Below, piece after piece: positions 1 to 64,000 of a stretch of DNA of 64,000 bases. The notes under the pieces were generated by a model, which was not told the origin of the DNA, ran no database searches, and saw only the letters and a list, made by a program, of their open reading frames with translations. This DNA is from Phycisphaerae bacterium (GTDB lineage: Bacteria; Planctomycetota; Phycisphaerae; Tepidisphaerales; Tepidisphaeraceae): positions 1-64,000 of the forward strand of contig JAICIO010000022.1 of the NCBI GenBank assembly GCA_025924315.1, read 5' to 3'. A program made the translations under genes and the position numbers. Every line of letters begins with the position of its first letter. Position 1 is the stretch's first letter.

Positions 1-474
1 CGCAGACCATGGGGCACCGCCGCCCTCGGCTGTGCTTCTGCGCCCCCACCGACCACACCCGAGGGCGGCTGTGCCACACAATTCCTAGCGCGCGGTGGGT
101 TCGTTTTTCATTTCTCCGTGTATGGTCAATGGCGGTAAACGGCGGTAAATATCCGTCAACTTTCGTAACCAGTTTCGCCTTTGAAGCATCAGCATCTCGC
201 ATCTCCTTGGCGTCTTGGCGCCTTGTCGGTTCAACATCCTTCCTCCCATACTCCGGCGCTGTTGCGCGATTGCGGACGATCGGCGCAACACCTACGCATC
301 CATTGCATTCAAATGCGGAAAACATTTCCGCGACGCGCGATTTCTCGTTTTTCATCCCTTGCGCGCTTTTCTCGAAAATGCGCAACACTCGTCGCGCCTC
401 GAAAAGTAAGATGCCCGATACCTCGTCGCGCGGCGGCGGGGCATTTCATTCCTCTGGGGGAATTTGGAGGCGTT
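1..474. other. Gene-free stretch with a hairpin and short repeats
   Basis: No convincing coding sequence was found. Positions 10-78 hold an inverted repeat built on GCCGCCCTCGGCTGTGC, the same family as 27456-27520. Around 206-229 an 8-bp word related to CTTGGCGT is iterated about three times. Near 130-150 GGCGGTAAA occurs twice. The remainder is the upstream region of the ACT-domain gene. Open frames here have no recognisable protein features. Confidence 0.5.
10..78. repeat. Inverted repeat, GCCCTCGGCTGTGC family, copy 1
   Basis: The left arm (about 10-35) and right arm (about 55-78) are imperfect reverse complements around a roughly 19-base loop. A second, cleaner copy lies at 27456-27520. 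It is likely a dispersed intergenic palindrome. Confidence 0.75.
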
Positions 475-975
475 ATGGCCGTGAGCATTTCGACCGTTGA
501 AGTATGGGCGGGGAATATCCAGGATCAGGCCGGCTCGCTCGCGGATGTGCTCGAGCGCATCGCGGGAACCGGAGCATCTGTGGACTGCGTCATCGCACGA
601 CGACATCCAGATCGGCCGGGCGCGGGCGACGTGTTCGTCTCCGGCGCGAAAGGCAAGAAGGCCCAGGACGCCGCCGGCAGTGCAGGCCTCCGCCGCGCCG
701 ACAACATCGCGACTTTGCGCATCGAAGGCTCCGACAAGCCCGGCCTCGGTTCGAAGATCACCCGCGCAATCGCGGATGCGGGCGTAAACATCCGCGGAGT
801 GAGCGCGATGACGCTGAACGGAAAATTCGTCGCGTACATTGGCTTCGACAACGCAGGCGACGCGGATCGCGCCAGCAAAGCGATCAAAGCCGCGGGCGTG
901 AATGGCGCTGCGAAAGGGCGAGCTCGCGCCGCCACAACACGACGACCCAGCGCGCGTCGCGGCGCGCGGAAATAA
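475..975 (+). CDS. Tandem ACT-domain protein
   Basis: A 166-residue cytoplasmic protein. The ATG at 475 was chosen because GGAGG lies four bases upstream and the tandem ACT homology begins there; the longer open frame upstream is not protein-like. Residues about 5-70 (start VEVWAGNIQDQAGSLADVL) and about 78-145 (ATLRIEGSDKPGLGSKIT) each show the ACT pattern, with a DxxGSL/DKPGLG turn before a helix. ACT domains usually bind amino acids or other small ligands and regulate metabolic enzymes; here there is no enzyme domain. The last 25 residues are an Arg/Ala/Thr-rich tail of unknown role. The gene ends just before a palindrome. The ligand is unknown. Confidence 0.8.
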   Translation: MAVSISTVEVWAGNIQDQAGSLADVLERIAGTGASVDCVIARRHPDRPGAGDVFVSGAKGKKAQDAAGSAGLRRADNIATLRIEGSDKPGLGSKITRAIADAGVNIRGVSAMTLNGKFVAYIGFDNAGDADRASKAIKAAGVNGAAKGRARAATTRRPSARRGARK

Positions 976-987
976 ATCCGCGCATGC

Positions 988-1058
988 GTAGGGTCCGCTT
1001 CAGCGGGCCGGTTACTCGATTCGAACGGAAATAACCGGTCCGCTAAAGCGGACCCTAC
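988..1058. repeat. GTAGGGTCCGCTTCAGCGG-family inverted repeat, copy 1
   Basis: Arms of about 28 bases read GTAGGGTCCGCTTCAGCGGG and, inverted, ATAACCGGTCCGCTAAAGCG, around a short variable loop. It sits between two convergent genes, where it could act as a bidirectional terminator. Other copies are at 10881, 10962, 14285, 29260 and 33689, with shorter relatives at 36270 and 37497. Confidence 0.9.
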
Positions 1059-1077
1059 AAGTTTCGCAACGACCGGA

Positions 1078-2079
1078 TTATTTCGCTCGTCCTTGTGCTC
1101 CGCCGACGGGAATGTCCAGCATCGTCTTGAGGCCCGGCGTCGTGCGCGGCATCACGCGGGACAGGTTCACGAGCGACGCGACCGTCGCGCTGTCGCCGGG
1201 CGTTGAGCCGGGGATCGTGAGCTTGAGCGGAACGGGTCCGCCGAGCTCGATCGTGTCGTGCGGCTCTTTCCAACCGACGGCCATGATCAAATCGAGATCG
1301 ATCGACAGGCCTTCGCCGCTCCACTTGGCGATGTTGTGCATTCCGCAGACCTGGCCGGGTTTGATCGCGCCGAGCAGCGATGGCATCTCGCGCTCCGCCA
1401 TCACCGGCTGAAGCGTGATCTTCACGTCTTCGGGCTTGGCGGTGCGACCCAGACCGTGCGCGACCATCGCGACCGATTCGCCGATGCCCATGTGGCCGAT
1501 CTTTCCTTCGCGGGCGAGGCCTTCAAAATGTTCCTTGGTCATCGTCGCGCCGACCTTCGCCTGCAGCGGCTGGCGACGGGTCGAGGCATCCACGCGGCGG
1601 GTGGCTTTCACGCTCGTCACCTGGTTCACCATCGACGAGAGCACGACCGGTAGGAAATCCATCACGAAGCCGGGGTTTACGCCGGTGCCTAGCAGGGCGA
1701 CATTGGCCGCCTTCGCTTCCGCGTCGATCTGCTTCGCCAAGTCCGCGCTGCGGAACGCCGGCCAGCTCATCTCTTCGCACGAGCTGACGACATGCAGCTT
1801 GAGCTTCATACATTCGCGAAGCGTGGGGGCGATTCTCTGAAAGAACGACGTCGTCGTCAGAATCGCGACGTCCGCGCCTGCCTTCGCGGCTTCGGCCAGC
1901 GACCCGACGACCTTCGGGCCGGCCGCGGCGCCTTTGCCTTCGATCTGGTCGATGGTTTTGCCGACCTTATTCGGATCCAGATCCACCAGGCCGGTCAGCA
2001 CCATGTCACGATTGGCCAGCACGGCGCGGGCGGAATTAATACCGATGGGGCCCATGCCCACGACGATCACGCGAAGCAT
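1078..2079 (-). CDS. DapB-like NAD(P)-dependent dehydrogenase
   Basis: A 333-residue protein with an N-terminal Rossmann fold (VIVVGMGPIGINSARAVL) and the overall layout of dihydrodipicolinate-reductase-like or 2,4-diaminopentanoate-dehydrogenase-like proteins. Recognisable elements are LVDLDPNKVGKT after beta 2, DVAILTTTSFF near the nicotinamide site, a VVSSCEEMSWP stretch and LLGTGVNPGFVMD. The C-terminal half would be the substrate/dimerisation domain. The substrate cannot be fixed from sequence; the lysine pathway is not specially suggested by neighbours, and lysA in this window is 50 kb away. It is convergent with the ACT gene across a palindrome. Confidence 0.75.
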   Translation of the reverse strand: MLRVIVVGMGPIGINSARAVLANRDMVLTGLVDLDPNKVGKTIDQIEGKGAAAGPKVVGSLAEAAKAGADVAILTTTSFFQRIAPTLRECMKLKLHVVSSCEEMSWPAFRSADLAKQIDAEAKAANVALLGTGVNPGFVMDFLPVVLSSMVNQVTSVKATRRVDASTRRQPLQAKVGATMTKEHFEGLAREGKIGHMGIGESVAMVAHGLGRTAKPEDVKITLQPVMAEREMPSLLGAIKPGQVCGMHNIAKWSGEGLSIDLDLIMAVGWKEPHDTIELGGPVPLKLTIPGSTPGDSATVASLVNLSRVMPRTTPGLKTMLDIPVGGAQGRAK

Positions 2080-2109
2080 TGCAAACCTCTTTCGACAGGG
2101 TGTGTGAAC

Positions 2110-2145
2110 TGTTTTATGCCGCGGGCCGTTAGCCCGTGCCGACGT
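2110..2145. repeat. Short palindrome GCGGGCCGTTAGCCCGTGC
   Basis: An imperfect palindrome of a kind that recurs in planctomycete intergenic regions. It lies between divergent genes, upstream of the TlpA-like gene. Only one copy was seen in this window. Confidence 0.4.
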
Positions 2146-2290
2146 GGCCTCGCACGGCTCAAAACGGCCGTGTCACGAACGAACGATCTGACGCTCGAAG
2201 ACCAAAAATCGAGCGAGCATCTTATATATTTCAGTTCCGGTTGCCAGTAGCGCCGTCCGTATCTCTTCATCCAGATAAAATGGAGGCACG

Positions 2291-3610
2291 ATGCGTCGAA
2301 GCATGCCGATACTGGTCGCCTTGCTGGCATTTGCAGGCATTTGCCGCGGGGGGGAACTGCCGAAATATCAGCTCAAAACGGGCCTGGAAATCAAATACGA
2401 AGGGAACGACATCTTCAAATTCGACGGCGGGCGATTTGACACGGAAACGAAGGCGACCTTCTGGATCACGAAAACGAATGCGGACGGCTCGGCGCACGTC
2501 GTTTACCGCCGCAGTCAGTTGAGCAAAGACAACCGGTTCAAATCCGATGAGAAGCCGCGGATCAATTTCGGCATGTTCGATGTAACACCCGACGGCAAAG
2601 TCAGCATCGATCCCTCGAGCGCGATGATGTTTGATCCGGCGTCGTACTTCCCGCGCCTCCCCTCGACCGCCGCGGAGATGACGAAGTGGAGCGACCACAG
2701 TGATGTGACGCAGACCGACACGGCTTTCAGGGCGCTGAAGGACGACGAGAAGACCTTCGAATTCTCGGTGATCCCCAGTCGAATCTACGACCAGATCTAC
2801 GGCATCGGGACGAAGTTCGATGCGGTCTTCGATCGCGATCGAGGGTTGTTGACGACGGTTCATTCGCAGGTCAGCCAGACATACGGTTTCAACGGACAGG
2901 GCAGCGGGATGATGGCGCTGAAATCTGCCGAAATGAAAAACCCCGCGATGATTGCGCAACTGTCCAAGGAAACGGATGCGCTCTTTGCACTGACCAAGGA
3001 GCGGATTGATTCCGGCTACGATCCGAAAGAGATCGAAACGCAATCGAATAAACTCGAAGCTGATTTACGCGCGTTGATCCTAACCCTCACTCTCACCGAG
3101 ACGAAGCAATTCGCACAGGATCAGCTCGATTCGATGACGCGCGAACGGGATTGGTTGATCGACGGGGCGAAAGCGCAGGCCAGCGTGAAAGCGTTACCGC
3201 CAGCGGATTGGACCGCGAAGGATCTCGACGGCAAAGACTATGCCCTCAAAGACTATCGCGGAAAGGTCGTGCTTCTGGATTACTGGTATCGCGGCTGCGG
3301 ATGGTGCATGCGCGCGATGCCGCAGGTGAAGGAAGTCGCGGAGAAGTACAAGGACAAAGGCGTCGTTGTGCTCGGCATGAACACTGATGAGAATGTTTCG
3401 GATGCGAAGTTTGTCGTCGATGCGATGAAGCTGAATTATCCCGTGCTGCGGGCGAAGGATCTGGTCGAGACGTACAAGGTGAACAGCTTCGGCTTCCCGA
3501 CGCTGATCGTGATCGATCAAACCGGCGTCGTGAAGGCGATGCACATCGGCTACAGCCCGACTCTGAAGGACGATCTGTCGAAAATCATCGATGGATTGCT
3601 CAAAAGCTAA
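2291..3610 (+). CDS. TlpA-like thioredoxin-domain protein
   Basis: A 439-residue exported protein. The ATG at 2291 has GGAGG four bases upstream and begins a signal peptide (MRRSMPILVALLAFAGICRG). Residues about 20-300 form a large domain of unknown function. From about residue 305 a TlpA/ResA-type thioredoxin domain follows, starting at WTAKDLDGKDYALKDYRGKV. The active site is CGWC at residues 336-339, and the cis-proline loop is SFGFPTLIVI. Such proteins carry out thiol-disulfide exchange outside the cytoplasm. The N-terminal domain might bind a partner or substrate. A TATATAT box near 2223 may be part of the promoter. The gene stands alone. Confidence 0.85.
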   Translation: MRRSMPILVALLAFAGICRGGELPKYQLKTGLEIKYEGNDIFKFDGGRFDTETKATFWITKTNADGSAHVVYRRSQLSKDNRFKSDEKPRINFGMFDVTPDGKVSIDPSSAMMFDPASYFPRLPSTAAEMTKWSDHSDVTQTDTAFRALKDDEKTFEFSVIPSRIYDQIYGIGTKFDAVFDRDRGLLTTVHSQVSQTYGFNGQGSGMMALKSAEMKNPAMIAQLSKETDALFALTKERIDSGYDPKEIETQSNKLEADLRALILTLTLTETKQFAQDQLDSMTRERDWLIDGAKAQASVKALPPADWTAKDLDGKDYALKDYRGKVVLLDYWYRGCGWCMRAMPQVKEVAEKYKDKGVVVLGMNTDENVSDAKFVVDAMKLNYPVLRAKDLVETYKVNSFGFPTLIVIDQTGVVKAMHIGYSPTLKDDLSKIIDGLLKS

Positions 3611-3689
3611 ATCGTGGCGAGGGCCTATTTCCCGCGCACCCCGCGTAGGCCGCCGACCGAGGGGAAGATTGCCACGCCACATCGTGATG

Positions 3690-3720
3690 AAAAAAGAAAG
3701 CACGGGTCGGAACCCGTGCT
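3690..3720 (-). terminator. Rho-independent terminator of the PEP-CTERM gene
   Basis: On the minus strand AGCACGGG is paired with CCCGTGCT around a six-base loop and is followed by a T-rich run (TTCTTTTTT). It lies 27 bases past the minus-strand stop at 3747. The palindrome would also face the convergent TlpA-like gene. Confidence 0.7.
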
Positions 3721-3746
3721 ACTTCGCTGCCAACTGAAGTTTCGTG

Positions 3747-4439
3747 TTAAGTCGTTTTGCGCGAGCGTCGCAGCAGGAACATCGCGCCGCCGAAGGCCAG
3801 CAATCCAACGCTTGTTGGTTCCGGAACGATGATGCCGATCAGCACATCCGCGCCGACGACCTTCTTGTCGATTTCCGCGCTGCTGTTCGGACCCGACTGC
3901 GTCTGGAGAATGTTGTTCATCACAACCTGCACCTTCGTCCAGCCCGGCGGGAAGAGCACTTGGCTGCTGCCGGTCCACAAGCCGTTCGCGGCGGTGGTGG
4001 TGCCGAGTGGGAACGACGGGTTCGTGTGCAGGGTGTCGGATTTGAATGCGAACTGGTTGAGGTTCGTCACGAAGAGCGCGCCCTGTGCATTCACCGTGCC
4101 GATGCCGAGGATCGCGTAATCGCCCGCTTCGCTGATTGTGATGCCCTGGATCGTTTGATTGGGCTTGGCCGTCAGCGTGAACGAGAGTCGATCGCTCGTG
4201 TTCGCGGACGCGCCGTTGGAGCTTTGCGCCTGGAACGCCGAGGGGAAAAATTCGAACGTCGTGCCGGCGATGTTGGGGCTGCCGAACAGGCCGTTATCGG
4301 ATTGGCCGTTGGAGTAATCGAAGAAGGGCGTCGAGCCGCTGGGCTGACTCCACGGAACTGGTGCCGCCGACGCAGCAAATGCGCCCAGCGAAGCCACCCC
4401 GATCATGCACTTTCGGATCCATCCGGTGAAACTACGCAT
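3747..4439 (-). CDS. PEP-CTERM sorting-domain protein
   Basis: A 230-residue secreted protein. The start at 4439 (MRSFTGWIRK) follows a GGGAGAG site at good spacing; in-frame ATGs further upstream lack one. A signal peptide ends near AASAAP. The C-terminus is VPEPTSVGLLAFGGAMFLLRRSR: the PEP motif, a hydrophobic helix and an arginine-rich end, the signature recognised by exosortase/PEP-CTERM sorting. The middle is probably beta-rich, with Asn/Thr/Ser-rich stretches, and has no assigned function. No exosortase gene occurs in the window. It is likely a surface-anchored or envelope protein. Confidence 0.88.
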   Translation of the reverse strand: MRSFTGWIRKCMIGVASLGAFAASAAPVPWSQPSGSTPFFDYSNGQSDNGLFGSPNIAGTTFEFFPSAFQAQSSNGASANTSDRLSFTLTAKPNQTIQGITISEAGDYAILGIGTVNAQGALFVTNLNQFAFKSDTLHTNPSFPLGTTTAANGLWTGSSQVLFPPGWTKVQVVMNNILQTQSGPNSSAEIDKKVVGADVLIGIIVPEPTSVGLLAFGGAMFLLRRSRKTT

Positions 4440-4756
4440 TGGCATCTCTCCCGCTCCAAACAAATCGATCAGCCGAGGTCACAGACCCCCGTGACATGTC
4501 CCACGCAAATGTAGTCGGAGTTGGCGGTCCTGCAAGTGAAAAAATTTCTCTATCTTCGGATCGAGCAAGAATTAAGCAGGAATTAACACTCGTGGACGCC
4601 GATTAGCTAAGATGGTTAAAAGAGGGTGATTGTTCGGACGTTCGCCAAAGCGGGGGAATTTCCCGTCGAAGGTTGCAAGGCAATCAGCCGAATACATGAA
4701 CAGGAGCTTTTCGCACCGTCGCGCTGGCGGTGCGCCTGGCCCAGAAAGTACCTGAC
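4440..4756. other. Divergent intergenic region with a small hairpin
   Basis: 317 bases between the PEP-CTERM gene and the GH15 gene, presumably holding both promoters. A perfect 7-base stem (CGCACCG/CGGTGCG, 4712-4734) sits just ahead of the GH15 start. No strong -35/-10 pair was recognised and no further gene is visible. Confidence 0.4.
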
Positions 4757-7186
4757 ATGCCACGTGATATTCCGGTTGGCAACGGACGGCTGCTCGTCAC
4801 GTTCGACCATCAGTACCAGATCCGCGACGTGTATTACCCGCACGTCGGCCAGGAGAATCACGCCGGCGCCGGGCCTTGCCGATTCGGCGTCTACACCGAC
4901 GTTCCCGGCAAGGGCACGGAGAAACTTTCCTGGACGAACGATTCGCACTGGACGATTCACCAGCGCTATTTGCGCGACACGCTCACGACGAGCGTTTCAC
5001 TCGAGAACAAAGAACTGAGGCTCGCGCTCTATTGCAATGACACGGTCGATTTCCATCGGCCGATTCACGTTCGCAAAATCAAAATCAAAAATCTCGCCAA
5101 CGCCGAACGCACCGTGCGCCTGATGCATCATCAGGACTTCAACATGTTCGGCACGAAGATTGGCGACACCGCTTACTTCGATCCTGAACTCCGTTCGATG
5201 GTTCACTATCGCGGAAAGCGATACATGATGATGACGTGGTTCGCTTCGGGCGAGCAGCGCATCGATGAATACGCGACCGGCACTTCAGGATTTCACGGCG
5301 CCGAAGGCACGTGGCGCGACGCCGAAGATGGACACCTGCAGGGCAACCCAATCGCGCAGGGCGCGGTTGACAGCACGATGGCGCTGCATGCATCTGTGCC
5401 GGCCGAGGGCGAGAAAATCGTTTACATGGCGATGATCGCCGCGGAGTCGCGCGAAGAATTGATCGAGCTGCACAAGTGGCTGATGAAGATCTCGCCGCAG
5501 GGCGTGCTGGATCGAACGACGAGCTACTGGCGCCTCTGGGTCGGCGGAACAAATATCAACTTCGGCAATCTTTCGCCGAAGTTTGTGGATCTGTTCAAGC
5601 GCTCGCTGCTGGTGGTGCGCACGCAGATCGACAACGAAGGCGCGATCATCGCGGCCAATGACAGCGACATCATGCAGTTCTCGCGCGACACCTATTCTTA
5701 TATGTGGCCGCGCGATGGCGCTTTGGTTGCAGACTCACTGGATCTCGCCGGATTTCCCGACATCGCGCGATCGTTCTACTCGTTCTGTCAGCGGACGATT
5801 ACCGACGAAGGCTACTTCTATCACAAGTACAACCCGGACGGCTCACCGGCCTCTTCGTGGCATCCGTGGGTGCTGAAGGGCAACCGGTCGATGCCGATCC
5901 AGGAAGACGAAACGGCGCTGGTCGTATGGGCGCTGTGGCGGCATTACTACCGCTATCGCGACATCGAATTCATCCGCCCGCTGTGGGTGGACGTCGTGCA
6001 AAAGGCCGCGGATTTCATGGTGAAATACCGCGATCCGCGCACGGGTCTGCCCCTGCCGAGTTACGACCTGTGGGAAGAGCGGTGGGGCGTGCACGCGTTC
6101 ACCGTCGCGACGGTTTACGGCGGGCTAAAAGCCGCGCGCAACTTCGCGGTTTGCTTCGGCGACCGCGCCAAGGCCGAGATCTACAACAAGGCGGCCGAGG
6201 AAATTCGCGCCGGCGCGGCGCGGCACATGTACAGCGACAAGCTCGGCCGATTCGTGCGTCGTCTCGTTCCGCGCGATATGCCGACTCCGCCGGACGAACC
6301 GAATTACGAAGAGACGTCGAAACTCGTCACCGAAGAGATCTACGAAGTCGATGAGACGATCGACGCGTCGCTCTACGCGATCTACAAGTTCCACCTTTTC
6401 GACGCCGACGACGCGCGCGTCGAAGCGACGATGAAGGCGGTCGAAGACAAGCTGTGGATCAAAACGCGCGTCGGCGGGGTCGCGCGATACGAGAACGATT
6501 ACTATCACCGCATCAGCAACGACATTCAGGCAGTGCCCGGCAATCCGTGGTTCATCTGCACGCTGTGGCTCGCGGATTATTTCATCACGAAAGCGCAGTC
6601 GCCGGCGGATTTGAAAATGGCGCTGCCGATCTTCGAATGGACGGCGAATCACGCGCTGGAATCCGGTGTACTTGCGGAGCAGGTCAACCCGTACACGAAT
6701 GCGCCGATCAGCGTCAGCCCATTGACCTGGAGCCACGCGACGGTGGTCAGTACCGCCATCAAGTACCTCGAGAAACTCGAGCAACTGCAAGTCTGCAACA
6801 GCTGCAACCAACCAATCTTCAGATTGCGTCGCCCCGGCCCCGTGGAAGTCCGCAGCCAGGCCCACTTCGATCGCCACGACGCCGGCTTCGATCACAGCCA
6901 TTCCCGCGAGACCACGAGCGCCGTCGGCAAGTTCACCAAGGACGATCCGAAATCGAAACAAACCGTTCGCGCCACGCTTGCGATCGACACGAGAGACTGC
7001 ATCGGCTGCGAAGTCTGCATCGCGCATTGCGATAAAGGCGTGCTCAAACCGGTGGACGGCAAAGCCCTCATCGACCTCCGCCAACTCAACAAGTGCGACT
7101 TGGACGGCGAATGCGTCGAAGTCTGCCCGACCGACGTCGTGACGTTAAGAGTCCAACCCCTAAGCGACGCCGACGCCGCGGCGTAG
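4757..7186 (+). CDS. GH15 glucoamylase-like enzyme fused to a ferredoxin domain
   Basis: About 809 residues from ATG 4757; a GTG at 4730 is also possible, but homology starts at IPVGNGRLLVTFDH. Residues 1-260 match the N-terminal beta-sandwich of bacterial GH15 enzymes (YYPHVGQENH). Residues 270-670 form the (alpha/alpha)6 barrel (YSYMWPRDGAL). Candidate catalytic glutamates lie in DLWEERWG (about 439) and VLAEQVNP (about 640). The substrate is probably an alpha-glucan or alpha-glucoside. A linker with CNSC (680-683) and several histidines follows. A ferredoxin-like domain then has Cys748, 751, 754 and 758, and Cys780, Asp783, Cys786 and Cys790 before Pro. Asp783 replaces the second cysteine of the second motif. 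There is no signal peptide, so it is probably cytoplasmic. A redox domain on a glycosidase is unusual. Confidence 0.85.
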   Translation: MPRDIPVGNGRLLVTFDHQYQIRDVYYPHVGQENHAGAGPCRFGVYTDVPGKGTEKLSWTNDSHWTIHQRYLRDTLTTSVSLENKELRLALYCNDTVDFHRPIHVRKIKIKNLANAERTVRLMHHQDFNMFGTKIGDTAYFDPELRSMVHYRGKRYMMMTWFASGEQRIDEYATGTSGFHGAEGTWRDAEDGHLQGNPIAQGAVDSTMALHASVPAEGEKIVYMAMIAAESREELIELHKWLMKISPQGVLDRTTSYWRLWVGGTNINFGNLSPKFVDLFKRSLLVVRTQIDNEGAIIAANDSDIMQFSRDTYSYMWPRDGALVADSLDLAGFPDIARSFYSFCQRTITDEGYFYHKYNPDGSPASSWHPWVLKGNRSMPIQEDETALVVWALWRHYYRYRDIEFIRPLWVDVVQKAADFMVKYRDPRTGLPLPSYDLWEERWGVHAFTVATVYGGLKAARNFAVCFGDRAKAEIYNKAAEEIRAGAARHMYSDKLGRFVRRLVPRDMPTPPDEPNYEETSKLVTEEIYEVDETIDASLYAIYKFHLFDADDARVEATMKAVEDKLWIKTRVGGVARYENDYYHRISNDIQAVPGNPWFICTLWLADYFITKAQSPADLKMALPIFEWTANHALESGVLAEQVNPYTNAPISVSPLTWSHATVVSTAIKYLEKLEQLQVCNSCNQPIFRLRRPGPVEVRSQAHFDRHDAGFDHSHSRETTSAVGKFTKDDPKSKQTVRATLAIDTRDCIGCEVCIAHCDKGVLKPVDGKALIDLRQLNKCDLDGECVEVCPTDVVTLRVQPLSDADAAA

Positions 7187-7189
7187 CGA

Positions 7190-7495
7190 TTATGGCCATT
7201 GCTTCTGTCGACCGTGGCGAATCGTGAGGATTCGTACGGCGGCCTGCTCTTCGATAACTCGATAAATGACGCGATAGGGTGGGACTGGCATCAGGCGCAC
7301 CTCGAACGGCAGGGGCTTGCCGCGGCGATCAACGGCGTAACGATGAGGAAAACGATCGAGCGACTCGCACTCGGTGTAGATTTGATCGACCATTCGAGCC
7401 GCGTTTTCGACCGAATCGCGCGAGATGAATTCGAAGATCCGTTCGAGATCCCCCAGTGCTTCCGGAGAAAGAATGACGTGATATCGATCAGCCAT
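7190..7495 (-). CDS. RelE/ParE-family toxin
   Basis: A 101-residue protein of the ParE/RelE superfamily. It begins YHVILSPEALGDLERIFEFI, typical of the first strand and helices of ParE, and ends with YRVIYRVIEEQAAVRILTIRHGRQ, the conserved C-terminal sheet and basic end. It overlaps the upstream antitoxin gene by eight bases, as is normal for a translationally coupled type II toxin-antitoxin operon. ParE toxins poison DNA gyrase and RelE toxins cleave mRNA; this one looks closer to ParE because its partner is ParD-like. It ends only three bases from the convergent GH15 stop codon. Confidence 0.88.
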   Translation of the reverse strand: MADRYHVILSPEALGDLERIFEFISRDSVENAARMVDQIYTECESLDRFPHRYAVDRRGKPLPFEVRLMPVPPYRVIYRVIEEQAAVRILTIRHGRQKQWP

Positions 7496-7757
7496 TCGCG
7501 TGCTTTAGGATGTGGCTATTCTTCGTGCGGAATTCGGCAGCAACCTCGGAAAGTTCCCGTCCCTCACCCCGTTCGATTTGCCGATCCCCACGTTGAATCG
7601 CTGCCAGGGTTTCAGCGTCGAATGGCTCATTCGTGTCGTCAACCATCAGTCGCATCAACGCCGCCTCGATCACCTCGGAAGGTGACGCGAAATTGCCCTG
7701 TTTGATCTGGTCCTCCACGTATTTGCGTACCGAGGGGTGTTTTAAAACCACATCCAT
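7488..7757 (-). CDS. ParD-like antitoxin
   Basis: An 89-residue protein starting at 7757 (MDVVLKHPSVRKYVEDQIKQ). The start is supported by AGGTGG about seven bases upstream; longer frames are not protein-like. The N-terminal half resembles a ribbon-helix-helix DNA-binding domain (VEDQIKQGNFASPSEVIEAAL, the usual ParD pattern). The acidic/charged C-terminal half would wrap the toxin. It is expected to repress its own promoter in the 80-base gap before the divergent GH127-like gene. It is followed by the toxin with an eight-base overlap. Confidence 0.87.
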   Translation of the reverse strand: MDVVLKHPSVRKYVEDQIKQGNFASPSEVIEAALMRLMVDDTNEPFDAETLAAIQRGDRQIERGEGRELSEVAAEFRTKNSHILKHANG

Positions 7758-7840
7758 AGTCAGACCACCTTTGATCTGCATTATACAGGGGACACGATGT
7801 CGCTGGCGAAGTTTTTTCTGTGATTCGTGATGCTCATGGT

Positions 7841-9520
7841 ATGACGACTCGCGCGAACCCACCTCAACCGGTTCCCTTTGCAAACCTGCAGATCTCGGGC
7901 GAGCTTGGCACTCGTCTCCAGAAAAACTTCGATCGCCTCGAAGAGGAAAAGTATCAACCCGATCACGTCTTTCTCACACTTCAGCAGAGCAACAACTGGC
8001 CTGGCGATACGGAAGGGCGGACGGTGTTGGGGTTGACGCTCGATGCGCAGGCGACGGGCCGCGAGCCGAAGTATCTCGATGAAATTTTGAAACGGTTTCC
8101 GGCGCACATGAACGAGCGCGGGTATTTCGGGAACATCGAGCCGGCCGGAAATGTCGATGAGCAGCAGCTTTCGTCGCAGGGGTGGGTGTTGCGTGGTCTG
8201 TGCGAGCATTATTTGTGGAAGCATGACGAGCGAGATCTGGCGATGATCAATCGGATCATCGACAATCTGGTGCTGCCGACGAAGGGTTTGCACCGGCAAT
8301 ATCCGATCGATCCGACGCAGCGCGATCACGGTGGGCATGCTTCGGGTGAGAAGGCGAAGAAGATCGGGGCGTGGACGCTCTCGACCGACATCGGCTGCGA
8401 TTTCATTTTTATGGATGGCGTGATTCAGGCGTACCAGGTCACGCACCGCGAAGAGATCAAGCCGATTATCGAGGAGATGATCGATCGCTTTTTGCAGATC
8501 GATCTCGTCGCGATCAAGGCGCAGACGCATGCGTCGCTCACCGCCATGCGCGGGTTGCTGCGGTTTTTCGAGACGTCCCACGATCCCAAGCTGCTGAACG
8601 CGGTGATCGAGCGGTTTGAGACATATCAGCAGCATGGGATGACGGAGAATTACGAGAACTACAACTGGTTCGATCGGCCGGAATGGACCGAGCCGTGCGC
8701 GGTGGTCGATTCGTACATGGTGGCGGTGGGGCTCTGGCGATGGACGGGCGACGCGAAATATCTCGAGCTCGCGGAGCACATTTACTACAACGCGCTGGCG
8801 CTGGAACAGCGCGCCAATGGTGGCTTCGGCACCGACTACTGCAGCGGCGCGCACGGCAACGATGTCGCGGTTCATCTGCAGGAAGCGCACTGGTGCTGCA
8901 CAATGCGCGGCGGCGAAGGTTTGTCGCGCGTGGCGCAGTCGATGTTCTTCACTGATGACACCGGCGTTTACATCACGCATTTCAACGACGCGGAAGTGAC
9001 GCTGAATTTTGGCCGGCGTGGAACCATGCGGCTGCGCGAAGACACGGGTTATCCCTTCAAAGATGGCGTGACTTTCACGGTGCTTGAGTCGACGCTGAAT
9101 GCACCGATCGAGCTTCGTCTTTTCATGCCGTCATGGCTGGACGACCCCGAGATAACGATTGAGAACCCGCGACCGTCCACCGGTCGGCAGAACAAAGGAT
9201 TTCTGATTTACGGACAAATCTGGAAAGCCGGTGATGTCGTTGTCTATAAATTCCGCCAGAAGTCCGGCTCGCTTGCAGCCGAGTGCGGCGCGAGTGCCCC
9301 AGGACTACGAAAAATCTTTTACGGACCACTTCTTCTCGCGACGAAGATGGGCCAGGACCTCGATCTGCCGAGAGATACTCACATCACGCCAACGGCTGAC
9401 GGAAGATACAACGTCGACGGAACGGAGATCACGCTCGGGACGGTTTACCATCTGCTTGATCCGAGTGTCCGAGAGAATCCGAGATACGGCGTCCGGATGC
9501 TGTTCCCTGCGCACCACTGA
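7841..9520 (+). CDS. GH127-type glycoside hydrolase (beta-L-arabinofuranosidase family)
   Basis: About 559 residues. ATG 7841 was chosen over an upstream GTG at 7820. The protein has the (alpha/alpha)6 barrel layout of the GH127/DUF1680 family. Key stretches are FGNIEPAGNVDEQQLSSQG, EPCAVVDSYMVAVGLWRW, a GFGTDYCSGAHG segment and HWCCTMRGGEGLSRVAQSMF. In characterised GH127 enzymes paired cysteines plus another cysteine and a glutamate bind zinc, and a cysteine is the nucleophile; the CC pair and the upstream cysteine are present here. There is no signal peptide, so it is probably cytoplasmic. The exact sugar is unknown; the family also holds other specificities. Confidence 0.82.
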   Translation: MTTRANPPQPVPFANLQISGELGTRLQKNFDRLEEEKYQPDHVFLTLQQSNNWPGDTEGRTVLGLTLDAQATGREPKYLDEILKRFPAHMNERGYFGNIEPAGNVDEQQLSSQGWVLRGLCEHYLWKHDERDLAMINRIIDNLVLPTKGLHRQYPIDPTQRDHGGHASGEKAKKIGAWTLSTDIGCDFIFMDGVIQAYQVTHREEIKPIIEEMIDRFLQIDLVAIKAQTHASLTAMRGLLRFFETSHDPKLLNAVIERFETYQQHGMTENYENYNWFDRPEWTEPCAVVDSYMVAVGLWRWTGDAKYLELAEHIYYNALALEQRANGGFGTDYCSGAHGNDVAVHLQEAHWCCTMRGGEGLSRVAQSMFFTDDTGVYITHFNDAEVTLNFGRRGTMRLREDTGYPFKDGVTFTVLESTLNAPIELRLFMPSWLDDPEITIENPRPSTGRQNKGFLIYGQIWKAGDVVVYKFRQKSGSLAAECGASAPGLRKIFYGPLLLATKMGQDLDLPRDTHITPTADGRYNVDGTEITLGTVYHLLDPSVRENPRYGVRMLFPAHH

Positions 9521-9772
9521 GGGTGAATCACCGACCTTCTGCTCTGTCGAACGGAATTGATGTGGGGGAAAATCCGTATTCCCGTCCGCCGCACGAAGTC
9601 GTTACAAGCGATCTTTCCATCGATTGCTGGCGTACAGCTATATCGCCAAACTCGCGAAATTGCCGATTTTGTAAGGCTGACGCCATTGCTGGCGTCCCTT
9701 GTGACACGTATTTGATCGCGATAAGATTCGTGATTCAGTGATCTGCCCCACGAAGTCCGGGGAAGGACGTCA
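9521..9772. other. Intergenic region
   Basis: 252 bases with no recognisable gene. The words TTGCTGGCGT and ATTGCTGGCG occur about 50 bases apart. It probably carries the promoter of the following glycosyltransferase. Confidence 0.3.
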
Positions 9773-10870
9773 ATGAAGCTCGTCGTTACGATTCCCGCTC
9801 TGAACGAGGAGAAAACAATTGCGCAGGTGATAGCGGCGGTTCCGCGCCGCATCCCGGGCGTTTCAGAGACGGAAGTGATCGTCGTCAACGACGGCAGCAC
9901 CGATCGGACGGCCGAGGTCGCCGAACGCGCGGGCGCGATGGTGGTCAATCTGACCGGCCGGCCGGGGCTGGGTTACGTCTTCCGCACTGGCCTCGAGCGC
10001 GCGATGAGGCGTGGCGCGGATGTCATCGTCAACATCGATGGCGACGGCCAATTCAACGCCGCCGACATCGCCAAGCTCGTTCTGCCCTTGCTCAACGACG
10101 AAGCCGACTTCGTCACCTGCAGCCGCTTTGCCAATCCCGAATTTCATCCCGAGATGCCGACCGTGAAATACTGGGGCAATCGCGTCGTCACCGGCATGAT
10201 CAACTGGGTGTGCGGCGGAACGGATTTCACGGACGTGAGCTGCGGCTTCCGCGCGTTTAATCGTGAGGCGGCTTATCGTTTGACCCTCTTTGGCCGGTTC
10301 ACCTACACGCAGGAAACGTTCATCGACTTGTTCAGCAAGGGCCTTCGCATCGCGGAAGTTCCGCTGCGCGTCCGCGGGGTGCGCGAGCACGGCAAGAGCC
10401 GCGTCGCGTCAAACCTGTGGAAATACGCGACGAACTCACTGCCGATCATCCTCCGCGCGATGCGCGATATTCAGCCCCTAAAATTCTTCGGCGGAATCGG
10501 CGCGCTGCTTGGCATTCCGGGAATTCTCACCGGTGCGTTCGTGACGGTGTGGTATCTGAAGCGGCATCACACGACGCCCTTCACGCAGCTCATTCCGATC
10601 TCCGGCGCGCTGGTGATCCTGGGCTTTATGCTGTTCGTGCTGGCGTTGCTCGCGGACATGCTCGCGCGGCATCGACGCATCAGCGAAGAACTCCTCTACC
10701 TCGGCCGCCGAAAGATTTACTCCAGCCGCCGCACGCTAAAGGTGAGCCTGCCGCCCGCCGCGGAAGAACCGCATGGCGTTGGACCGACGCTTCACGATTC
10801 GTGGTCGCTACCGGTGATGAAGGTGATCCCGCAGGAAGAAACCGAACACGCCGAAGCCGCGCGGCGTTGA
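9773..10870 (+). CDS. GT2 polyprenyl-phosphate sugar transferase
   Basis: A 365-residue protein with a GT-A fold. LVVTIPALNEEKTI opens the nucleotide-binding strand, VIVVNDGSTDRT and VNIDGDGQFNAADI give the metal-binding acidic motifs, and VSCGFRAFNREAAYRL and EVPLRVRGVREHGKSR match dolichyl/undecaprenyl-phosphate mannose- or glucose-transferases. Two transmembrane helices follow (about 240-262 and 278-300). The family moves a sugar from a nucleotide donor to a polyprenyl phosphate on the cytoplasmic side of the membrane. An AAGGA site precedes the start. It belongs to the envelope-glycan genes that continue to 20650. Confidence 0.87.
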   Translation: MKLVVTIPALNEEKTIAQVIAAVPRRIPGVSETEVIVVNDGSTDRTAEVAERAGAMVVNLTGRPGLGYVFRTGLERAMRRGADVIVNIDGDGQFNAADIAKLVLPLLNDEADFVTCSRFANPEFHPEMPTVKYWGNRVVTGMINWVCGGTDFTDVSCGFRAFNREAAYRLTLFGRFTYTQETFIDLFSKGLRIAEVPLRVRGVREHGKSRVASNLWKYATNSLPIILRAMRDIQPLKFFGGIGALLGIPGILTGAFVTVWYLKRHHTTPFTQLIPISGALVILGFMLFVLALLADMLARHRRISEELLYLGRRKIYSSRRTLKVSLPPAAEEPHGVGPTLHDSWSLPVMKVIPQEETEHAEAARR

Positions 10871-10880
10871 TCCCCTCAAC

Positions 10881-11105
10881 GTAGGGTGCGCTTCAGCGCA
10901 CCGGTTATTTGCTTTTCCAATTGAGAATAAAAGGGTTCTCATTTGATTTCCGCGCGCATTTGTAGGGTCCGCTTCAGCGGACCGGTTATGTCTTGGGTTC
11001 GAAAAGGCGAATAACCGGTCCGCTGAAGCGGACCCTACAAGAGGCATCATGCAGCGCGCGAATTAAGTGCGACCCGTATAACCGGTGCACTGAAGCGCAC
11101 CCTAC
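10881..11105. repeat. Split CGCTTCAGCG palindrome with another repeat nested inside
   Basis: The left arm (10881-10908, GTAGGGTGCGCTTCAGCGCA...) and right arm (11078-11105) are inverted copies of a repeat whose core is GTGCGCTTCAGCGCAC. They are separated by about 170 bases that contain a complete second repeat (10962-11038) of the related GGTCCGCTTCAGCGGACC subtype. The right arm supplies the TAG stop of the gene at 11102. Confidence 0.85.
10962..11038. repeat. GTAGGGTCCGCTTCAGCGG-family inverted repeat, nested copy
   Basis: Two near-perfect 28-base arms flank a loop of about 21 bases. The repeat is located between the two arms of the 10881-11105 palindrome. Confidence 0.92.
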
Positions 11106-11473
11106 GCGTTTGTAGAAGCTCTGCGCACAATTCGCACGATGATCCAAATTGCTGGAACGACCAGCACTGCTGCGAGGCGTCGCGATTCGATCGACCATTC
11201 CACCGTGTTCACCGTCGTGAAGCCCTTTCTTGCCATGTCTTCCGTGAGGTCGAGCGTACGCGTCCGCTGCTGGTAATCCGCGACGAAGATGTTCACAGAG
11301 ATCGACGCGACCTTTGGGCCGTTCACGCTGAAATACTCGTTCTTCGCGTAATGGACGCTCGCGGGGACGAACACGAGGATCGCCAGCGAGGCGGCACAGA
11401 AAATCCCTGCGAAAATCGCGGGCAAGAGGATGGACTTGCGCGCCGGTGTGGGCGCCGCGGAAGCAACCGTCAT
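11102..11473 (-). CDS. Small two-helix membrane protein, unknown function
   Basis: A 123-residue protein with a transmembrane helix at about 15-38 (LLPAIFAGIFCAASLAILVF), an extracytoplasmic segment of some 60 residues, and a second helix at about 98-115 (LAAVLVVPAIWIIVRIV) followed by a basic end. No family was recognised. The stop codon TAG comes from the end of a dispersed repeat. It lies 28 bases downstream of the sulfatase gene on the same strand and could be co-transcribed. Coding is supported by clear membrane segments and a plausible start, but not by homology. Confidence 0.55.
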   Translation of the reverse strand: MTVASAAPTPARKSILLPAIFAGIFCAASLAILVFVPASVHYAKNEYFSVNGPKVASISVNIFVADYQQRTRTLDLTEDMARKGFTTVNTVEWSIESRRLAAVLVVPAIWIIVRIVRRASTNA

Positions 11474-11501
11474 TTCCAGTGCATTCGAGCGAGCGCCGGA
11501 T

Positions 11502-13202
11502 TTATTCCGCGCCGCTTTTCATTGCTTCTTTGCGTGGATTCAGCGGCAGGACCTGGCTTGCCTCCGCCCATTTCTGCCACTTTTCGCTCATTTCCTTCAC
11601 GCGGTCGGGCTGCTCTTTCGAAAGGTCGTGAAGCTCAGTGCGGTCGGTGTCCATGTCGTACAGTTCCCACGCGCCGTCGGCGCCGAGTGCGACGAGCTTC
11701 CACTTCCCTTCGCGGATCGCGCGGTTGCCTTCGTGTTCCCAGAAGAGCGGGTATGAACGATTGAGCGGTTGGCCGTGGAATTCGGGGATGAGCGACACGC
11801 CGTGCAGTTCGGTCGTCTTTCCGCCGTTGAATTCGGTGGGGAATTTCGCGCCGGAAAGATCGATGCACGTTGCCATGATGTCGATCAGGTGGGCGGGCTC
11901 TTTCTCGAGCTGTCCGTGGCCGTCGATGCCCTTGGGCCAAGACGCGATGAACGGCGCGCTGATCCCGCCTTCGTGGTTGTAGTGCTTGTACATGCGGAAG
12001 GGCGTATTGGAGACGTTTGCCCAGTCGCGGCCGTAGGCGATGTAGCTGTCGTCGGGGCCCGATACGGCTTGCGGCCCCGAGTGAATCGGCCGGCCGTCGC
12101 GCGTGAAGAGGGGCACCGTGACGGTCGCCGGGGTTTCGTCGGTACGCTTCGGCGGCTTTGCGTTTTCAAGTTTTTTCGCGTTGCTCTGACGGCCCGTGTT
12201 CTCGGCGCATCCGCCGTTGTCGGAGAAGAAAAGAATCAGCGTGTTGTCGAGCTGGCCGTTCTTCTTCAGCGCCCCGACGACGCGGCCGACGTTCTGGTCG
12301 AGCCGATCGACCTGCGCCGCGTACACCTCCATGTTGTGCGATTCCCACTTTTTGTGCGGGACCGCGCTCCACGCCTCCGGCGCATCAGAGAGCGCCCAGT
12401 TCGGGTCGATGATGCCGAGCTCTTTGAGTTTGTTATACCGTCCGGCGCGAATTGGTTCGTAACCTTCGTCGTATTTTCCTTTGTACTTCTCGACCGTGTC
12501 TGCCGGCGCGTGCAGCGGCCAGTGCGGCGCGGTGAACGCGAGATACATGAAAAACGGCTTGTCCTTCTCCTTCTCGGCGTGCTCGGTGAGATAGCGAATC
12601 GCCTGATCGCCGAGCGCGTCGGTGTAGTAGTAATGCTCGGGCTTGTATTCCGGATCGGCCCACGGCGTGATGATCTTCATGTCGCGCACGAGCATCGGGG
12701 GATCGTAGTAACTTCCGCCGCCCTTGATCGTGCCATAGAAGCGATCGAACCCGCGCTGCGGGGGCCAGTTTTCGTGCGGCTTGTTCGGCTGATCGTTGAT
12801 TGTGATGTGCCACTTGCCGCACATGTACGTCGAGTAGCCAGCGGTGTGCAGCACTTCGGCAATCGTCGGCGTGTTGTGCGAAAGATCGCCTTTGTAGCCC
12901 GGATATTGTTCCGACGCCCAGGTCATGTGACCGACGCCGGCCTGATGTGGATAGAGGCCCGTCATCAGTGATGCACGCGTCGGGCAGCAACGGCCGGTGT
13001 TGTAAAACTCCGTCAGACGCACGCCGTCTTTCGCGAGAGCGTCGAGGTTGGGCGTTGAGATCTCGCTGCCGAAACAACCGATGTCCGAATACCCCATGTC
13101 GTCGGCGAGGATGATCAGGATGTTCGGTCGAGGGGCTGCGCCGGTGCTGATCGTGATCAGCGATATGAGCAAGAACACTGACCAAATTGGTGGCACAGAC
13201 AT
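11502..13202 (-). CDS. Arylsulfatase
   Basis: About 566 residues from ATG 13202; an alternative start at 13316 overlaps the previous stop (ATGA) and would add 38 residues translated from a dispersed repeat. A hydrophobic signal segment (FLLISLITISTGAAP) precedes NILIILADDMGYSDIGCFG, the metal-binding N-terminal motif. Cys72 in CCPTRAS (C-x-P-x-R) is the residue expected to be converted to formylglycine. Further motifs are GKWHI and FFSDNGG. The product probably hydrolyses sulfate esters outside the cytoplasm. Its length fits arylsulfatase A-type enzymes. No maturase gene is in the window. It is translated after the flippase-like gene. Confidence 0.92.
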   Translation of the reverse strand: MSVPPIWSVFLLISLITISTGAAPRPNILIILADDMGYSDIGCFGSEISTPNLDALAKDGVRLTEFYNTGRCCPTRASLMTGLYPHQAGVGHMTWASEQYPGYKGDLSHNTPTIAEVLHTAGYSTYMCGKWHITINDQPNKPHENWPPQRGFDRFYGTIKGGGSYYDPPMLVRDMKIITPWADPEYKPEHYYYTDALGDQAIRYLTEHAEKEKDKPFFMYLAFTAPHWPLHAPADTVEKYKGKYDEGYEPIRAGRYNKLKELGIIDPNWALSDAPEAWSAVPHKKWESHNMEVYAAQVDRLDQNVGRVVGALKKNGQLDNTLILFFSDNGGCAENTGRQSNAKKLENAKPPKRTDETPATVTVPLFTRDGRPIHSGPQAVSGPDDSYIAYGRDWANVSNTPFRMYKHYNHEGGISAPFIASWPKGIDGHGQLEKEPAHLIDIMATCIDLSGAKFPTEFNGGKTTELHGVSLIPEFHGQPLNRSYPLFWEHEGNRAIREGKWKLVALGADGAWELYDMDTDRTELHDLSKEQPDRVKEMSEKWQKWAEASQVLPLNPRKEAMKSGAE

Positions 13203-13293
13203 TCTTGTCTGTGATGCGGCGATGTAATCATCGACGCATGTCGGTCGTGGGTTACCACGCCCGATCACAGGCAGGAATGCCTGTGCCACCAAA
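13187..13293 (-). repeat. Roughly 107-bp inverted-repeat element, copy 1
   Basis: The ends are TTGGTGGCACAGACATTC and its inverted partner, giving terminal inverted repeats of about 29 bases. Read on the minus strand, the interior matches the copy at 26324-26430 over its whole length, including a GTCGATGA.TACATCGCC segment. The element spans the chosen sulfatase start codon. Confidence 0.88.
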
Positions 13294-13312
13294 TGCTTTG
13301 CAGTGCCGGTGA

Positions 13313-14266
13313 TCATGCCGCCTCCATTTCGAGCGGTGCATTTTCCTCGCGCATACCCCGAAGGATCAGCACCGCAACGCCCGCGAGTAGAATCTCAACG
13401 ATCGTTTGAATCAACCGGATGGCGACGACAATGACCGCAGACCACTTTGGGTCGATGATCGTCCGAAGTCCCGCGTACAGAACTGCTTCACGCGCGCCCA
13501 GCCCGCCCGGAGAAAAAACAACGAGGTAACCAATGGTGTTCGCCATCGCGATCATGAAGATGCAGACCGTAAGCGTGCTCAGCGGGACGTAGGTGATCGC
13601 GCGAGTCGTCAGCCACAGCGCGAGTCCCCAGAACAACCACTGCGCAAACGCCGCCGCGAGGGGGAGCACGTAATGGCGAAGATCGACCGCGACGGTGATC
13701 GGTTGGCGTTTCAATTTTCGCAGTGCAACGTTTACTAACGCGGCGAAGACTTTGGGATAGAGGCAGATCGTTCCGCCGATGATCAGGACCGAGCAGGCGA
13801 TCCAACTGCCCGGCAGTTTTTCACGAACCGCCGGCCAGCTCAGCATGGGCGCGCCGACGATCAAGCCCGTCAGCACCGCAAGCGCATCGCCGAGAAGGGC
13901 GACGCTCAGCGCAACGGCTGCCGGTATTTTGAACTTTCGCAATAGATAAACCGTGCCACTGATGGCGACGACTTTTCCCGGCACATATTTCCCCAGCGCC
14001 GGTAGCCACGAGAGCGTCGCGGTCGCGGGCCAGCTTGGGACGGGGCCGTACGCGGAGAGAAGCAAGCGATATGCGACGAACTGCGTCACCGTCACGAAGA
14101 CGATCGCGATCGCGGCGCCGAGTGTGAACAGCGGATGGAAGTGAACGCTTGCCCAATCGATTGATTTGATCTGGCGGTAGAGCACCACGCCGACCCACGC
14201 GACGATGGCGGCGCAGAGCGTCCACTTGATGATCGCGAAGAGCAGCTTGCGTGATTCGGTGGTCAT
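13313..14266 (-). CDS. Lysylphosphatidylglycerol-synthase/flippase-like membrane protein
   Basis: A 317-residue integral membrane protein with about eight transmembrane helices, of the UPF0104/COG0392 (AglD/MprF N-terminal) superfamily. Indicators are the YRLLLSAYGPVPSWPATATL and LPALGKYVPGKVVAISG stretches, with the KYVPGK motif typical of this group, and FSPGGLGAREAVLYAGL near the C-terminus. Relatives are thought to flip lipids or act with polyprenyl-linked glycans. The start overlaps the stop of the GT9 gene (TGATG), so the genes are translationally coupled. Its stop overlaps the alternative sulfatase start. Confidence 0.82.
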   Translation of the reverse strand: MTTESRKLLFAIIKWTLCAAIVAWVGVVLYRQIKSIDWASVHFHPLFTLGAAIAIVFVTVTQFVAYRLLLSAYGPVPSWPATATLSWLPALGKYVPGKVVAISGTVYLLRKFKIPAAVALSVALLGDALAVLTGLIVGAPMLSWPAVREKLPGSWIACSVLIIGGTICLYPKVFAALVNVALRKLKRQPITVAVDLRHYVLPLAAAFAQWLFWGLALWLTTRAITYVPLSTLTVCIFMIAMANTIGYLVVFSPGGLGAREAVLYAGLRTIIDPKWSAVIVVAIRLIQTIVEILLAGVAVLILRGMREENAPLEMEAA

Positions 14267-15420
14267 CAGATGCGCGTCGCCTGCGTAGGGTCCGCTTCAG
14301 CGGACCGGTTAATTTTTTTCGTGGAGACGGAGAATAACCGGTCCGCTGACGCGGACCCTACGGTGGACGAAATGCCGAGCCCGCGTTTGACGGCGGCGAG
14401 GACGTCATCGACGAGGACTTCGTTGATGCACATCGGCTCGCGGCAGAGCATCTTCGGCTTTGTGCTGTTCCATGGATATTGAAAACACGGGCAGCAGGAC
14501 TTGTGCGGCTGGACGACCAGGTCGCGATTGCCCGGCGGGCAGACGCGATCGGGGTCCGCGGGGGCGAAGATCGTCACGGCGCGTTTTCCAACCGCGGCCG
14601 CAAGATGCGCGAGGCCCGAATCGGTTCCAACGTACAGCTGCGAGCGTTGCAGAACGGCGGCCGCAATTCCCAGATGGAACCGCAAAAGCAAAACCCTCGG
14701 CCGTTCGTTTTCCGGAATGTGCGAAAGAATTTGAGCGGTGACGCCCTGTTCGTCAGGACCTTCTAAGAGCAGGGGACGCAGGCCCATCTTCACCAGGCCC
14801 TTAACCATCTGGGCATACTTATGCGGAGGCCAGCGTTTCGCGACGGCGAGCATCGTATTCGCGCTGCCCGCGTGAATGGCGACGAACTCGCCGGGCTGGT
14901 AGCCGGTGTACCGCAATAGCTCATCGGCCGCCGCGAGATCGGTATCGGGGACGGGAAACACGGGCAGCTCGGAAACATCCGGCTCGATGCCGAGTTTCGT
15001 GAGCAAGCGAAGGTTCTGCTGGACATCGTGCAGCCCGCGAACTGCGGGCAGGCGATCGAATTTCAGAAAGCCGAGCGCGCTGATCGTTCCGACGGGGTAA
15101 CTATGCAGGACCTTTCGCTTCGCTCCGCTCATCAATGCCAGCATCGAGTACTGCCATCGATTCGACGGAAACGGGATGAGGTAAACGTCCGCCTTTTTCG
15201 ATCGCGTCCACGAGATTCCGCGAAGCAAACCCTTCGCGCCTTTGCCCGTCACAAAGACTTCAGTCACTTCGGGCAGTCGTCGAAAGGGCTCGGCCATCGC
15301 GTCGATTCGGGCGGCGATGAAGATCTGCGCGTCCGGTTTGAATCGCTTGATCTGCCGCACCATCGGCACGGCGAGCAGCGCATTGCCGATCCCGGCCACG
15401 ATGGGAATGACGATTTTCAT
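14266..15420 (-). CDS. GT9 (ADP-heptose:LPS heptosyltransferase-like) protein
   Basis: 384 residues from ATG 15420 (MKIVIPIVAGIGNALLAVPM). The N-terminal domain has the GT9 glycine loop, and the C-terminal domain has EFVAIHAGSANTM, VLLLEGPDEQGV and YVGTDSGLAHLAAAVGKRAV, the nucleotide-sugar-binding motif. CPCFQYPWNS and CREPMCINEV resemble the cysteine-rich end found in many GT9 proteins. Residues about 354-379 are encoded by a dispersed palindrome (14285-14361) and contain the peptide GSASADRL, so the native C-terminus was probably shorter. It is predicted to transfer a sugar during lipopolysaccharide-like glycan assembly. It is coupled to the downstream flippase-like gene. Confidence 0.88.
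   Translation of the reverse strand: MKIVIPIVAGIGNALLAVPMVRQIKRFKPDAQIFIAARIDAMAEPFRRLPEVTEVFVTGKGAKGLLRGISWTRSKKADVYLIPFPSNRWQYSMLALMSGAKRKVLHSYPVGTISALGFLKFDRLPAVRGLHDVQQNLRLLTKLGIEPDVSELPVFPVPDTDLAAADELLRYTGYQPGEFVAIHAGSANTMLAVAKRWPPHKYAQMVKGLVKMGLRPLLLEGPDEQGVTAQILSHIPENERPRVLLLRFHLGIAAAVLQRSQLYVGTDSGLAHLAAAVGKRAVTIFAPADPDRVCPPGNRDLVVQPHKSCCPCFQYPWNSTKPKMLCREPMCINEVLVDDVLAAVKRGLGISSTVGSASADRLFSVSTKKINRSAEADPTQATRI
14285..14361. repeat. GTAGGGTCCGCTTCAGCGG-family inverted repeat inside GT9
   Basis: Two arms of about 28 bases flank a loop of about 21 bases. Unlike the other copies it lies wholly inside an open reading frame, and is translated as the C-terminal tail of the GT9 protein. Confidence 0.9.
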
Positions 15421-15423
15421 AGA

Positions 15424-15504
15424 GCAGAAGTCAGAAGCCAGAAGCCAGGAGCCAGAGAACACCAACGACGTCTGGCTTCTGGCTACTGGCTTCCCGGCTT
15501 CTCC
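15424..15504. repeat. Heptamer-iterated hairpin A (word CAGAAGC)
   Basis: The left arm is four to five degenerate copies of the 7-base word CAGAAGC. The right arm has the inverted word GCTTCTG iterated four times. About 17 bases separate the arms. It lies between two glycosyltransferase genes and encodes the last residues and TAG stop of the upstream gene. Confidence 0.85.
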
Positions 15505-17540
15505 TTATAACCCCGGCACTCGTCTTGGCCAGTTTTGACGTCGGGGACGTCGACGAGCACGGCATAGGGCGGTTGCGCTTCGGGGCCTTTGTCGACCATT
15601 TTGTAGAGGCGCCATCCGCCGCTCTCGAAGCCCACCGGTTCGTGCGTGAGCGACTCCTGCAATTTGGGCGAGAGGCGGAAATGCCACACGCGCCACGGCG
15701 AGACCGGTTGCTGGACGAGGTAATACTTCACCTTATACCTGCGCGCCCAGTTGTAGAAAATCTTTTGTGAGGTCGGATCGCCGGCGTATTTCCAGGGGAC
15801 GTACTTGGTCACGACGTCGCCGAGCATCACGGTCGCGCGCACGCCGAACTTGCTCTCGCGCATTTTTCCCATGTTGACGTAATGCGCATTCACCGCCACG
15901 TCGTGCTCGCCGGGCTTTTGTTTGTTGAGATACGCGCAGATGTTGATCAGGCTTTTGTCGAGCCCGGCTTCGTAGCGTCCATAGAAGTCGTGCGAGCGCG
16001 CGATCCATGCGTCGATGCCGAAGAGGACCAGATTGGCGATGATGATTGTGGCGATGAACAACCAGAGCATAAGCGGCCGCGCCCAGGACCAGACGCGCGG
16101 GATGCGAAGGTCAACTTGCTGAAGCGCCGCGAGCGTTCCCCAGATGAGCAGCGGCGCGATCGGCACAAGATAACGCGAATTGGGATTTGGCCAGTTGAGA
16201 CAGAGCAGGGCGGAGTAGATCAGCGCCGCGAGAAGAATCCATTGCCGCCGAAAAATGCCCTGGATCGCGACAAAAAGAATCGCCAGGATCATCACCCAAC
16301 CGAGCACCGTGTCGAGCGGAAGCGGTTTCACCTCAAAGACACCGCGCCTGGCAAGCACGAAAACGAGAAGCACGCCCACGAGAAAAATGGCGGATGCGCT
16401 CAGAAAGTAGAGGCGATTGAAACCGAGCGCCGCGTAAAGCGCAAGCAAGACGAGCACGATCGCGAGCGCTGTGCCAAGAATTCCGGCAAGCGAAATGCCG
16501 CCGATGAAACGCAGCGGCTGCCACACGAGCCACGAGAACCATTTCCCTGAATCGCCGAAGCGCCGAGCATATTCGCGCGGCATGTTTTTCGGCTGTTTCG
16601 TGGTGTTGATCAGATCAACGGTTTTGCTTTCCGCCTGCGCCTGCATGCCGGTGGAATCGTCGAAGACCGCGCCTGCGTCCTTCGCCTGCTCGGCTTCTTC
16701 GGGCGTGAGACTCAGCGCGTGCCGGATGCACAGGAACGTGCCGAGCGTGACGAGGCCGGTCAAAAAAGTTGCGAGAATGAATCGCTTTTGTTCTGTCGAG
16801 GTGAACTGCAATTTCAGCCATTTGATCGGCGTGACCGGCTGATTGTGCAGCAAAATCGCGGCGATGATCAGCCATTGCAGCACGCCCGCCCAGCGCACGA
16901 ACACCATCGCGGCGCAGAGGAACAGCAGCAGGATGATTCGGCCAATCGAACGCTCCGGCCGTTCGTTGATCTGAAACGCCACCAACATCGCGGCGCACGC
17001 GATGAAGCAGAAGAGTGCATCGCTGTGCAACCAGAACGACAGCGAATAAACGTGCGAAATGATCGCGGTCATCAGGACGATCGCGGCCGACCATTTCGGA
17101 GTGGTGAAGCGCAGCAGGATCCAGTACCACAGCGCGAGTGAACCCACCATGCACAGCAGCGTGACCAGCTTCATGGCGGCGAAGGTCGGCCAGACCTTCA
17201 TCAAACCCGCAAGCAGCAATGGCCAACCGGGCGGAGAGATGCTGACAAAGCTGCCGTTGAATTTGTAGCCGTGACCTTGCGCCAGGCTGCGCGCCAGCGC
17301 GACGTACAACTCACTGTCACCGCCCGGAACCCAATACACGTTGTAGGTGAGCAGGTAGAGAAACAGGCAGGCGATGACGAGGCCGATCCAGATTCGCCAG
17401 GCGGCGCGCGATTCGTCCTTCGACATCGCGTAGGTGCGCACGCGTGCCGGCGTAACGATCGTCTCGTTCGCTCCGAGCAACTGAGAATGAGGTTGTGCGC
17501 TGGCGGTCATCTGGAAGTTCGCGGACGTGAATTCTGCCAT
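15483..17540 (-). CDS. GT39-like membrane glycosyltransferase
   Basis: About 685 residues, starting near 17540 (a TTG at 17543 and later ATGs are possible). After about 48 cytoplasmic residues come around 11 transmembrane helices. The first large loop contains VPGGDSELYVALARSLAQG, the aspartate-bearing loop of PMT/ArnT-type transferases. SPPGWPLLLAGLMKV and a roughly 170-residue C-terminal extracytoplasmic part complete it. Such enzymes transfer sugars from polyprenyl-phosphate donors on the outer face of the membrane. The final residues and stop come from a heptamer hairpin. Specificity is unknown. Confidence 0.75.
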   Translation of the reverse strand: MAEFTSANFQMTASAQPHSQLLGANETIVTPARVRTYAMSKDESRAAWRIWIGLVIACLFLYLLTYNVYWVPGGDSELYVALARSLAQGHGYKFNGSFVSISPPGWPLLLAGLMKVWPTFAAMKLVTLLCMVGSLALWYWILLRFTTPKWSAAIVLMTAIISHVYSLSFWLHSDALFCFIACAAMLVAFQINERPERSIGRIILLLFLCAAMVFVRWAGVLQWLIIAAILLHNQPVTPIKWLKLQFTSTEQKRFILATFLTGLVTLGTFLCIRHALSLTPEEAEQAKDAGAVFDDSTGMQAQAESKTVDLINTTKQPKNMPREYARRFGDSGKWFSWLVWQPLRFIGGISLAGILGTALAIVLVLLALYAALGFNRLYFLSASAIFLVGVLLVFVLARRGVFEVKPLPLDTVLGWVMILAILFVAIQGIFRRQWILLAALIYSALLCLNWPNPNSRYLVPIAPLLIWGTLAALQQVDLRIPRVWSWARPLMLWLFIATIIIANLVLFGIDAWIARSHDFYGRYEAGLDKSLINICAYLNKQKPGEHDVAVNAHYVNMGKMRESKFGVRATVMLGDVVTKYVPWKYAGDPTSQKIFYNWARRYKVKYYLVQQPVSPWRVWHFRLSPKLQESLTHEPVGFESGGWRLYKMVDKGPEAQPPYAVLVDVPDVKTGQDECRGYKEKPGSQ

Positions 17541-17559
17541 CAATCCCTGACGGCACCCA

Positions 17560-17726
17560 CTGTCATTTCTTTCGTCTTATTGGTTGGAACCCCGGTGGAG
17601 CAGACATTCGTGTCTGCTATCGGACGCGGTAATCCGCGGCCATATCGCTTCGGACCGATGAGTACATCGATCCGAGGCAGATCCCGGCACGCCGGGACCC
17701 CACCCAAACCTGTCATTTCTTTCGTC
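17560..17726. repeat. Divergent inverted-repeat element (copy 3) with 17-bp flanking direct repeats
   Basis: CTGTCATTTCTTTCGTC is present perfectly at 17560-17576 and 17710-17726. Between them is a 133-base segment sharing ATCGGACGCGGTAATCCGCG and CGATGAGTACATCGA with the element at 26324-26430. Its ends are imperfect inverted repeats. The arrangement resembles an insertion with a long target-site duplication. The right direct repeat contains the methyltransferase stop codon. Confidence 0.75.
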
Positions 17727-18555
17727 CGGACACGCAGAAGATCGATTTTGACCGGAATCCACCGGTCCACCCTTTGCCGTTCACAAGGTCGTGGACGGCC
17801 TTCACCATCGGATATTTCCACGGCAGCAGGTCCGGCTGCGTGTTCTTCACATGTTCGGTGGTGAGGATCTCGGCGGTCTTGTCCATCGCGGCCAATTCCT
17901 GCTGCGGATCGATTTTATCGACGGTGAAGAGCTCCGACACGTGGTTGAGCAGATCGCCGGCGACGTCGCGCGAGAGCTCGAATTTGCCGTCGAGCGAAAG
18001 ATCGAACGTGAGGACGAGTAATCCGCCCGTGCGAAGCACGCGAGCAAATTCGCGAATGATTTCGCCGTAGTTGCTCGTGTGCTCGAGTACCGAAATGCAG
18101 CAGATCGCGTCGGCGGCGCCGTCGTCGAGCGGCAGTTTCTGCAGCATCGCCTGCATGAAGTTGACGCGGCGATGGCCGACGTTGCGGTTGATCGCGTCAA
18201 ACATCGGCGGATAGGACGGGTCGCTGTCGACGCACGTCACTTCGCACTTCGGAAGCTTGTCGCAGAGGAAGTAGGGGAAATAGGTCACGCCCGAGCCGGC
18301 ATCGATGACGCGCATGCGCGCGTCGGCGGCCTGAGTCTCCGCAAACTCGATCACGCGCTGGGCGACGTATGGATATTCCCAGCGGCGGCTCCAGAGTTGG
18401 AAGGGGTCCTGTCCCCAATGCCGGCCGTACTTCGCCAATGCCTGTCCATGGGCGGAGAGAAACTCTTTATTGAAGTCGGTGTGCCGGCGATACAGATCCT
18501 GCCGCTGCAGTTCATCCACCCAGGCAATCCGCGGAATCCCGCTCGTCAAAAGCAT
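17713..18555 (-). CDS. Class I SAM-dependent methyltransferase
   Basis: 280 residues from ATG 18555; a GTG nine bases upstream is an alternative. The Rossmann methyltransferase signature is clear: MRVIDAGSGVTYFPYFLC is motif I, VTCVDSDPSY is the acidic end of strand 2, DDGAADAICCISVLEHTSNY covers motifs II-III, and EFARVLRTGGLLVLTFDL is the post-motif. The N-terminal 90 residues are an extra helical domain. The substrate is unknown; the surrounding glycosyltransferases suggest a glycan or lipid intermediate. The C-terminus (GRKK) ends within the 17-bp direct repeat. Confidence 0.85.
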   Translation of the reverse strand: MLLTSGIPRIAWVDELQRQDLYRRHTDFNKEFLSAHGQALAKYGRHWGQDPFQLWSRRWEYPYVAQRVIEFAETQAADARMRVIDAGSGVTYFPYFLCDKLPKCEVTCVDSDPSYPPMFDAINRNVGHRRVNFMQAMLQKLPLDDGAADAICCISVLEHTSNYGEIIREFARVLRTGGLLVLTFDLSLDGKFELSRDVAGDLLNHVSELFTVDKIDPQQELAAMDKTAEILTTEHVKNTQPDLLPWKYPMVKAVHDLVNGKGWTGGFRSKSIFCVSGRKK

Positions 18556-18674
18556 TCCAATCACTCGCGTTCAGGGTCGTAATTCAACGTCTAATGCAAA
18601 GCGACAAAGGATAGCAAATCGAAGCTCGATTCGCGAGTTGTGAGAGGTTGAGCGGTGATGCGGATCACGCGAAG

Positions 18675-18759
18675 AACCCGCGGTGCTGCGCACCGCCGCT
18701 AAATATTGGAACGAACGGTCGTTCGCATTAATTAGCGGCGGAGCGCAGCTCCGCGGGTT
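18675..18759. repeat. Inverted repeat AACCCGCGGTGCTGCGCACC
   Basis: Imperfect 27-base arms (18675-18701 and 18733-18759) surround an AT-rich loop with an ACGAACGGTCGTTCG palindrome. The right end overlaps the TAA stop of the minus-strand gene at 18758, so the palindrome could terminate its transcription. Confidence 0.7.
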
Positions 18760-20650
18760 ATGGGGCCGACGGTTGCGTTGTGGGCAGCGTCACAGGGCGC
18801 GGGACGTTCGGATGCATCGTCACTCGCTGCGTTGCTGCGACCGCCGCCGCGCGGGTTGTCGCGCGCCAGTGACGAAGCTGTGCGGTCGTCGGCACTTTTT
18901 TCTTCTTCTTAACCGGGCGCGTCGTCGCCTTCCAATGACGGATCTGTGCGGTCGTTGGCTTCTTCTTCACCACACGCGTCGTCGCGGCCTTCGCTTTGGC
19001 GATGGCGGCTTTCTTTCTCGCCGCGACCGTGCTCAGCAGCGGCAGCTTACGCCAATCTGCGTCGGGGAAGCCTTCTGAACGCACGTGGATCTGCGCGAGA
19101 TACATCGTCGGGGATCGTCCGATGACGTGCGCGGCGCGGATGACCCCGCGCTCCATCAAGCGCGCGATCGCCTCATCCTTGTCGCGATATTCTTTTGATG
19201 GAAAGACAACGTAATCGATCTTTGCCTTCGCAACCGCTTCGGGCCAGTGCATCGGGCTCTTCTTCGCCGGCAGAATATCGCGATCGGTCACGACGAGCCG
19301 GCCGCTGAGATACGACATGAGCGTGGATGCGGGTCCGAGAACTTTTTTCCCCGGCGCCACTTTCTCTTTAATCACCTGCGCCATCTGCATCGCCGGCACG
19401 AATTTGCCCGCGCGATACTTCTGATAGAAGGGCGTCGATCGCTGCTCGAGGACGAACGGCGCGATCTTCGCCAGGTTAAGCACGGTAACCATTGCGAGCC
19501 CGGCAACCAGCAGCACTTCGCCCCAAACTGTCGGCAGACGCACTGCGATGGCGCACAATATCAGCACCCATGCGACCAGCAGGGCAGGCAACACCATCAG
19601 GTAATAGCGCGACGCGCTTGAAAGAATCGACGTGATCGCGAGCGTGACGAGGATCGTCAGGGCCCACAGCGGCTGGCGCCGGAAGAGTTGGATCGTGCCG
19701 ATGACCAGCAGCAGCGTGAGCAGGACCGGCAACTTCCACGGCAGATTCTGCCCGAGCAGTGCGCTGGGGAACGTGTCTTCAATGATCTTCGGCGCTTCGA
19801 TATTGAACGTCGTAAGCATCGACGGCGCGCGGGTCTGATCGTTTGGCGATGGCGTGCTGTCTGGATCCTGGAGCTTCGAGAAAACCTCTTTTTCGTAGAT
19901 CCCGGAAAACGGATTCCACCCCTTGGTTCGCGGATCGAGTGCGTAGAAGAGCGACCACACGACGAGCAGGATGATCAGCGCCGTTCCGTAAAACTTTCGC
20001 GGGCCGGTGATCAGGCCGAAGATGCACACGAGCACCCACGCGCAGGCGAGGATCCAGAAGGTCGGGCGCATGACCGCGGCGAGCACGAGCCCGCCGATCA
20101 GAAAGCTCAGCGGCCGCAGCATCTTCTTTCGATCTGTCGTCAGGCGCAGCAAACTCCAGCCGTAAAACGCCAACACCACGCCGAGCAGAAACGGAATATC
20201 GGTGAGAATTTCGTTCGACAACTCGAGGAACTTTTCGTTCACCCCCACGCCGCAGACAACCGCGACGGCGACCCATTGCGGAAAGTGCAGCCGGACCAGG
20301 CGGTACGTCACCACCAGCGTGAGCACCGAGCAAGTCAGGATGAAGAGCAGAGGAACGATCGGCCTGAAAACGCTCGCCGAGATGTAGCGTTCGATAATTG
20401 CGAGAATGACCGGCAATCCGGGGTAAACCTGATGAGAAGCGGTTTCACCGAAGACGTACCCTTTGCCGATCGCGAGGTTGTGCCCGAGCCCGCGGTAGAT
20501 CGAGCTGTCGAGGCCCATGCGCCATTGGCCGTTGAATGAAATCACATACAGGAACGCGATACCGGTGAAGAAGAGCTTGCGGTAGCGAACGATCGCGTCG
20601 GTGACCCTGTTGTGCACTGCCAATTCGGGCAGCGACCGGCGAGGAAGCAT
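18758..20650 (-). CDS. GT39-like membrane glycosyltransferase with a basic repeat tail
   Basis: About 630 residues from ATG 20650; a TTG at 20686 is the other candidate. Around ten transmembrane helices follow a first loop with GLDSSIYRGLGHNLAIGKGY (an aspartate-containing loop as in PMT/ArnT-type enzymes). EILTDIPFLLGVVLAFYGW fits the family too. After the helices a periplasmic region of about 100 residues leads to a tail rich in Lys, Arg, Thr and Ala. This tail has two copies of a motif close to KKKPTTAQIRHWKATTR. The tail is not part of the usual family. It is followed by a palindrome. Confidence 0.75.
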   Translation of the reverse strand: MLPRRSLPELAVHNRVTDAIVRYRKLFFTGIAFLYVISFNGQWRMGLDSSIYRGLGHNLAIGKGYVFGETASHQVYPGLPVILAIIERYISASVFRPIVPLLFILTCSVLTLVVTYRLVRLHFPQWVAVAVVCGVGVNEKFLELSNEILTDIPFLLGVVLAFYGWSLLRLTTDRKKMLRPLSFLIGGLVLAAVMRPTFWILACAWVLVCIFGLITGPRKFYGTALIILLVVWSLFYALDPRTKGWNPFSGIYEKEVFSKLQDPDSTPSPNDQTRAPSMLTTFNIEAPKIIEDTFPSALLGQNLPWKLPVLLTLLLVIGTIQLFRRQPLWALTILVTLAITSILSSASRYYLMVLPALLVAWVLILCAIAVRLPTVWGEVLLVAGLAMVTVLNLAKIAPFVLEQRSTPFYQKYRAGKFVPAMQMAQVIKEKVAPGKKVLGPASTLMSYLSGRLVVTDRDILPAKKSPMHWPEAVAKAKIDYVVFPSKEYRDKDEAIARLMERGVIRAAHVIGRSPTMYLAQIHVRSEGFPDADWRKLPLLSTVAARKKAAIAKAKAATTRVVKKKPTTAQIRHWKATTRPVKKKKKVPTTAQLRHWRATTRAAAVAATQRVTMHPNVPRPVTLPTTQPSAP

Positions 20651-20704
20651 GGGGGCGGATTGTGGCGAATGAGCGAAGCGACGCAAGGCGTGACGGAATA
20701 CAGA

Positions 20705-21655
20705 TCAGTTATCAATTCCATCCGACGCGTGCGCACCCGTCGGCCAGCGCAACAGCCACATGTATCGCCGGCAGTCCTGCTTCGCCAGCATTTCGATGTG
20801 CCCATCCGCGAAGACGAAGTTGCCGGTCTTGTTCATGTTGTGACGGAAGCGCACGTTGCCTCTCCAGGGATAACTCGGAAGATTCGGCGTAGGGCCAGTG
20901 CCCATCGGGCTCCAGTCGAGATTAGACGAGTTCTTCGGGCTCAGGTAACCCGGTTCTTGAATGACCGGGAAATTGTTTCCGAGGTGCGGATCGTTCCCAT
21001 TCGGGTCGCTCTGTCGCAGATAACGGTACTCGGGATACTCCGGATGAATGTACTGCTGGCCATCGAGGTCATAACCGCTTGGACAAAAATACGTTGTTGA
21101 GACGGAGCAATTTGTCTCGAAGAGCACGATGTTGCGGTTGTATAGGTTGCTCACCAGCGCCGGCATGATCGGCGCTTGCGATACAGACATTCCTGGAACT
21201 TCCGTCCCGTCTTCTAACTCACGAAACGGCATCGCGACGGGGTGACAGGCATAACTGAGCGGTGAGCGCTCGGGCGCGTCCGGGCATTTAAAGATCTTTC
21301 CAAACTGCTCGGGGTCCGGCGTCACGGTGCTGAGCAGCGACTGATCGAACCGTCGATCGAGATAGTGACTGACAAGCGAGCACCAGAGAAACCTGCGGTA
21401 CGGAGTGGCGCTGCTTGAACGGACCTTGGGGACATGATACTCGCCGAAGGGCAGCCGGCCCTTGTACTCGGCGCAGTACATCTGCAGGCCTTTGAAGATC
21501 TCGCGCATCTGCGTCTGGCATTTGAGCGAATTGCTCTGTTCTCTCGCGCGCGTGACGACCGGCAAAAGAATGCCCATCAGCACAGCGATGATTGCGATCA
21601 CGACAAGAAGTTCGACGAGTGTGAAGCCAGGTTGAGCGGCACGGGTGCGAATCAC
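20705..21655 (-). CDS. Type II secretion prepilin-like (GspG-type) protein
   Basis: 316 residues. The GTG at 21655 follows GGAGG by five bases. The N-terminus has the class III prepilin signal GFTLVELLVVIAIIAVLMGI, with Gly before the cleavage site and Glu at position 5. The remainder resembles the large planctomycete family of DUF1559-like pseudopilins, with NFVFADGHIEML near the C-terminus (the usual FADGHV motif). It is expected to be processed by prepilin peptidase and to sit in the inner membrane/periplasm. The actual role of these abundant paralogues is poorly known. The 3' end lies 55 bases from the glycosyltransferase start. Confidence 0.9.
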   Translation of the reverse strand: MIRTRAAQPGFTLVELLVVIAIIAVLMGILLPVVTRAREQSNSLKCQTQMREIFKGLQMYCAEYKGRLPFGEYHVPKVRSSSATPYRRFLWCSLVSHYLDRRFDQSLLSTVTPDPEQFGKIFKCPDAPERSPLSYACHPVAMPFRELEDGTEVPGMSVSQAPIMPALVSNLYNRNIVLFETNCSVSTTYFCPSGYDLDGQQYIHPEYPEYRYLRQSDPNGNDPHLGNNFPVIQEPGYLSPKNSSNLDWSPMGTGPTPNLPSYPWRGNVRFRHNMNKTGNFVFADGHIEMLAKQDCRRYMWLLRWPTGAHASDGIDN

Positions 21656-21896
21656 GAAACCTCCACTTCGAGGTGGGGATCAATCAATGTTGCAGCCAGA
21701 TGTTCGATGACGAAGCAAGCAGGAACGGCCGTCAGGACGACGACGCAATGGTTATAGCGATTCTTGCGCGAAAAACCAAAACTATTTTGCCTGCTTTTAC
21801 CAGCTTTACTCATCGGCCGCGCGCTTGAATCGTCTCTACACGGTCTCTAATGTTCTTTCAAATCTCGCTTTGTGAATCGACAGAAAGACGAATCCG
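21656..21896. other. Divergent intergenic region
   Basis: 241 bases between the prepilin and flavin reductase genes, presumably containing both promoters. It includes an AT-rich patch near 21770-21815. No specific site was recognised. Confidence 0.3.
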
Positions 21897-22448
21897 ATGG
21901 CAACCGGGCCCGTTCTCATCATCAGCGGCACCAACCGACCTCATTCCAATGCAATGAAGATCACACGGGTTCTGGAACGCGAGTATCGCACCCTCGGTGC
22001 CCCGGCAAACGCTTACAACCTGACCGATCTTCCCCGCGAGATTTTCGAACCATCGTCATACGCCAAAAAACCCGAATCGTTCGTCGGGATTCAGCAGCAG
22101 GTGCTCGCATCCCGCGGATTGCACATCGTCGTGCCGGAATACAACGGCTCCTTTCCCGGCGCGCTGAAGTACTTCATCGACATGCTGAAGTTCCCCGAAA
22201 GCTTCGATCGCAAGCCCGTGGCGTTCGTGGGCGAGTCGGCCGGGATGTGGGGCGCGATGCGGGCGGTCGAGCAATTGCAGATGGTGTTCGGCTATCGCAA
22301 CGCACACAGTTATCCCGATCGTGTTTTCATCACCGGGGTGACGACCAAGCTCGACGCCGAGGGAAATCTGACCGACGCCGCCATTGCGGATCGACTCAAG
22401 CAGCAGGTCGCCGGGTTTGTGAAGTTCACGGAACATTTTGCGGGGTGA
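21897..22448 (+). CDS. NADPH-dependent FMN reductase-family protein
   Basis: 183 residues with a flavodoxin-like fold. LIISGTNRPHSNAMKITRVL is the phosphate-binding loop for FMN, and VVPEYNGSFPGALKYFID is the conserved PEYN(G/H)S...LK motif of the NADPH-dependent FMN reductase family. The glycine stretch AFVGESAGMWGAMRAVEQL also matches. It catalyses electron transfer from NAD(P)H to FMN or quinone-like or azo substrates; the substrate is unresolved. Its length is normal for the family. It ends before a large nested palindrome. Confidence 0.88.
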   Translation: MATGPVLIISGTNRPHSNAMKITRVLEREYRTLGAPANAYNLTDLPREIFEPSSYAKKPESFVGIQQQVLASRGLHIVVPEYNGSFPGALKYFIDMLKFPESFDRKPVAFVGESAGMWGAMRAVEQLQMVFGYRNAHSYPDRVFITGVTTKLDAEGNLTDAAIADRLKQQVAGFVKFTEHFAG

Positions 22449-22474
22449 GATGTCGCGCGTCAGATCGAATGATC

Positions 22475-22616
22475 GGGAGGGCGAGGCTCCTGCCGAGCCG
22501 TATGCTGATCCACAGATTGCGCCGATTTCACAGATTGGATTTCTCTGAATCTGCGTAATCTGCGCAATCTCTGGATTACTCTCCGAAGAACGGCTCGGCA
22601 GGAGCCTCGCCCTCCC
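22475..22616. repeat. Nested palindrome: GAGGGCGAGGCTCC arms around a 9-bp-iterated hairpin
   Basis: The outer arms are 26 bases, perfectly inverted (22475-22500 and 22591-22616). Inside, about 22510-22577 carries a second inverted repeat of a degenerate 9-base word close to AATCTGCGT, iterated about three times per arm. It separates convergent genes and may terminate both. A partial relative of the outer repeat is within a coding sequence at 61876-61946. Confidence 0.9.
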
Positions 22617-22622
22617 AAAACA

Positions 22623-24119
22623 TTACGCTGTTTCGCTTCTGAGTCGTAATCCGCGTGGGACGAACCCGATCTCGATCAATTCAAACACCCCTTGCACGAG
22701 CAGTGCGAGCACCGCCGCGGGGATGGCGCCCTCCAGAATCGTCGCGGTGTTCGCCAGGCGAATCCCTGTGAGAATCGGTTGGCCATATCCGCCCGCACCG
22801 ATGATTGCGCCCAGCGTCGCCGTCCCGACATTGATCACCGCCGACGTCTTGATCCCAGCTAAAATCGCGGGGGAGGCGAGCGGCAATTCGATCTGTCGCA
22901 ATCGCGTCCAGCCCGACAACCCCAGCACGGCCGCAGATTCACGCAAGGGCAGCGGAATCCCCACCAGCCCCGCGTGCGTGTTGCGCACAATCGGTAGCAA
23001 ACTGTAAAGAAACAGTGCGAAGATCGCGGGCGTCGAGCCGATGCCCAGCAGCGGAATCATGAACACCAGGAGCGCCAGCGACGGAGTCGTGTAAATCATC
23101 GCGACCACGCCGATGATGATCTGCCCCAGCGTGTGCGATCGCGCCGCGACGACGCCCAGCGGAATCGAAATCAGAATCGCCGCGAAGAGCGACACGCCGA
23201 CGAGATACAGGTGCTCCAGCGTTCTCCGCCCGATGCGCTGCCACAGCGAGCTCTGCTGAACCTCGACGTTCACACCGAATCGCGCCTTCACGAAATCCGC
23301 GGCCACCTGAGCTTCCGGCACGCGCTCGAGCTTCGCCCGTGCGTTCATCGCGATCATCGCCGGCTCGTCGATCGTTCCTTCGAGCTGTTTGATTGCTTTT
23401 ACAACTTTCGGTGCGCGAGTGACGAGGTCTTTGCGGTACAGGTAAACCGCCTTGTACTCCGGGAAATAATGTAGATCGTCCCGAAGCACGCGCAGCTTGT
23501 AGAAAGCGATCTCCGCGTCGGTCGAATACAAATCGGTCAGGTCGATCGAACCGGATTTGATCGCGCGATAAGCCAAATCGTGATCAAGGCCCGTGACGCT
23601 GGTTTGTGGAAGTTGGTATCGCTTCTTCAGACCCGGCCAACCGTCGCCGCGATCCATGAACTCATTGCTGAAGCCGAGCTTCAATTCCGGATGATTCCTC
23701 AAATCTGAAATCGTCGCGATGCCAAGCTTGGGGGCGCGATCGTCGAGCATTCCGAGGGCGTACGTGTTGTTGAATCCGAGCGGGGCGGTCATTTCGATCC
23801 CCGCGTCCGAGATCGCCGCGCGAATCGCTTCGTCACCGTTCAGGTTCTGCCCCGCGAAAATCTCCTGCGAGATCGTGCCGGTGTATTCGGGGTAAAGATC
23901 GATCTGCCCACTGCGCAGCGCGTTCCACAGCACACGCGTTCCGCCGAGCTGCCGCTGATGGGTAACGGCAGCACCCGCTTCCTGTGCCAACTCGCGCGCG
24001 ACTTCCCCGAGCACCACCGATTCCGTAAACGCCTTCGATCCAACAACCACCTTCTCCGCCGCTTGCGGCTGAGGGGTTATCGAGAGCAGCGCGAGAATGA
24101 GAACGCATCGTCGAAACAT
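22623..24119 (-). CDS. Osmoprotectant-type ABC transporter, fused binding protein and permease
   Basis: 498 residues. A signal peptide (to about residue 20) is followed by an OpuAC/ProX-like periplasmic binding domain to about 270, starting VVGSKAFTESVVLGEVAREL with LRSGQIDLYPEYTGTI. Then come about six transmembrane helices (290-490) of an OpuCB/ProW-type permease with the loop GLSGWTRLRQIELPLASPAI, which contacts the ATPase. The family imports quaternary amines such as glycine betaine or choline; other substrates are possible. Here the binding domain precedes the permease, which differs from the permease-first fusions best known in Firmicutes. Its ATG overlaps the stop of the ATPase gene (TGATG). 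Confidence 0.9.
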   Translation of the reverse strand: MFRRCVLILALLSITPQPQAAEKVVVGSKAFTESVVLGEVARELAQEAGAAVTHQRQLGGTRVLWNALRSGQIDLYPEYTGTISQEIFAGQNLNGDEAIRAAISDAGIEMTAPLGFNNTYALGMLDDRAPKLGIATISDLRNHPELKLGFSNEFMDRGDGWPGLKKRYQLPQTSVTGLDHDLAYRAIKSGSIDLTDLYSTDAEIAFYKLRVLRDDLHYFPEYKAVYLYRKDLVTRAPKVVKAIKQLEGTIDEPAMIAMNARAKLERVPEAQVAADFVKARFGVNVEVQQSSLWQRIGRRTLEHLYLVGVSLFAAILISIPLGVVAARSHTLGQIIIGVVAMIYTTPSLALLVFMIPLLGIGSTPAIFALFLYSLLPIVRNTHAGLVGIPLPLRESAAVLGLSGWTRLRQIELPLASPAILAGIKTSAVINVGTATLGAIIGAGGYGQPILTGIRLANTATILEGAIPAAVLALLVQGVFELIEIGFVPRGLRLRSETA

Positions 24120-24847
24120 CAGGCCATCGCTCGCTGGGCTTGAATAAACCTCTTTACGAATTCATCGGCCGGATGATTCAGCACTTCATCCACCGTTCCC
24201 TGCTGCACAATCGATCCCTCGCGCAACAGCACAATCCAATCCCCAAAATGCACAGCCTCTGCGAGGTCGTGCGTCACCATGACCACCGTCTTTTTCAGTC
24301 GCGCAAAGATCGCCTTCAAATCGTTCTGTAGATCGAACCGGATCATCGGATCCAGCGCGCCCAGCGGCTCGTCCAGCAGCAGCACCTCGGGATCGAGCAT
24401 CAGCGCCCGCATCAGACTCACGCGCTGCCGCTGGCCACCCGAAAGCTCCGCGGGATAGCGATCGAGCAACTCACATTGCAAACGAACCAGCTCGCAGAGC
24501 TCACTCACCCGCGCGTCGATCCGATCCGGTCTCCATCCGAGATGTCGCGCCACGATCGTCGCATTCGCCCGCGCGGTGAGATGCGGAAACAGTCCGCCTT
24601 CCTGAATCACGTAGCCCATCTTTTGCCGAAGTGATTCGATGTTGACCGGCGTGATCGGCACATCGTCGAATAGAATCGTGCCGGTATCCGGACGCAGCAG
24701 TCCCGTGATCAGGCGCAGGAGCGTGCTCTTTCCTGATCCGCTTGGGCCGATGAGCACCGTCGTCTTTTCTTTTGGAATGACCAGATCGAGCGGGCGAAGG
24801 GCATCTCCGCCGTCGAAGCGTTTCGATACCCCGCGAAGCGTGAGCAT
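24119..24847 (-). CDS. Osmoprotectant-type ABC transporter ATP-binding protein
   Basis: 242 residues from ATG 24847. The earlier in-frame start is less likely because 24847 overlaps the previous stop (TGATG) and begins the domain (MLTLRGVSKRF). All ATPase motifs are present: GPSGSGKST (Walker A), the Q-loop GYVIQEGGLFPHL, the signature LSGGQRQRVSLMRAL, VLLLDEPLGALDP (Walker B and D-loop) and the VTHDLAEA switch histidine. It resembles OpuCA/OsmV but lacks the C-terminal CBS domains of OpuCA. It drives the fused permease encoded immediately downstream. Confidence 0.92.
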   Translation of the reverse strand: MLTLRGVSKRFDGGDALRPLDLVIPKEKTTVLIGPSGSGKSTLLRLITGLLRPDTGTILFDDVPITPVNIESLRQKMGYVIQEGGLFPHLTARANATIVARHLGWRPDRIDARVSELCELVRLQCELLDRYPAELSGGQRQRVSLMRALMLDPEVLLLDEPLGALDPMIRFDLQNDLKAIFARLKKTVVMVTHDLAEAVHFGDWIVLLREGSIVQQGTVDEVLNHPADEFVKRFIQAQRAMA

Positions 24848-25290
24848 CAGGTGAAGAGCAGAAGATACATGGCGAGGAAAATCAATCCCTGCACCGCGCA
24901 CGCCGCGAGTCCGGCGCGCCAGTAATTCCCGTCGGAAGCTTCTTTCGCAGCGCGAGCAGGGCGATCCGTCTGATGTTGAACGGCGGCGATAATGAGGTTT
25001 GCTTCAAAGCGTCCGATCCCGCGACGATCGGCCTCTCGCAGCAGTTGCTGACGTTTGGAGTATCGCAACACGGGTCCGTCGAGCTCCTGCGAAACGAGTT
25101 GGGCGAACGCGCCCGCCGGGCCTTCCGCCTTTGGTTGTAACGTGGCGAGCTGATTCGTTTGCTGCGCGAGCTCGCTCAATGCCTGATGCAGCGCGACCAG
25201 ATCGTTCGCATGTCGCGCCCGCAGTTTGCGCGCTCGGCGGCGATATTCGTCGCTCGACGTGCCGGCGGACAAACTTACAGGGGCCAACAT
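24847..25290 (-). CDS. Hypothetical protein with C-terminal membrane helix
   Basis: 147 residues, first gene of the transporter operon; its stop overlaps the ATPase start. The N-terminal two thirds are charged, helical and probably cytoplasmic, with possible coiled coil (YRRRARKLRARHANDLVALH and ALSELAQQTNQLATLQ). A transmembrane segment lies near the end (AACAVQGLIFLAMYLLLF). The topology suggests a tail-anchored protein. No family was recognised. The start is 25290 or a GTG three bases earlier. Translational coupling supports that it is expressed. Confidence 0.65.
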   Translation of the reverse strand: MLAPVSLSAGTSSDEYRRRARKLRARHANDLVALHQALSELAQQTNQLATLQPKAEGPAGAFAQLVSQELDGPVLRYSKRQQLLREADRRGIGRFEANLIIAAVQHQTDRPARAAKEASDGNYWRAGLAACAVQGLIFLAMYLLLFT

Positions 25291-25419
25291 CACGCTTTGC
25301 AGTCTAGCGAACGTTCCCGCTGGCGCGAGGGGAATTTCCGCGCCGCGACACCTTCTTTACCTCCGGATGTTCAACCGTAGAGACTTTGCCGAGGTTTCCG
25401 TTAGACTCCGCGGCCGACG

Positions 25420-26307
25420 ATGAAGTGGCTTCGCCGTTGTATTTTCGCGGTCGTCGTGCTGGTTTTCGCGGCATTGCTGCTGCTGGCGGGCGGTTATTTG
25501 CTCGTACGCGGCGCGCCGGATTATTACCACGCCGGGGCGCTGACCGCCGCGCAGCAAGCCCTCGCGGCGGGGTCGGCGGAGGACAAATTCCGGCAGATAT
25601 TGAACAGCGCCGATCTCGCCCATCGAGATTCGGCGCTGGCCGCCCAGGCTTCGCAAAACGGCGCGACGCAACCCACGACGTCGCCCGCAGCGATCAACGT
25701 CACATTTACCGACGACGAATTGAATTCGGTTTTCGAGAAATGGTCAGAACTGAACAACTGGAAGGCGACGTACTCCAAATACATCAATGACCCGATGGTG
25801 ATCTTTCAGCGCGACCGGATCATCCTCGCGGGCCGGGTGCAGAACAATCAGCTAAACTCGGTCGTGAGCGTGCAGCTTCAGCCGGAGATTTTGCCGGATG
25901 GCACGATGCAGCTGAAGCTCGTGCGGGCGCTGGCGGGGCGTTTGCCCGTACCGACCGCGATGTTTCAGAAATATCTCGATCGCGCGGTGAACGCGCTGAC
26001 CACCCGATTGCCGAATTGGCAGCGCGGCGCGCGCATCGCGCCCGACGGTGAAGCGAACAATGACGCGATCGCGGCGCAACTGTCGAAACTCGCGATCGCT
26101 GCGCTGCATCAGCAGCCGACGGATGGAGTCGTTTTTCTTCCGACGGCCGGCAAGGCGAATGTTCCAGTGAAGGTCGTCGGCGTGACGATGCAGGATCACA
26201 GCATCCAGTTCAGCCTCCGACCGCTCGACGGGTCAGAGCGCGAAGCGCTGCTGAAGCGGATCAAATCGCCGGCCGGAAGCGAAGCGGTGGTGGCATCTTC
26301 GAATTGA
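25420..26307 (+). CDS. Hypothetical membrane-anchored protein
   Basis: 295 residues. An N-terminal helix (about 8-28, FAVVVLVFAALLLLAGGYLL) anchors a large extracytoplasmic part. The pattern VTFTDDELNSVFEKWSEL, then DRIILAGRV and further strands, recalls lipid-transfer/DUF-type proteins that start with a 'LTEDELN' helix, but no confident assignment is possible. A Thr/Ser/Pro-rich patch occurs near residues 84-92. It has its own start region, divergent from the transporter operon. Function unknown. Confidence 0.7.
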   Translation: MKWLRRCIFAVVVLVFAALLLLAGGYLLVRGAPDYYHAGALTAAQQALAAGSAEDKFRQILNSADLAHRDSALAAQASQNGATQPTTSPAAINVTFTDDELNSVFEKWSELNNWKATYSKYINDPMVIFQRDRIILAGRVQNNQLNSVVSVQLQPEILPDGTMQLKLVRALAGRLPVPTAMFQKYLDRAVNALTTRLPNWQRGARIAPDGEANNDAIAAQLSKLAIAALHQQPTDGVVFLPTAGKANVPVKVVGVTMQDHSIQFSLRPLDGSEREALLKRIKSPAGSEAVVASSN

Positions 26308-26323
26308 CTTTTTGTGTCCGTTT

Positions 26324-26430
26324 TTGGTGGAACCGACATTCCTGTCGGTGATCGGACGCAGTATTCTGCGGCCGACATTGGGTCGATGAGTACATCGCCC
26401 CATCACGGACAAGAATGTCTGTGCCACCAT
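26324..26430 (+). repeat. Roughly 107-bp inverted-repeat element, copy 2
   Basis: Its ends are TTGGTGGAACCGACATTC and, inverted, AGAATGTCTGTGCCACCA. The interior matches the reverse complement of 13187-13293. It lies directly between a hypothetical gene and the desaturase gene, and may affect the latter's leader. Confidence 0.88.
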
Positions 26431-26471
26431 GTGCCGGACGGTGCTGAAGTTTGTCACAAGGAGTGCATGCG

Positions 26472-27443
26472 TTGGATCTGTTAACCCCCGCTCATCGTTG
26501 GGCAACCGCCGAACAATCCGCTGATCGTTCGGTCGATCACGATCACCACCCACATCGCATGCCGCCGGCGCAGCAGGTGACGATGTTTCTTTCCGTGGTC
26601 GGACCGATCGCGGGTCTGGCGACGGCCATGGTACTTCTCTGGCATCGCGGCCCCGCGAGCATCGGCTGGCCGGAGATCATCGCGATGGTTGGGCTGTACA
26701 CGCTCTGCGGGTTTGGCGTGACGATCGGATTCCACCGCCTCTTCACACATCGATCCTTCGAGACCAATCGCTTCGTGCGGATCTGGCTGGCGGTGTGCGG
26801 ATCGATGGCGGGGCAGGGTGCGCTCATCCGCTGGTGCGCGACGCATCGGCGACATCATCAACAGTCCGATCGACATGGCGATCCGCATTCACCGCACGTT
26901 CACGGCGACACGAGCTTCGATCTGCTTCGCGGAATGTGGCACGCGCACATGGGCTGGCTCTTTCATCGCGATTGCCCGGACTCCGCGCGATCGATTGCGG
27001 ATCTGATGAGCGACCCGGCGCTCATGCTCATCGATCGCCTCTACTTTCCGCTGGTGTTCTTCGGGATTCTTTTGCCGGGCGCGTTCGTTGCCGCCATCAC
27101 GCACACGTGGTATGGCTTCTTCTCCGGCATGATCTGGGGCGGGGTAATGCGCATCTGCCTGCTGCAGCACGTGACGTGGAGCATCAACAGCGTGTGCCAC
27201 GTCTGGGGCCGCCGACCGTTCAAGAGCGGCGACGAAAGCGCCAACAACTGGCTTTTCGGATTACTCGCCCTCGGGGAAGGATGGCACAACAATCATCACG
27301 CCTTTCCAACCAGTGCACGGCAGGGCCTGCGGTGGTATCAATTCGATTCGAGCTGGCTGGTCATCCGCGGGCTCGCATTCCTCGGCATCGTGAAAAACAT
27401 CCGCACCCCAAGCCCCGCGGCGCTTGAAGCGAAGAAGATCTAG
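26472..27443 (+). CDS. Acyl-CoA (stearoyl-type) fatty acid desaturase
   Basis: About 323 residues from TTG 26472, chosen because AAGGAG lies eight bases upstream; a TTG at 26451 or ATG at 26559 is possible. Four to five membrane helices are present. The three histidine boxes of membrane di-iron desaturases are clear: HRLFTH, HRRHHQQSD and GWHNNHHAFP. These bind the two irons that insert a cis double bond (delta-9 type) into a saturated acyl chain at the membrane. FDSSWLVIRGLAFLGIVKNI is the typical C-terminal helix. No electron-donor gene is adjacent. Confidence 0.92.
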   Translation: MDLLTPAHRWATAEQSADRSVDHDHHPHRMPPAQQVTMFLSVVGPIAGLATAMVLLWHRGPASIGWPEIIAMVGLYTLCGFGVTIGFHRLFTHRSFETNRFVRIWLAVCGSMAGQGALIRWCATHRRHHQQSDRHGDPHSPHVHGDTSFDLLRGMWHAHMGWLFHRDCPDSARSIADLMSDPALMLIDRLYFPLVFFGILLPGAFVAAITHTWYGFFSGMIWGGVMRICLLQHVTWSINSVCHVWGRRPFKSGDESANNWLFGLLALGEGWHNNHHAFPTSARQGLRWYQFDSSWLVIRGLAFLGIVKNIRTPSPAALEAKKI

Positions 27444-27455
27444 TTCGCTCTTTAA

Positions 27456-27520
27456 TGTGGCACAGCCGCCCTCGGCTGTGCATTTGCGGGCATAGCACAG
27501 CCGAGGGCGGCTGTGCCACA
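27456..27520. repeat. Inverted repeat, GCCCTCGGCTGTGC family, copy 2
   Basis: 26-base arms are almost perfect inverted copies (TGTGGCACAGCCGCCCTCGG...) with a 13-base loop. It is the same family as 10-78. It is positioned downstream of the desaturase and may act as its terminator. Confidence 0.9.
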
Positions 27521-27571
27521 TCACACATCACAATGGACAGCCGCTTGACGCGACCGAATTTGTCGCGATAG

Positions 27572-29263
27572 ATGCGGCCAACAATGATCGAGTGGTTGCA
27601 GAGAGTTTTGCCGCCGGGGTCGGTGGCGGGGGGATTGGCGACGCTGTCGCTCGCGGTGACATTGGGATTGTTGCTTGGCGCGGTGAGGGTGCGCGGGGCG
27701 AAGCTCGGTGTGGCGGCGGTGTTTTTCTCGTCGCTCATTCTCAGCAGCATGGGATTGCGCGTGAACGATCTCATTCTCCAGTTCCTTCGCGATTTCGCGC
27801 TGATCATTTTCGTTTACACGATTGGATTGCAGGTTGGTCCGGGGTTTTTCTCGTCGCTGCGGGCGGAAGGATTGCTGCTCAACGCATGCGCGGTGGCGAC
27901 GCTGCTGCTGGGAGCGATCTTGTCGGCTGTCGTCGTGCTTGGCGCGCATCTGCCGCACGAGTCGGCGGCGGGGATTTTCACCGCGGGCTTTGCCACGAGC
28001 CCATCACTCGCCGCCGCGCAGGGCGCGCTGCAGGACCGATTCGGTCACACGCCAACAGGCGACACACTCGCCGCAAATGTCGGGCTGGTTTACGCGATTG
28101 GTTATCCGTTTGGTCTGATTGGACCGATCCTGCTCGTGACGATTTTCAAGGCGCTCTTTCGTGTGGATCTGGCGAAAGAGCGGGCAGCGCTGAAGGCGCG
28201 CGAAGAGGTGCGTCGTCCGCCGATCGGGTTTGTGGATATCGAAGTCACGAAGCCGGAAGTCGCAGGCACAGCGCTGCGCGATCATGAGCTGATTCAGTCG
28301 AGCGGGATCGTGCTGAGCCGCTTGCTGCGAGATCAGAAGGTGACGGTGCCGACGGGGTCGACGGTGATTCACGTGGGCGACGTCTATCGCGTCGTCGGCA
28401 ACAAACCGCAGCGTGCGGCGGCGGCGCGGTTGCTCGGCCATGTCAGCTCGACAAGCCTCGACAACGTCTCGGGCGACATCCAGCGCGTGCGCCTGCTCGT
28501 GACGCATCGCGCGGCGCTGCGTAAATCGCTCCGCGAGCTGGATCTGATTCGGCGATTTGGTGTCACGATCACGCGCGTCACGCGTGCGGGTATTGAGCTG
28601 CAACCGCGGGCGGATTTGTCGTTGAAATTCGGCGACAACGTCGCGGCCGTCGGTCCCAGCGAAGGGCTGAAGAAGGTCGAGGCAGAACTCGGCAATTCGG
28701 TTGATGTGATCAATCGTCCGCAGCTGGTGCCGGTGTTTCTCGGGATCGTGCTGGGCGTGATCGTCGGCAGCATTCCGATCGCATTGCCGGGAATGCACGG
28801 TGCGATTCGCATCGGTCTGGCCGGCGGACCGATGATCGTCGCGATTCTGCTCTCGCGATTGGGCAGCCTCGGTTCGATCGTGTGGTATATGCCCGTGAGC
28901 GCGCGGAATCTCTTCCGCGATTTCGGGATGGCGGTGTTCCTCAGCTGCATTGGGCTCGAAGCGGGCGAAGGCTTCTTCGGAATGATTGCGAGCCATCACG
29001 GCGTGATGCTGCTGCTCTGGGCGGCCGTGATCACGCTTGTGCCGATGCTGATCGTCGGTGCGTTCATGCGGCTGGTGCTGAAGATCAATTTCATCACGCT
29101 GAGCGGATTCATCGCCGGCGCGATGACCAGCTCGCCGACGCTGCTCTTCGCGAATGAATTGACTGAGTCGTCCGCGCCCTCTCTCGGATATGCGGCGGTG
29201 TATCCGCTATCGATGCTCACGCCGATTTTCTGCGCGCAGGTGCTGGCAACGGCGTTGCTGTAG
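27572..29263 (+). CDS. YidE/AspT-family transporter with two RCK-C (TrkA-C) domains
   Basis: 563 residues (ATG 27572 or 27584). There are five N-terminal helices with the repeat motif FALIIFVYTIGLQVGPGFF. A cytoplasmic centre (about 200-375) carries two TrkA-C-like domains, each with a pattern such as LRDHELIQSSGIVLSRLLRD and LRELDLIRRFGVTITRVTR. A second set of helices follows, with FGMAVFLSCIGLEAGEGFF. This is the aspartate:alanine exchanger architecture; the substrate here is unknown. The stop codon TAG lies within a dispersed repeat. Confidence 0.88.
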   Translation: MRPTMIEWLQRVLPPGSVAGGLATLSLAVTLGLLLGAVRVRGAKLGVAAVFFSSLILSSMGLRVNDLILQFLRDFALIIFVYTIGLQVGPGFFSSLRAEGLLLNACAVATLLLGAILSAVVVLGAHLPHESAAGIFTAGFATSPSLAAAQGALQDRFGHTPTGDTLAANVGLVYAIGYPFGLIGPILLVTIFKALFRVDLAKERAALKAREEVRRPPIGFVDIEVTKPEVAGTALRDHELIQSSGIVLSRLLRDQKVTVPTGSTVIHVGDVYRVVGNKPQRAAAARLLGHVSSTSLDNVSGDIQRVRLLVTHRAALRKSLRELDLIRRFGVTITRVTRAGIELQPRADLSLKFGDNVAAVGPSEGLKKVEAELGNSVDVINRPQLVPVFLGIVLGVIVGSIPIALPGMHGAIRIGLAGGPMIVAILLSRLGSLGSIVWYMPVSARNLFRDFGMAVFLSCIGLEAGEGFFGMIASHHGVMLLLWAAVITLVPMLIVGAFMRLVLKINFITLSGFIAGAMTSSPTLLFANELTESSAPSLGYAAVYPLSMLTPIFCAQVLATALL

Positions 29264-29336
29264 GGTCTTCGTCTCGGCAGAGTTATTTGGCTTTCAAAAG
29301 AGATGAATAACCGGTCCGCTGAAGCGGACCCTACGA
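29260..29336. repeat. GTAGGGTCCGCTTCAGCGG-family repeat with decayed left arm
   Basis: The right arm (ATAACCGGTCCGCTGAAGCG...) is intact, but the left arm has diverged to GTAGGGTCTTCGTCTCGGCA. The left end overlaps the stop codon of the transporter gene. One arm appears to have decayed or been altered by the coding boundary. Confidence 0.8.
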
Positions 29337-29342
29337 TGGGTC

Positions 29343-29837
29343 ATGTATTATGAGTTGACGGATCACTTCGAAGTAGCCGCTTCAATAGACGAGGCATGGA
29401 AGTTCTTCTCGACCGCGGAGAATCTGCCGCTGATCACGCCGCCCTGGCTTCATTTCACGATTGCGATGTCGGGGCCGATCACGATCGAGTTGGATTCAAA
29501 CCTCGACTACACGATTCGCTGGATGGGTGTGCCGATCAAGTGGCGAACGAAGATCATCGACTGGTCTCCGCCGCGGCAGTTTATCGATTTGCAGACGCGC
29601 GGGCCGTACGCCCTGTGGCATCATTTGCATCGATTTGAGCCGGCGAAAAGTGGCGGAGTGATCTGCTGGGATCGGGTGATTTATCAGTTGCCGATGTTTG
29701 GTATTCGGCGCGTCGTGCATCCGATTGTGCGGAAACAATTGATGGAGATCTTCCGGTTTCGCCGCGAGGTGATCGGTAAGCACCTTGGCGGATTGAAGCC
29801 GCTGCAGCCGGACGTGCGAATCATGCCGCTCAACTGA
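29343..29837 (+). CDS. SRPBCC-family protein
   Basis: 164 residues resembling START/SRPBCC ligand-binding domains. It begins YYELTDHFEVAASIDEAWKF, then FFSTAENLPLITPPWLHFTI, with the C-terminal helix VRKQLMEIFRFRREVIGKHL. Relatives are often found beside NAD-dependent epimerases, but none is adjacent here. The fold holds hydrophobic ligands in a deep cavity; ligand and role are unknown. It starts seven bases after a dispersed repeat and faces a convergent gene only three bases away. Confidence 0.8.
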   Translation: MYYELTDHFEVAASIDEAWKFFSTAENLPLITPPWLHFTIAMSGPITIELDSNLDYTIRWMGVPIKWRTKIIDWSPPRQFIDLQTRGPYALWHHLHRFEPAKSGGVICWDRVIYQLPMFGIRRVVHPIVRKQLMEIFRFRREVIGKHLGGLKPLQPDVRIMPLN

Positions 29838-29840
29838 GGA

Positions 29841-31463
29841 TTACTTCCGCGGATCGATCTGCTCGGCCAGATGTCCGAAAGTGATTTCGACATCGAACGG
29901 CACAGGCAAGCTATTCAGCCGTGCGATGTCCGCGGCGGATGGAGTAGTTGACGAGTTCGTCGCTGGAGCCGTTGTTGGGAATCCCGGATAGTTCAACCGT
30001 TTCAACTCGGCTGTGGCGATCGCGCGGATTTCCGGTTTTACACTACGAAGCATGCCGAGCCAGTACCGCGGGTCGTCTGACGGGTTGAAGATGTCCAGCA
30101 ATCGGCGCGTGATCGAATCCGATCCAGCATCGTGGTTTCGCGCGATTTCAACGAAGGCGTCGTCATCCATCGCGAGGTCGAAGGCCGGGCCGTCGGGTGT
30201 TGCGACCGGCGCCGCGATCGTTGGACTGTTTCGGATATACCGTATGCCCGTCTCAAAGTACGGTCGGAGGGGCGATGAACCGCCGATCGAGCAGCCGTCG
30301 AAGGTAATGCAGTTGCTTCGACAGATTTCACTGTTGTTCAGAAAGGTCGAGTTCCGCGCAAAAACTTGATTGGTCCCGCGAAGATCGAACGCATTTCCGA
30401 GTGAGCGACCGTGCTGGCGTCCGCCGGCGCCATCAATGGTGCAGTTCTCAATCATCAGAACGGTGTCGCTGCCCTCGATTGCCTCGGAGCCGCCTGCGCC
30501 GGAGTTGTAATTGACGATGACGCAATTCTTCAGGCTGACCGATCCACCTCCGCGAAAATCGATGAACGGGTTGTCTTTACAATCGATCGTCAGGTTTTGC
30601 AATCGGACGCGTATCGCGCTGTTGAGTGTCAGCGAGAGCGTGGTCTTCGCGGGCGAGAGGCCGACGATCGCAACGTCGTGCAGCAATGGGCCGCGCACGT
30701 GGCGAAAGACGTATGCGCCTTCATCCAGCAGGACGACGCTGCCGGGCGCTGTGATGGCTGACGTGAACGTCCCCGGTTGCGGATGGATCACGGCGCCGCG
30801 CAGCCGTGGAGACGTCGTCAGGATGAAATGCGTCACGTCGAGGCCGGAGAGCGCATAGCGTTCATTCGCGAGCCGCTGCAAACGTCCCATCCAACCGATC
30901 ACGATGCACACAAGGATCATCGATGCCGCGAGAATGATCGCAACCCAGGAGCATGTCGCTGTGACGAACGCGCGCGAGGGGATGATCGACAGCGGCCAGC
31001 GAAGCGGGCTTGCAAGGTCGCGTGATGTTCCGCATTCGGGGCAACGTTCAATACTGCCGCGAAGATCGTATCCGCACGCAGTGCACATCCCTTTGCGATG
31101 TCGTCGGGAACTTCTTCGCCATGCGGCGAGGTAGGCGCCGGACGAATTGGTAATCGTGGCGAGGCCGAGCCAAATCAACGGCAACTCAAAGTCGGCATTC
31201 GTGCCGGTTTTCCAAATCGGCAGAAAAAACATCGGACCGCGCGGTGAGTTGTTCGCATCGACCAAGGCCCGATAGACGCCCTGCGACGGAACGCGGCTCG
31301 TACGCGCGGGCGCATTATGCCAATACAGCGCGCGGCCCTGTGCGAACGAAATCCGGGAACGCCCCGACGAGTTCTCCCAGTCGGCGACGAACCACACCAG
31401 ATAAGTGAGCGCGACCAGAAGACAAAACGAAATGCTGGCGGCGACGAGTATTCGGAAGCGCAT
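29841..31463 (-). CDS. Membrane protein with zinc ribbon and beta-helix region
   Basis: About 540 residues from ATG 31463. A first helix (residues 7-25) and a second weak one near 95 are followed by a zinc ribbon CTACGYDLRG...CPECG, a motif common in planctomycete proteins. Another helix (WVAIILAASMILVCIVIGWM) leads to residues about 235-430, with repeated short strands such as VRLQNLTIDCKDNPFIDF and VLMIENCTIDGAGG, as in right-handed beta-helix (pectate-lyase-like) folds. A Thr/Ser/Pro-rich C-terminus follows. It could be a surface carbohydrate-binding or lyase-like protein; the catalytic site cannot be identified. Function unknown. Confidence 0.7.
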   Translation of the reverse strand: MRFRILVAASISFCLLVALTYLVWFVADWENSSGRSRISFAQGRALYWHNAPARTSRVPSQGVYRALVDANNSPRGPMFFLPIWKTGTNADFELPLIWLGLATITNSSGAYLAAWRRSSRRHRKGMCTACGYDLRGSIERCPECGTSRDLASPLRWPLSIIPSRAFVTATCSWVAIILAASMILVCIVIGWMGRLQRLANERYALSGLDVTHFILTTSPRLRGAVIHPQPGTFTSAITAPGSVVLLDEGAYVFRHVRGPLLHDVAIVGLSPAKTTLSLTLNSAIRVRLQNLTIDCKDNPFIDFRGGGSVSLKNCVIVNYNSGAGGSEAIEGSDTVLMIENCTIDGAGGRQHGRSLGNAFDLRGTNQVFARNSTFLNNSEICRSNCITFDGCSIGGSSPLRPYFETGIRYIRNSPTIAAPVATPDGPAFDLAMDDDAFVEIARNHDAGSDSITRRLLDIFNPSDDPRYWLGMLRSVKPEIRAIATAELKRLNYPGFPTTAPATNSSTTPSAADIARLNSLPVPFDVEITFGHLAEQIDPRK

Positions 31464-31559
31464 ACGAACCCCCAGTTCGCAACATCGATGAACGAGCGCA
31501 GCAAAATACCTTAACGGATTTCCCGCGGCGTTCAAACGCCAGCCGATCGGCGCTGGGAG

Positions 31560-32432
31560 TTACGACACGCTTAGCTCATCACCCGGATTTGGTTCCGGAG
31601 ATGGATTGGATTGTTTGTTGAGAATGTGCTTGGCCAGTTCGAGGCGCGTGATGACCTGGTCCATGTCGCCGGGGCGCTTGGCGGGGCGAGTGGAGATGCA
31701 TTCCATCACGAGGTTCGAAAGGGCGGGCGGAACGCGCGGGTTCAGGTCCTGCGGGGAATCGATTCGCGTGTCGAGCAGGAAGCTGTTCTCGCCTTTTTTG
31801 TTGACGGTGTAGAGCGTCGGAATGTGCCGGCCGAGCAGGGCCCAGTAAAGCGTCGCGCCGAGATTGAAAACGTCCGTCTGCACACTGATGGGACGGCGGC
31901 TCACTTGTTCCGGGGCGATGTAATCCGGCGTGCCCTGGATGCGCTCCTTGACCGTGCCGATCTTACAACTCTGGCCGAAGTCGATGATCTTCACCAAGCC
32001 CTGATCGTTTCGCAGAATGTTGTTCGGTTTGATGTCGCAGTGGGCGTAGCCCATCGCGTGCATCGCCTTCAATCCCTGCGCGGCCTGGATGAAGGTATCG
32101 ACGATGTCGATCATTTGTGACGGCAGGCGCACGTCGAGCGGCTTGCCGTCGACCAGCTCCATCAGCAAGAACGCCTCGGCGGTCTTGAGGAGCATCGTCT
32201 TGTTGATCTTCAGCTCGTAGCTTTTGCGAAGATTGGGATGCGTGAACTGGCGGGAGATTTCGAATTCCGTCTCCATCTGTTCGATGAAGCGGATGTCCTT
32301 CTGTTCGGCGCGCACGACGTGCTTCAGGGCGAAGATTTTCCCTGAATCTGGGTCGCGCACGGCGTAGATGGTGCTCCGCGCACCCTCTCCCAAGCGCTCC
32401 AGTACATCGTAGTGGAGTAATTTCTGGGCCAT
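31560..32432 (-). CDS. Serine/threonine protein kinase (non-RD)
   Basis: 290 residues forming a complete Hanks-type kinase domain. The glycine loop is LGEGARSTIYAV, the ATP-anchoring lysine is in FALKHV, and the catalytic loop is HCDIKPNNIL. IIDFGQS gives the metal-binding DFG, and GTPDYIAPEQ closes the activation segment. The usual Arg before the catalytic Asp is Cys, which makes this a non-RD kinase; such kinases often do not need activation-loop phosphorylation. There is no transmembrane helix or sensor domain, so it is cytoplasmic. The C-terminal 40 residues are Pro/Asn-rich. Confidence 0.93.
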   Translation of the reverse strand: MAQKLLHYDVLERLGEGARSTIYAVRDPDSGKIFALKHVVRAEQKDIRFIEQMETEFEISRQFTHPNLRKSYELKINKTMLLKTAEAFLLMELVDGKPLDVRLPSQMIDIVDTFIQAAQGLKAMHAMGYAHCDIKPNNILRNDQGLVKIIDFGQSCKIGTVKERIQGTPDYIAPEQVSRRPISVQTDVFNLGATLYWALLGRHIPTLYTVNKKGENSFLLDTRIDSPQDLNPRVPPALSNLVMECISTRPAKRPGDMDQVITRLELAKHILNKQSNPSPEPNPGDELSVS

Positions 32433-32832
32433 GAAACTTGTCCCACCTCAGCAGTTGCACTCTCCACGAGCCCGACAGGTGGATTCACGGGCTTGGCTTA
32501 TCGCGACGGCGGATAAAGTTATAGATGATCTACGCGCCGCCAGACGATCGAGGACAACTGTATAAACCGAACCGAACCGTTTGCCGGCAAAGAAGGCAGG
32601 GCACCAGCGATTAAGGCTGATGCGAGGCTGACTTACGCCAAACCAGACGAAACGTCGCCGCCCTTCTGAGGCCTGACTAACTTAGGCAAAACTGGCGTTA
32701 AGATCAAGTAAATCTTCCCCAGCTTGGCCTGCACAATACAAACAACGGGTGGCGCATCACTTAATTGCAAAATGCGCCGCTTATGAAGTGTACGCGCGGT
32801 CCAGGCGGTGGTTCGACTCGGGAGGCGGGATT
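32433..32832. other. Gene-free stretch
   Basis: 400 bases between two minus-strand genes (the kinase and the amidase-like protein). No protein-like frame, tRNA or clear terminator was seen. Around 32630-32705 the related words CTGACTTACGCCA and ACTGGCGTTAAG occur in opposite orientation. It probably contains the kinase promoter. Confidence 0.35.
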
Positions 32833-33429
32833 TTATGGAAGAAGCTGCTCGCGGAGGGCGCTTTGGGGGAAGTACTTCCCAATGCCGGCCGAGCTCTTGG
32901 CCTGGTTGACCAGCACAATGTTCTGGGCCGGGACATGGAACCGGGCCTGAAGCGTGTTCACGAGCTGGACGAGGCGGTGAAGCTGGGTTGGGGTCGGCCG
33001 GGTCTGGTCGAAGTCGCCGATCAGGCAGATGCTGATGCAGGCGGGGTCGATGCTCGCGCCGGCGGGGGCCTGAGCCGAGCTTTGCGTATCCCAGCGCTGG
33101 CCGATCTGGATCTCGCCGTCAACGGCGCCGTCGCCGTTACCAATTACAAAATGATCGGCGGGGATCGAGCGCGGATTGGTGATCGTCAGCGCGCTGCCAG
33201 AAGCGGTCCGGCTGTGGCGGATGTAGATGTACTTCCAGCGGTTCGTCTCGCAACGGGTCTTGGTCTGGAAAATGACGTCCATCGACTGCGGGGCGTCAAT
33301 CGCGAAGAGGCTGCTCGACGCATCGGGCGAAAGCGGGGCAGGCGCCAATGCCAGAAGCAACGCGCTGGTCAGCGTGAGAACGGCGATGAGGCTGGTGAAG
33401 ACGATGAATCTACGATGAGCTTTTTTCAC
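32833..33429 (-). CDS. Amidase_2/PGRP-like exported protein, catalytically degenerate
   Basis: 198 residues starting with GTG. The N-terminal segment (MKKAHRRFIVFTSLIAVLTL) is a signal peptide or anchor. The rest resembles N-acetylmuramoyl-L-alanine amidase/peptidoglycan-recognition proteins: KYIYIRHSRTASGSA, HFVIGNGDGAVDGEIQIG, SICLIGDFDQTRPTPTQLH and LVQLVNTLQARFHVP. The three expected zinc ligands appear missing: the first His of the HH(S/T) motif is Arg in RHS, and the distal His and Cys positions are NQAK and GKYF-like. It may bind peptidoglycan without cutting it. Assignment by eye only. Confidence 0.6.
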   Translation of the reverse strand: MKKAHRRFIVFTSLIAVLTLTSALLLALAPAPLSPDASSSLFAIDAPQSMDVIFQTKTRCETNRWKYIYIRHSRTASGSALTITNPRSIPADHFVIGNGDGAVDGEIQIGQRWDTQSSAQAPAGASIDPACISICLIGDFDQTRPTPTQLHRLVQLVNTLQARFHVPAQNIVLVNQAKSSAGIGKYFPQSALREQLLP

Positions 33430-33774
33430 GATTCCGCCCGGTCAGAATTCCATTCTGGAAGGGGTCGGCCAAGGACTTCCAAAGTCCGATAAAACCGCAC
33501 GTGGCCCTTCTGATCCTTCATCGGCCGAGGGTGCGAATACGCTTCTACAAAATATGGAAAATTTTGCCCGCGAAGAGCTTAAGTGCCGAGTTATCGCCCC
33601 GCAAGCGCGCAATGGACGGATTACGCGGAAAAAGCTGCGCGGGTTCTGAGAGATTATGAGACAGAAGCAAGACGGCGGTCAGTCTTGTAGGGTCCGCTTC
33701 AGCGGACCGGTTACTACGTCGTTCGCGGCAAGAATAACCGGTCCGCTGAAGCGGACCCTACGAAAGACAAATCA
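33430..33774. other. Gene-free stretch with a palindrome
   Basis: 345 bases between minus-strand genes. The only recognisable feature is the repeat at 33689-33761. The region beside the amidase-like gene must carry its promoter. No other structure was recognised. Confidence 0.35.
33689..33761. repeat. GTAGGGTCCGCTTCAGCGG-family inverted repeat, copy 6
   Basis: Two clean 28-base arms flank a loop of about 17 bases. The repeat lies just downstream of the minus-strand VWA-like gene and could terminate it. Confidence 0.92.
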
Positions 33775-34752
33775 TCATTGCCCGGCGGCGCGGAGGTCGG
33801 CGGGGCTGATAACGTGAAACTCGCCGCCGGTCTTTGTCGCGATGTCGCGCAGGGCGGAATTGGTCCCACCATCACCGAGCGCGAACGTGTGGATCTTGAT
33901 CGGCTTGTTCTTGCGAATGTCGAGGACCGTCTTCGCGAAGCTGTCGTCGAGCTGCCAACCTTTGCCCGTCGCCAGCACGATGACGGCCGGATCGGACGCG
34001 ACTGCTCGCGTCATCGCGCTCGTGACGTCGGTTTGACCAAACGCCGAAACTTCATCAAACAGTTTCTCGCACGCCTGGACGTTGTCTTTCGTCGCGTAGG
34101 TCGTTCCGCGAGAGGGATAGGCTTCATCGGAGCCGTTGTTCCAAAAGACAACCTGGAACTTTCGGTCCGATCCGAGCGACTCGAGCGAGCGATAGCACGC
34201 TTCTTTCAGATGCCCGAACAGCTCGCGCGTGCTGTCCCCGCGATCGAGGACGTACACCACGCTCGGAACATCAAGGTCCACACCACAAAACGTCGGTTCA
34301 CGTACGACAGGCGCCGCAGTCGCTTGCGGTTTCGCAGAGGAAGACGCGTTCGTTCCGTGCATGACGTACCAGACTCCGAGCGCGGTGAGCAGAAAGACAA
34401 TCACCCCGCAAATCAGCAGAGAAACCACGAGGCTCTTTTTGGGAGGCGCGACAGACGCTTCAGGCACGGAGCTGGGCGCGTGACGCAACCGTCGCGAGGT
34501 AAGCCCGCTGCTCGCGACGATGTCCGCGAGTTCATCGAGTCCGCTGCTCGGCGCGGGGGGAGCGGGCTCCGCTCGTCCGGGTTGGACGTGAAGGGTTTTC
34601 GTGTTGGCGGTTCCCCCGGACATCGCCTTACGCTTGAGATGCGATCGAACAGTCTGAATCGTCCCGCAATGCTGACACCGGCACGCACCGCCCGCGAAGG
34701 CTTCGTCCATCTCCAGGGTCGCGTGGCATTGGGTGCAGGTGAGAGTGATCAT
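33775..34752 (-). CDS. VWA-like protein with an N-terminal MJ0042-type zinc finger
   Basis: 325 residues. Residues 1-35 carry a four-cysteine finger (LTCTQCHATLEMD, then CRCQHCG) typical of planctomycete membrane proteins. A Pro/Ala-rich linker and a transmembrane helix (about 110-130, VVSLLICGVIVFLLTALGVW) follow. The C-terminal domain has VVYVLDRGDSTRELFG, TDVTSAMTRAVASDPAVIVL and IKIHTFALGDGG, resembling a von Willebrand A domain with an altered MIDAS (DRGDS instead of DxSxS). The domain order suggests a cytoplasmic finger and an external VWA. Role unknown, perhaps protein-protein binding. Confidence 0.78.
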   Translation of the reverse strand: MITLTCTQCHATLEMDEAFAGGACRCQHCGTIQTVRSHLKRKAMSGGTANTKTLHVQPGRAEPAPPAPSSGLDELADIVASSGLTSRRLRHAPSSVPEASVAPPKKSLVVSLLICGVIVFLLTALGVWYVMHGTNASSSAKPQATAAPVVREPTFCGVDLDVPSVVYVLDRGDSTRELFGHLKEACYRSLESLGSDRKFQVVFWNNGSDEAYPSRGTTYATKDNVQACEKLFDEVSAFGQTDVTSAMTRAVASDPAVIVLATGKGWQLDDSFAKTVLDIRKNKPIKIHTFALGDGGTNSALRDIATKTGGEFHVISPADLRAAGQ

Positions 34753-34758
34753 GTCGTA

Positions 34759-34832
34759 AGGATGAATTATGAAGGATGAAGGATGAATTCAGAAACGCCT
34801 AACTTCATCCTTCATAATTCATCTTTCATCCC
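34759..34832. repeat. Heptamer-iterated hairpin D (word GGATGAA)
   Basis: The left arm reads GGATGAA TTATGAA GGATGAA GGATGAA. The right arm reads TTCATCC TTCATAA TTCATCT TTCATCC. About 17 bases separate the arms. It is located between the sppA-like gene and the VWA-like gene, both on the minus strand. Confidence 0.9.
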
Positions 34833-34836
34833 TCGT

Positions 34837-35814
34837 TCAGGGGTTCCAGATGTAATAGAAGCCCTTGCCGAGAAACAAGCCGGTTTCGGGAAGATCTAAA
34901 TGTAATACGTTTGCCTGCGGCACCGGTGCGTTAGTGCTGGCATAGATGGAGCCGTTGTAACCATACGGCCGTTTGTACATCACGACCTTCGCATTTGGCG
35001 CGTTCGCTTTTTGTTTCGCGAGATCGATCGCGTCTTCGAGCAGTCCGACGCGATCGACGAGGCCAATCGCCAGTGCCTGTTCGCCGCTGAATACCCGGCC
35101 GTCAGTCGCAGTCGGAAGATTCTGCTTGCTCAGATTCTTTCGATTTGTCGTTACGACGCTTTTGAATCGCGCGAAATAGTCGTCGACCATTCCCTGCATC
35201 AGCTCGCGCTCTTGTGGCGTGACGGGTTTGAACGGCGAGCCCATGTCCTTGAACTGCCCGCTCTTCACTGCACTGCTGTAGATGCCGATCTTCGCGAGGC
35301 CCTGCGAGGCATCGAAGGTGTTGAAGATCACGCCGATGCTTCCGACGATGCTCGTCGGATTGGCGACGATCTCATCCGAAGCGCAGCTGACGTAATACGC
35401 GCCGCTGGCGCAGACCTCCTGGCACGAAGCGATCACCGGCTTGTGCGTCTTGGCTTTGAAGCGCTGAATCTCCTGATACATGGTGTCGGACGCGGTGACC
35501 GTTCCGCCGGGGGAATTCACGCGCAACACGACGGCCTTCACCGACGGATCCTGCTCGGCCATTTGCAGTTGTTGGGTGAAGAGGCTGACGACGTTCTCGG
35601 TCGGCTGAAGAAATCCGCCGGTGCGGACGTTGGCGAGCATGCCTTCGACTTCGATCATCGCGATCTTCGGCTGCGACCAGCCATGCCCTTCGGCGACATC
35701 GATTTCTTCGAGTCGATTCGTGTTCTGAACCGGCGTGATGAGCAAACTGGGCGCGCCGCAACCGACGAGATTGAACAGCGCGAGCACAACAACTGCGAAA
35801 AGCAAACGACGCAT
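34837..35814 (-). CDS. sppA: Signal peptide peptidase SppA-like serine protease, lipoprotein
   Basis: 325 residues. The signal peptide ends in LVGCG, a lipobox, so the mature protein is probably lipid-anchored; classical SppA is held by a membrane helix instead. The ClpP/crotonase-like peptidase domain has VLRVNSPGGTVTASDTMYQE, VCASGAYYVSCASDEIVANP (the nucleophile Ser of ASGxYY) and SGQFKDMGSP (the catalytic Lys, as in the KSGxxKD motif). The length corresponds to the short bacterial SppA form. It is expected to digest released signal peptides or membrane-protein fragments outside the cytoplasm. Confidence 0.88.
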   Translation of the reverse strand: MRRLLFAVVVLALFNLVGCGAPSLLITPVQNTNRLEEIDVAEGHGWSQPKIAMIEVEGMLANVRTGGFLQPTENVVSLFTQQLQMAEQDPSVKAVVLRVNSPGGTVTASDTMYQEIQRFKAKTHKPVIASCQEVCASGAYYVSCASDEIVANPTSIVGSIGVIFNTFDASQGLAKIGIYSSAVKSGQFKDMGSPFKPVTPQERELMQGMVDDYFARFKSVVTTNRKNLSKQNLPTATDGRVFSGEQALAIGLVDRVGLLEDAIDLAKQKANAPNAKVVMYKRPYGYNGSIYASTNAPVPQANVLHLDLPETGLFLGKGFYYIWNP

Positions 35815-35868
35815 ACGACCACCACAAGCTAGAATTGAATCCGTCCAAACGAGGCGGGAATCTTACCG

Positions 35869-36249
35869 ATGGCTTATCGAGTGAGCAAAACAGAGTTCAT
35901 GGATCTGGTCGACGCGGCCGTGAGCGACCTGCCGGAGGAGTTCGCACAGTTTCTGGAGGAAGTCCCGATCGAAGTACATGAGGTACCGACGTCCGCCCAG
36001 CAAGCGCGCCTGAACGTGCGAAGAGGAAATTTGCTGCTGGGACTGTATGTTGGTCGCCCGCGAACGCGTCGAAGCGTGGAGGACAGCGGGGCAATGCCGG
36101 ACGTGATCTACCTCTTCCAGCGGAACATCGAATCGATCTGCAACTCGGAAGGGGAACTCGTGGACCAGGTCCGCAAGACAGTGCTGCACGAGATCGGCCA
36201 TCATTTCGGCATGAGCGAAGAGGATCTGGACGCGCTCGGGTATGGTTGA
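35869..36249 (+). CDS. Small HExxH metallopeptidase (DUF1025 type)
   Basis: 126 residues. The zinc-binding motif is VLHEIGHHFGMSEEDLD near the C-terminus, the form seen in the minimal zincin family (DUF1025, TTHA0227-like), where a downstream aspartate or glutamate completes the site. The N-terminal part (YRVSKTEFMDLVDAAVSDLP) resembles the family as well. It is cytoplasmic by sequence. Substrates of these proteins are not known. It is divergent from the sppA-like gene, with a 54-base gap. Confidence 0.85.
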   Translation: MAYRVSKTEFMDLVDAAVSDLPEEFAQFLEEVPIEVHEVPTSAQQARLNVRRGNLLLGLYVGRPRTRRSVEDSGAMPDVIYLFQRNIESICNSEGELVDQVRKTVLHEIGHHFGMSEEDLDALGYG

Positions 36250-36269
36250 GCGAGGTTTTCGCTACTTTC

Positions 36270-36326
36270 GTAGGGTGTGCTTCAGCACACTATTTGTTGA
36301 AGACGGTGTGCTGAAGCACACCCTAC
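36270..36326. repeat. GTAGGGTGTGCTTCAGCACA palindrome, copy 1
   Basis: Short-form relative of the CCGCTTCAGCGG family: arms GTAGGGTGTGCTTCAGCACA and inverted, with a loop of about 15 bases. The second copy is at 37497-37553, so the pair brackets the first HlyD gene. Confidence 0.9.
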
Positions 36327-36346
36327 GGAACTTGGTGGCGAAGCCC

Positions 36347-36352
36347 TATAAT
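36347..36352 (+). promoter_or_regulatory. Possible -10 box TATAAT
   Basis: A perfect TATAAT hexamer lies 237 bases before the first HlyD gene. The -35 region at 17-base spacing is poor (TACGGA), so this is only a candidate for the promoter of the export-like cluster. Confidence 0.3.
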
Positions 36353-36588
36353 CTCGCGAAATTTACAACTGCCCGCGACGTCTGTAGTTAAGCCTTAAAG
36401 CTGCTCTGTGATGTCGGCCGATGGTGCATAAGATCAGCGTTTTTGCGGGTTTCGGGTGACGTCGCGATCTTGATGCAAAAGCCGAGTTTTTATACGAACC
36501 GCCCTACATTATTGCCGTTGTAGATAGGGGCGTTTGGTGGATCGAGCACCGGTTCGCGCGTCTGCCTGAGTTGGAAAGGATTGTCATA

Positions 36589-37485
36589 ATGGAACTTACG
36601 ATTCGCCGCCACGCCTTGGTCGTGGCAATGCTGATCCTCACGATTGGCGTGGCCACCTCGTCTGTGCTCGCGGATTCGTCTGCTTCCGGGCAGACAACCA
36701 TCGGGTACACGCGTCCCTGGAAGAAATCCAAGGTCGCTTTCGCGGGCATCGGCGTGGTCAGCCAGATCCCCGTGAAGGAAGGCGACACGATCACGGAACA
36801 TCAACTGCTGATGAGCCAACTCGACAGCATCGAGCAAAAAGAGCTCGAATTGCTGCAATTACAGGCAGCCTCGACGGCTAAGATCAAGGCCGCCGACTTC
36901 GACCTGTCGGTGAAGACGAGCGCGTTCCACCGAAAAGAGCAGCAATTCAAGCTCAACGCCGCCACCCAACAGGAGCTGGAAGAGGCGGAAGGCAGCATGA
37001 AGGAAGCGGAGCAAAACCTGACGGCTGCGAAAGAAGAGAAGCAGCAGGCTGGCAAGAAAGCGGAAGAGCAGCAGGCGAAGATCGATCAAATGAAGTTGCT
37101 GGCGCCGTTTGCGGGCCAGGTTCAGAAGATCACCGCGAACCTCGGTGAAGCGAGCGGTCCGCAGAGCCAGGACGGCGCGATCACCATCGTCGATAACAGC
37201 ACGCTGTGGATCGACTGCCCCGAACTTCCAACGGCTGAAACGAATCAACTGAAGGTCGGCCAGGAACTTCAGGTGAAGTACGGCCAGGACAAAGATTGGC
37301 AGAAGGCGAAGATCATCTACTTCGCGCCGGAAGCCGACGCGGGCGGCCAGACACGGATGTTCCGCCTGGAGATGACGAATCCGAATAACGTGGCGTCGGG
37401 TCAACAGGTGACCGTGAAGCTGCCGGACAACATCGCCCAGGCGACAGCGCCGCAGCAGGAAGCCAGCGCACAGGCCGGGAAGTAA
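36589..37485 (+). CDS. HlyD-family periplasmic adaptor
   Basis: 298 residues. ATG 36589 was chosen because GGAAAGGA lies about eight bases upstream; an earlier in-frame start at 36571 is weaker. A signal peptide ends near SSVLADS. The first lipoyl-like half has GIGVVSQIPVKEGDTITEHQ. A long helical hairpin rich in Gln, Glu and Lys (about 85-165) is followed by the second half, MKLLAPFAGQVQKITANLGE. This is the membrane-fusion-protein layout of efflux and type I secretion adaptors. It is the first gene of a four-gene cluster and probably bridges the envelope for it. Confidence 0.82.
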   Translation: MELTIRRHALVVAMLILTIGVATSSVLADSSASGQTTIGYTRPWKKSKVAFAGIGVVSQIPVKEGDTITEHQLLMSQLDSIEQKELELLQLQAASTAKIKAADFDLSVKTSAFHRKEQQFKLNAATQQELEEAEGSMKEAEQNLTAAKEEKQQAGKKAEEQQAKIDQMKLLAPFAGQVQKITANLGEASGPQSQDGAITIVDNSTLWIDCPELPTAETNQLKVGQELQVKYGQDKDWQKAKIIYFAPEADAGGQTRMFRLEMTNPNNVASGQQVTVKLPDNIAQATAPQQEASAQAGK

Positions 37486-37496
37486 GTTTGTGATCT

Positions 37497-37553
37497 GTAG
37501 GGTGTGCTTCAGCACACCGGACTTGAATGATGGTGTGCTGAAGCACGCCCTAC
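37497..37553. repeat. GTAGGGTGTGCTTCAGCACA palindrome, copy 2
   Basis: Its arms are GTAGGGTGTGCTTCAGCACA and inverted, with one mismatch. It lies in the 81-base gap between the first and second genes of the HlyD/M50/SecA-like cluster. Confidence 0.9.
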
Positions 37554-37566
37554 GACGGAGAACGCC

Positions 37567-39513
37567 GTGGCAATTGTCGAATCACAATCGGGCGAGCAGG
37601 AACAAAAACAGCAACAGCAACAACAGCAGCAGCAAGGCGGCCCCTTGTCGCGGAACAAGATCGTTCAGCGGCTGCTCGCCGCGGGATCGAACCTGCCCGC
37701 GTTCATCCAGGAACTGCTTACCGCGCAGGCTGTCACGGTCGTCGGCACCGAGGCCGCGGGCTTCCTCATCGAACCGGACCGCGAAAAGGGCGGCGCGCAT
37801 CTCAAGCTGATCGCGCACATCCGTCCTGACGACAGCACTCCGGAAGTTCGCCAGGCCGCCGTGAACGCGTTCGCGGAACTGATCCGCCCGTGCGTCCAGC
37901 AAGGCCGTGACGGCGCCATCGAAATCGACAACCCCGGCGATAACGTCGAACCGCAATATTGCCTAGTCACGCTTCTGCGCAGCGAAGGAAATGTCGTCGC
38001 GGTTTCGGCCGTGATCACCCGTTGCCGCGACGCCGAACGCGCTCAGCAGCGCCTGATGTCGATGGAAATGGTGGCGGGGTATTTCGAAGTCTATTCGCTT
38101 CGTCGCAAGTCGGAACAAACCGGCGCGATCGCTCAAAGCCACCAGCACGTGCTTCAGCTCGCGACCGCGGTTGCGACTGCGGACGGGTTTGAATCCGCCG
38201 CGATGAACCTTTGCAACGAGCTCGCCGCCCGCACCGGCGCGACGCGCGTGAGCATCGGCTGGCTCAAGGGCAAGAACATCAAGCTCAAGGCGATGAGCCA
38301 CACCGAGCAGTTTGACCGCAAGCAGGAACTGTCCGTCGCGATCGAAAAGGCGATGGAAGAGTGTCTCGATCAGGAAGAAATCGTTCAATACGAAGCGGAT
38401 GGCACCGGATCGGAAAACGTCTCGCGCGCGGCGCAGGCGCTGTCGAAGATGCAGGGCGGAACAGGGATCATCTCGCTGCCCTTGCGTCGCAAGGAAGACA
38501 TTCACGGCGTGGTGACGCTCGAGTTTCCGCCGAACTATAAGCTCGCCCCGCAGGCGGCGACCGGCCTTGCCGTCGCGGCCGAATTGCTCGCGCCGCAGCT
38601 GTACGATCGCTACGAAAACGATCGCTACATCATCACCAAGATGGGCATCAGCACCCGCGAAGGTGTGAAGCTCGCGATCGGTCCGAAGCACTGGATCGCG
38701 AAGCTGGTGATCGCTGCTGTCATCGCCGTGATCGTCGCGGTTTGCGTCATCAAGGTGACGTATCACGTGACCGCGCCGTTCGCGTTCGCCGCAACCGATC
38801 CACGAAAGGTGGGCGCGCCGTTCGAAGGCATCATCGCGAAGGTTTACAAAGACGTCAGCTCCAGTCCCGCGGATCGCATCGTCAAGAAGGGCGAGCCGCT
38901 GCTCGAGCTCGAAACGTATCCGCTGAAACTCGAGCTGAACAAGGCCAAGACGCTCGCGGCGCAGAAGCGCGTGGAAGCGAGCGCCCATATGGCGAAAGGT
39001 GAGAACTCCGAAGCGCTGCAGGCGCGCAAGGAAGCCGAAGCGGCCGACGCCGATGCGAGCCTCGCCCAGTGGAAGATCGACAACGCGATCATTCGCGCTC
39101 CGATCGACGGCGAAATCCTTACCGGCAACAACAAGGAAAAGATCCTTGCCCCGGTGAAGCAGGGCGAAGAGCTCTACACCGTCGCCGATCGCAGCCAGCT
39201 TCGCGCCGAACTCTCGGTTCCCGAGCGCGACGTGCAGGAGCTTGTCGAAGGGCAGAAGGGCCAGCTCACCAGCAATTCGGATCCCGGCCGCGAATTCCCG
39301 TTCACGGTCGATACGATCTTCCCGGAAGCCGAATCGAAGGAAGGCGCCAACTTCTTCAAGGTCTACGCCAACATCGACAGCCCGCTGAGCCCCGAGTGGC
39401 GCCCCGGTCTGCAAGGCGAAGCGAACGTGAACATCGAAAAGCGCCGCATCGTCTGGATCTGGACCCACAAGTTTACCGAATGGGTCGAGCTCGAGATGTG
39501 GAAGCTGTTCTAA
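37567..39513 (+). CDS. GAF-domain membrane protein with HlyD-like extracytoplasmic part
   Basis: 648 residues, GTG start. A glutamine run (residues 14-23) opens the protein. Residues about 30-175 are an uncharacterised domain. A GAF-like domain spans about 195-355, with LATAVATADGFESAAMNLCN and GATRVSIGWLKGKNI. A transmembrane helix follows at about 376-400 (KLVIAAVIAVIVAVCVIKVT). Beyond it is a HlyD/biotinyl-lipoyl region, with GAPFEGIIAKVYKDV, a coiled-coil hairpin to about 500, and IRAPIDGEILTG. The topology puts GAF inside and the adaptor outside. It may sense a cytoplasmic signal and couple it to the adaptor. It is second in the cluster. Confidence 0.8.
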   Translation: MAIVESQSGEQEQKQQQQQQQQQGGPLSRNKIVQRLLAAGSNLPAFIQELLTAQAVTVVGTEAAGFLIEPDREKGGAHLKLIAHIRPDDSTPEVRQAAVNAFAELIRPCVQQGRDGAIEIDNPGDNVEPQYCLVTLLRSEGNVVAVSAVITRCRDAERAQQRLMSMEMVAGYFEVYSLRRKSEQTGAIAQSHQHVLQLATAVATADGFESAAMNLCNELAARTGATRVSIGWLKGKNIKLKAMSHTEQFDRKQELSVAIEKAMEECLDQEEIVQYEADGTGSENVSRAAQALSKMQGGTGIISLPLRRKEDIHGVVTLEFPPNYKLAPQAATGLAVAAELLAPQLYDRYENDRYIITKMGISTREGVKLAIGPKHWIAKLVIAAVIAVIVAVCVIKVTYHVTAPFAFAATDPRKVGAPFEGIIAKVYKDVSSSPADRIVKKGEPLLELETYPLKLELNKAKTLAAQKRVEASAHMAKGENSEALQARKEAEAADADASLAQWKIDNAIIRAPIDGEILTGNNKEKILAPVKQGEELYTVADRSQLRAELSVPERDVQELVEGQKGQLTSNSDPGREFPFTVDTIFPEAESKEGANFFKVYANIDSPLSPEWRPGLQGEANVNIEKRRIVWIWTHKFTEWVELEMWKLF

Positions 39514-39520
39514 TTTGCAT

Positions 39521-39606
39521 GTTGCGTGTGGCGGGTTGCTCGTTGAAGTGATTCGTCGCACGCAGTTCCCAACAAGCAACACGCAACAAGCAACAAGCAG
39601 TCAGCA
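39521..39606. repeat. Heptamer-iterated hairpin E (word ACAAGCA)
   Basis: The left arm contains GTTGCGT GTGGCGG GTTGCTC GTTGAAG. The right arm has ACAAGCA ACACGCA ACAAGCA ACAAGCA. It lies between the second and third genes of the export-like cluster and reaches the M50 start codon. Confidence 0.85.
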
Positions 39607-41814
39607 ATGCTTCAACTTCGCCCAACATTTTCTGAATCGTGGTATCGCGTTGTGAACCTGCGGCCGAAGCTCCGCGGGACGGCGCAGATTTCTCGCCAGT
39701 ACTACCGCGGCGATCGCTGGTATGTCGTGCGCGACCCCGCCGGCAATCAGTTCCACCGCGTATCCGATGCGGCGTATCGATTCATCGGCTTGCTCGATGG
39801 TCGTCGGACCGTCGGTGAAGCGTGGGATCTGGTTGGCGGACAGCTCGCCGACGACGCACCGACGCAACCGGAAGTCATCCAGCTCCTTTCGCAGCTTTAC
39901 GCCGCGAACGTGATCGAGACGGATGTTCCGCCGGACGCGCTGGTGCTGTTGCGGCGGCATAAGCAGCTTCAAAAGCGGCAGATGCAAGGCCGCTTGATGA
40001 ACGTGCTGTTCCCGCGCATCCCACTTTGGGATTGCGACAACTTCGTGAAGCGCTGGCTGCCGCTGGTTCGGCCGTTCCTCAGCAAGGTCGGGGCGATCGC
40101 ATGGCTGGTCGTCGTGGTTGGCGCGATCGCGATGCTCGTGCCGGATTGGGCGCGACTGAAAGAGGCGGCCGCTTACACCGTCAACATCAAAGCGAACCCG
40201 ATCAACGCGTTCTACCTCTACACCGTGTTCGTGCTGATCAAATTCATTCACGAGCTCGGGCACGCATTCAGCTGTCGTCGCTTCGGCGGCGAAGTGCACG
40301 AGATGGGCATCATGTTCCTGGTGTTCATCCCCACGCCGTACGTGGACGCGAGCACCGCGTGGGCATTCCCCAGCCGCTGGGCACGCATGTTCGTCGGCGC
40401 GGGTGGAATGATCATCGAGCTGTTCGTCGCATCGCTGTGCGCGATCTTCTGGCACTTCGCGACCCCTGGTTCCGTGCCGAGCATGCTCGCGTACAACGCG
40501 ATGCTGATCGCCTCGGTCAGCACGATCATCTTTAACGCAAACCCACTGCTGCGCTACGACGGCTATTACATCCTGTCGGACTTCCTCGAGATTCCGAACC
40601 TGCAGCAGAAGAGCAAGGAATATGCGCTCGGCCTGATCACGCGGCACATTTTCCGCGTGAAAGCGACGCAGCCGCTTCCGCCGCCTCTGCAGCGCGCGTG
40701 GCTTCTCGTCTATGCGATTCTTTCGTCGATCTATCGCGTCTTTGTCGGCATCGCGATCGTGCTCATGGTGACGTGGACGATCCCGGTCATCGGCATCTTG
40801 ATGGCGATCGGCGGCGTGGTGACGTGGGGCATCGTGCCGATCGTGAAGGTGTTCAAGTATCTCACGATCGATCCGGAGCTGCATCGCAAGCGGCCCCGCG
40901 CGATCGCGTTTACGCTCGCGGTGATGGCGGCGATTGTGCTGCTCGTGGGTGTAATCAAGTTCCCGATGCGCCTGGATACCGAAGGCGCGGTCGAGCCGGG
41001 CAATCGCGAGATCCTGCACGCGGAGACTTCCGGTTTCGTGAAGCAGGTCGTCGCGCACAGCGGCGACAAGCTGAAGAAGGGCGATCCGATCCTCGTGTGC
41101 GAAAACGTCGAGCTCGATTCGCAGATCGCACAGGCGCAGGCGAAAGTACAGGCCGCCGAGATCAAGGTCAGCCAGTCGCGCGTGACCAATCAGGCGCTGC
41201 GTCAGATCGATCAGGAAGCCCTGCAAAACGAACGCGAGCATCTGCAGGAGTTGCAACGTGAAAAGAACGCGCTCACGCTTCGCGCGCCGATCGACGGCGA
41301 GCTGATCGCTCCCGATTTCGACAAGGATCAGGTGCTCGGCCGCTTCTATCAGAAGGGCGAAGAGATCTGCCGTGTTGCCGATCTTTCGCAGCTGCTCGTT
41401 CGCGCGGTTCTCGAACAGCGCGATGCGACGCTCGCGGTTGAACATCCGCAGCCCAAGCCCGGACCTGACCCGGAGAAGTGGCCGACCGAAGTGCGCTTGA
41501 TCGGCAAGCTCGATCACATCATGCACGCGGACCATTACGAAGTGATCAACGCGGCACAGAGCGAGCTGCCAGATCCGCTGCTCAGCACGCAGGGCGGCGG
41601 CGATCAACAGATCGATCCGCGCGATCCGAAAGGCAAGAAGGCGGTCGAGAAGGAATTCGAGATGCGCATTCTGCTGGACAATCCGTACTCGACATACTTG
41701 CCCGGCCAGCGCGCGTACGTTCGCGTGACGCTGGACAAAGTCCCGCTCGGCGAGCAGTGGCTCCGCCGCTTCCGCCAGCTCGTGCGCAGTCGAAGCAATA
41801 GCAAGTGGCTCTAA
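39607..41814 (+). CDS. Site-2 protease (M50)-HlyD fusion with PqqD-like N-terminus
   Basis: 735 residues. Residues 1-120 resemble a PqqD-type peptide-binding domain (WYVVRDPAGNQFHRVSDAAY, then FIGLLDGRRTVGEAWDLVGG). Membrane helices follow, with the M50 zinc motif HELGHAF at 215-221 and the second motif NPLLRYDGYY near 312. From about 430 the last helix leads to a HlyD-like barrel and coiled coil (NREILHAETSGFVKQVVAHS and LRAPIDGELIAPDF). The combined parts suggest an intramembrane protease attached to an export adaptor, which could process or gate a peptide or protein substrate. Third gene of the cluster. Confidence 0.85.
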   Translation: MLQLRPTFSESWYRVVNLRPKLRGTAQISRQYYRGDRWYVVRDPAGNQFHRVSDAAYRFIGLLDGRRTVGEAWDLVGGQLADDAPTQPEVIQLLSQLYAANVIETDVPPDALVLLRRHKQLQKRQMQGRLMNVLFPRIPLWDCDNFVKRWLPLVRPFLSKVGAIAWLVVVVGAIAMLVPDWARLKEAAAYTVNIKANPINAFYLYTVFVLIKFIHELGHAFSCRRFGGEVHEMGIMFLVFIPTPYVDASTAWAFPSRWARMFVGAGGMIIELFVASLCAIFWHFATPGSVPSMLAYNAMLIASVSTIIFNANPLLRYDGYYILSDFLEIPNLQQKSKEYALGLITRHIFRVKATQPLPPPLQRAWLLVYAILSSIYRVFVGIAIVLMVTWTIPVIGILMAIGGVVTWGIVPIVKVFKYLTIDPELHRKRPRAIAFTLAVMAAIVLLVGVIKFPMRLDTEGAVEPGNREILHAETSGFVKQVVAHSGDKLKKGDPILVCENVELDSQIAQAQAKVQAAEIKVSQSRVTNQALRQIDQEALQNEREHLQELQREKNALTLRAPIDGELIAPDFDKDQVLGRFYQKGEEICRVADLSQLLVRAVLEQRDATLAVEHPQPKPGPDPEKWPTEVRLIGKLDHIMHADHYEVINAAQSELPDPLLSTQGGGDQQIDPRDPKGKKAVEKEFEMRILLDNPYSTYLPGQRAYVRVTLDKVPLGEQWLRRFRQLVRSRSNSKWL

Positions 41815-41825
41815 TTCCAACCGCC

Positions 41826-41851
41826 GGCAGTGGCACTTAAGTGCCGCTGCC
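41826..41851. repeat. GGCAGTGGCACTTAAGTGCC palindrome, copy 1
   Basis: A 26-base near-perfect palindrome in the 49-base gap between the M50-HlyD gene and the SecA-like gene. Other copies are at 52562, 53949 and 57693. Confidence 0.88.
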
Positions 41852-41863
41852 AGTAATGCAACG

Positions 41864-43801
41864 ATGTCAGACCTCGCAACCAACGAACTCTGGTCGATCT
41901 TCGACGCTCGGCGCGTGAAAGCGCCGGAGCTGCGCGGACTTGATCTGGCGATGAACGGCTTTGTCGGGTTCTACAAGAACCGCAAGCCGGTGCTCCCGCG
42001 GCTCAAGGCGGCGGCGGAGCGCATTGAAAAGCTCGAGCCGGAAATTCACGCGCTGGGCTCGACGCGGTTCCAGGAAGAAGTCGCGGAAGTTCGCAATCTC
42101 GCGCGCCTCAAGAAGCTCGAAGGACCCGCGCTCGATCGCGGAATGGCGATCGTTCGCGAGGCCGCTTGGCGCGCCGTGGGCAAACGGCCGTTCCCCGTGC
42201 AGCTGATGGGCGCGCTCGCGATGTGCGAAGGCTTGATTGCGGAGATGGCAACCGGCGAAGGGAAAACACTCACCGCCTCGCTCGCGGCGTCGATCTGGGC
42301 CTGGAGCGGAAAGCCGGTTCACATCATCACGGTGAACGATTACCTCGTGGCCCGCGACGCCGAGCTGATGGGGCCGGTGTATCGCATGCTCGGCCTCGAG
42401 GTCGGACACATCGTTCACGAGACGACACCCAACGATCGCGTCGGCCAATATCGCCGCAACGTGATCTACTGCACGAGCAAAGAGCTCGTCGCCGACTTTT
42501 TGCGTGATCAGATTCAGCTCGGCACGCTCCGCACGAGTGTGCAGACGGCCGTCGGAATGCTCTCACAGTCGCAGGCCCGCAACGCGCTGATGATCCCGGG
42601 ACTGTTCCGCGTGATCGTCGACGAAGCGGACAGCTTGCTGATCGACGAAGCAGTGACCCCGCTGATCATCTCGAATTCGCCGGACGATGAAGCAAATTCG
42701 TCGCTGTATCGCGCCGCGTATGAGCTGGCGAAAGTCATGGACAAGGATCGCGATTTCACGATCGACTGGACGATCCGCAACGTCGATCTCACGCCGCGCG
42801 GTCAGGCGCGCATTGACGAGCTCGCCGAGGGCAACGGCTTCTGGAAGGGCAAGCGCCGCCGCGAAGAGCTCGTGACGCAGGCGCTCGTGTCGCTCCACTG
42901 CTACATTCGCGACGAGCAGTACCTCATCACCGAAGACGGCAAGGTGCAGATCATCGACGAATTCACCGGCCGCGTGATGGCGGACCGTTCGTGGCGACAT
43001 GGATTGCACCAGGCGATCGAGGTGAAAGAAGGCGTGCCCGTTACGGCCGACAAGGAAAACCTCGCTCGCCTCAGCTTCCAGCGCTTCTTCCGCCAGTATC
43101 CGATCATGGGCGGAATGACCGGCACCGCGTGGGAATCCGCCGGCGAAATGTGGCAAATCTATCAGCGGCCAATCGTGCGCATCCCGACGAACAAGCCGTG
43201 CATCCGCAAGCATCTGCCGGTTCGCTTCTTCGACACAATGGACCAGAAGTTCGAGGCCGTCGTGCAGCGCGTGTGTGAGCTGAACGATCAGGGCGCGCCG
43301 GTGCTGATCGGCACGCGGTCGGTGCTCGCCTCGCTCGAAGTCTCCAAGCGCCTCGACGCCGCCAAACGCGCGCACCGCGTGCTCAATGCGACGCAGACGA
43401 AAGTCGAGGCCGACATCATCGCGATGGCCGGTCACCGTGGGCAAATCACTGTCGCCACGAACATGGCCGGCCGTGGAACGGACATCATCCTTTCGCGCGG
43501 CGTCGCAGACATCGGCGGGCTAAACGTGATCTCCACCGAACCGCACGGCAGCGGAAGAGTCGACCGCCAGCTCTTCGGCCGCGCCGCTCGCCAAGGCGAT
43601 CCCGGCAGCGCTCAGATGTTCGCGTGCGCCGAGGACGACCTCTTCATCCGCCACACCAAAAACATCCGCAAAGCCTGGCGGGCCATCGGCGCGAGCAACC
43701 TCATCCGAATCGCCCAGGCGCGAGCGGAACGCCTGGCGAGATTCAATCGAAAACAAGTTCTCAAAAACGACGACTGGATGGACCAGGCGGTGCCGTTCTG
43801 A
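41864..43801 (+). CDS. SecA-like preprotein translocase ATPase (short paralogue)
   Basis: 645 residues; canonical SecA is about 850-950. The motor is complete: Walker A TGEGKT (about 129-134), Walker B IVDEADSLLIDEA, MTGTA, NMAGRGTDIIL and FGRAARQGDPGSAQ, which is the SecA arginine-finger region. The preprotein-binding segment is present but short (SNSPDDEANSSL). The C-terminus stops about 60 residues after the RQGDPG motif, so the helical-wing domain and the zinc-binding tail that binds SecB/lipids are absent. It is probably an accessory SecA for the adjacent HlyD/M50 proteins rather than the housekeeping enzyme. Last of four co-directional genes. Confidence 0.9.
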   Translation: MSDLATNELWSIFDARRVKAPELRGLDLAMNGFVGFYKNRKPVLPRLKAAAERIEKLEPEIHALGSTRFQEEVAEVRNLARLKKLEGPALDRGMAIVREAAWRAVGKRPFPVQLMGALAMCEGLIAEMATGEGKTLTASLAASIWAWSGKPVHIITVNDYLVARDAELMGPVYRMLGLEVGHIVHETTPNDRVGQYRRNVIYCTSKELVADFLRDQIQLGTLRTSVQTAVGMLSQSQARNALMIPGLFRVIVDEADSLLIDEAVTPLIISNSPDDEANSSLYRAAYELAKVMDKDRDFTIDWTIRNVDLTPRGQARIDELAEGNGFWKGKRRREELVTQALVSLHCYIRDEQYLITEDGKVQIIDEFTGRVMADRSWRHGLHQAIEVKEGVPVTADKENLARLSFQRFFRQYPIMGGMTGTAWESAGEMWQIYQRPIVRIPTNKPCIRKHLPVRFFDTMDQKFEAVVQRVCELNDQGAPVLIGTRSVLASLEVSKRLDAAKRAHRVLNATQTKVEADIIAMAGHRGQITVATNMAGRGTDIILSRGVADIGGLNVISTEPHGSGRVDRQLFGRAARQGDPGSAQMFACAEDDLFIRHTKNIRKAWRAIGASNLIRIAQARAERLARFNRKQVLKNDDWMDQAVPF

Positions 43802-43818
43802 TTATGCTGTGAGGTGTC

Positions 43819-44406
43819 ATGGCGTTATCCGCGACGTCAATCTCACTCGATCGGATGGTGTCGGCCGTGGAAAAAGTACGGCAACGATTACTTCGGGCCG
43901 TCGGTGCGCTTAACGCGGCCGGCATCCAATACGCCGTTGCAGGGGGAAATGCAGTCGCTGCGTGGGTGTCGTCTGTCGACGAGTCGGCGGTCCGAAACAC
44001 GCAAGACGTGGACATCCTGATCCGCCGTGAGGATTTGTCCGCGGTTCAAAAAGCGCTCCAAGCCGCCGGCTTCGTCTATCGACACACCGCCGGCCTTGAT
44101 GTTTTCCTCGATGGCCCAAACGCCAAGCCGCGCGAAGGAATCCACATCGTCTTCGCGAAAGAGAAAGTTCGCCAGCATGAGCCCATCGCCAATCCCGATG
44201 TGACGGAAGCACAGAATACGGGAAGCTTTTCCGTTCTCAGTCTCGAGGCGCTCGTCCGAATCAAGCTCACCGCGTTTCGCGATAAGGATCGGACCCATCT
44301 GCGGGACCTCATCGACGTTGGTCTGATCGACGACTCATGGCCAGCGAAATTCCTGCCTGAACTGGGCGATCGTTTGCGCGTGTTGCTCGAAAATCCAGAA
44401 GGTTGA
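43819..44406 (+). CDS. Nucleotidyltransferase-fold protein
   Basis: 195 residues. GAGGTG lies before ATG 43819. The NTase-like core is YAVAGGNAVAAWVSSVDESA followed by NTQDVDILIRREDL, corresponding to the GG...(D/E)xD metal motif. VLSLEALVRIKLTAFRDKDR and HLRDLIDVGLID match the AbiEii/DUF6036-like helical end, which carries further conserved residues. Such proteins may be toxins that transfer nucleotides to tRNA or other targets; no cognate antitoxin was found next to it. It starts 18 bases after the SecA-like stop, so it may be co-transcribed by position only. Confidence 0.7.
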   Translation: MALSATSISLDRMVSAVEKVRQRLLRAVGALNAAGIQYAVAGGNAVAAWVSSVDESAVRNTQDVDILIRREDLSAVQKALQAAGFVYRHTAGLDVFLDGPNAKPREGIHIVFAKEKVRQHEPIANPDVTEAQNTGSFSVLSLEALVRIKLTAFRDKDRTHLRDLIDVGLIDDSWPAKFLPELGDRLRVLLENPEG

Positions 44407-44415
44407 GTTCACCGC

Positions 44416-45258
44416 GTGCGCAAAATCGCTTTTTCATCCAACGCGTTTAAGAAAAACACCCTCGCCGAGGCCATCGATTTCATCGGCGACATTGGCTATG
44501 GCGGTGCGGAGATCATGGCGGACGTGCCGCACGCTTATCCGGCTTCATTTGATTCGCAGAAGCGCGAAGAGCTGCTCAGGCACATGTCCGCGAGGAAGCT
44601 CGCGGTGAGCAATGTCAACGCGTTCACGCATTTCGCGGATGGGGATACGTATCACCCGACGTGGATCGAGGATGACGAGCGGGCGCGGGAGATGCGGATC
44701 ACGCACACGATGCACGCGATCGAATTGGCGGGGCAGATCGGGGCGAAAACCCTCAGCCTTCAGCCCGGCGGACCGATGATCGGCACGACGCTGACGCGTG
44801 AAAAGGCCGGCGAGCGGTTTGCGGAAGGTCTGAACCGCGTATTGCCGCTCGCGAAGCGGCACAATGTGATTCTCGCCGTCGAGCCGGAGCCGGGGCTCTT
44901 TATTGAAACGAGTGCGGAGTATCTCGCGTTTAAGAATGAGTTCTTCAAGAACGAGCCGCAGATCTTGATGAACTGCGACGTCGGTCACCTTTTCTGTGTC
45001 GGCGACGATCCCGCGTCAGTCATCCGCGCGATGCCCGAACAAGTCGCGCACGTGCATCTCGAAGATATTGGAAGCAATCGAGTGCACCAGCATCTCACGC
45101 CGGGGAAGGGCGTCATCAATTTCCTGGGCATCTTCCAAGCCCTCGACGACATCCACTATTCAGGCTGGACCACGGTTGAGCTTTATCCCTACGAAACCAC
45201 CGCCGCCGGCGTCGCGAAGCGCGCCTGGGATCACTTGGCACCTTTACTCCGCGCCTGA
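44416..45258 (+). CDS. Sugar phosphate isomerase/epimerase-like TIM barrel
   Basis: 280 residues, GTG start at 44416, ten bases after the nucleotidyltransferase stop. It is a xylose-isomerase-like AP-endonuclease-2 fold barrel: the N-terminus MRKIAFSSNAFKKNTLAEAI, the metal-binding glutamate in VILAVEPEPGLFIET, NCDVGHLFCVGDD with Asp and His, and VAHVHLEDIGSN with His and Glu. The end WTTVELYPYE carries the last metal ligand. The family isomerises sugars or related compounds; the substrate is unknown. Its last 28 bases overlap the end of the convergent esterase gene. Confidence 0.85.
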   Translation: MRKIAFSSNAFKKNTLAEAIDFIGDIGYGGAEIMADVPHAYPASFDSQKREELLRHMSARKLAVSNVNAFTHFADGDTYHPTWIEDDERAREMRITHTMHAIELAGQIGAKTLSLQPGGPMIGTTLTREKAGERFAEGLNRVLPLAKRHNVILAVEPEPGLFIETSAEYLAFKNEFFKNEPQILMNCDVGHLFCVGDDPASVIRAMPEQVAHVHLEDIGSNRVHQHLTPGKGVINFLGIFQALDDIHYSGWTTVELYPYETTAAGVAKRAWDHLAPLLRA

Positions 45259-46550
45259 CGCACCTTCCGGTTTGGCCCGACCTGTCCGCTGCGGATCTGC
45301 ACGTGCTCGATAAGTCGCGCGTCGAACTCTTCCTGAAGGTCCTTCGGAAACGCGTGGCCCATGTCCACCACCGGATAAATGTTCTTGTTCTCGCCGGGGA
45401 TCGCGTTGTACGCGGCGAAAACGCTTGTCGCAGCGCACGTCTTGTCGATCAGGCCGACGGTCACGAACGTGTTACACTTGATGCGCGTCGCGAAGTTCAT
45501 CGCATCGAAATAACGCGCGGTCTCGGCGGCCTTCTCGTCATATTTCCCGTCCGCATCCTTCGGCACGATGCGCGGCCAGCCGCTGGCGCGGTTCGCTTTA
45601 AAGCCGGTGTGATCGCATAGCGCAGGGACCGCCGCAAGGCAGAGCGTGACGCGTGGATCGAGCCCCGCAGCGACGAGCGCCTGCCCGCCGCCCTGGCTGG
45701 AGCCTTCAACGATCAGGATCTTTCCGTCCCATTCCGGCCGTGTCGTCAGGTAATCGAGTGCGCGCATCAGCCGCAAAAACATTCCGCGGAAATAAACCTG
45801 GTCGCGGCCTTCGGTGATCCCGCGGGCGGGATATCCCTTGAGCGGACCGTTATACAGGTCCGCGTAATACTGATCGGGCTTGCCATTCGGCACGCCGTGC
45901 GCGTTGATGTCGAGCGCGATCAGCCCGAGATCCGCACCGTGCACCGCATGCGCGAGAAAACTGCTCTGCACGCCCGCGGAGTGCGGATACAAAATCGCGG
46001 GCAGCGATTTCGGCTTCGCGTCTTTCGGAATGGCCAGATACCCCGACACCGGCGCGCCGCCGGGGCAATTGATCTGCACGTCGAACGTCTCAATTGATTC
46101 ATCCGGCGAATCGACCTTCGTCAGCACCGGCTTCATCGGCTCGGCCGCGAGCAGCTTCTTCTGCGATGCCCAATACGCATCGAAATCATCCGGCGGCGGA
46201 AGGCTCGGCTTGATCAGATGCGGATCGACTGCGGCGCCACCGGTCACCGGCTTGGTCGTCGGATTACTTCGCGGCGTGACATCACAATGAATCACGCCCG
46301 GTTCATCGAGCGACGCTTTAATCTCCGCGGGCTTATCGCCCAGCGAAATCGATCCGCTGGCGAGCGTACCGACGCCGTCCTTGCTCACCACATAATCCGC
46401 GACCCCGGAGCCGCCGCTCACGCGAAATGTGACGGTTTCGCCTTTGTGGTAGAAGCCGTCGTAACGATCGGGTTTGACCTGTAGCGTCTCGCCCGCGATT
46501 GAGAACGAAAGGAAGACAACGATGATCGAAAGGATATGAAGCTTCCGCAT
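45231..46550 (-). CDS. Acetylxylan esterase-type (CE7/AXE1) hydrolase
   Basis: 439 residues with a signal peptide (to about SIAGETL). Residues 20-110 form a beta-rich Ig-like domain. The alpha/beta hydrolase part starts near 120 with LPPPDDFDAYWASQKKLLA and CPGGAPVSGYLAIPKDAKPK. The nucleophile motif is EGSSQGGGQA, the acid Asp is in VGLIDKTCAATSVFAAYNAI, and the final histidine is in MGHAFPKDL. The family removes acetyl groups from xylo-oligosaccharides and cephalosporin-like compounds. It is secreted, so probably acts on hemicellulose outside the cell. It overlaps the convergent isomerase gene by 28 bases. Confidence 0.85.
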   Translation of the reverse strand: MRKLHILSIIVVFLSFSIAGETLQVKPDRYDGFYHKGETVTFRVSGGSGVADYVVSKDGVGTLASGSISLGDKPAEIKASLDEPGVIHCDVTPRSNPTTKPVTGGAAVDPHLIKPSLPPPDDFDAYWASQKKLLAAEPMKPVLTKVDSPDESIETFDVQINCPGGAPVSGYLAIPKDAKPKSLPAILYPHSAGVQSSFLAHAVHGADLGLIALDINAHGVPNGKPDQYYADLYNGPLKGYPARGITEGRDQVYFRGMFLRLMRALDYLTTRPEWDGKILIVEGSSQGGGQALVAAGLDPRVTLCLAAVPALCDHTGFKANRASGWPRIVPKDADGKYDEKAAETARYFDAMNFATRIKCNTFVTVGLIDKTCAATSVFAAYNAIPGENKNIYPVVDMGHAFPKDLQEEFDARLIEHVQIRSGQVGPNRKVRQARSKGAK

Positions 46551-46631
46551 GAGCGGAATGTAGCACGGACGAGCCGTTGTTGCGACGCCATTGCCCTCTC
46601 GTTGAGAAGGCCAAGTAATGCGTCGATCGCG

Positions 46632-48098
46632 CTACGCGATGAGATCGTTGATCACCGTGCCGTGCACGTCGGTTAATCGGAAGTCTCTCCCCGCGTGACG
46701 GTAGGTGAACTTTTCGTGATCGAAGCCCATGAGCTTCAGCATCGTCGCGTGAAGATCGTGCACGTGCACCGGATCCTGCACGGCGCGGAAACCGAAATCG
46801 TCCGTTGCGCCGTGGACGTGTCCGCCTTTCACGCCACCGCCGGCCATCCACATGCTGAAGCCATAGTGATTGTGATCGCGGCCGTTCATCTTGCCGGAGT
46901 TGGCGCCGGGCGTCGGTAATTCCACCACCGGTGTGCGACCGAACTCTCCGCCCCAGAGCACGAGCGTGTCTTCCAGCATCCCGCGTTGCTTCAGGTCCTT
47001 CAGCAGCGCACCGATCGGCTGATCCGATTCCTGCGCGAGGCGGCGATGGCCGGCTTCAAGATCATCGTGATTGTCCCAAGGCTGACCGGCGCCGTGCCAC
47101 ACCTGCACGAAGCGCACGCCGCGTTCGAGCAATCGCCGCGCGATCAGCATTTGCCGGCCCTGCACGTTCTCGCCGTACATCTCGCGAATGCGCTTTGGCT
47201 CGCGCGATACATCGAACGCGTCGGCGGCGTCGATCTGCATGCGATACGCGAGCTCGTACGATTGAATGCGCGCTTCCATCGCTGGATCGGTTCCGCGCGC
47301 GGCTTCGTGCTTCTGATTGAGCTTGTTGAGCAGATCGAGCTGGCGGCGCTGTTCGTCCTGCGACGACGTCGTGTTCTTGATGTGCTCGATGAGTTGGTTC
47401 AGCTGCGTGTGCTCGCTGTTGATGTACGTGCCCTGATACACGCCGGGGAGAAAACCGCTTTGCCAGTTCTGCGATTCCTGGATCGGATATCCGCCGGGGC
47501 ACATCACGACGAAGCCGGGGAGATTCTGATTCTCGCTGCCGAGCCCGTACGTCACCCACGAGCCGACGCTCGGCCGGATCATGCGCGCTTCGCCGCAGTT
47601 CATGAGCAGGAGGGACGGCTCATGGTTCGGCACGTCCGCGTGCATCGAGCGAATCACGCACAGCTCGTCCGCCATCTCGCCGATATGCGGAAACAGCTCG
47701 CTGATTTCGATTCCGCTCTGGCCAAACTTTTTGAATTTGAACGGCGACGGCATGCTCGAGCCGGTGCGTCGCTCGGTCGGCAGATGCTCCATCGGCAGGG
47801 TTTTTCCCGCGTATTTTTCGAGCAGTGGTTTCGGATCGAATGTATCAACCTGCGACGGTCCGCCGTTCATGAACAGGTGAATGACGCGCTTCGCCTTCGC
47901 GGGGAACGGCGGAAGCTTGGGCGTCAGCGGATTGATCGGCGTAGCCGAAACCGCGTCGTCGACGGTCGAAGCGAATCCGGCTTGTGCAAGCAAGCTCGTC
48001 AGCGCGAGCGCGCCCATGCCCATGCCGCATTTGCAGAGCAACTGCCGACGTGAGAGGTTTCGATCATCGTTGCGCGGGCCGTGATAGTAGAGCGACAT
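46632..48098 (-). CDS. DUF1501 protein
   Basis: 488 residues from ATG 48098 (GAAGAAGG four bases upstream). A Tat-like signal with SRRQLL and a hydrophobic stretch (GMGMGALALTSLLAQAG) is followed by the DUF1501 domain of sulfatase/alkaline-phosphatase-like fold, with RVIHLFMNGGPSQVDTFDPK, SYELAYRMQIDAADAF, LWGGEFGRTP and GRDHNHYGFSMWMAGGG. Planctomycetes have many copies, and almost all stand next to a DUF1549/DUF1553 cytochrome protein, as here. The protein is exported; its biochemical role is unknown, perhaps polysaccharide processing. Confidence 0.92.
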   Translation of the reverse strand: MSLYYHGPRNDDRNLSRRQLLCKCGMGMGALALTSLLAQAGFASTVDDAVSATPINPLTPKLPPFPAKAKRVIHLFMNGGPSQVDTFDPKPLLEKYAGKTLPMEHLPTERRTGSSMPSPFKFKKFGQSGIEISELFPHIGEMADELCVIRSMHADVPNHEPSLLLMNCGEARMIRPSVGSWVTYGLGSENQNLPGFVVMCPGGYPIQESQNWQSGFLPGVYQGTYINSEHTQLNQLIEHIKNTTSSQDEQRRQLDLLNKLNQKHEAARGTDPAMEARIQSYELAYRMQIDAADAFDVSREPKRIREMYGENVQGRQMLIARRLLERGVRFVQVWHGAGQPWDNHDDLEAGHRRLAQESDQPIGALLKDLKQRGMLEDTLVLWGGEFGRTPVVELPTPGANSGKMNGRDHNHYGFSMWMAGGGVKGGHVHGATDDFGFRAVQDPVHVHDLHATMLKLMGFDHEKFTYRHAGRDFRLTDVHGTVINDLIA

Positions 48099-48156
48099 AA
48101 AAGCCTTCTTCCGTGTCCGGACGCGCATGTCATCCTGAGAGCGTGTGATCTTTTCA

Positions 48157-48230
48157 GCGTGGCGAGGGCATCTTGCCCTCGCGAACGCGGCGGTAGCCGC
48201 AAATGCGAGGGCGAGACGCCCTCGCCACGC
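48157..48230. repeat. Inverted repeat GGCGAGGGCATCTTGCCCTCGC
   Basis: The left part is itself a hairpin (GCGAGGGC...GCCCTCGC), and the right part repeats it with changes (GCGAGGGCGAGACGCCCTCG). Together they form a 74-base structured repeat. First of a three-repeat cluster between the DUF1501 and PSD1 genes. Confidence 0.85.
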
Positions 48231-48245
48231 AAAAAATCACAGACT

Positions 48246-48312
48246 CTGAGCGAAGCGAAGGATCTCGGGATCGAGAAGTGCACTCGATTGGGAGATCCTT
48301 CGCTTCGCTCAG
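48246..48312. repeat. CTGAGCGAAGCGAAGGATCT inverted repeat, copy 1
   Basis: 22-base arms are nearly perfect inverted copies (CTGAGCGAAGCGAAGGATCT). From memory, this word is seen in intergenic DNA of several unrelated bacterial phyla. The second copy in the window is at 55813-55878. Confidence 0.9.
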
Positions 48313-48366
48313 GATGACCAATTACGCTCCTTCATGGGCCGCACGTGATCTTACTGCCACGTTCGA

Positions 48367-48402
48367 CCCTCACCCTAACCCTCTCCCTTTCAGGGAGAGG
48401 GG
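48367..48402. repeat. CCCTCACCCTAACCCTCTCC repeat with small hairpin
   Basis: A 36-base repeat whose 3' half forms a hairpin (CCTCTCCC/GGGAGAGG). This word also recurs in genomes of several other phyla, from memory. It lies 11 bases from the stop of the PSD1 gene. Confidence 0.75.
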
Positions 48403-48412
48403 ACCATACACG

Positions 48413-51400
48413 TCAATCCACAAACGCGAACTCGTTCGACTCGAGCAGCACCTGGGCGTACTTTTCCCACGCCGTCATCGGCTTCGGCGGCGGCTGCGCG
48501 GGGCCGGCGAATTCGGTGACCGAATTCCACACGGCGCCGTTATCGTCGCCGGCGATTTTGTCATCGTTGTTCGTCTTCGTGATGGTGGCCGTCCACGTGA
48601 ACCCATCGTATTGGAAATCGCCCGCTCGTCCGAGATCGACGATGAAGTCGATCGTGTCGCCGGGCGTCACGCGGATTTTGCTTACCTTCGTCGACGCCTC
48701 GCGATCGTGAACCATCCACGTTGCCAGTAAGCCATCACGAGACGTTGCCAGCCGCGCGCGGACGCCATCGCCTTGCTTGTACGGGTGCGATAGCTCGCCA
48801 TCCACTGTCACGTAGCCATCGATCGTCGAAGTCCATCGGCGAATCACCGCGTGTTTCAGATCTGCGCCGACGTGCCCGCCTTCGTGGTTCAACATCGCCC
48901 ACGAGAGCTTGTCGTCCGGATACCTCGGCCCGCCGCGCCACATGCCGTCCTGGAAGTGCGGCAGCGGATAGATCGCGAGCACCTTGCCGGCCGATTCGTC
49001 GAACTCACCATAGCCATACGTCCACGGCGACTTCTTCACGATCGCGGGCTCCACATGCTGCGATTCGCTCTGCACATAATTTACGCCGAGCGCCAATTCA
49101 TCCTTCGTTGGCTCGCGCCCGTAGGTCAGCTGATACAGCTCTGTTACCCGCGCGGCGACGTCACCTTTTGTCGCGAGCGCACTTCGCTTCGCGAGCTTTT
49201 TCGCCTGCTCCATCACGAACGGGCTGTTCATCATGAACAGCGCCTGCTGCGGTACGGATGTGGTGAACCGCTGACCGCTCGTCGCGTCGGGGCTCGCGAA
49301 ATCGAACGTGCGGAACGTTCCGGGCAGATTCTGTCGGTCGATGAAGGCGTACAAACTTCGCCGCGGAATGAACGGATGCGCGAGGATGTCGATGGATCGT
49401 CCGCCCATCGTCAGGTCGAGCGACCCGGAAGCGACGAGCAGCGAATCGCGAAGCGGTTCAAAGTCGAGCCTCCGCGGGTTCATGCGCCACAGCAAGCGGT
49501 TCTCGGGATCCTTCGCATGCGCCGCTTCGACATCGTGGCTCGACTGCTGATAGGTCGCGGACATCATGATGAACTTATGCAGCTTCTTGAGCGACCAGCC
49601 GTCGTCCATGAACTTGACCGCGAGGTAATCGAGCAATTCCGGATGCGTCGGCCGCTCGCCACGCGTGCCGAAATCGCTCGGCGTACGCACGAGACCGAAG
49701 GCGAAATGCTGCTGCCACATCCGATTGACCATCACCCGCGCCGTGAGCGGATTGTCGCGGTTTGCAATCGCTTGCGCGAGCTCCAATCGTCCGCTGCCGT
49801 TCTTGAAAGGCTGGCGACTGTCGGGCGAAAGAATCGCGAGAAACTGCCGCGGAACTTCATCACCGACGTTCGCGGGATTTCCGCGCTTGAAGATGTGCGG
49901 CGCGACCGCCGCATCCGCGTCTTCCATCGCCATCGCCCGCGGCGGAGCGCCGGGATGATTCGCGTACACCGCGTCGACCTTTTGCTGCAATCGCCCGAGC
50001 GCGAGCACATCGTCCCCGTTGTAGAGCAGCTTGGTTTCTTCGAGCGTGAGGTTGATCGGCAATGCTTTCAGATCTGCCTGGGAGAGCACGAGTCCGTAGG
50101 CGTTCGACAGGTATTCGAGATTCCGAATCTGCGTGTAGCCCGCGAGCTTGCTCGCGGTGATGCGGTAGACGAATGACGATATCGAATCGCGCGGACCTTT
50201 CACATATTCGCGCCACAGCGCGAACGTCGCGTCATTCTTTTTCTGCGCCGCCTGCAAATAATCGCGCCAGCGCTGGATCACCCACGGATGCGCGCCGTAT
50301 TTCTTCCCGATCTCCGCGGCGTGGGAATCGTCGGTTGTTAGCAATTCCTGCGCGGCACGCAGACAAATCGCGATCGATTGTGGTGAATGAATGAGCGCCA
50401 CGATCTCGTCGTGCCGGCGCTGGTGGAAGTCCGCGATCTCCTTCTCCTTCGCCGCCAGCTCGCGCTCAAAATCCGCTTTGAGCGCGGGGTCTTTACATTC
50501 GCCGATAAGCGGCTCTTCCTTCGGTTCAGTGCTGCTCGCGAAGACGCCGTAAAGGCTGTAATAGTCGGCGGTTGGAATCGGATCATACTTGTGGTCGTGA
50601 CACCGCGCGCAGCTCACGGTCAGGCCCATCGTGCCGCGCGTCACGACGTCGATGCGGTCGTCGATGATATCCGGGAGATGATTGAGGAACCGCCGGCCAA
50701 CCGTGAGGAACCCGAGCGCCGCCAGGGGTCGCTTGTCGGTCTTCGTGATCTCCAGTCGATCCGCGGCGATCTGATCGATGAGAAACTGGTTGTAGGGCAG
50801 ATCCTGGTTCAGCGCGTCGATGACCCAATCGCGATAGGTATAGGCGTACGCATAGCGGCGCTCTTCCTCAAAAACGTAGCCCTTCGTGTCGGCATAGCGC
50901 GCGACATCGAGCCACTGCCGTGCCCACCGCTCGCCGTACCTCGGTGACGCGAGCAATCGATCGATCAGCTTCTCGTACGCATCGCCGGATTGATCCGCTT
51001 CGAACGCTTCAATTTCCGCGGGGCTCGGTGGAAGACCGGTCAGATCGTACGTCGCGCGGCGAATGAGCGTGCGTTTGTCCGCGCGTGGCGAGGGTTGCAG
51101 GCCGTTCTCTTTCAGCTTCGCGAGAACGAAGCGGTCGATGTCGTTCTTCGCCCACGAGGCGTCGCTCGATTCCGGCGGCGTCCGCAAGACCGGCTTCTTG
51201 AAGCTCCAGAAGTTTCGACCGTCCGCGAGCGTCATACGCGTTGGGCTCGAGGTTGGCGCGGCAACTGCAGTCGGCGCGGCGCTTTCCGGATACGGCGCGC
51301 CCATCTTGATCCATGTTTCGATGTCCTTGATCTGCTGATCCGCCAGCTTTTTCTTCGGCGGCATTTTCAATTCGTCTTCCTGACGAATGGCCATGACGAG

Positions 51401-51667
51401 CATGCTGTCGTCCGGCTTGCCCGGCGTGACGGTCGGTTCGCCGGATTCTCCGCCTTTGAAAAACCCGTCGCGCGCGTCAAGCCGAAGTTTCGCTTTGAGT
51501 TTGGGCGCTTGCGCGCTGTGGCAGGAATAGCAGTTATCGACGAGAACAGGGCGGACGTGCGATTCGAAGAACTCGACCCCGGCCGGCTCCGCGCCGGCGG
51601 CGATCGCTTTGCCATCCATGGCCATCGCGATCAGCACAGTCAAGATGATGGCTGCGCGTTGTAACAT
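48413..51667 (-). CDS. PSD1/DUF1549-DUF1553 cytochrome-like protein
   Basis: About 1084 residues. ATG 51667 (MLQRAAIILTVLIAMAMDGK) starts a signal peptide; longer frames upstream are less likely. A cytochrome c-like PSC motif CYSCHSAQAPKLKAKLRLD (CxxCH haem site) comes first. DUF1549 begins near VLAKLKENGLQPSPRADKRT, with LIDRLLASPRYGERWARQWL, and DUF1553 follows with ELAQAIANRDNPLTARVMVN. The last 250 residues include a LamG-like region. The protein is periplasmic. It is the usual partner of the DUF1501 protein downstream. Function unknown, probably carbohydrate-related. Confidence 0.93.
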   Translation of the reverse strand: MLQRAAIILTVLIAMAMDGKAIAAGAEPAGVEFFESHVRPVLVDNCYSCHSAQAPKLKAKLRLDARDGFFKGGESGEPTVTPGKPDDSMLVMAIRQEDELKMPPKKKLADQQIKDIETWIKMGAPYPESAAPTAVAAPTSSPTRMTLADGRNFWSFKKPVLRTPPESSDASWAKNDIDRFVLAKLKENGLQPSPRADKRTLIRRATYDLTGLPPSPAEIEAFEADQSGDAYEKLIDRLLASPRYGERWARQWLDVARYADTKGYVFEEERRYAYAYTYRDWVIDALNQDLPYNQFLIDQIAADRLEITKTDKRPLAALGFLTVGRRFLNHLPDIIDDRIDVVTRGTMGLTVSCARCHDHKYDPIPTADYYSLYGVFASSTEPKEEPLIGECKDPALKADFERELAAKEKEIADFHQRRHDEIVALIHSPQSIAICLRAAQELLTTDDSHAAEIGKKYGAHPWVIQRWRDYLQAAQKKNDATFALWREYVKGPRDSISSFVYRITASKLAGYTQIRNLEYLSNAYGLVLSQADLKALPINLTLEETKLLYNGDDVLALGRLQQKVDAVYANHPGAPPRAMAMEDADAAVAPHIFKRGNPANVGDEVPRQFLAILSPDSRQPFKNGSGRLELAQAIANRDNPLTARVMVNRMWQQHFAFGLVRTPSDFGTRGERPTHPELLDYLAVKFMDDGWSLKKLHKFIMMSATYQQSSHDVEAAHAKDPENRLLWRMNPRRLDFEPLRDSLLVASGSLDLTMGGRSIDILAHPFIPRRSLYAFIDRQNLPGTFRTFDFASPDATSGQRFTTSVPQQALFMMNSPFVMEQAKKLAKRSALATKGDVAARVTELYQLTYGREPTKDELALGVNYVQSESQHVEPAIVKKSPWTYGYGEFDESAGKVLAIYPLPHFQDGMWRGGPRYPDDKLSWAMLNHEGGHVGADLKHAVIRRWTSTIDGYVTVDGELSHPYKQGDGVRARLATSRDGLLATWMVHDREASTKVSKIRVTPGDTIDFIVDLGRAGDFQYDGFTWTATITKTNNDDKIAGDDNGAVWNSVTEFAGPAQPPPKPMTAWEKYAQVLLESNEFAFVD

Positions 51668-51724
51668 CCTGTCACACCTACTACATCGGCTCCATCCGCG
51701 TGTTGCCCGTAAACGGCGTGTCCC

Positions 51725-52576
51725 ATGAGTAATTTTGCTATGATTGAGCCCATGTTGCAATCGGCCGCGGACGAGCTTTGGCGATTGACCGCCCGTGGCG
51801 CGGAGATCGATCCCGAGGCCCTGAGACAGGCTGTGGAAGCGGCACTGTCAGAGGCGACCGATTTTCGCACGCGATTGCTCATTCGTGACAGTATCCGGGC
51901 GCTTGAGGCAAATTGGGGCAAGTCGCGCACGCAGACCTGGCTCGATTCATTGCCGTTCCAATCGCAATTAGAGGCGGTGCGACAATCGACCGCCGATGTG
52001 TCCGACGAGGACGCATTTCCGTCGCTCAAAGGAAGGATTGTGACTCCCACGAAGCCCGAAGATGTGAAGGTGTTTCTGCGAGAGTTGTCATCGCTTACGA
52101 AGAAACCGATCGAGATCTACATCGGTGGATCGATCGCTTTGATCCTCGCGGGGCACCTGTCACGCCACACAGAAGACATCGATCTCGTCGATGAAGTTCC
52201 GAGGGCCCTGCGTGAATATCCGGCAGCGCTTGATCGTCTCGCTCAACGATATGGGCTTCGCCTCACGCACTTTCAATCGCATTACCTGCCAAGCGGCTGG
52301 AAGGGCCGCGTCGACTTGATCGGCGTGTTCGGATCGTTGCGAGCGTTCGCTGTTAGTGAGTACGACGTGTTTCTGAGCAAGCTCTTCAGCCCGCGCGAAC
52401 GCGATCGGGATGACCTTCGAATGCTGGCGCCGCTCCTCGATCGAAATCGCATCGTCGCATTAATGCAAGCCGATGCCCAGGCGCTTCTTGGCGAGCAGAA
52501 ACTTCGGGAGGCGGCGCAGCAGAATTGGTTCATTCTGTTCGGAGATGCGCTTCCGGCCGCTGGCAGTGGCACTTAA
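51725..52576 (+). CDS. DUF6036/AbiEii-like nucleotidyltransferase-fold protein
   Basis: 283 residues. The N-terminal 100 residues are helical. The NTase core is EIYIGGSIALILAGHLSRHT with EDIDLVDEVPRALR, giving the G-G...DID metal motif. VSEYDVFLSKLFSPRERDRD and LRMLAPLLDRNRIVALM are the conserved helical end. It resembles the type IV toxin-antitoxin NTase group, but there is no partner gene: the flanking gene on the other strand is the PSD1 protein and the next is lysA. The last residues (AAGSGT) and TAA stop come from a GGCAGTGGCACTTAA palindrome. Confidence 0.7.
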   Translation: MSNFAMIEPMLQSAADELWRLTARGAEIDPEALRQAVEAALSEATDFRTRLLIRDSIRALEANWGKSRTQTWLDSLPFQSQLEAVRQSTADVSDEDAFPSLKGRIVTPTKPEDVKVFLRELSSLTKKPIEIYIGGSIALILAGHLSRHTEDIDLVDEVPRALREYPAALDRLAQRYGLRLTHFQSHYLPSGWKGRVDLIGVFGSLRAFAVSEYDVFLSKLFSPRERDRDDLRMLAPLLDRNRIVALMQADAQALLGEQKLREAAQQNWFILFGDALPAAGSGT

Positions 52577-52587
52577 GTGCCACTGCC
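52562..52587. repeat. GGCAGTGGCACTTAAGTGCC palindrome, copy 2
   Basis: A perfect 26-base palindrome. It overlaps the stop codon of the nucleotidyltransferase-like gene and precedes lysA. Confidence 0.92.
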
Positions 52588-52635
52588 GGTGCGCCCATTG
52601 CTTCCGCGTGATTTCCCGCGAAAATGGGGGGCTCT

Positions 52636-53925
52636 ATGGATTTTTTCAAATACAAGAATGGCGAGCTGTTTTGCGAGGACGTGCCCGCGGAGAAGATTGC
52701 GCGCGAAGTGGGGACGGCGTGTTACGTCTACTCGAAGGCGACATTTCTTTATCACTACAGGCAAATCCGCGACGCGTTCGCGCCGCTGAATCCGACCATC
52801 TGCTACTCGGTCAAGAGCTGCGGGAATCTGAACATTCTCAAGTTTCTCGCGAACGAAGGCTGCGGGTTTGACGTGACGAGCGGCGGGGAGCTGTTCCGCG
52901 CGCTGCAGGCGGGTGGTGACGCGAAGAAGATGATTTACGCCGGCGTTGGCAAGACGGATCAGGAAATCGCCGACGGTATCAACGCGGGGATCGCCGCGTT
53001 CAATCTCGAATCGGAAGAAGAGATCGAAAACGTCGATCGCGTCGCGGGGTCGATCGGCAAGAAAGCGATCGGCGCGATTCGAATTAATCCGGACGTCGAT
53101 CCGGGCGCGAAGACGCACGCGAAGACGACGACGGGCAAAAAGGAGACGAAGTTCGGCGTCGACATCGAGCGCGCCGAGCGCGTGTTTGAACAGTATCGCA
53201 ACCTGAAGAACCTCCGCATCGGTGGCGTGCACATTCACATCGGCTCGCCGATTTATGAGGTGGAGCCGTACGTCGATGCGGTGAAGAAGATGACGGCGCT
53301 GATCGATCGCCTGACCGAGCGCGGCCACAAGATCGAGTGGTTCGACTGCGGCGGCGGATTCGGTGTGAATTACGAAAAGCCGGAACAGGCGCATCCGGTG
53401 ACGGATCACGCCAGGGCGCTGATTCCGCTCCTGCAGGGCAAGCCGTATCGCATTGCGTTCGAGCCGGGCCGCTACATCGCGGGCAATGCGGGTGTGTTGC
53501 TCACGCGCGTGCTGTATCGCAAGCAAGGCGGAGAGAAAAAGTTCGTGATCGTCGACGCGGGGATGAATGATCTCATCCGCCCGACGCTCTACGAATCGTA
53601 TCACCACATCTGGCCGGTGAAGCCGGATGAGAAAAACCTGAACGCCGATCGCCGGCGGGATTTTCAGGTGGTCGCGGGTGAAACGGTGGACATCGTCGGC
53701 CCGATCTGCGAGAGCGGAGATTATCTCGGCCGCAATCGCTCGCTCCCGAACGTCAAGCGCGGCGATTTGCTCGCGGTCTTCACCGCCGGTGCCTACGGCT
53801 TCGCGATGGCGAGCAACTACAACAACCGCCCGCGACTGCCGGAAGTGCTCGTGGATGGCAGCGCCTACAAAATCATCCGCAAGCGCGAGACGCTGGAAGA
53901 TCTCGTGGCGCTGGAACGGATTTAG
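52636..53925 (+). CDS. lysA: Diaminopimelate decarboxylase
   Basis: About 429 residues from ATG 52636; an upstream in-frame ATG at 52624 lacks a ribosome site. It is a PLP fold-III decarboxylase. CYSVKSCGNLNILKFLANEG holds the PLP lysine. The EPGRYIAGNAGVLLTRVLY, HIHIGSP and CGGGFGVNYE stretches bind the phosphate. CESGDYLGRN and AGAYGFAMASNYNNRPR complete the active site. The reaction is meso-diaminopimelate to L-lysine plus CO2, the final step of lysine synthesis. It stands alone, with no other dap/lys genes nearby. Confidence 0.95.
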   Translation: MDFFKYKNGELFCEDVPAEKIAREVGTACYVYSKATFLYHYRQIRDAFAPLNPTICYSVKSCGNLNILKFLANEGCGFDVTSGGELFRALQAGGDAKKMIYAGVGKTDQEIADGINAGIAAFNLESEEEIENVDRVAGSIGKKAIGAIRINPDVDPGAKTHAKTTTGKKETKFGVDIERAERVFEQYRNLKNLRIGGVHIHIGSPIYEVEPYVDAVKKMTALIDRLTERGHKIEWFDCGGGFGVNYEKPEQAHPVTDHARALIPLLQGKPYRIAFEPGRYIAGNAGVLLTRVLYRKQGGEKKFVIVDAGMNDLIRPTLYESYHHIWPVKPDEKNLNADRRRDFQVVAGETVDIVGPICESGDYLGRNRSLPNVKRGDLLAVFTAGAYGFAMASNYNNRPRLPEVLVDGSAYKIIRKRETLEDLVALERI

Positions 53926-53948
53926 AACGGTCGCTGGAGCTGCTCTGC

Positions 53949-53973
53949 GCAGCGGCACTAAAGTGCCACTGCC
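53949..53973. repeat. GCAGCGGCACTAAAGTGCCA palindrome, copy 3
   Basis: An imperfect member of the GGCAGTGGCACTTAAGTGCC family between convergent genes (lysA and the prepilin-like gene). It may serve as a terminator. Confidence 0.75.
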
Positions 53974-53997
53974 AGTGGAGACCAAAACTTCGCACCT

Positions 53998-54915
53998 TTA
54001 CTTCTGCGCCTCAGCTTTATCCGCACCGATATCCTGCGCCGTCGGGAGCAGGATCGAATCGCTCGGACCGGACGGTGGTCCAACCACGCCCTCGCCGCCT
54101 TTCTTGGGGAAATCCGTTCCGCTGTCGCCGTAGGTGAAAATGTTTTCGTCCTTCATCCCGCACAACGGTGTCGTTTTGAAATCGACGTGGCCGTCGACGT
54201 ACAGCACATTCTGTCCGTCGCCCTGATGATTGTGGCTGTTGCCTTCGGCCTGCTGCTCGACCGGCGTGTCCGTCGCGATTTTCGTCAGCGCATTTCCACC
54301 CGGGTTCATGTCGGATGCGACCGCAAAATCGACCGGGATCGCAGTGTTGAGCTTGAAACCCTTATCGATCGCGGCCTGGCTGGGATACGGGTTTTGATAG
54401 CTGTAGCTGAGGTGCTCCGCCAAGCCCTTGTTGCCTGGCCAGTTCGTCCAATTCATTGCGGTGTTGTTTCCCGCGCCAAAATCGAACTTCTCCTGCTTCG
54501 TGCTCGGACAGATGAACACTTCGCTCGTGATGTCCTGCGTGCGCATCAGCAGGAAGAGCGCGCTGGTTACGTCATTTGCGGCCGGACGATATTTCAATCC
54601 TTCCGTGTCATCGTCCGCGGAGAACGGATTTGCGTTGGTTGATGCGCCGAGATCCTTGTTCTTCTCGTCGTAAGGCGTGCCCCAGGTTGGCTTCTTCGCC
54701 TGCGCCGGTTTGAAAATCGTCCGCGGATACGCGCCGCGGTTCTCGTTCGCATACAGCATGATCGCCTGCCCGATCTGCCGGAGGTTCGACGCGCATTTCT
54801 TGCGATTCTGGCTTTCATCGGCGAGATGCCGCGTCGCGAGAAATGTCGTGCTGAGCAGCGCGAGCATGACGAGGCAAGTGCACAGATCGACTAACGTGAT
54901 TCGCTGACTGCGCAT
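53998..54915 (-). CDS. Prepilin-like protein with altered signal motif
   Basis: 305 residues from ATG 54915 (GGGAGGA upstream). The N-terminus MRSQRITLVDLCTCLVMLAL resembles the GspG/DUF1559 prepilin helix, but where most have G-F-T-L-x-E it reads RITLVD: the residue before the cleavage site is Arg/Gln and the conserved Glu5 is Asp. RKKCASNLRQIGQAIMLYAN and QNVLYVDGHVDFK are the usual family segments. It may be anchored without cleavage, or processed poorly. It is likely an inner-membrane pseudopilin-like protein. It is divergent from the creatininase gene. Confidence 0.8.
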   Translation of the reverse strand: MRSQRITLVDLCTCLVMLALLSTTFLATRHLADESQNRKKCASNLRQIGQAIMLYANENRGAYPRTIFKPAQAKKPTWGTPYDEKNKDLGASTNANPFSADDDTEGLKYRPAANDVTSALFLLMRTQDITSEVFICPSTKQEKFDFGAGNNTAMNWTNWPGNKGLAEHLSYSYQNPYPSQAAIDKGFKLNTAIPVDFAVASDMNPGGNALTKIATDTPVEQQAEGNSHNHQGDGQNVLYVDGHVDFKTTPLCGMKDENIFTYGDSGTDFPKKGGEGVVGPPSGPSDSILLPTAQDIGADKAEAQK

Positions 54916-55000
54916 GGAATCCTCCCGTTCAAATGGCACGAAATCGATCGAATCGGACAGCGAAGTGAAAGGATTCGCGCCGGTTGCTATCCTTGGTCAA

Positions 55001-55792
55001 ATGAATCCGACGAATTCCACCGCTTCGCCGCGCCCCTATGTACTTTGGGAGGCGAATTTCAAGCAACTGCAGGATTACAAGCCGAACGTGGCGGTTTTGC
55101 CGTGGGGCGCGACGGAGGCGCATAATTACCATCTTCCGCATGCGACGGACGTGATCGAAGCGACGGAGATCGCGACGCGCGCCGCGAAGCTTGCCTTCGA
55201 GCGCGACGCGAAACCGATCGTTCTGCCGGCGGTGCCTTTTGGAAATGACGAGCAGCAGCTCGATCAAATCAGCACGATCAGCATTACCACGCGGACGGCG
55301 GCGGCGATTTTGCGCGACGTCGTGCGGAGTTTATCACGGCAGGGGATCGATCGGCTGATTCTGCTCAATGCGCACGGCGGAAATGAATTCAAGCCACTCA
55401 TCCGCGATTTGCAGGGCGAATTCAAAACGCTGGTCGTTCTCGTGAACTTTTACCAGATTGCAAAATACGAACCCGATCCGCGGGCGGCGCATCCGGGCGA
55501 TCACGCGGACGAGATGGAAACGAGTTTGATGCTGAACCTGGCGCCGAATCTCGTGCAGCTCGATCAGGCCGGCGACGGCCGACGCGTGCCGTTCGCGATC
55601 GAAGGGTTGAATCAACCCGGCGTATGGACACCGCGGCCGTGGAGCCAAAGCCATCCCGACAGCGGAAGCGGAGACCCCAAGTTCGCGACCGCGAAGAAGG
55701 GGCGTCAGCATTTCGAAAAGATTACTGAATCGATCGCGCAGGTCATCGTGAATCTATCGAAGGCAGAGAAAGGGCAAATCCCTTATCTTTGA
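55001..55792 (+). CDS. Creatininase-family amidohydrolase
   Basis: About 263 residues from ATG 55001; no strong ribosome site is visible, and longer frames overlap the divergent gene. LPWGATEAHNYHLPHATDVI carries the first metal-binding residues (E, H and D) of the creatininase fold. LILLNAHGGNEFKPLIRDLQ is the NGHGGN-like signature, with Ala in place of Gly. AHPGDHADEMETSLMLNLAP provides the other metal-binding Glu. The family has varied substrates, from creatinine to formamide intermediates of cofactor pathways. Neighbours do not reveal which applies here. Confidence 0.85.
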   Translation: MNPTNSTASPRPYVLWEANFKQLQDYKPNVAVLPWGATEAHNYHLPHATDVIEATEIATRAAKLAFERDAKPIVLPAVPFGNDEQQLDQISTISITTRTAAAILRDVVRSLSRQGIDRLILLNAHGGNEFKPLIRDLQGEFKTLVVLVNFYQIAKYEPDPRAAHPGDHADEMETSLMLNLAPNLVQLDQAGDGRRVPFAIEGLNQPGVWTPRPWSQSHPDSGSGDPKFATAKKGRQHFEKITESIAQVIVNLSKAEKGQIPYL

Positions 55793-55812
55793 ACGTCGCC
55801 ACGGATGTCATG

Positions 55813-55878
55813 CTGAGCGCAGCGAAGGATTTCGACATCGAGCGCACTTCCCGGATGGAGATCCTTCGCTTCGCTCAG
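55813..55878. repeat. CTGAGCGCAGCGAAGGAT inverted repeat, copy 2
   Basis: 22-base arms with one or two mismatches. Same family as 48246-48312. It lies downstream of the creatininase gene and next to another palindrome. Confidence 0.9.
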
Positions 55879-55895
55879 AGCCTGTGATTTTTATG

Positions 55896-55968
55896 ACGAG
55901 CCGCGACCGTTAGGGAGCGGTTTGTGCGATGTTGAAACAAGAACCGCTCCCTTACGGTCGCGGCTCGT
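55896..55968. repeat. ACGAGCCGCGACCGTTAGGG inverted repeat
   Basis: 27-base arms, almost perfectly inverted (ACGAGCCGCGACCGT.AGGG...), with a loop of 19 bases. Only copy in the window. It is placed between the creatininase and PurM-like genes. Confidence 0.88.
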
Positions 55969-56002
55969 TCACTCATTCCAAAACATCACACACTCTCTCT
56001 CG

Positions 56003-57163
56003 ATGGCGTTGTCGAATCAGTTTGACACGACCGACATGATGCCTACAACCTCGCGGACGATGAACCCGCTCAGTTACGAAAACTCCGGTGTGAAATACGA
56101 CACGCTCGATGCGTTTAAGCGTGCCTGCCAATCCGCGGCTGCGACGACCGTCGGTGCGCTCAAAGATCACGGCTTCTCCGAACCGGCCAACATTCGCGGT
56201 GAAAGCGCTTATCTCATCGAAGGCCCGGATGCGTTTCTTGCGCATGTCGAAGAAGGCCTCGGCACGAAAAACCTCGTCGCCGACGCAATGCTCGAGCTCA
56301 CTGGCAAAAGCTATTACGCCAACATCGGCATCGACACGGTCGCGACGATCGTCAACGACCTCATCACGACCGGCGCGCTGCCGATTTCCGTCGCGATGCA
56401 CGCGGGGGTCGGCGATTCGGCGTGGTTTGAAAATCAGCAGCGCGCGAAAGACCTGGCCGAGGGATTCGCTGGCGGATGTTTGCTTGCCAATGCCGTGTGG
56501 GGCGGCGGGGAAACGCCGGCGCTCAAGGGCATCATCGATCCGAAGACGATCGTGCTCGCCGGATCTGCGATCGGTCAGATCACGCCGAAGTCCAATAGGA
56601 TCGTCGGCGACGTGCGCGACGGCGACGCGATCATCTTCCTCGCCAGCTCCGGGATCCACACCAACGGCCTCACGCTCTGCCGCGCGGTCGCCGATCGCTT
56701 GCCGCAGAAATATCTGACGGACATGAACGACGGCCGCGACTTCGGCGAAGCGCTGCTCGATCCATCGATCATCTACGTGCGCTTCATGGCGGCGTGTCAG
56801 GCCGCGAAAATCCCGCTGCATTATGCCGCACATGTCACCGGGCACGGCTGGCGAAAACTGATGCGCCTGACCGAGCCGTTTGTTTACGAGATCACACAGA
56901 TCGGCACTCCGCCAGCGGTTTTCAGCTTCCTCCAGGAGCGCGGCCCGATCGAGCTGCGTGAGATGTACGCGACGTTCAACATGGGCGTCGGCTTCGCGGT
57001 TTATGTCGCGCCGGAAGACGTCGAGCGGACGTTGCAGTGCGCCCAATCCGCCGGCTACAACGCCTGGAAAGCGGGCGTCGTGCGCAAAGAGGGCGACCGC
57101 AAGGCCGTAATAATCCCACCTCTCGGCATCACCTTCGAGGCGGATACTCTTCAGGTCCGGTAA
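56003..57163 (+). CDS. AIR synthase (PurM)-related protein
   Basis: 386 residues from ATG 56003; canonical PurM is about 345. MNPLSYENSGVKYDTLDAFK is the PurM N-terminal pattern. GIDTVATIVNDLITTGALPI and CLLANAVWGGGETPALKGII match the ATP/FGAM site strands, and FLASSGIHTNGLTLCRAV is the conserved (L)ASSGxHxNG motif. The PurM HITGGG loop is AHVTGHGWRK here, a substitution in a catalytic region. The usual PurM reaction makes 5-aminoimidazole ribotide in purine synthesis. It may be the true enzyme of this lineage or a paralogue with another substrate. No pur genes lie nearby. Confidence 0.75.
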   Translation: MALSNQFDTTDMMPTTSRTMNPLSYENSGVKYDTLDAFKRACQSAAATTVGALKDHGFSEPANIRGESAYLIEGPDAFLAHVEEGLGTKNLVADAMLELTGKSYYANIGIDTVATIVNDLITTGALPISVAMHAGVGDSAWFENQQRAKDLAEGFAGGCLLANAVWGGGETPALKGIIDPKTIVLAGSAIGQITPKSNRIVGDVRDGDAIIFLASSGIHTNGLTLCRAVADRLPQKYLTDMNDGRDFGEALLDPSIIYVRFMAACQAAKIPLHYAAHVTGHGWRKLMRLTEPFVYEITQIGTPPAVFSFLQERGPIELREMYATFNMGVGFAVYVAPEDVERTLQCAQSAGYNAWKAGVVRKEGDRKAVIIPPLGITFEADTLQVR

Positions 57164-57168
57164 AGAAT

Positions 57169-57240
57169 AGTTGCCAGTTCTCAGTTGGCAGTTGCCAGCA
57201 AAGGTTTTACTGACAACTGCCAACTGGCAACTGACAACTT
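57169..57240. repeat. Heptamer-iterated hairpin B (word AGTTGCC)
   Basis: The left arm is AGTTGCC AGTTCTC AGTTGGC AGTTGCC. The right arm is ACAACTG CCAACTG GCAACTG ACAACTT. About 17 bases separate the arms. It lies six bases after the PurM-like stop and precedes the STAS gene. Confidence 0.9.
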
Positions 57241-57318
57241 AAACTTGTCCCGCTTTTTGGAAGCGGGGGATTTATTCGGTAAACTTTCTTGCCGAGTCCG
57301 CTGTCGGTGCGAGCGTTT

Positions 57319-57684
57319 ATGTCGAAAGAGTTTTTCCGTCTGAAATCCGAGCCTTCGCTGACGGTGATCGAGCTGCTCCTTCCGGAAACGCTCGATGGCC
57401 TGGAGTTTGATCGTTTTTCCGACGACCTGTGGACCGTACTCGACGCAAAGCCCGCGCACGTCTGGATCCTCGACCTCGCCGGCGTGCAATACATGGGCAG
57501 TGCCGTGCTCGGGCTAATGGTGAACATCCGCCAGCGCGTGAAGGATTCGCGCGGCCAACTCGTCATGTGCAACATGACCTCACGGCTGATGGCCGTATTC
57601 CGCACCTGCTCGCTCGAGCGGCTCTTTACGATCGTCAAAACGCGCGCCGATGCGATCAAGCGCTTCGTCCCCGCCAAAACCTGA
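57319..57684 (+). CDS. STAS-domain protein (anti-sigma factor antagonist-like)
   Basis: 121 residues from ATG 57319; a TTG at 57289 is an alternative. A single STAS domain: VWILDLAGVQYMGSAVLGLM holds the DxxxVxYMGSA stretch, with a serine at the usual phosphorylation position. GQLVMCNMTSRLMAVFRTCS and LERLFTIVKTR match the C-terminal helices. Such proteins take part in partner-switching with an anti-sigma kinase. No kinase, phosphatase or sigma-factor gene is adjacent in the window, so the regulated process is unknown. Confidence 0.85.
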   Translation: MSKEFFRLKSEPSLTVIELLLPETLDGLEFDRFSDDLWTVLDAKPAHVWILDLAGVQYMGSAVLGLMVNIRQRVKDSRGQLVMCNMTSRLMAVFRTCSLERLFTIVKTRADAIKRFVPAKT

Positions 57685-57692
57685 GCGTGCGG

Positions 57693-57716
57693 GGCAGTGG
57701 CACTTCAGCGCCACTG
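57693..57716. repeat. GGCAGTGGCACTTCAGCGCC palindrome, copy 4
   Basis: A member of the GGCAGTGGCACTTAAGTGCC family with slight changes in the centre. It lies between the convergent STAS and membrane-TPR genes and may terminate both. Confidence 0.8.
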
Positions 57717-57729
57717 TTCGATTCCGAAC

Positions 57730-59400
57730 TCAGCGCGTCGTGGGTTGCGTCGCGCTGCGCTCTTCCTCAATCGCCTGCGCCAGTTCCTCTTTCGCCTGCT
57801 GATTGTTCGGCTGGTATTTCAGAAACTCCCGATACGCTTCGATCGCCTCCGCATAACGCCCTCGCGGCATCAGCATTTGTGCGAGGTTTAGATAGCCGCG
57901 TTCGAACCCGCGGTTCAGTTCCGGCGGCATTTTCTTTCGCAGCTCGAGCGATTCCTTGATCTCGTTGATCGCATCTTCGACATCGCCATGCAGCGCGAGT
58001 GTCAGGGCAAAGTTGAAATGCGCATCCGGATACTCGGGGTTGGACACGATCGACTGATGAAAGCACTCGGCCGCGGATTTGAGCAGCGAATCGCGCTCGC
58101 GAGGATCGCTCGCCTGCTGCGCGACCGTGTAATACATGTGCCCCAGGTTGTTGTATCCGGCGAAGGATTTCGGGTTGTTCGCGACGGTTTGCGTGAAAAG
58201 CGTTTCATCCGATTTCCAGGTCGAAGCCTGTAGCGCGCTGAGCACGCCATACGCGACGAGTAGCGCGCTGCACAAGCCATACGCCCATTGCGTGCGCGTG
58301 CGCGTCAAAAGCCATCCAACCGCCAGCGCCGGGCCGAGCATCGCGACGTACAAATAATGATCCGCGACGGTGGAAAAATACTGGAAGAGGAACCGTGTCC
58401 ACCCGAGCGTTGGTGACGCCGCGACGAAAAACAGGCATGCCGCCGCGACGAGAATCGGCCGCGAGCGCCGCACACGCCATAGGAGCAGCGCAATCGCGAG
58501 CGGAATCAGCCATGCGATGTAAAACCACGGCTGATGCATGACGACCTGCGGACGCCGGCCGTAGTCGATGCCGAGTGAAATCGGGAGCAGCAGCTTGTAG
58601 AGGTAGAACGAGAGCGAATCGCCGACGATGAGCGGCCGCGCCCAGATCGGAACCGAGATCACTCCAATCGCCGGCTGAAAAAACTTCGCGCTGAGGGCGG
58701 CGAGCACGGTGATCGCGAACCACGGCGCCAGGGCGAGTGCGATCGAACGAATTGGCCGACGCACGCAGAAGTAATCGATCACAAGAAGCAATCCCGGCAC
58801 GATCATCGCTGACGGCTTCGACAGAATCCCGAGAATGAAGAAAAGGATTCCGAGCGCGTAGAAGAGACGTCTGCGGCTCGGCTCAGTCGTCGCGAAGACG
58901 AGATATGCCCAGACCGCCGCGAGGGAAAACGTGCCGGAGAGCACGTCCTTCATCCCTGAGATCCACGAGACCGCTTCCACTTGAATTGGGTGCAGCGCAA
59001 ACACGAGCGCGCCAATCCCCGCCGCCCAATCGCGCTTCAGGATGCGCCGCAGAATCCCGAAAACGATCAGCGCGTTGAGCGCATGGAGCGACACATTCGC
59101 GAGATGAAAGATTGCGGGATTCAGGGTAATGCCGCGCGCATCCGGCTGATTGAGATGCGCGACGTGCGCGATCAGCCACCAGCCGGTATATGTGATCGGG
59201 ATATAGAGGCCGTACTCCGAGTGTCGCCAGTGATACCCGAGCCCGCTAAGCGTCGGCGGATTGAGATGCGGATTCTCCGCCGTCGTGAACGGGTCGTCCC
59301 AGGAAGTGAAGTCCGCGCTGAACAGCCCGAAGAATGTAATGAACGTCGCCGCGACGATCAGCAGGCGGATGAGGAGAGACTGAGACGTGCGCGGGTTCAT
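57730..59400 (-). CDS. Membrane-TPR protein, paralogue 1 (PMT/TMTC-like)
   Basis: 556 residues. About ten membrane helices fill residues 10-400, with GWDDPFTTAENPHLNPPTLS and YIPITYTGWWLIAHVAHLNQ before VSLHALNALIVFGILRRIL, and FALHPIQVEAVSWISGMKDV. These motifs are shared with TMTC/PMT-like transferases. Residues 420-545 hold about three TPR units (LGHMYYTVAQQASDPRERDS, AHFNFALTLALHGDVEDA and LAQMLMPRGRYAEAIEAYRE). It probably acts on envelope glycans or as a membrane O-mannosyltransferase-like enzyme, not proven. It is eight bases downstream of its paralogue. Confidence 0.8.
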   Translation of the reverse strand: MNPRTSQSLLIRLLIVAATFITFFGLFSADFTSWDDPFTTAENPHLNPPTLSGLGYHWRHSEYGLYIPITYTGWWLIAHVAHLNQPDARGITLNPAIFHLANVSLHALNALIVFGILRRILKRDWAAGIGALVFALHPIQVEAVSWISGMKDVLSGTFSLAAVWAYLVFATTEPSRRRLFYALGILFFILGILSKPSAMIVPGLLLVIDYFCVRRPIRSIALALAPWFAITVLAALSAKFFQPAIGVISVPIWARPLIVGDSLSFYLYKLLLPISLGIDYGRRPQVVMHQPWFYIAWLIPLAIALLLWRVRRSRPILVAAACLFFVAASPTLGWTRFLFQYFSTVADHYLYVAMLGPALAVGWLLTRTRTQWAYGLCSALLVAYGVLSALQASTWKSDETLFTQTVANNPKSFAGYNNLGHMYYTVAQQASDPRERDSLLKSAAECFHQSIVSNPEYPDAHFNFALTLALHGDVEDAINEIKESLELRKKMPPELNRGFERGYLNLAQMLMPRGRYAEAIEAYREFLKYQPNNQQAKEELAQAIEEERSATQPTTR

Positions 59401-59407
59401 CTAAGAA

Positions 59408-60949
59408 TCATGGCCGGTTCGATTGTGTCGTCGCGACCTTTTTCGTCCGCTCCTGCGCGAAGAGACCTTGCAGCGCTCGGTCGCGAATCAGCCGCGCGCG
59501 ATTGGCGCTCTCGATTGTGTTGGATGGGCTCGATTGGATCAAATCGACCGCGGCCTGCGCGTGATCATACGCTTCGTGGTAGCGGCCGACCTGAAGATAC
59601 GCCTGCGCCAGGCGCGCCTGCGCGTCGCGATTGTTTCCGTCGATCTTGACGGCGGTTTCAAGCTGTGCGATCGCTTCAGCCATACGATTCGCCTCCGCCA
59701 ATGCCACGCCGAGGTTGCTGTGAGCGGTTGCGCTGTCGGGATCGACCTCGATCGCATGCGCCGCGAGCGTGATGCTGTCGTGCCATGTGCCCGCCTGGAC
59801 GATCGACCGCGCCGAGAGAAGCACGATAACGATCGACGCGATGGCGTAAACGCTTCGCGAGCGCTTCGAGCGAATCACGCTTGCGGCGATCAGAGCGATT
59901 CCGAGCATCGCAACATAGACGTAATGATCCGCGACGGTGGAGTGAACCTGGAACATGAACGGCGTCAGGCCGAGGACGGGGAGCACCGCGAAGAAGAAGA
60001 TCGATTCGCCCGTGAGAAGCGCCGGCCATTTCTTGCGCAATGCATACCCAATCGCGAAAAGCGCGACGGGAATGGTCCAGGTGAAGTAGATCTGGTTCGT
60101 CTTCAAGATCGCGTCGGGGGTGCGGCCGTAGATGATCCCGAGCGTCGCGGGCCAGACAAGTTTGTACGCGTAAAACCCGAGGGCATCCAGCGCGACCAAC
60201 GGGCGCGTCCACGGTGGGGCGTCGGTTACGTGCGGCGTGGTTTGAACGTTGCGGCCGATGATGATGAACGGGATCGTCAATAAGAGCAGCGGCAGAATGG
60301 TCGCGTAGACGCGTTTGCGCGAGCGACGAAGAACGAGCAAATCAACGGCCCCTGCGATGAGCGGAACGGTCACCGCGGAAGGTTTTGAGAGCATCGCGAC
60401 GATCATCGCACTCGCCGCGAACGCAAAATGTTTCTTCGAGGCGCCAGTTTGCTTCGCGTACAGCACGTACTGCCAGATCGCGACCAGCGAAAACAGTCCG
60501 CCGAGCAGGTCCTTCGCGCCGCTCGTCCACGCCACCGTCTCCATCTGCATCGGATGCACCGCGAAGAGCAGCGCGCCGAACATCGCCGCTCCTTCATGCT
60601 CGATCAGCAATCGGAGGATCTCGTAAGCGACCAGCACGTTCAGGACATGAAGTGCGACGCTGACGGCATGAAACGCCCACGGATTCAGCGTCACATGCCC
60701 CGCGCCATCGTCCACCTGTGACACTGCCGCAATCGCGCTCCACAGCGTGTACGTCACGGGCACGTACAGCCCGCCCTCGGAGTTCGTCCAGTAGTAAATG
60801 ACGTTTTCAAGCGATGGCGAAACGATCCGCCGATTCTGAAAAATTGTCGATGGATCATCCCACCCCGAAAACTCATTCCCCACGATCCGCCCGAATGTCG
60901 CGACGGTCACAATCACGAGAATCCAGGGAATCACGCTCGGCCGTTTCAT
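59408..60949 (-). CDS. Membrane-TPR protein, paralogue 2 (PMT/TMTC-like)
   Basis: About 513 residues from ATG 60949 (MKRPSVIPWILVIVTVATFG); a longer frame upstream covers the divergent gene and is unlikely. It shares motifs in order with the downstream gene: EFSGWDDPSTIFQN, GLYVPVTYTLWSAIAAVSQV, FHAVSVALHVLNVLVAYEIL and FAVHPMQMETVAWTSGAKDL. The C-terminus has a shorter TPR region (HSNLGVALAEANRMAEAIAQ and AQARLAQAYLQVGRYHEAYD). The two genes appear to be a tandem duplication. Its start codon overlaps a possible start of the divergent GT39 gene in CATG. Confidence 0.82.
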   Translation of the reverse strand: MKRPSVIPWILVIVTVATFGRIVGNEFSGWDDPSTIFQNRRIVSPSLENVIYYWTNSEGGLYVPVTYTLWSAIAAVSQVDDGAGHVTLNPWAFHAVSVALHVLNVLVAYEILRLLIEHEGAAMFGALLFAVHPMQMETVAWTSGAKDLLGGLFSLVAIWQYVLYAKQTGASKKHFAFAASAMIVAMLSKPSAVTVPLIAGAVDLLVLRRSRKRVYATILPLLLLTIPFIIIGRNVQTTPHVTDAPPWTRPLVALDALGFYAYKLVWPATLGIIYGRTPDAILKTNQIYFTWTIPVALFAIGYALRKKWPALLTGESIFFFAVLPVLGLTPFMFQVHSTVADHYVYVAMLGIALIAASVIRSKRSRSVYAIASIVIVLLSARSIVQAGTWHDSITLAAHAIEVDPDSATAHSNLGVALAEANRMAEAIAQLETAVKIDGNNRDAQARLAQAYLQVGRYHEAYDHAQAAVDLIQSSPSNTIESANRARLIRDRALQGLFAQERTKKVATTQSNRP

Positions 60950-60986
60950 GAGTGACAGGGTTATACCGTACAATCCCGCGCTTCGT

Positions 60987-62702
60987 ATGACCGCGACTTC
61001 GGATGATGTTTCAGCGACTGAATTGGCGAGGCCTGCTTGGCGACTGGCGTGGCTTTCGCCTGCGCTGTGTGGGGTCATTCTTTGTGTCGTGCTGCTGCTC
61101 GGGTTCTTCAGTCACGTTCAATATCTGAATCACAATTGCCCGATCGATCTTTCGGGCGATGAGGCGCAGTACTGGGATTGGTCGCGGAATCTGGATCTGA
61201 GTTATTACAGCAAAGGTCCGCTGGTTGCGTACATCATTCGGGCGAGTTGTGATTTGTTCGGGGACACGATGCCGGCGGTGCGGTATCCGGCGCTGGCGCT
61301 CGGAGTTGCGACGTCGATCGTGACGTTTCTGCTGACGCGGAAGTTGTTCGGCAGCGATAAGCTCGCCCTGGGGGCAGTGCTACTGAATCATTTCGTGCCA
61401 ATGTTCGTCGCCGGCAGCGTGTTGATGACGATCGATCCGCCGTACTTTTTCTGCTGGGCGCTGTGCACCTATTTTGCGGCGATTGCGATTTTTGATGAGA
61501 AGTCGTGGCCGTGGATGTTCGTGGGTGTGTTTGCGGGGATCGGATTTTTAGCGAAGTATGCGATTCTGTTGTGGTTCGTCGGATTGGTCGTTTACCTGTT
61601 GGTTGACCCGCTCAGCCGCAAGCGGCTTTTTTCGCCCGGACCGTGGCTGGCGTTTTGGATTTCGTTGCTGTTTACGACGCCTGTCATCGTGTGGAACGCG
61701 CGGCATGGGTGGGCGTCGCTGAAGCATGTTGCGCATCAAACCGGCGCGAGTGGTGGGGCGTTTTCACGCGGGAACTTCTTCGAGTTCATAGGATCGCAGA
61801 TTGGTGTTGTTGGACCGATCCTCGCGGTGATCATCGTGTGCGCGGTGATTTATGCGATACGCGCCAATTGTAACTGGGAGGGCGAGGCTCCTGCCGAGCC
61901 GGACGCGGTGGACGAGAAGACCGCTCGGCACGAGCCTCGCCCTCCCGAATCGCCCGAACACGCGCGGCGCGCCCTCTTTCTCGTCTGCATCGGTCTCACA
62001 TTCTTCGCATTCAACTTGATCATCAGCTTCGTCACGAAGGTGCAGGTGAACTGGCCAGCGCCGGCATACTTCACGCTGATGATCCTGGCGGCGTGGTTCA
62101 TTGCCGTGCAGATGCGTGATGTGCGCACGTGGCGGCGGTGGCGCGGATGGGTTTGGGCGACGATCGTGATGGGGTTGGTGATGACGCCGATCGTGCACGA
62201 CACGTCGGTCCTGTTCCCCGTCGTCCAAAAGTTCAATGGAATCTTTCATACGAAGATCAAGCCCGCGGATATCGATATCTCGGGACGACTGCGCGGTTGG
62301 CATCAGCTGGGCGATGAGATTTCGCTCGAGCTGCGCGGCTTGGGCGATCGGCCGTTCGTGCTCTGCGACGATTACATGCAGACCGCGGAGACTGCGTTTT
62401 ATGTTGAGGGCCAGCCGAAGACGTTTTACGCCGGGTCGTACTACGCGGATGCAAAACGTTTCACGCAGTACGACATGTGGCCGGATCGTCGGCTTGATCA
62501 GCCGGCGCTTCTGGGGCGAAACGCAATTTACGTCGGGAAGGGTGGACCGATCCCGGATGAAATCCCGGCGGCGTTTGAGCGCGTGGAGAAGCTCCCGGAG
62601 ATCCCGGTGATCGCCGGCGGGGTGACGGTGAAGACTTTCAAGATCTGGCGGTGTTACGGCTTCAAGGGAATGAAACGGCCCAGCGGGCCCGGGGATTACT
62701 AA
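60987..62702 (+). CDS. GT39-like membrane glycosyltransferase with an inserted repeat peptide
   Basis: About 571 residues from ATG 60987; an ATG at 60948 would overlap the divergent start. Around ten membrane helices are present. The loop NCPIDLSGDEAQYWDWSRNL carries the acidic pair of ArnT/PMT-type enzymes, then YYSKGPLVAYIIRASCDLFG follows. Residues about 297-320 (starting WEGEAPAEP) are encoded by a dispersed palindrome and sit in a loop between helices. The C-terminal part is extracytoplasmic. It probably uses a polyprenyl-phosphate sugar donor. It is followed directly by PAP2 and GT2 genes, so an envelope-glycan operon is likely. Confidence 0.82.
   Translation: MTATSDDVSATELARPAWRLAWLSPALCGVILCVVLLLGFFSHVQYLNHNCPIDLSGDEAQYWDWSRNLDLSYYSKGPLVAYIIRASCDLFGDTMPAVRYPALALGVATSIVTFLLTRKLFGSDKLALGAVLLNHFVPMFVAGSVLMTIDPPYFFCWALCTYFAAIAIFDEKSWPWMFVGVFAGIGFLAKYAILLWFVGLVVYLLVDPLSRKRLFSPGPWLAFWISLLFTTPVIVWNARHGWASLKHVAHQTGASGGAFSRGNFFEFIGSQIGVVGPILAVIIVCAVIYAIRANCNWEGEAPAEPDAVDEKTARHEPRPPESPEHARRALFLVCIGLTFFAFNLIISFVTKVQVNWPAPAYFTLMILAAWFIAVQMRDVRTWRRWRGWVWATIVMGLVMTPIVHDTSVLFPVVQKFNGIFHTKIKPADIDISGRLRGWHQLGDEISLELRGLGDRPFVLCDDYMQTAETAFYVEGQPKTFYAGSYYADAKRFTQYDMWPDRRLDQPALLGRNAIYVGKGGPIPDEIPAAFERVEKLPEIPVIAGGVTVKTFKIWRCYGFKGMKRPSGPGDY
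61876..61946. repeat. GAGGGCGAGGCTCC palindrome inside a coding sequence
   Basis: 26-base arms (GGGAGGGCGAGGCTCCTGCC... and inverted with one change) flank a loop of about 20 bases. The family is that of 22475-22616. The reading frame stays open through it. Confidence 0.9.
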
Positions 62703-62703
62703 C

Positions 62704-63396
62704 GTGGCGCGCCGGATTTTCATCGCCGTTGCGATTGCGATCATCGCCATTGCGATTGCGGCGCTGTTCGATCGATCGGCCGCGGACTTTGCACGCCATT
62801 CGGGAGCGGAGAATTATCTTGAGACGCATAAGTACGTTCAAAAGACACTGAAAGCCCCGGGCGAATTCTATTTCACGATCGTGGTCGCAATCGTTGTGGC
62901 GCTGGTGCATCCGCTGAAGTGGAAGGCGGGCGCGTTCGTGCTCATCGCAACAATCGTGAGCGGTTTGAATGGCCTGATCAAGTGGATCGCCGGTCGCACG
63001 CGGCCGTTCCACTTGTTCGATCAGTCGGGGGCGCCGCGCTTAGCACCGTTCGATTTATCCCCGTTTCGCGGCGGATTTCATGGCTTGTTCGTCTCAAAGA
63101 ATCTGTGCTTTCCCAGCGGTCACGCCGCCCTCGCGTTTGCCACGGCGGAGGCGCTGGCTATGTTATATCCCCGCGCCCGCTGGGGATTTTATGCGATCGC
63201 GATCGCGGTGGGCGCGGAACGCGTTTTGGAAAATGCGCACTATGTGAGCGATGTCGTCGGCGCTGCGGCGCTTGGGATCGCCGGCGTGCATCTGATTCAC
63301 TGGATGGTGACGAAAGGGTTCAGGGTTCGGGGTTCGGGGTTCAATGATGAGCCAAACCTGAACGCTGAACCCCGAACCCTGAACCCTCATGGATGA
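62704..63396 (+). CDS. PAP2-family membrane phosphatase
   Basis: 230 residues, GTG start two bases after the previous stop codon. Around five membrane helices. The three phosphatase signature motifs are KWIAGRTRP (KxxxxxxRP-like), FPSGHAALAF (PSGH) and ERVLENAHYVSDVVGAAALG (R...H...D). The family dephosphorylates undecaprenyl pyrophosphate, phosphatidic acid or related lipids. In this operon recycling of polyprenyl carrier is a reasonable guess. The last roughly 27 residues are translated from a heptamer hairpin and are not family-like. Its stop overlaps the next start by eight bases. Confidence 0.88.
   Translation: MARRIFIAVAIAIIAIAIAALFDRSAADFARHSGAENYLETHKYVQKTLKAPGEFYFTIVVAIVVALVHPLKWKAGAFVLIATIVSGLNGLIKWIAGRTRPFHLFDQSGAPRLAPFDLSPFRGGFHGLFVSKNLCFPSGHAALAFATAEALAMLYPRARWGFYAIAIAVGAERVLENAHYVSDVVGAAALGIAGVHLIHWMVTKGFRVRGSGFNDEPNLNAEPRTLNPHG
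63315..63387. repeat. Heptamer-iterated hairpin C (word GGGTTCG)
   Basis: The left arm is GGGTTCA GGGTTCG GGGTTCG GGGTTCA. The right arm is CTGAACG CTGAACC CCGAACC CTGAACC. It is translated as the PAP2 C-terminal tail and ends just before the GT2 start codon. Confidence 0.9.
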
Positions 63397-64000
63397 CAAG
63401 CCTTATCTGTCCCTGGTGATCCCTGCGTACAACGAGCAGGAGAACGTGCCGATGCTGCTTCGGCGCGTCGGCGGCGCGCTGCAGACGACGGGCAAACCGT
63501 TTGAAGTGATCATCATCGACGACGGCAGCACCGATCAGACGGCGCGGTTGCTCGCCGAAGGACAGAATCAGTATCCGTGGCTTCGCGTTTTGCGCATGCG
63601 GAGGAACGCGGGGCAGAGCGCCGCCTTCGAAGCGGGCTTCGAAGCGGCTCGCGGGGAAGTCATCGCGACCATCGACGCGGACCTGCAAAACGATCCCGAA
63701 GAGATTCCGCGACTACTTCCGATGCTCGACGGCTACGACATGATCACGGGCTGGCGGCGCGATCGGCAGGACACCGCATTCCGCAAGTGGCAAAGCCGCC
63801 AGGCGAATCGCATCCGCAACTGGATCAGCGAAGAAACGGTGCAGGACTCGGCCAGCAGTCTGAAAATCTACCGCGCGCACGCCGTCAAAGGTCTGAAACT
63901 TTTCCGCGGGGCGCATCGGTTTTTTCCGACACTCGTCAAAATGCGCGGGTATACCGTCCGTGAAGAGCCGGTCAAACATTCGCCGCGCTTTGCGGGAACG
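63389..64000 (+). CDS. GT2 glycosyltransferase, partial (cut by window end)
   Basis: The open frame from ATG 63389 continues to the window edge (204 codons). LSLVIPAYNEQENVPMLLRR is the GT2 start, FEVIIIDDGSTDQTARLL gives the first acidic motif, TIDADLQNDPEEIPRLL gives the DxD region, and YDMITGWRRDRQD matches dolichyl/undecaprenyl-phosphate sugar transferases. The rest of the catalytic domain and any C-terminal helices lie outside. It overlaps the PAP2 gene by eight bases, so it is translationally coupled. It is distinct from the GT2 at 9773, although they are of the same family. Confidence 0.9.
   Translation, partial: MDDKPYLSLVIPAYNEQENVPMLLRRVGGALQTTGKPFEVIIIDDGSTDQTARLLAEGQNQYPWLRVLRMRRNAGQSAAFEAGFEAARGEVIATIDADLQNDPEEIPRLLPMLDGYDMITGWRRDRQDTAFRKWQSRQANRIRNWISEETVQDSASSLKIYRAHAVKGLKLFRGAHRFFPTLVKMRGYTVREEPVKHSPRFAGT

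Follow-up and report, generated by a model that had tools for sequence, protein, structure and literature searches.

Our analysis suggests that a four-gene module, present in a 64,000-nt stretch of DNA from a Phycisphaerae bacterium (hereafter the window), moves out of the cell two kinds of protein that start with the short LEPR-XLL motif, giant surface proteins and secreted enzymes. The four proteins, designated A to D, probably form a dedicated HlyD(-TolC) exporter that has no ABC transporter and is driven by a SecA-like ATPase, with LEPR-XLL as its N-terminal export signal (transport itself we infer). We also lean, with less confidence, towards the broader proposal of a separate secretion route, shared by Planctomycetota, Verrucomicrobiota and Proteobacteria, built from HlyD adaptors (with TolC), an M50 membrane protein and a pared-down SecA-like motor. 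The exported proteins, as long as about 14,000 residues, would bear a non-hydrophobic N-terminal LEPR-XLL signal. A module without a known job since 2015 and a motif without a transporter are thereby joined. If true, this would explain the exit of some of the largest bacterial proteins, including ones without a Sec signal; it would also mean that standard signal-peptide predictors miss many secreted planctomycete enzymes, and that a SecA-type motor can act outside the SecYEG pathway.

The cluster and its four proteins

Genes A to D occupy positions 36589-43801 of the window as four co-directional ORFs that are 49-93 nt apart and score higher for codon bias than anything else nearby (Table 1). 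ORFs and domain scans agree with the original prediction of a HlyD, a GAF-TM-HlyD, a PqqD-M50-HlyD and a short SecA-like gene in a row and, as was also predicted, no ABC protein was found among the cluster genes in the domain scan. The cluster has no TolC gene. Two neighbourhood observations can be added. A divergent pair encoding an SppA-type signal peptide peptidase and a VWA protein (33775-35814, minus strand) adjoins the cluster and is kept together in about 10 same-family loci, while a nucleotidyltransferase-like gene (NTP_transf_5 / AbiEii; 43819-44406, plus strand) begins 17 nt after D and is not kept beside D in the relatives examined.

Table 1. Features of the cluster and its upstream neighbour, in window coordinates.
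Feature	Coordinates	Strand	Description or basis
Zincin_1 metallopeptidase small gene, 126 aa	35869..36249	+	directly upstream of A; kept in 11 loci including the window
Gene A	36589..37485	+	HlyD/RND-MFP type periplasmic adaptor, Sec-type N-terminus
Gene B	37567..39513	+	GAF-region N-half, one TM segment, MacA-like HlyD C-half
Second GAF-like alpha/beta domain, B residues 208-320	38188..38526	+	model secondary structure and homologues
HlyD adaptor part, B residues 409-614	38791..39408	+	domain scan, Foldseek
Gene C	39607..41814	+	PqqD-like N-terminus, M50 intramembrane metalloprotease, C-terminal HlyD adaptor
PqqD-like domain, C residues 39-103	39721..39915	+	weak, below Pfam cut-off
HELGH, C residues 215-219	40249..40263	+	H215, E216, H219 invariant in 24 homologues
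D318 of C	40558-40560	+	invariant in 24 C homologues
Gene D	41864..43801	+	short SecA-like ATPase: NBD1, preprotein cross-linking domain, NBD2
Walker A TGEGKTL, D residues 130-136	42251..42271	+	T130-T135 invariant in 20 homologues
DEAD-box motif of D	42620..42631	+	D253, E254, D256 invariant in 20 homologues
SecA preprotein cross-linking domain, D residues 278-386	42695..43021	+	domain scan

Domain scanning of A, which starts at the ATG at 36589 or possibly at a TTG at 36571, returned HlyD_D23 (6.5e-13) and HlyD_3 (1e-10), and B likewise matched HlyD_3 (2.8e-15). The GAF signal is below threshold in the window's own B, and a Pfam GAF match is present in 22/25 B homologues. Structure models of B (pLDDT 87) and C (pLDDT 86) are confident. 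Foldseek searches with the model of B found a resemblance of its C-half to MacA; among the matches listed only the adaptor half was matched, giving no independent support for GAF, and the same was true of C, where only the adaptor half was matched among the matches listed and M50 received no independent support.

C matched M50 (7e-8) and HlyD_D23 (6e-8), with a weak PqqD match (0.0013) under the curated cut-off. Residues 39-400 also matched the daptide protease model NF041824 (E 7e-45), and C matched the LiaK/YydH model (3e-13), as would be expected if C were akin to the HExxH proteases of daptides and epipeptides, which bind the leader through a PqqD-type domain, and the cluster served the maturation and export of a RiPP-like peptide. 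At the same time, the NF041824 score of 153.7 bits falls far short of the 300 set as curated cut-off, a scan of ten window genes around the cluster showed no modification enzyme, and the recurrent neighbours in relatives are giant proteins (see below), so that we give peptide maturation hardly any probability.

D is a SecA-like ATPase by its matches to SecA_DEAD (4e-89), P-loop_SecA (8e-46) and SecA_PP_bind (2e-25), and a second, full-size SecA is encoded elsewhere in the genome (C36, a 1290-codon frame). D is about 645 aa long, against a range of ~640-750 aa in nearly all relatives, and retains little of the region that holds the scaffold, the wing and the two-helix finger, alignments with known SecA proteins ending shortly past NBD2. 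Its arginine-rich motif is invariant in the same 20 homologues as the Walker A and DEAD-box motifs. Judging from the intact ATPase and HExxH motifs, both D and C look active.

The C-terminal scaffold and wing region of SecA contacts SecYEG and drives the chain. Most of this region is missing from D, no SecY gene lies in the cluster (and a scan of ten genes, those of the cluster and its surroundings, gave no SecY2), and HlyD genes accompany D. For these reasons we find it very improbable that D acts as an accessory SecA2, driving clients through ordinary SecYEG while the HlyD proteins are otherwise employed, even though D is a SecA paralogue whose motor motifs and preprotein domain are intact and whose clade is placed next to actinobacterial SecA2 in the tree of Kamneva et al. 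(PMC4452313).

That tree belongs to an earlier description of the module itself. Kamneva, Poudel and Ward (2015; PMC4452313) reported a "secondary SecA_DEAD" protein without SecA_SW, a name that recurs in just one other paper of the open-access literature searched, with M50, HlyD, GAF-HlyD and sometimes OEP proteins as neighbours. They proposed that the SecA protein replaces the ABC ATPase and that M50 is the membrane part, suggested a regulatory role for the GAF protein, gave the biological role as unknown and named no substrate or export signal. The window shows the same features, namely a D without SecA_SW in a genome that also has a canonical SecA, and M50-HlyD, GAF-HlyD and HlyD neighbours; by domain content and neighbourhood, then, the cluster is a further case of this module. 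The original prediction of a possible undescribed export system is therefore a rediscovery, since both the module and the motor idea had been published, and "undescribed" has to be dropped; the idea of a single machine is strongly supported, and the large neighbouring protein that was proposed as a check is found in relatives outside the window's family.

Conservation of the module

Every genome sampled from the window's family has a C homologue, and across ~25 of them A, B, C and D follow one another in this order on every contig long enough to show it, the exceptions being one locus in which A was not called (L053) and two in which C is split (L042 and L071). Such constancy is far beyond chance. 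B-C-D, often with A, recurs in many other families of the class and, beyond it, in Planctomycetota, Verrucomicrobiota, Omnitrophota, Nitrospirota, Desulfobacterota and Proteobacteria. A scan of named genomes yielded 534 relatives, and the best 80 of the 534, used for neighbour counts, come from Planctomycetota, Verrucomicrobiota, Omnitrophota, Elusimicrobiota, Nitrospirota, Desulfobacterota, Proteobacteria and others. Of the 45 among the best 80 with at least 5 kb of flank on both sides, all have B, 43 have D and 39 have A. Distances between homologues of B, of C and of D are correlated with one another (Mantel r 0.87-0.94), which, as shared descent contributes, is supporting evidence only. 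The gene order found across families and phyla, together with this correlated divergence, strongly supports the prediction that the four genes would recur together as parts of one machine.

Further genes recur beside the operon. An OEP/TolC gene was found by profile in 18/80 loci of the best 80 relatives and confirmed with Pfam in 5/5 loci tested. DUF3467 adjoins the operon in 22/80 loci of the same set, and in many phyla it separates B from the giant gene, or from A (for example L095:7713-8030, L076:1492-1872 and L112:7670-8002); it is possibly a chaperone of the client. We rejected it as an essential fifth part: it also occurs in four genomes that lack C (G026, G029, G055 and G056) and is therefore not specific to the module. 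SapC, known from Campylobacter S-layer export clusters, lies beside the operon in 11/80 loci of the best 80. SapC family genes were also observed between a giant LEPR gene and B (L096:6953-7771, L114:7219-8040 and L130:7233-8081), the first of them matching PF07277 at 1.5e-71. Separately, two loci carry B-C pairs with a divergent C and no SecA-like D (L068:6716-10802 and L070:7294-11447).

LEPR-XLL proteins as candidate clients

It had been noted that no substrate gene is obvious in the window, and rightly so: the likely substrates are encoded elsewhere in this genome. In relatives outside the window's family, the conserved large secreted protein that might be expected near such a machine is found. 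Beyond the window's class, an ORF that extends past the end of the 10-kb flank often precedes the operon, and some giant neighbours begin with the LEPR-XLL motif (NCBIfam NF012209, a model of only 24 positions with a 17-bit cut-off). Matching of strand and end coordinate identifies the giant ORF immediately upstream as the LEPR-XLL frame itself in 13 named relatives, most of them Proteobacteria, with lengths of 4,601-14,414 codons; in two of the 13, L096 and L141, C and LEPR share a contig. Elsewhere the LEPR gene adjoins the operon on its other side (L118, L139 and L143), is close by (L094) or, in one member of the window's family (L043), comes right after D, the LEPR genes of that family being mostly away from the operon. 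LEPR-XLL exceeds its cut-off in 26/29 module-bearing genomes, mostly in one or two genes, with frames of up to 14,414 codons.

One gammaproteobacterial genome has two giant LEPR-XLL frames (13,848 and 3,186 codons) in tandem just upstream of C (G378:C1:429854-484400). Not every large ORF beside the class-level loci is a substrate, several of them looking metabolic or antisense.

The motif also follows the module from genome to genome. Across 61 relatives, and among the matches listed, LEPR-XLL (counted at a best E of <=0.0123) was found in 42/47 genomes with C vs 0/14 without (Fisher p 5e-10); by total count, 43 genomes are over the family cut-off. Leaving out the window's family gives 16/21 vs 0/14 (p 5e-6), again among the matches listed. 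Within four families (f5, f7, f10 and f11) the module comes and goes, and LEPR-XLL follows. At the level of the phylum (246 genomes), C is present in 28/29 LEPR-positive genomes (p 6e-20), and in gammaproteobacteria LEPR-XLL occurs in 14/16 genomes with a D-associated C vs 6/213 others (p 5e-16), where D-associated and divergent C were split by bit score at a line drawn after the data were seen. LEPR-XLL is present with the D-associated module and rare elsewhere, apart from the uninformative alphaproteobacteria, in which this type occurs in 1 genome only, too rare for comparison. Fisher tests ignore phylogeny, and the switches within families and the physical adjacency are better evidence than these p values. 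Genome size was rejected as the cause of the link, as class genomes outside the window's family have similar sizes with and without C.

The association has exceptions. A few genomes with C have no LEPR matches, and four are LEPR-positive without a detected C (G245, G401, G445 and G538). Two genomes with a divergent C lack both D and LEPR-XLL (G049 and G058), and some others with a divergent, D-less C paralogue do have LEPR-XLL genes, sometimes adjacent to it (G279, G253, G191 and G236), suggesting that D is perhaps dispensable for some clients.

The consensus of 62 LEPR N-termini is [FL]E-x-LEPR-[VIL]-LLS-[AG]-D. None of the 62 has a hydrophobic core of the Sec type, defined as a 12-residue hydropathy mean of at least 2.0, a value that all 18 A proteins reach; by this measure the segment does not qualify as a Sec signal. 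The window's own genome encodes at least 12 LEPR proteins outside the window. In 11 of the 12 examined the motif starts in the first ~45 residues, and in the other one it lies close to a later ATG. Domains in the 10 that were scanned are malectin, heparinase II/III (in two), PKD, FG-GAP with Ig, M12B reprolysin, Ig (in two, one with a GSDH-like match), an SBBP propeller, and metallophosphatase with fn3. Such domain types are usually extracellular. We found no link of LEPR-XLL to HlyD or SecA, and no transporter for it, in the open-access literature, where one paper names the motif in passing, and as far as that literature goes the link with the module appears to be new.

An association of this kind could also be indirect, with LEPR-XLL proteins exported otherwise and the module processing, anchoring or monitoring them afterwards by means of a site-2 type M50 protease and a GAF sensor. 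The intact M50 site, the GAF domain in B homologues and the regulatory role suggested for it (PMC4452313) all fit such an arrangement. On the other hand, the LEPR proteins lack a Sec core and would therefore need a different route even then, TolC genes adjoin several of the operons, and a SecA-type ATPase with a preprotein domain would have no role in pure processing. We thus consider an indirect association unlikely, and prefer direct export by the module.

A proposed export route and its relation to known systems

In the export route that we propose, LEPR-XLL would serve as the export signal in place of a Sec signal peptide, and would be read by the PqqD-like part of C or by D. D would stand in for the ABC ATPase that type I systems use, binding clients and powering their transport. 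B and C may form an inner-membrane and periplasmic complex joined to A and to a TolC-type outer channel; the M50 site of C may trim the signal or a client, and the GAF domain in B might sense a ligand and gate the complex. The clients would be one giant protein encoded beside the operon in many Proteobacteria, and many scattered enzymes and adhesin-like proteins in the window's genome.

Type I secretion (HlyB-HlyD-TolC; LapBCE, SapDEF) shares with this module its HlyD adaptors, large adhesin-like candidate clients and, beside some operons, a SapC gene; a TolC-type channel gene, absent from the window's cluster, lies beside the operon in relatives. In contrast to type I systems, the cluster is without an ABC exporter and has in addition a SecA-like motor and an M50 protein, and the signal, C-terminal in type I secretion, is proposed to be the N-terminal LEPR-XLL. 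The accessory Sec system (SecA2/SecY2) likewise pairs a second SecA paralogue with a dedicated client, but here the paralogue is cut down to exclude most of the scaffold, wing and two-helix finger, and HlyD proteins, not SecY2, are found with it.

The daptide and epipeptide proteases (NF041824, YydH/LiaK) resemble C in combining an intramembrane HExxH protease with a PqqD-like N-terminus; C differs in scoring far under the model's cut-off, in carrying a C-terminal HlyD adaptor and in having no RiPP modification genes beside it. LEPR-XLL proteins (NF012209), previously a named domain only, with no transporter assigned in the literature searched, agree with the candidate clients in placing a short N-terminal motif on giant surface proteins. 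The Kamneva module has the same four protein types, loss of SecA_SW, phyla and suggestion of SecA for energy and M50 for the membrane part; to it we add the LEPR-XLL link, the giant neighbours and the DUF3467 and SapC neighbours.
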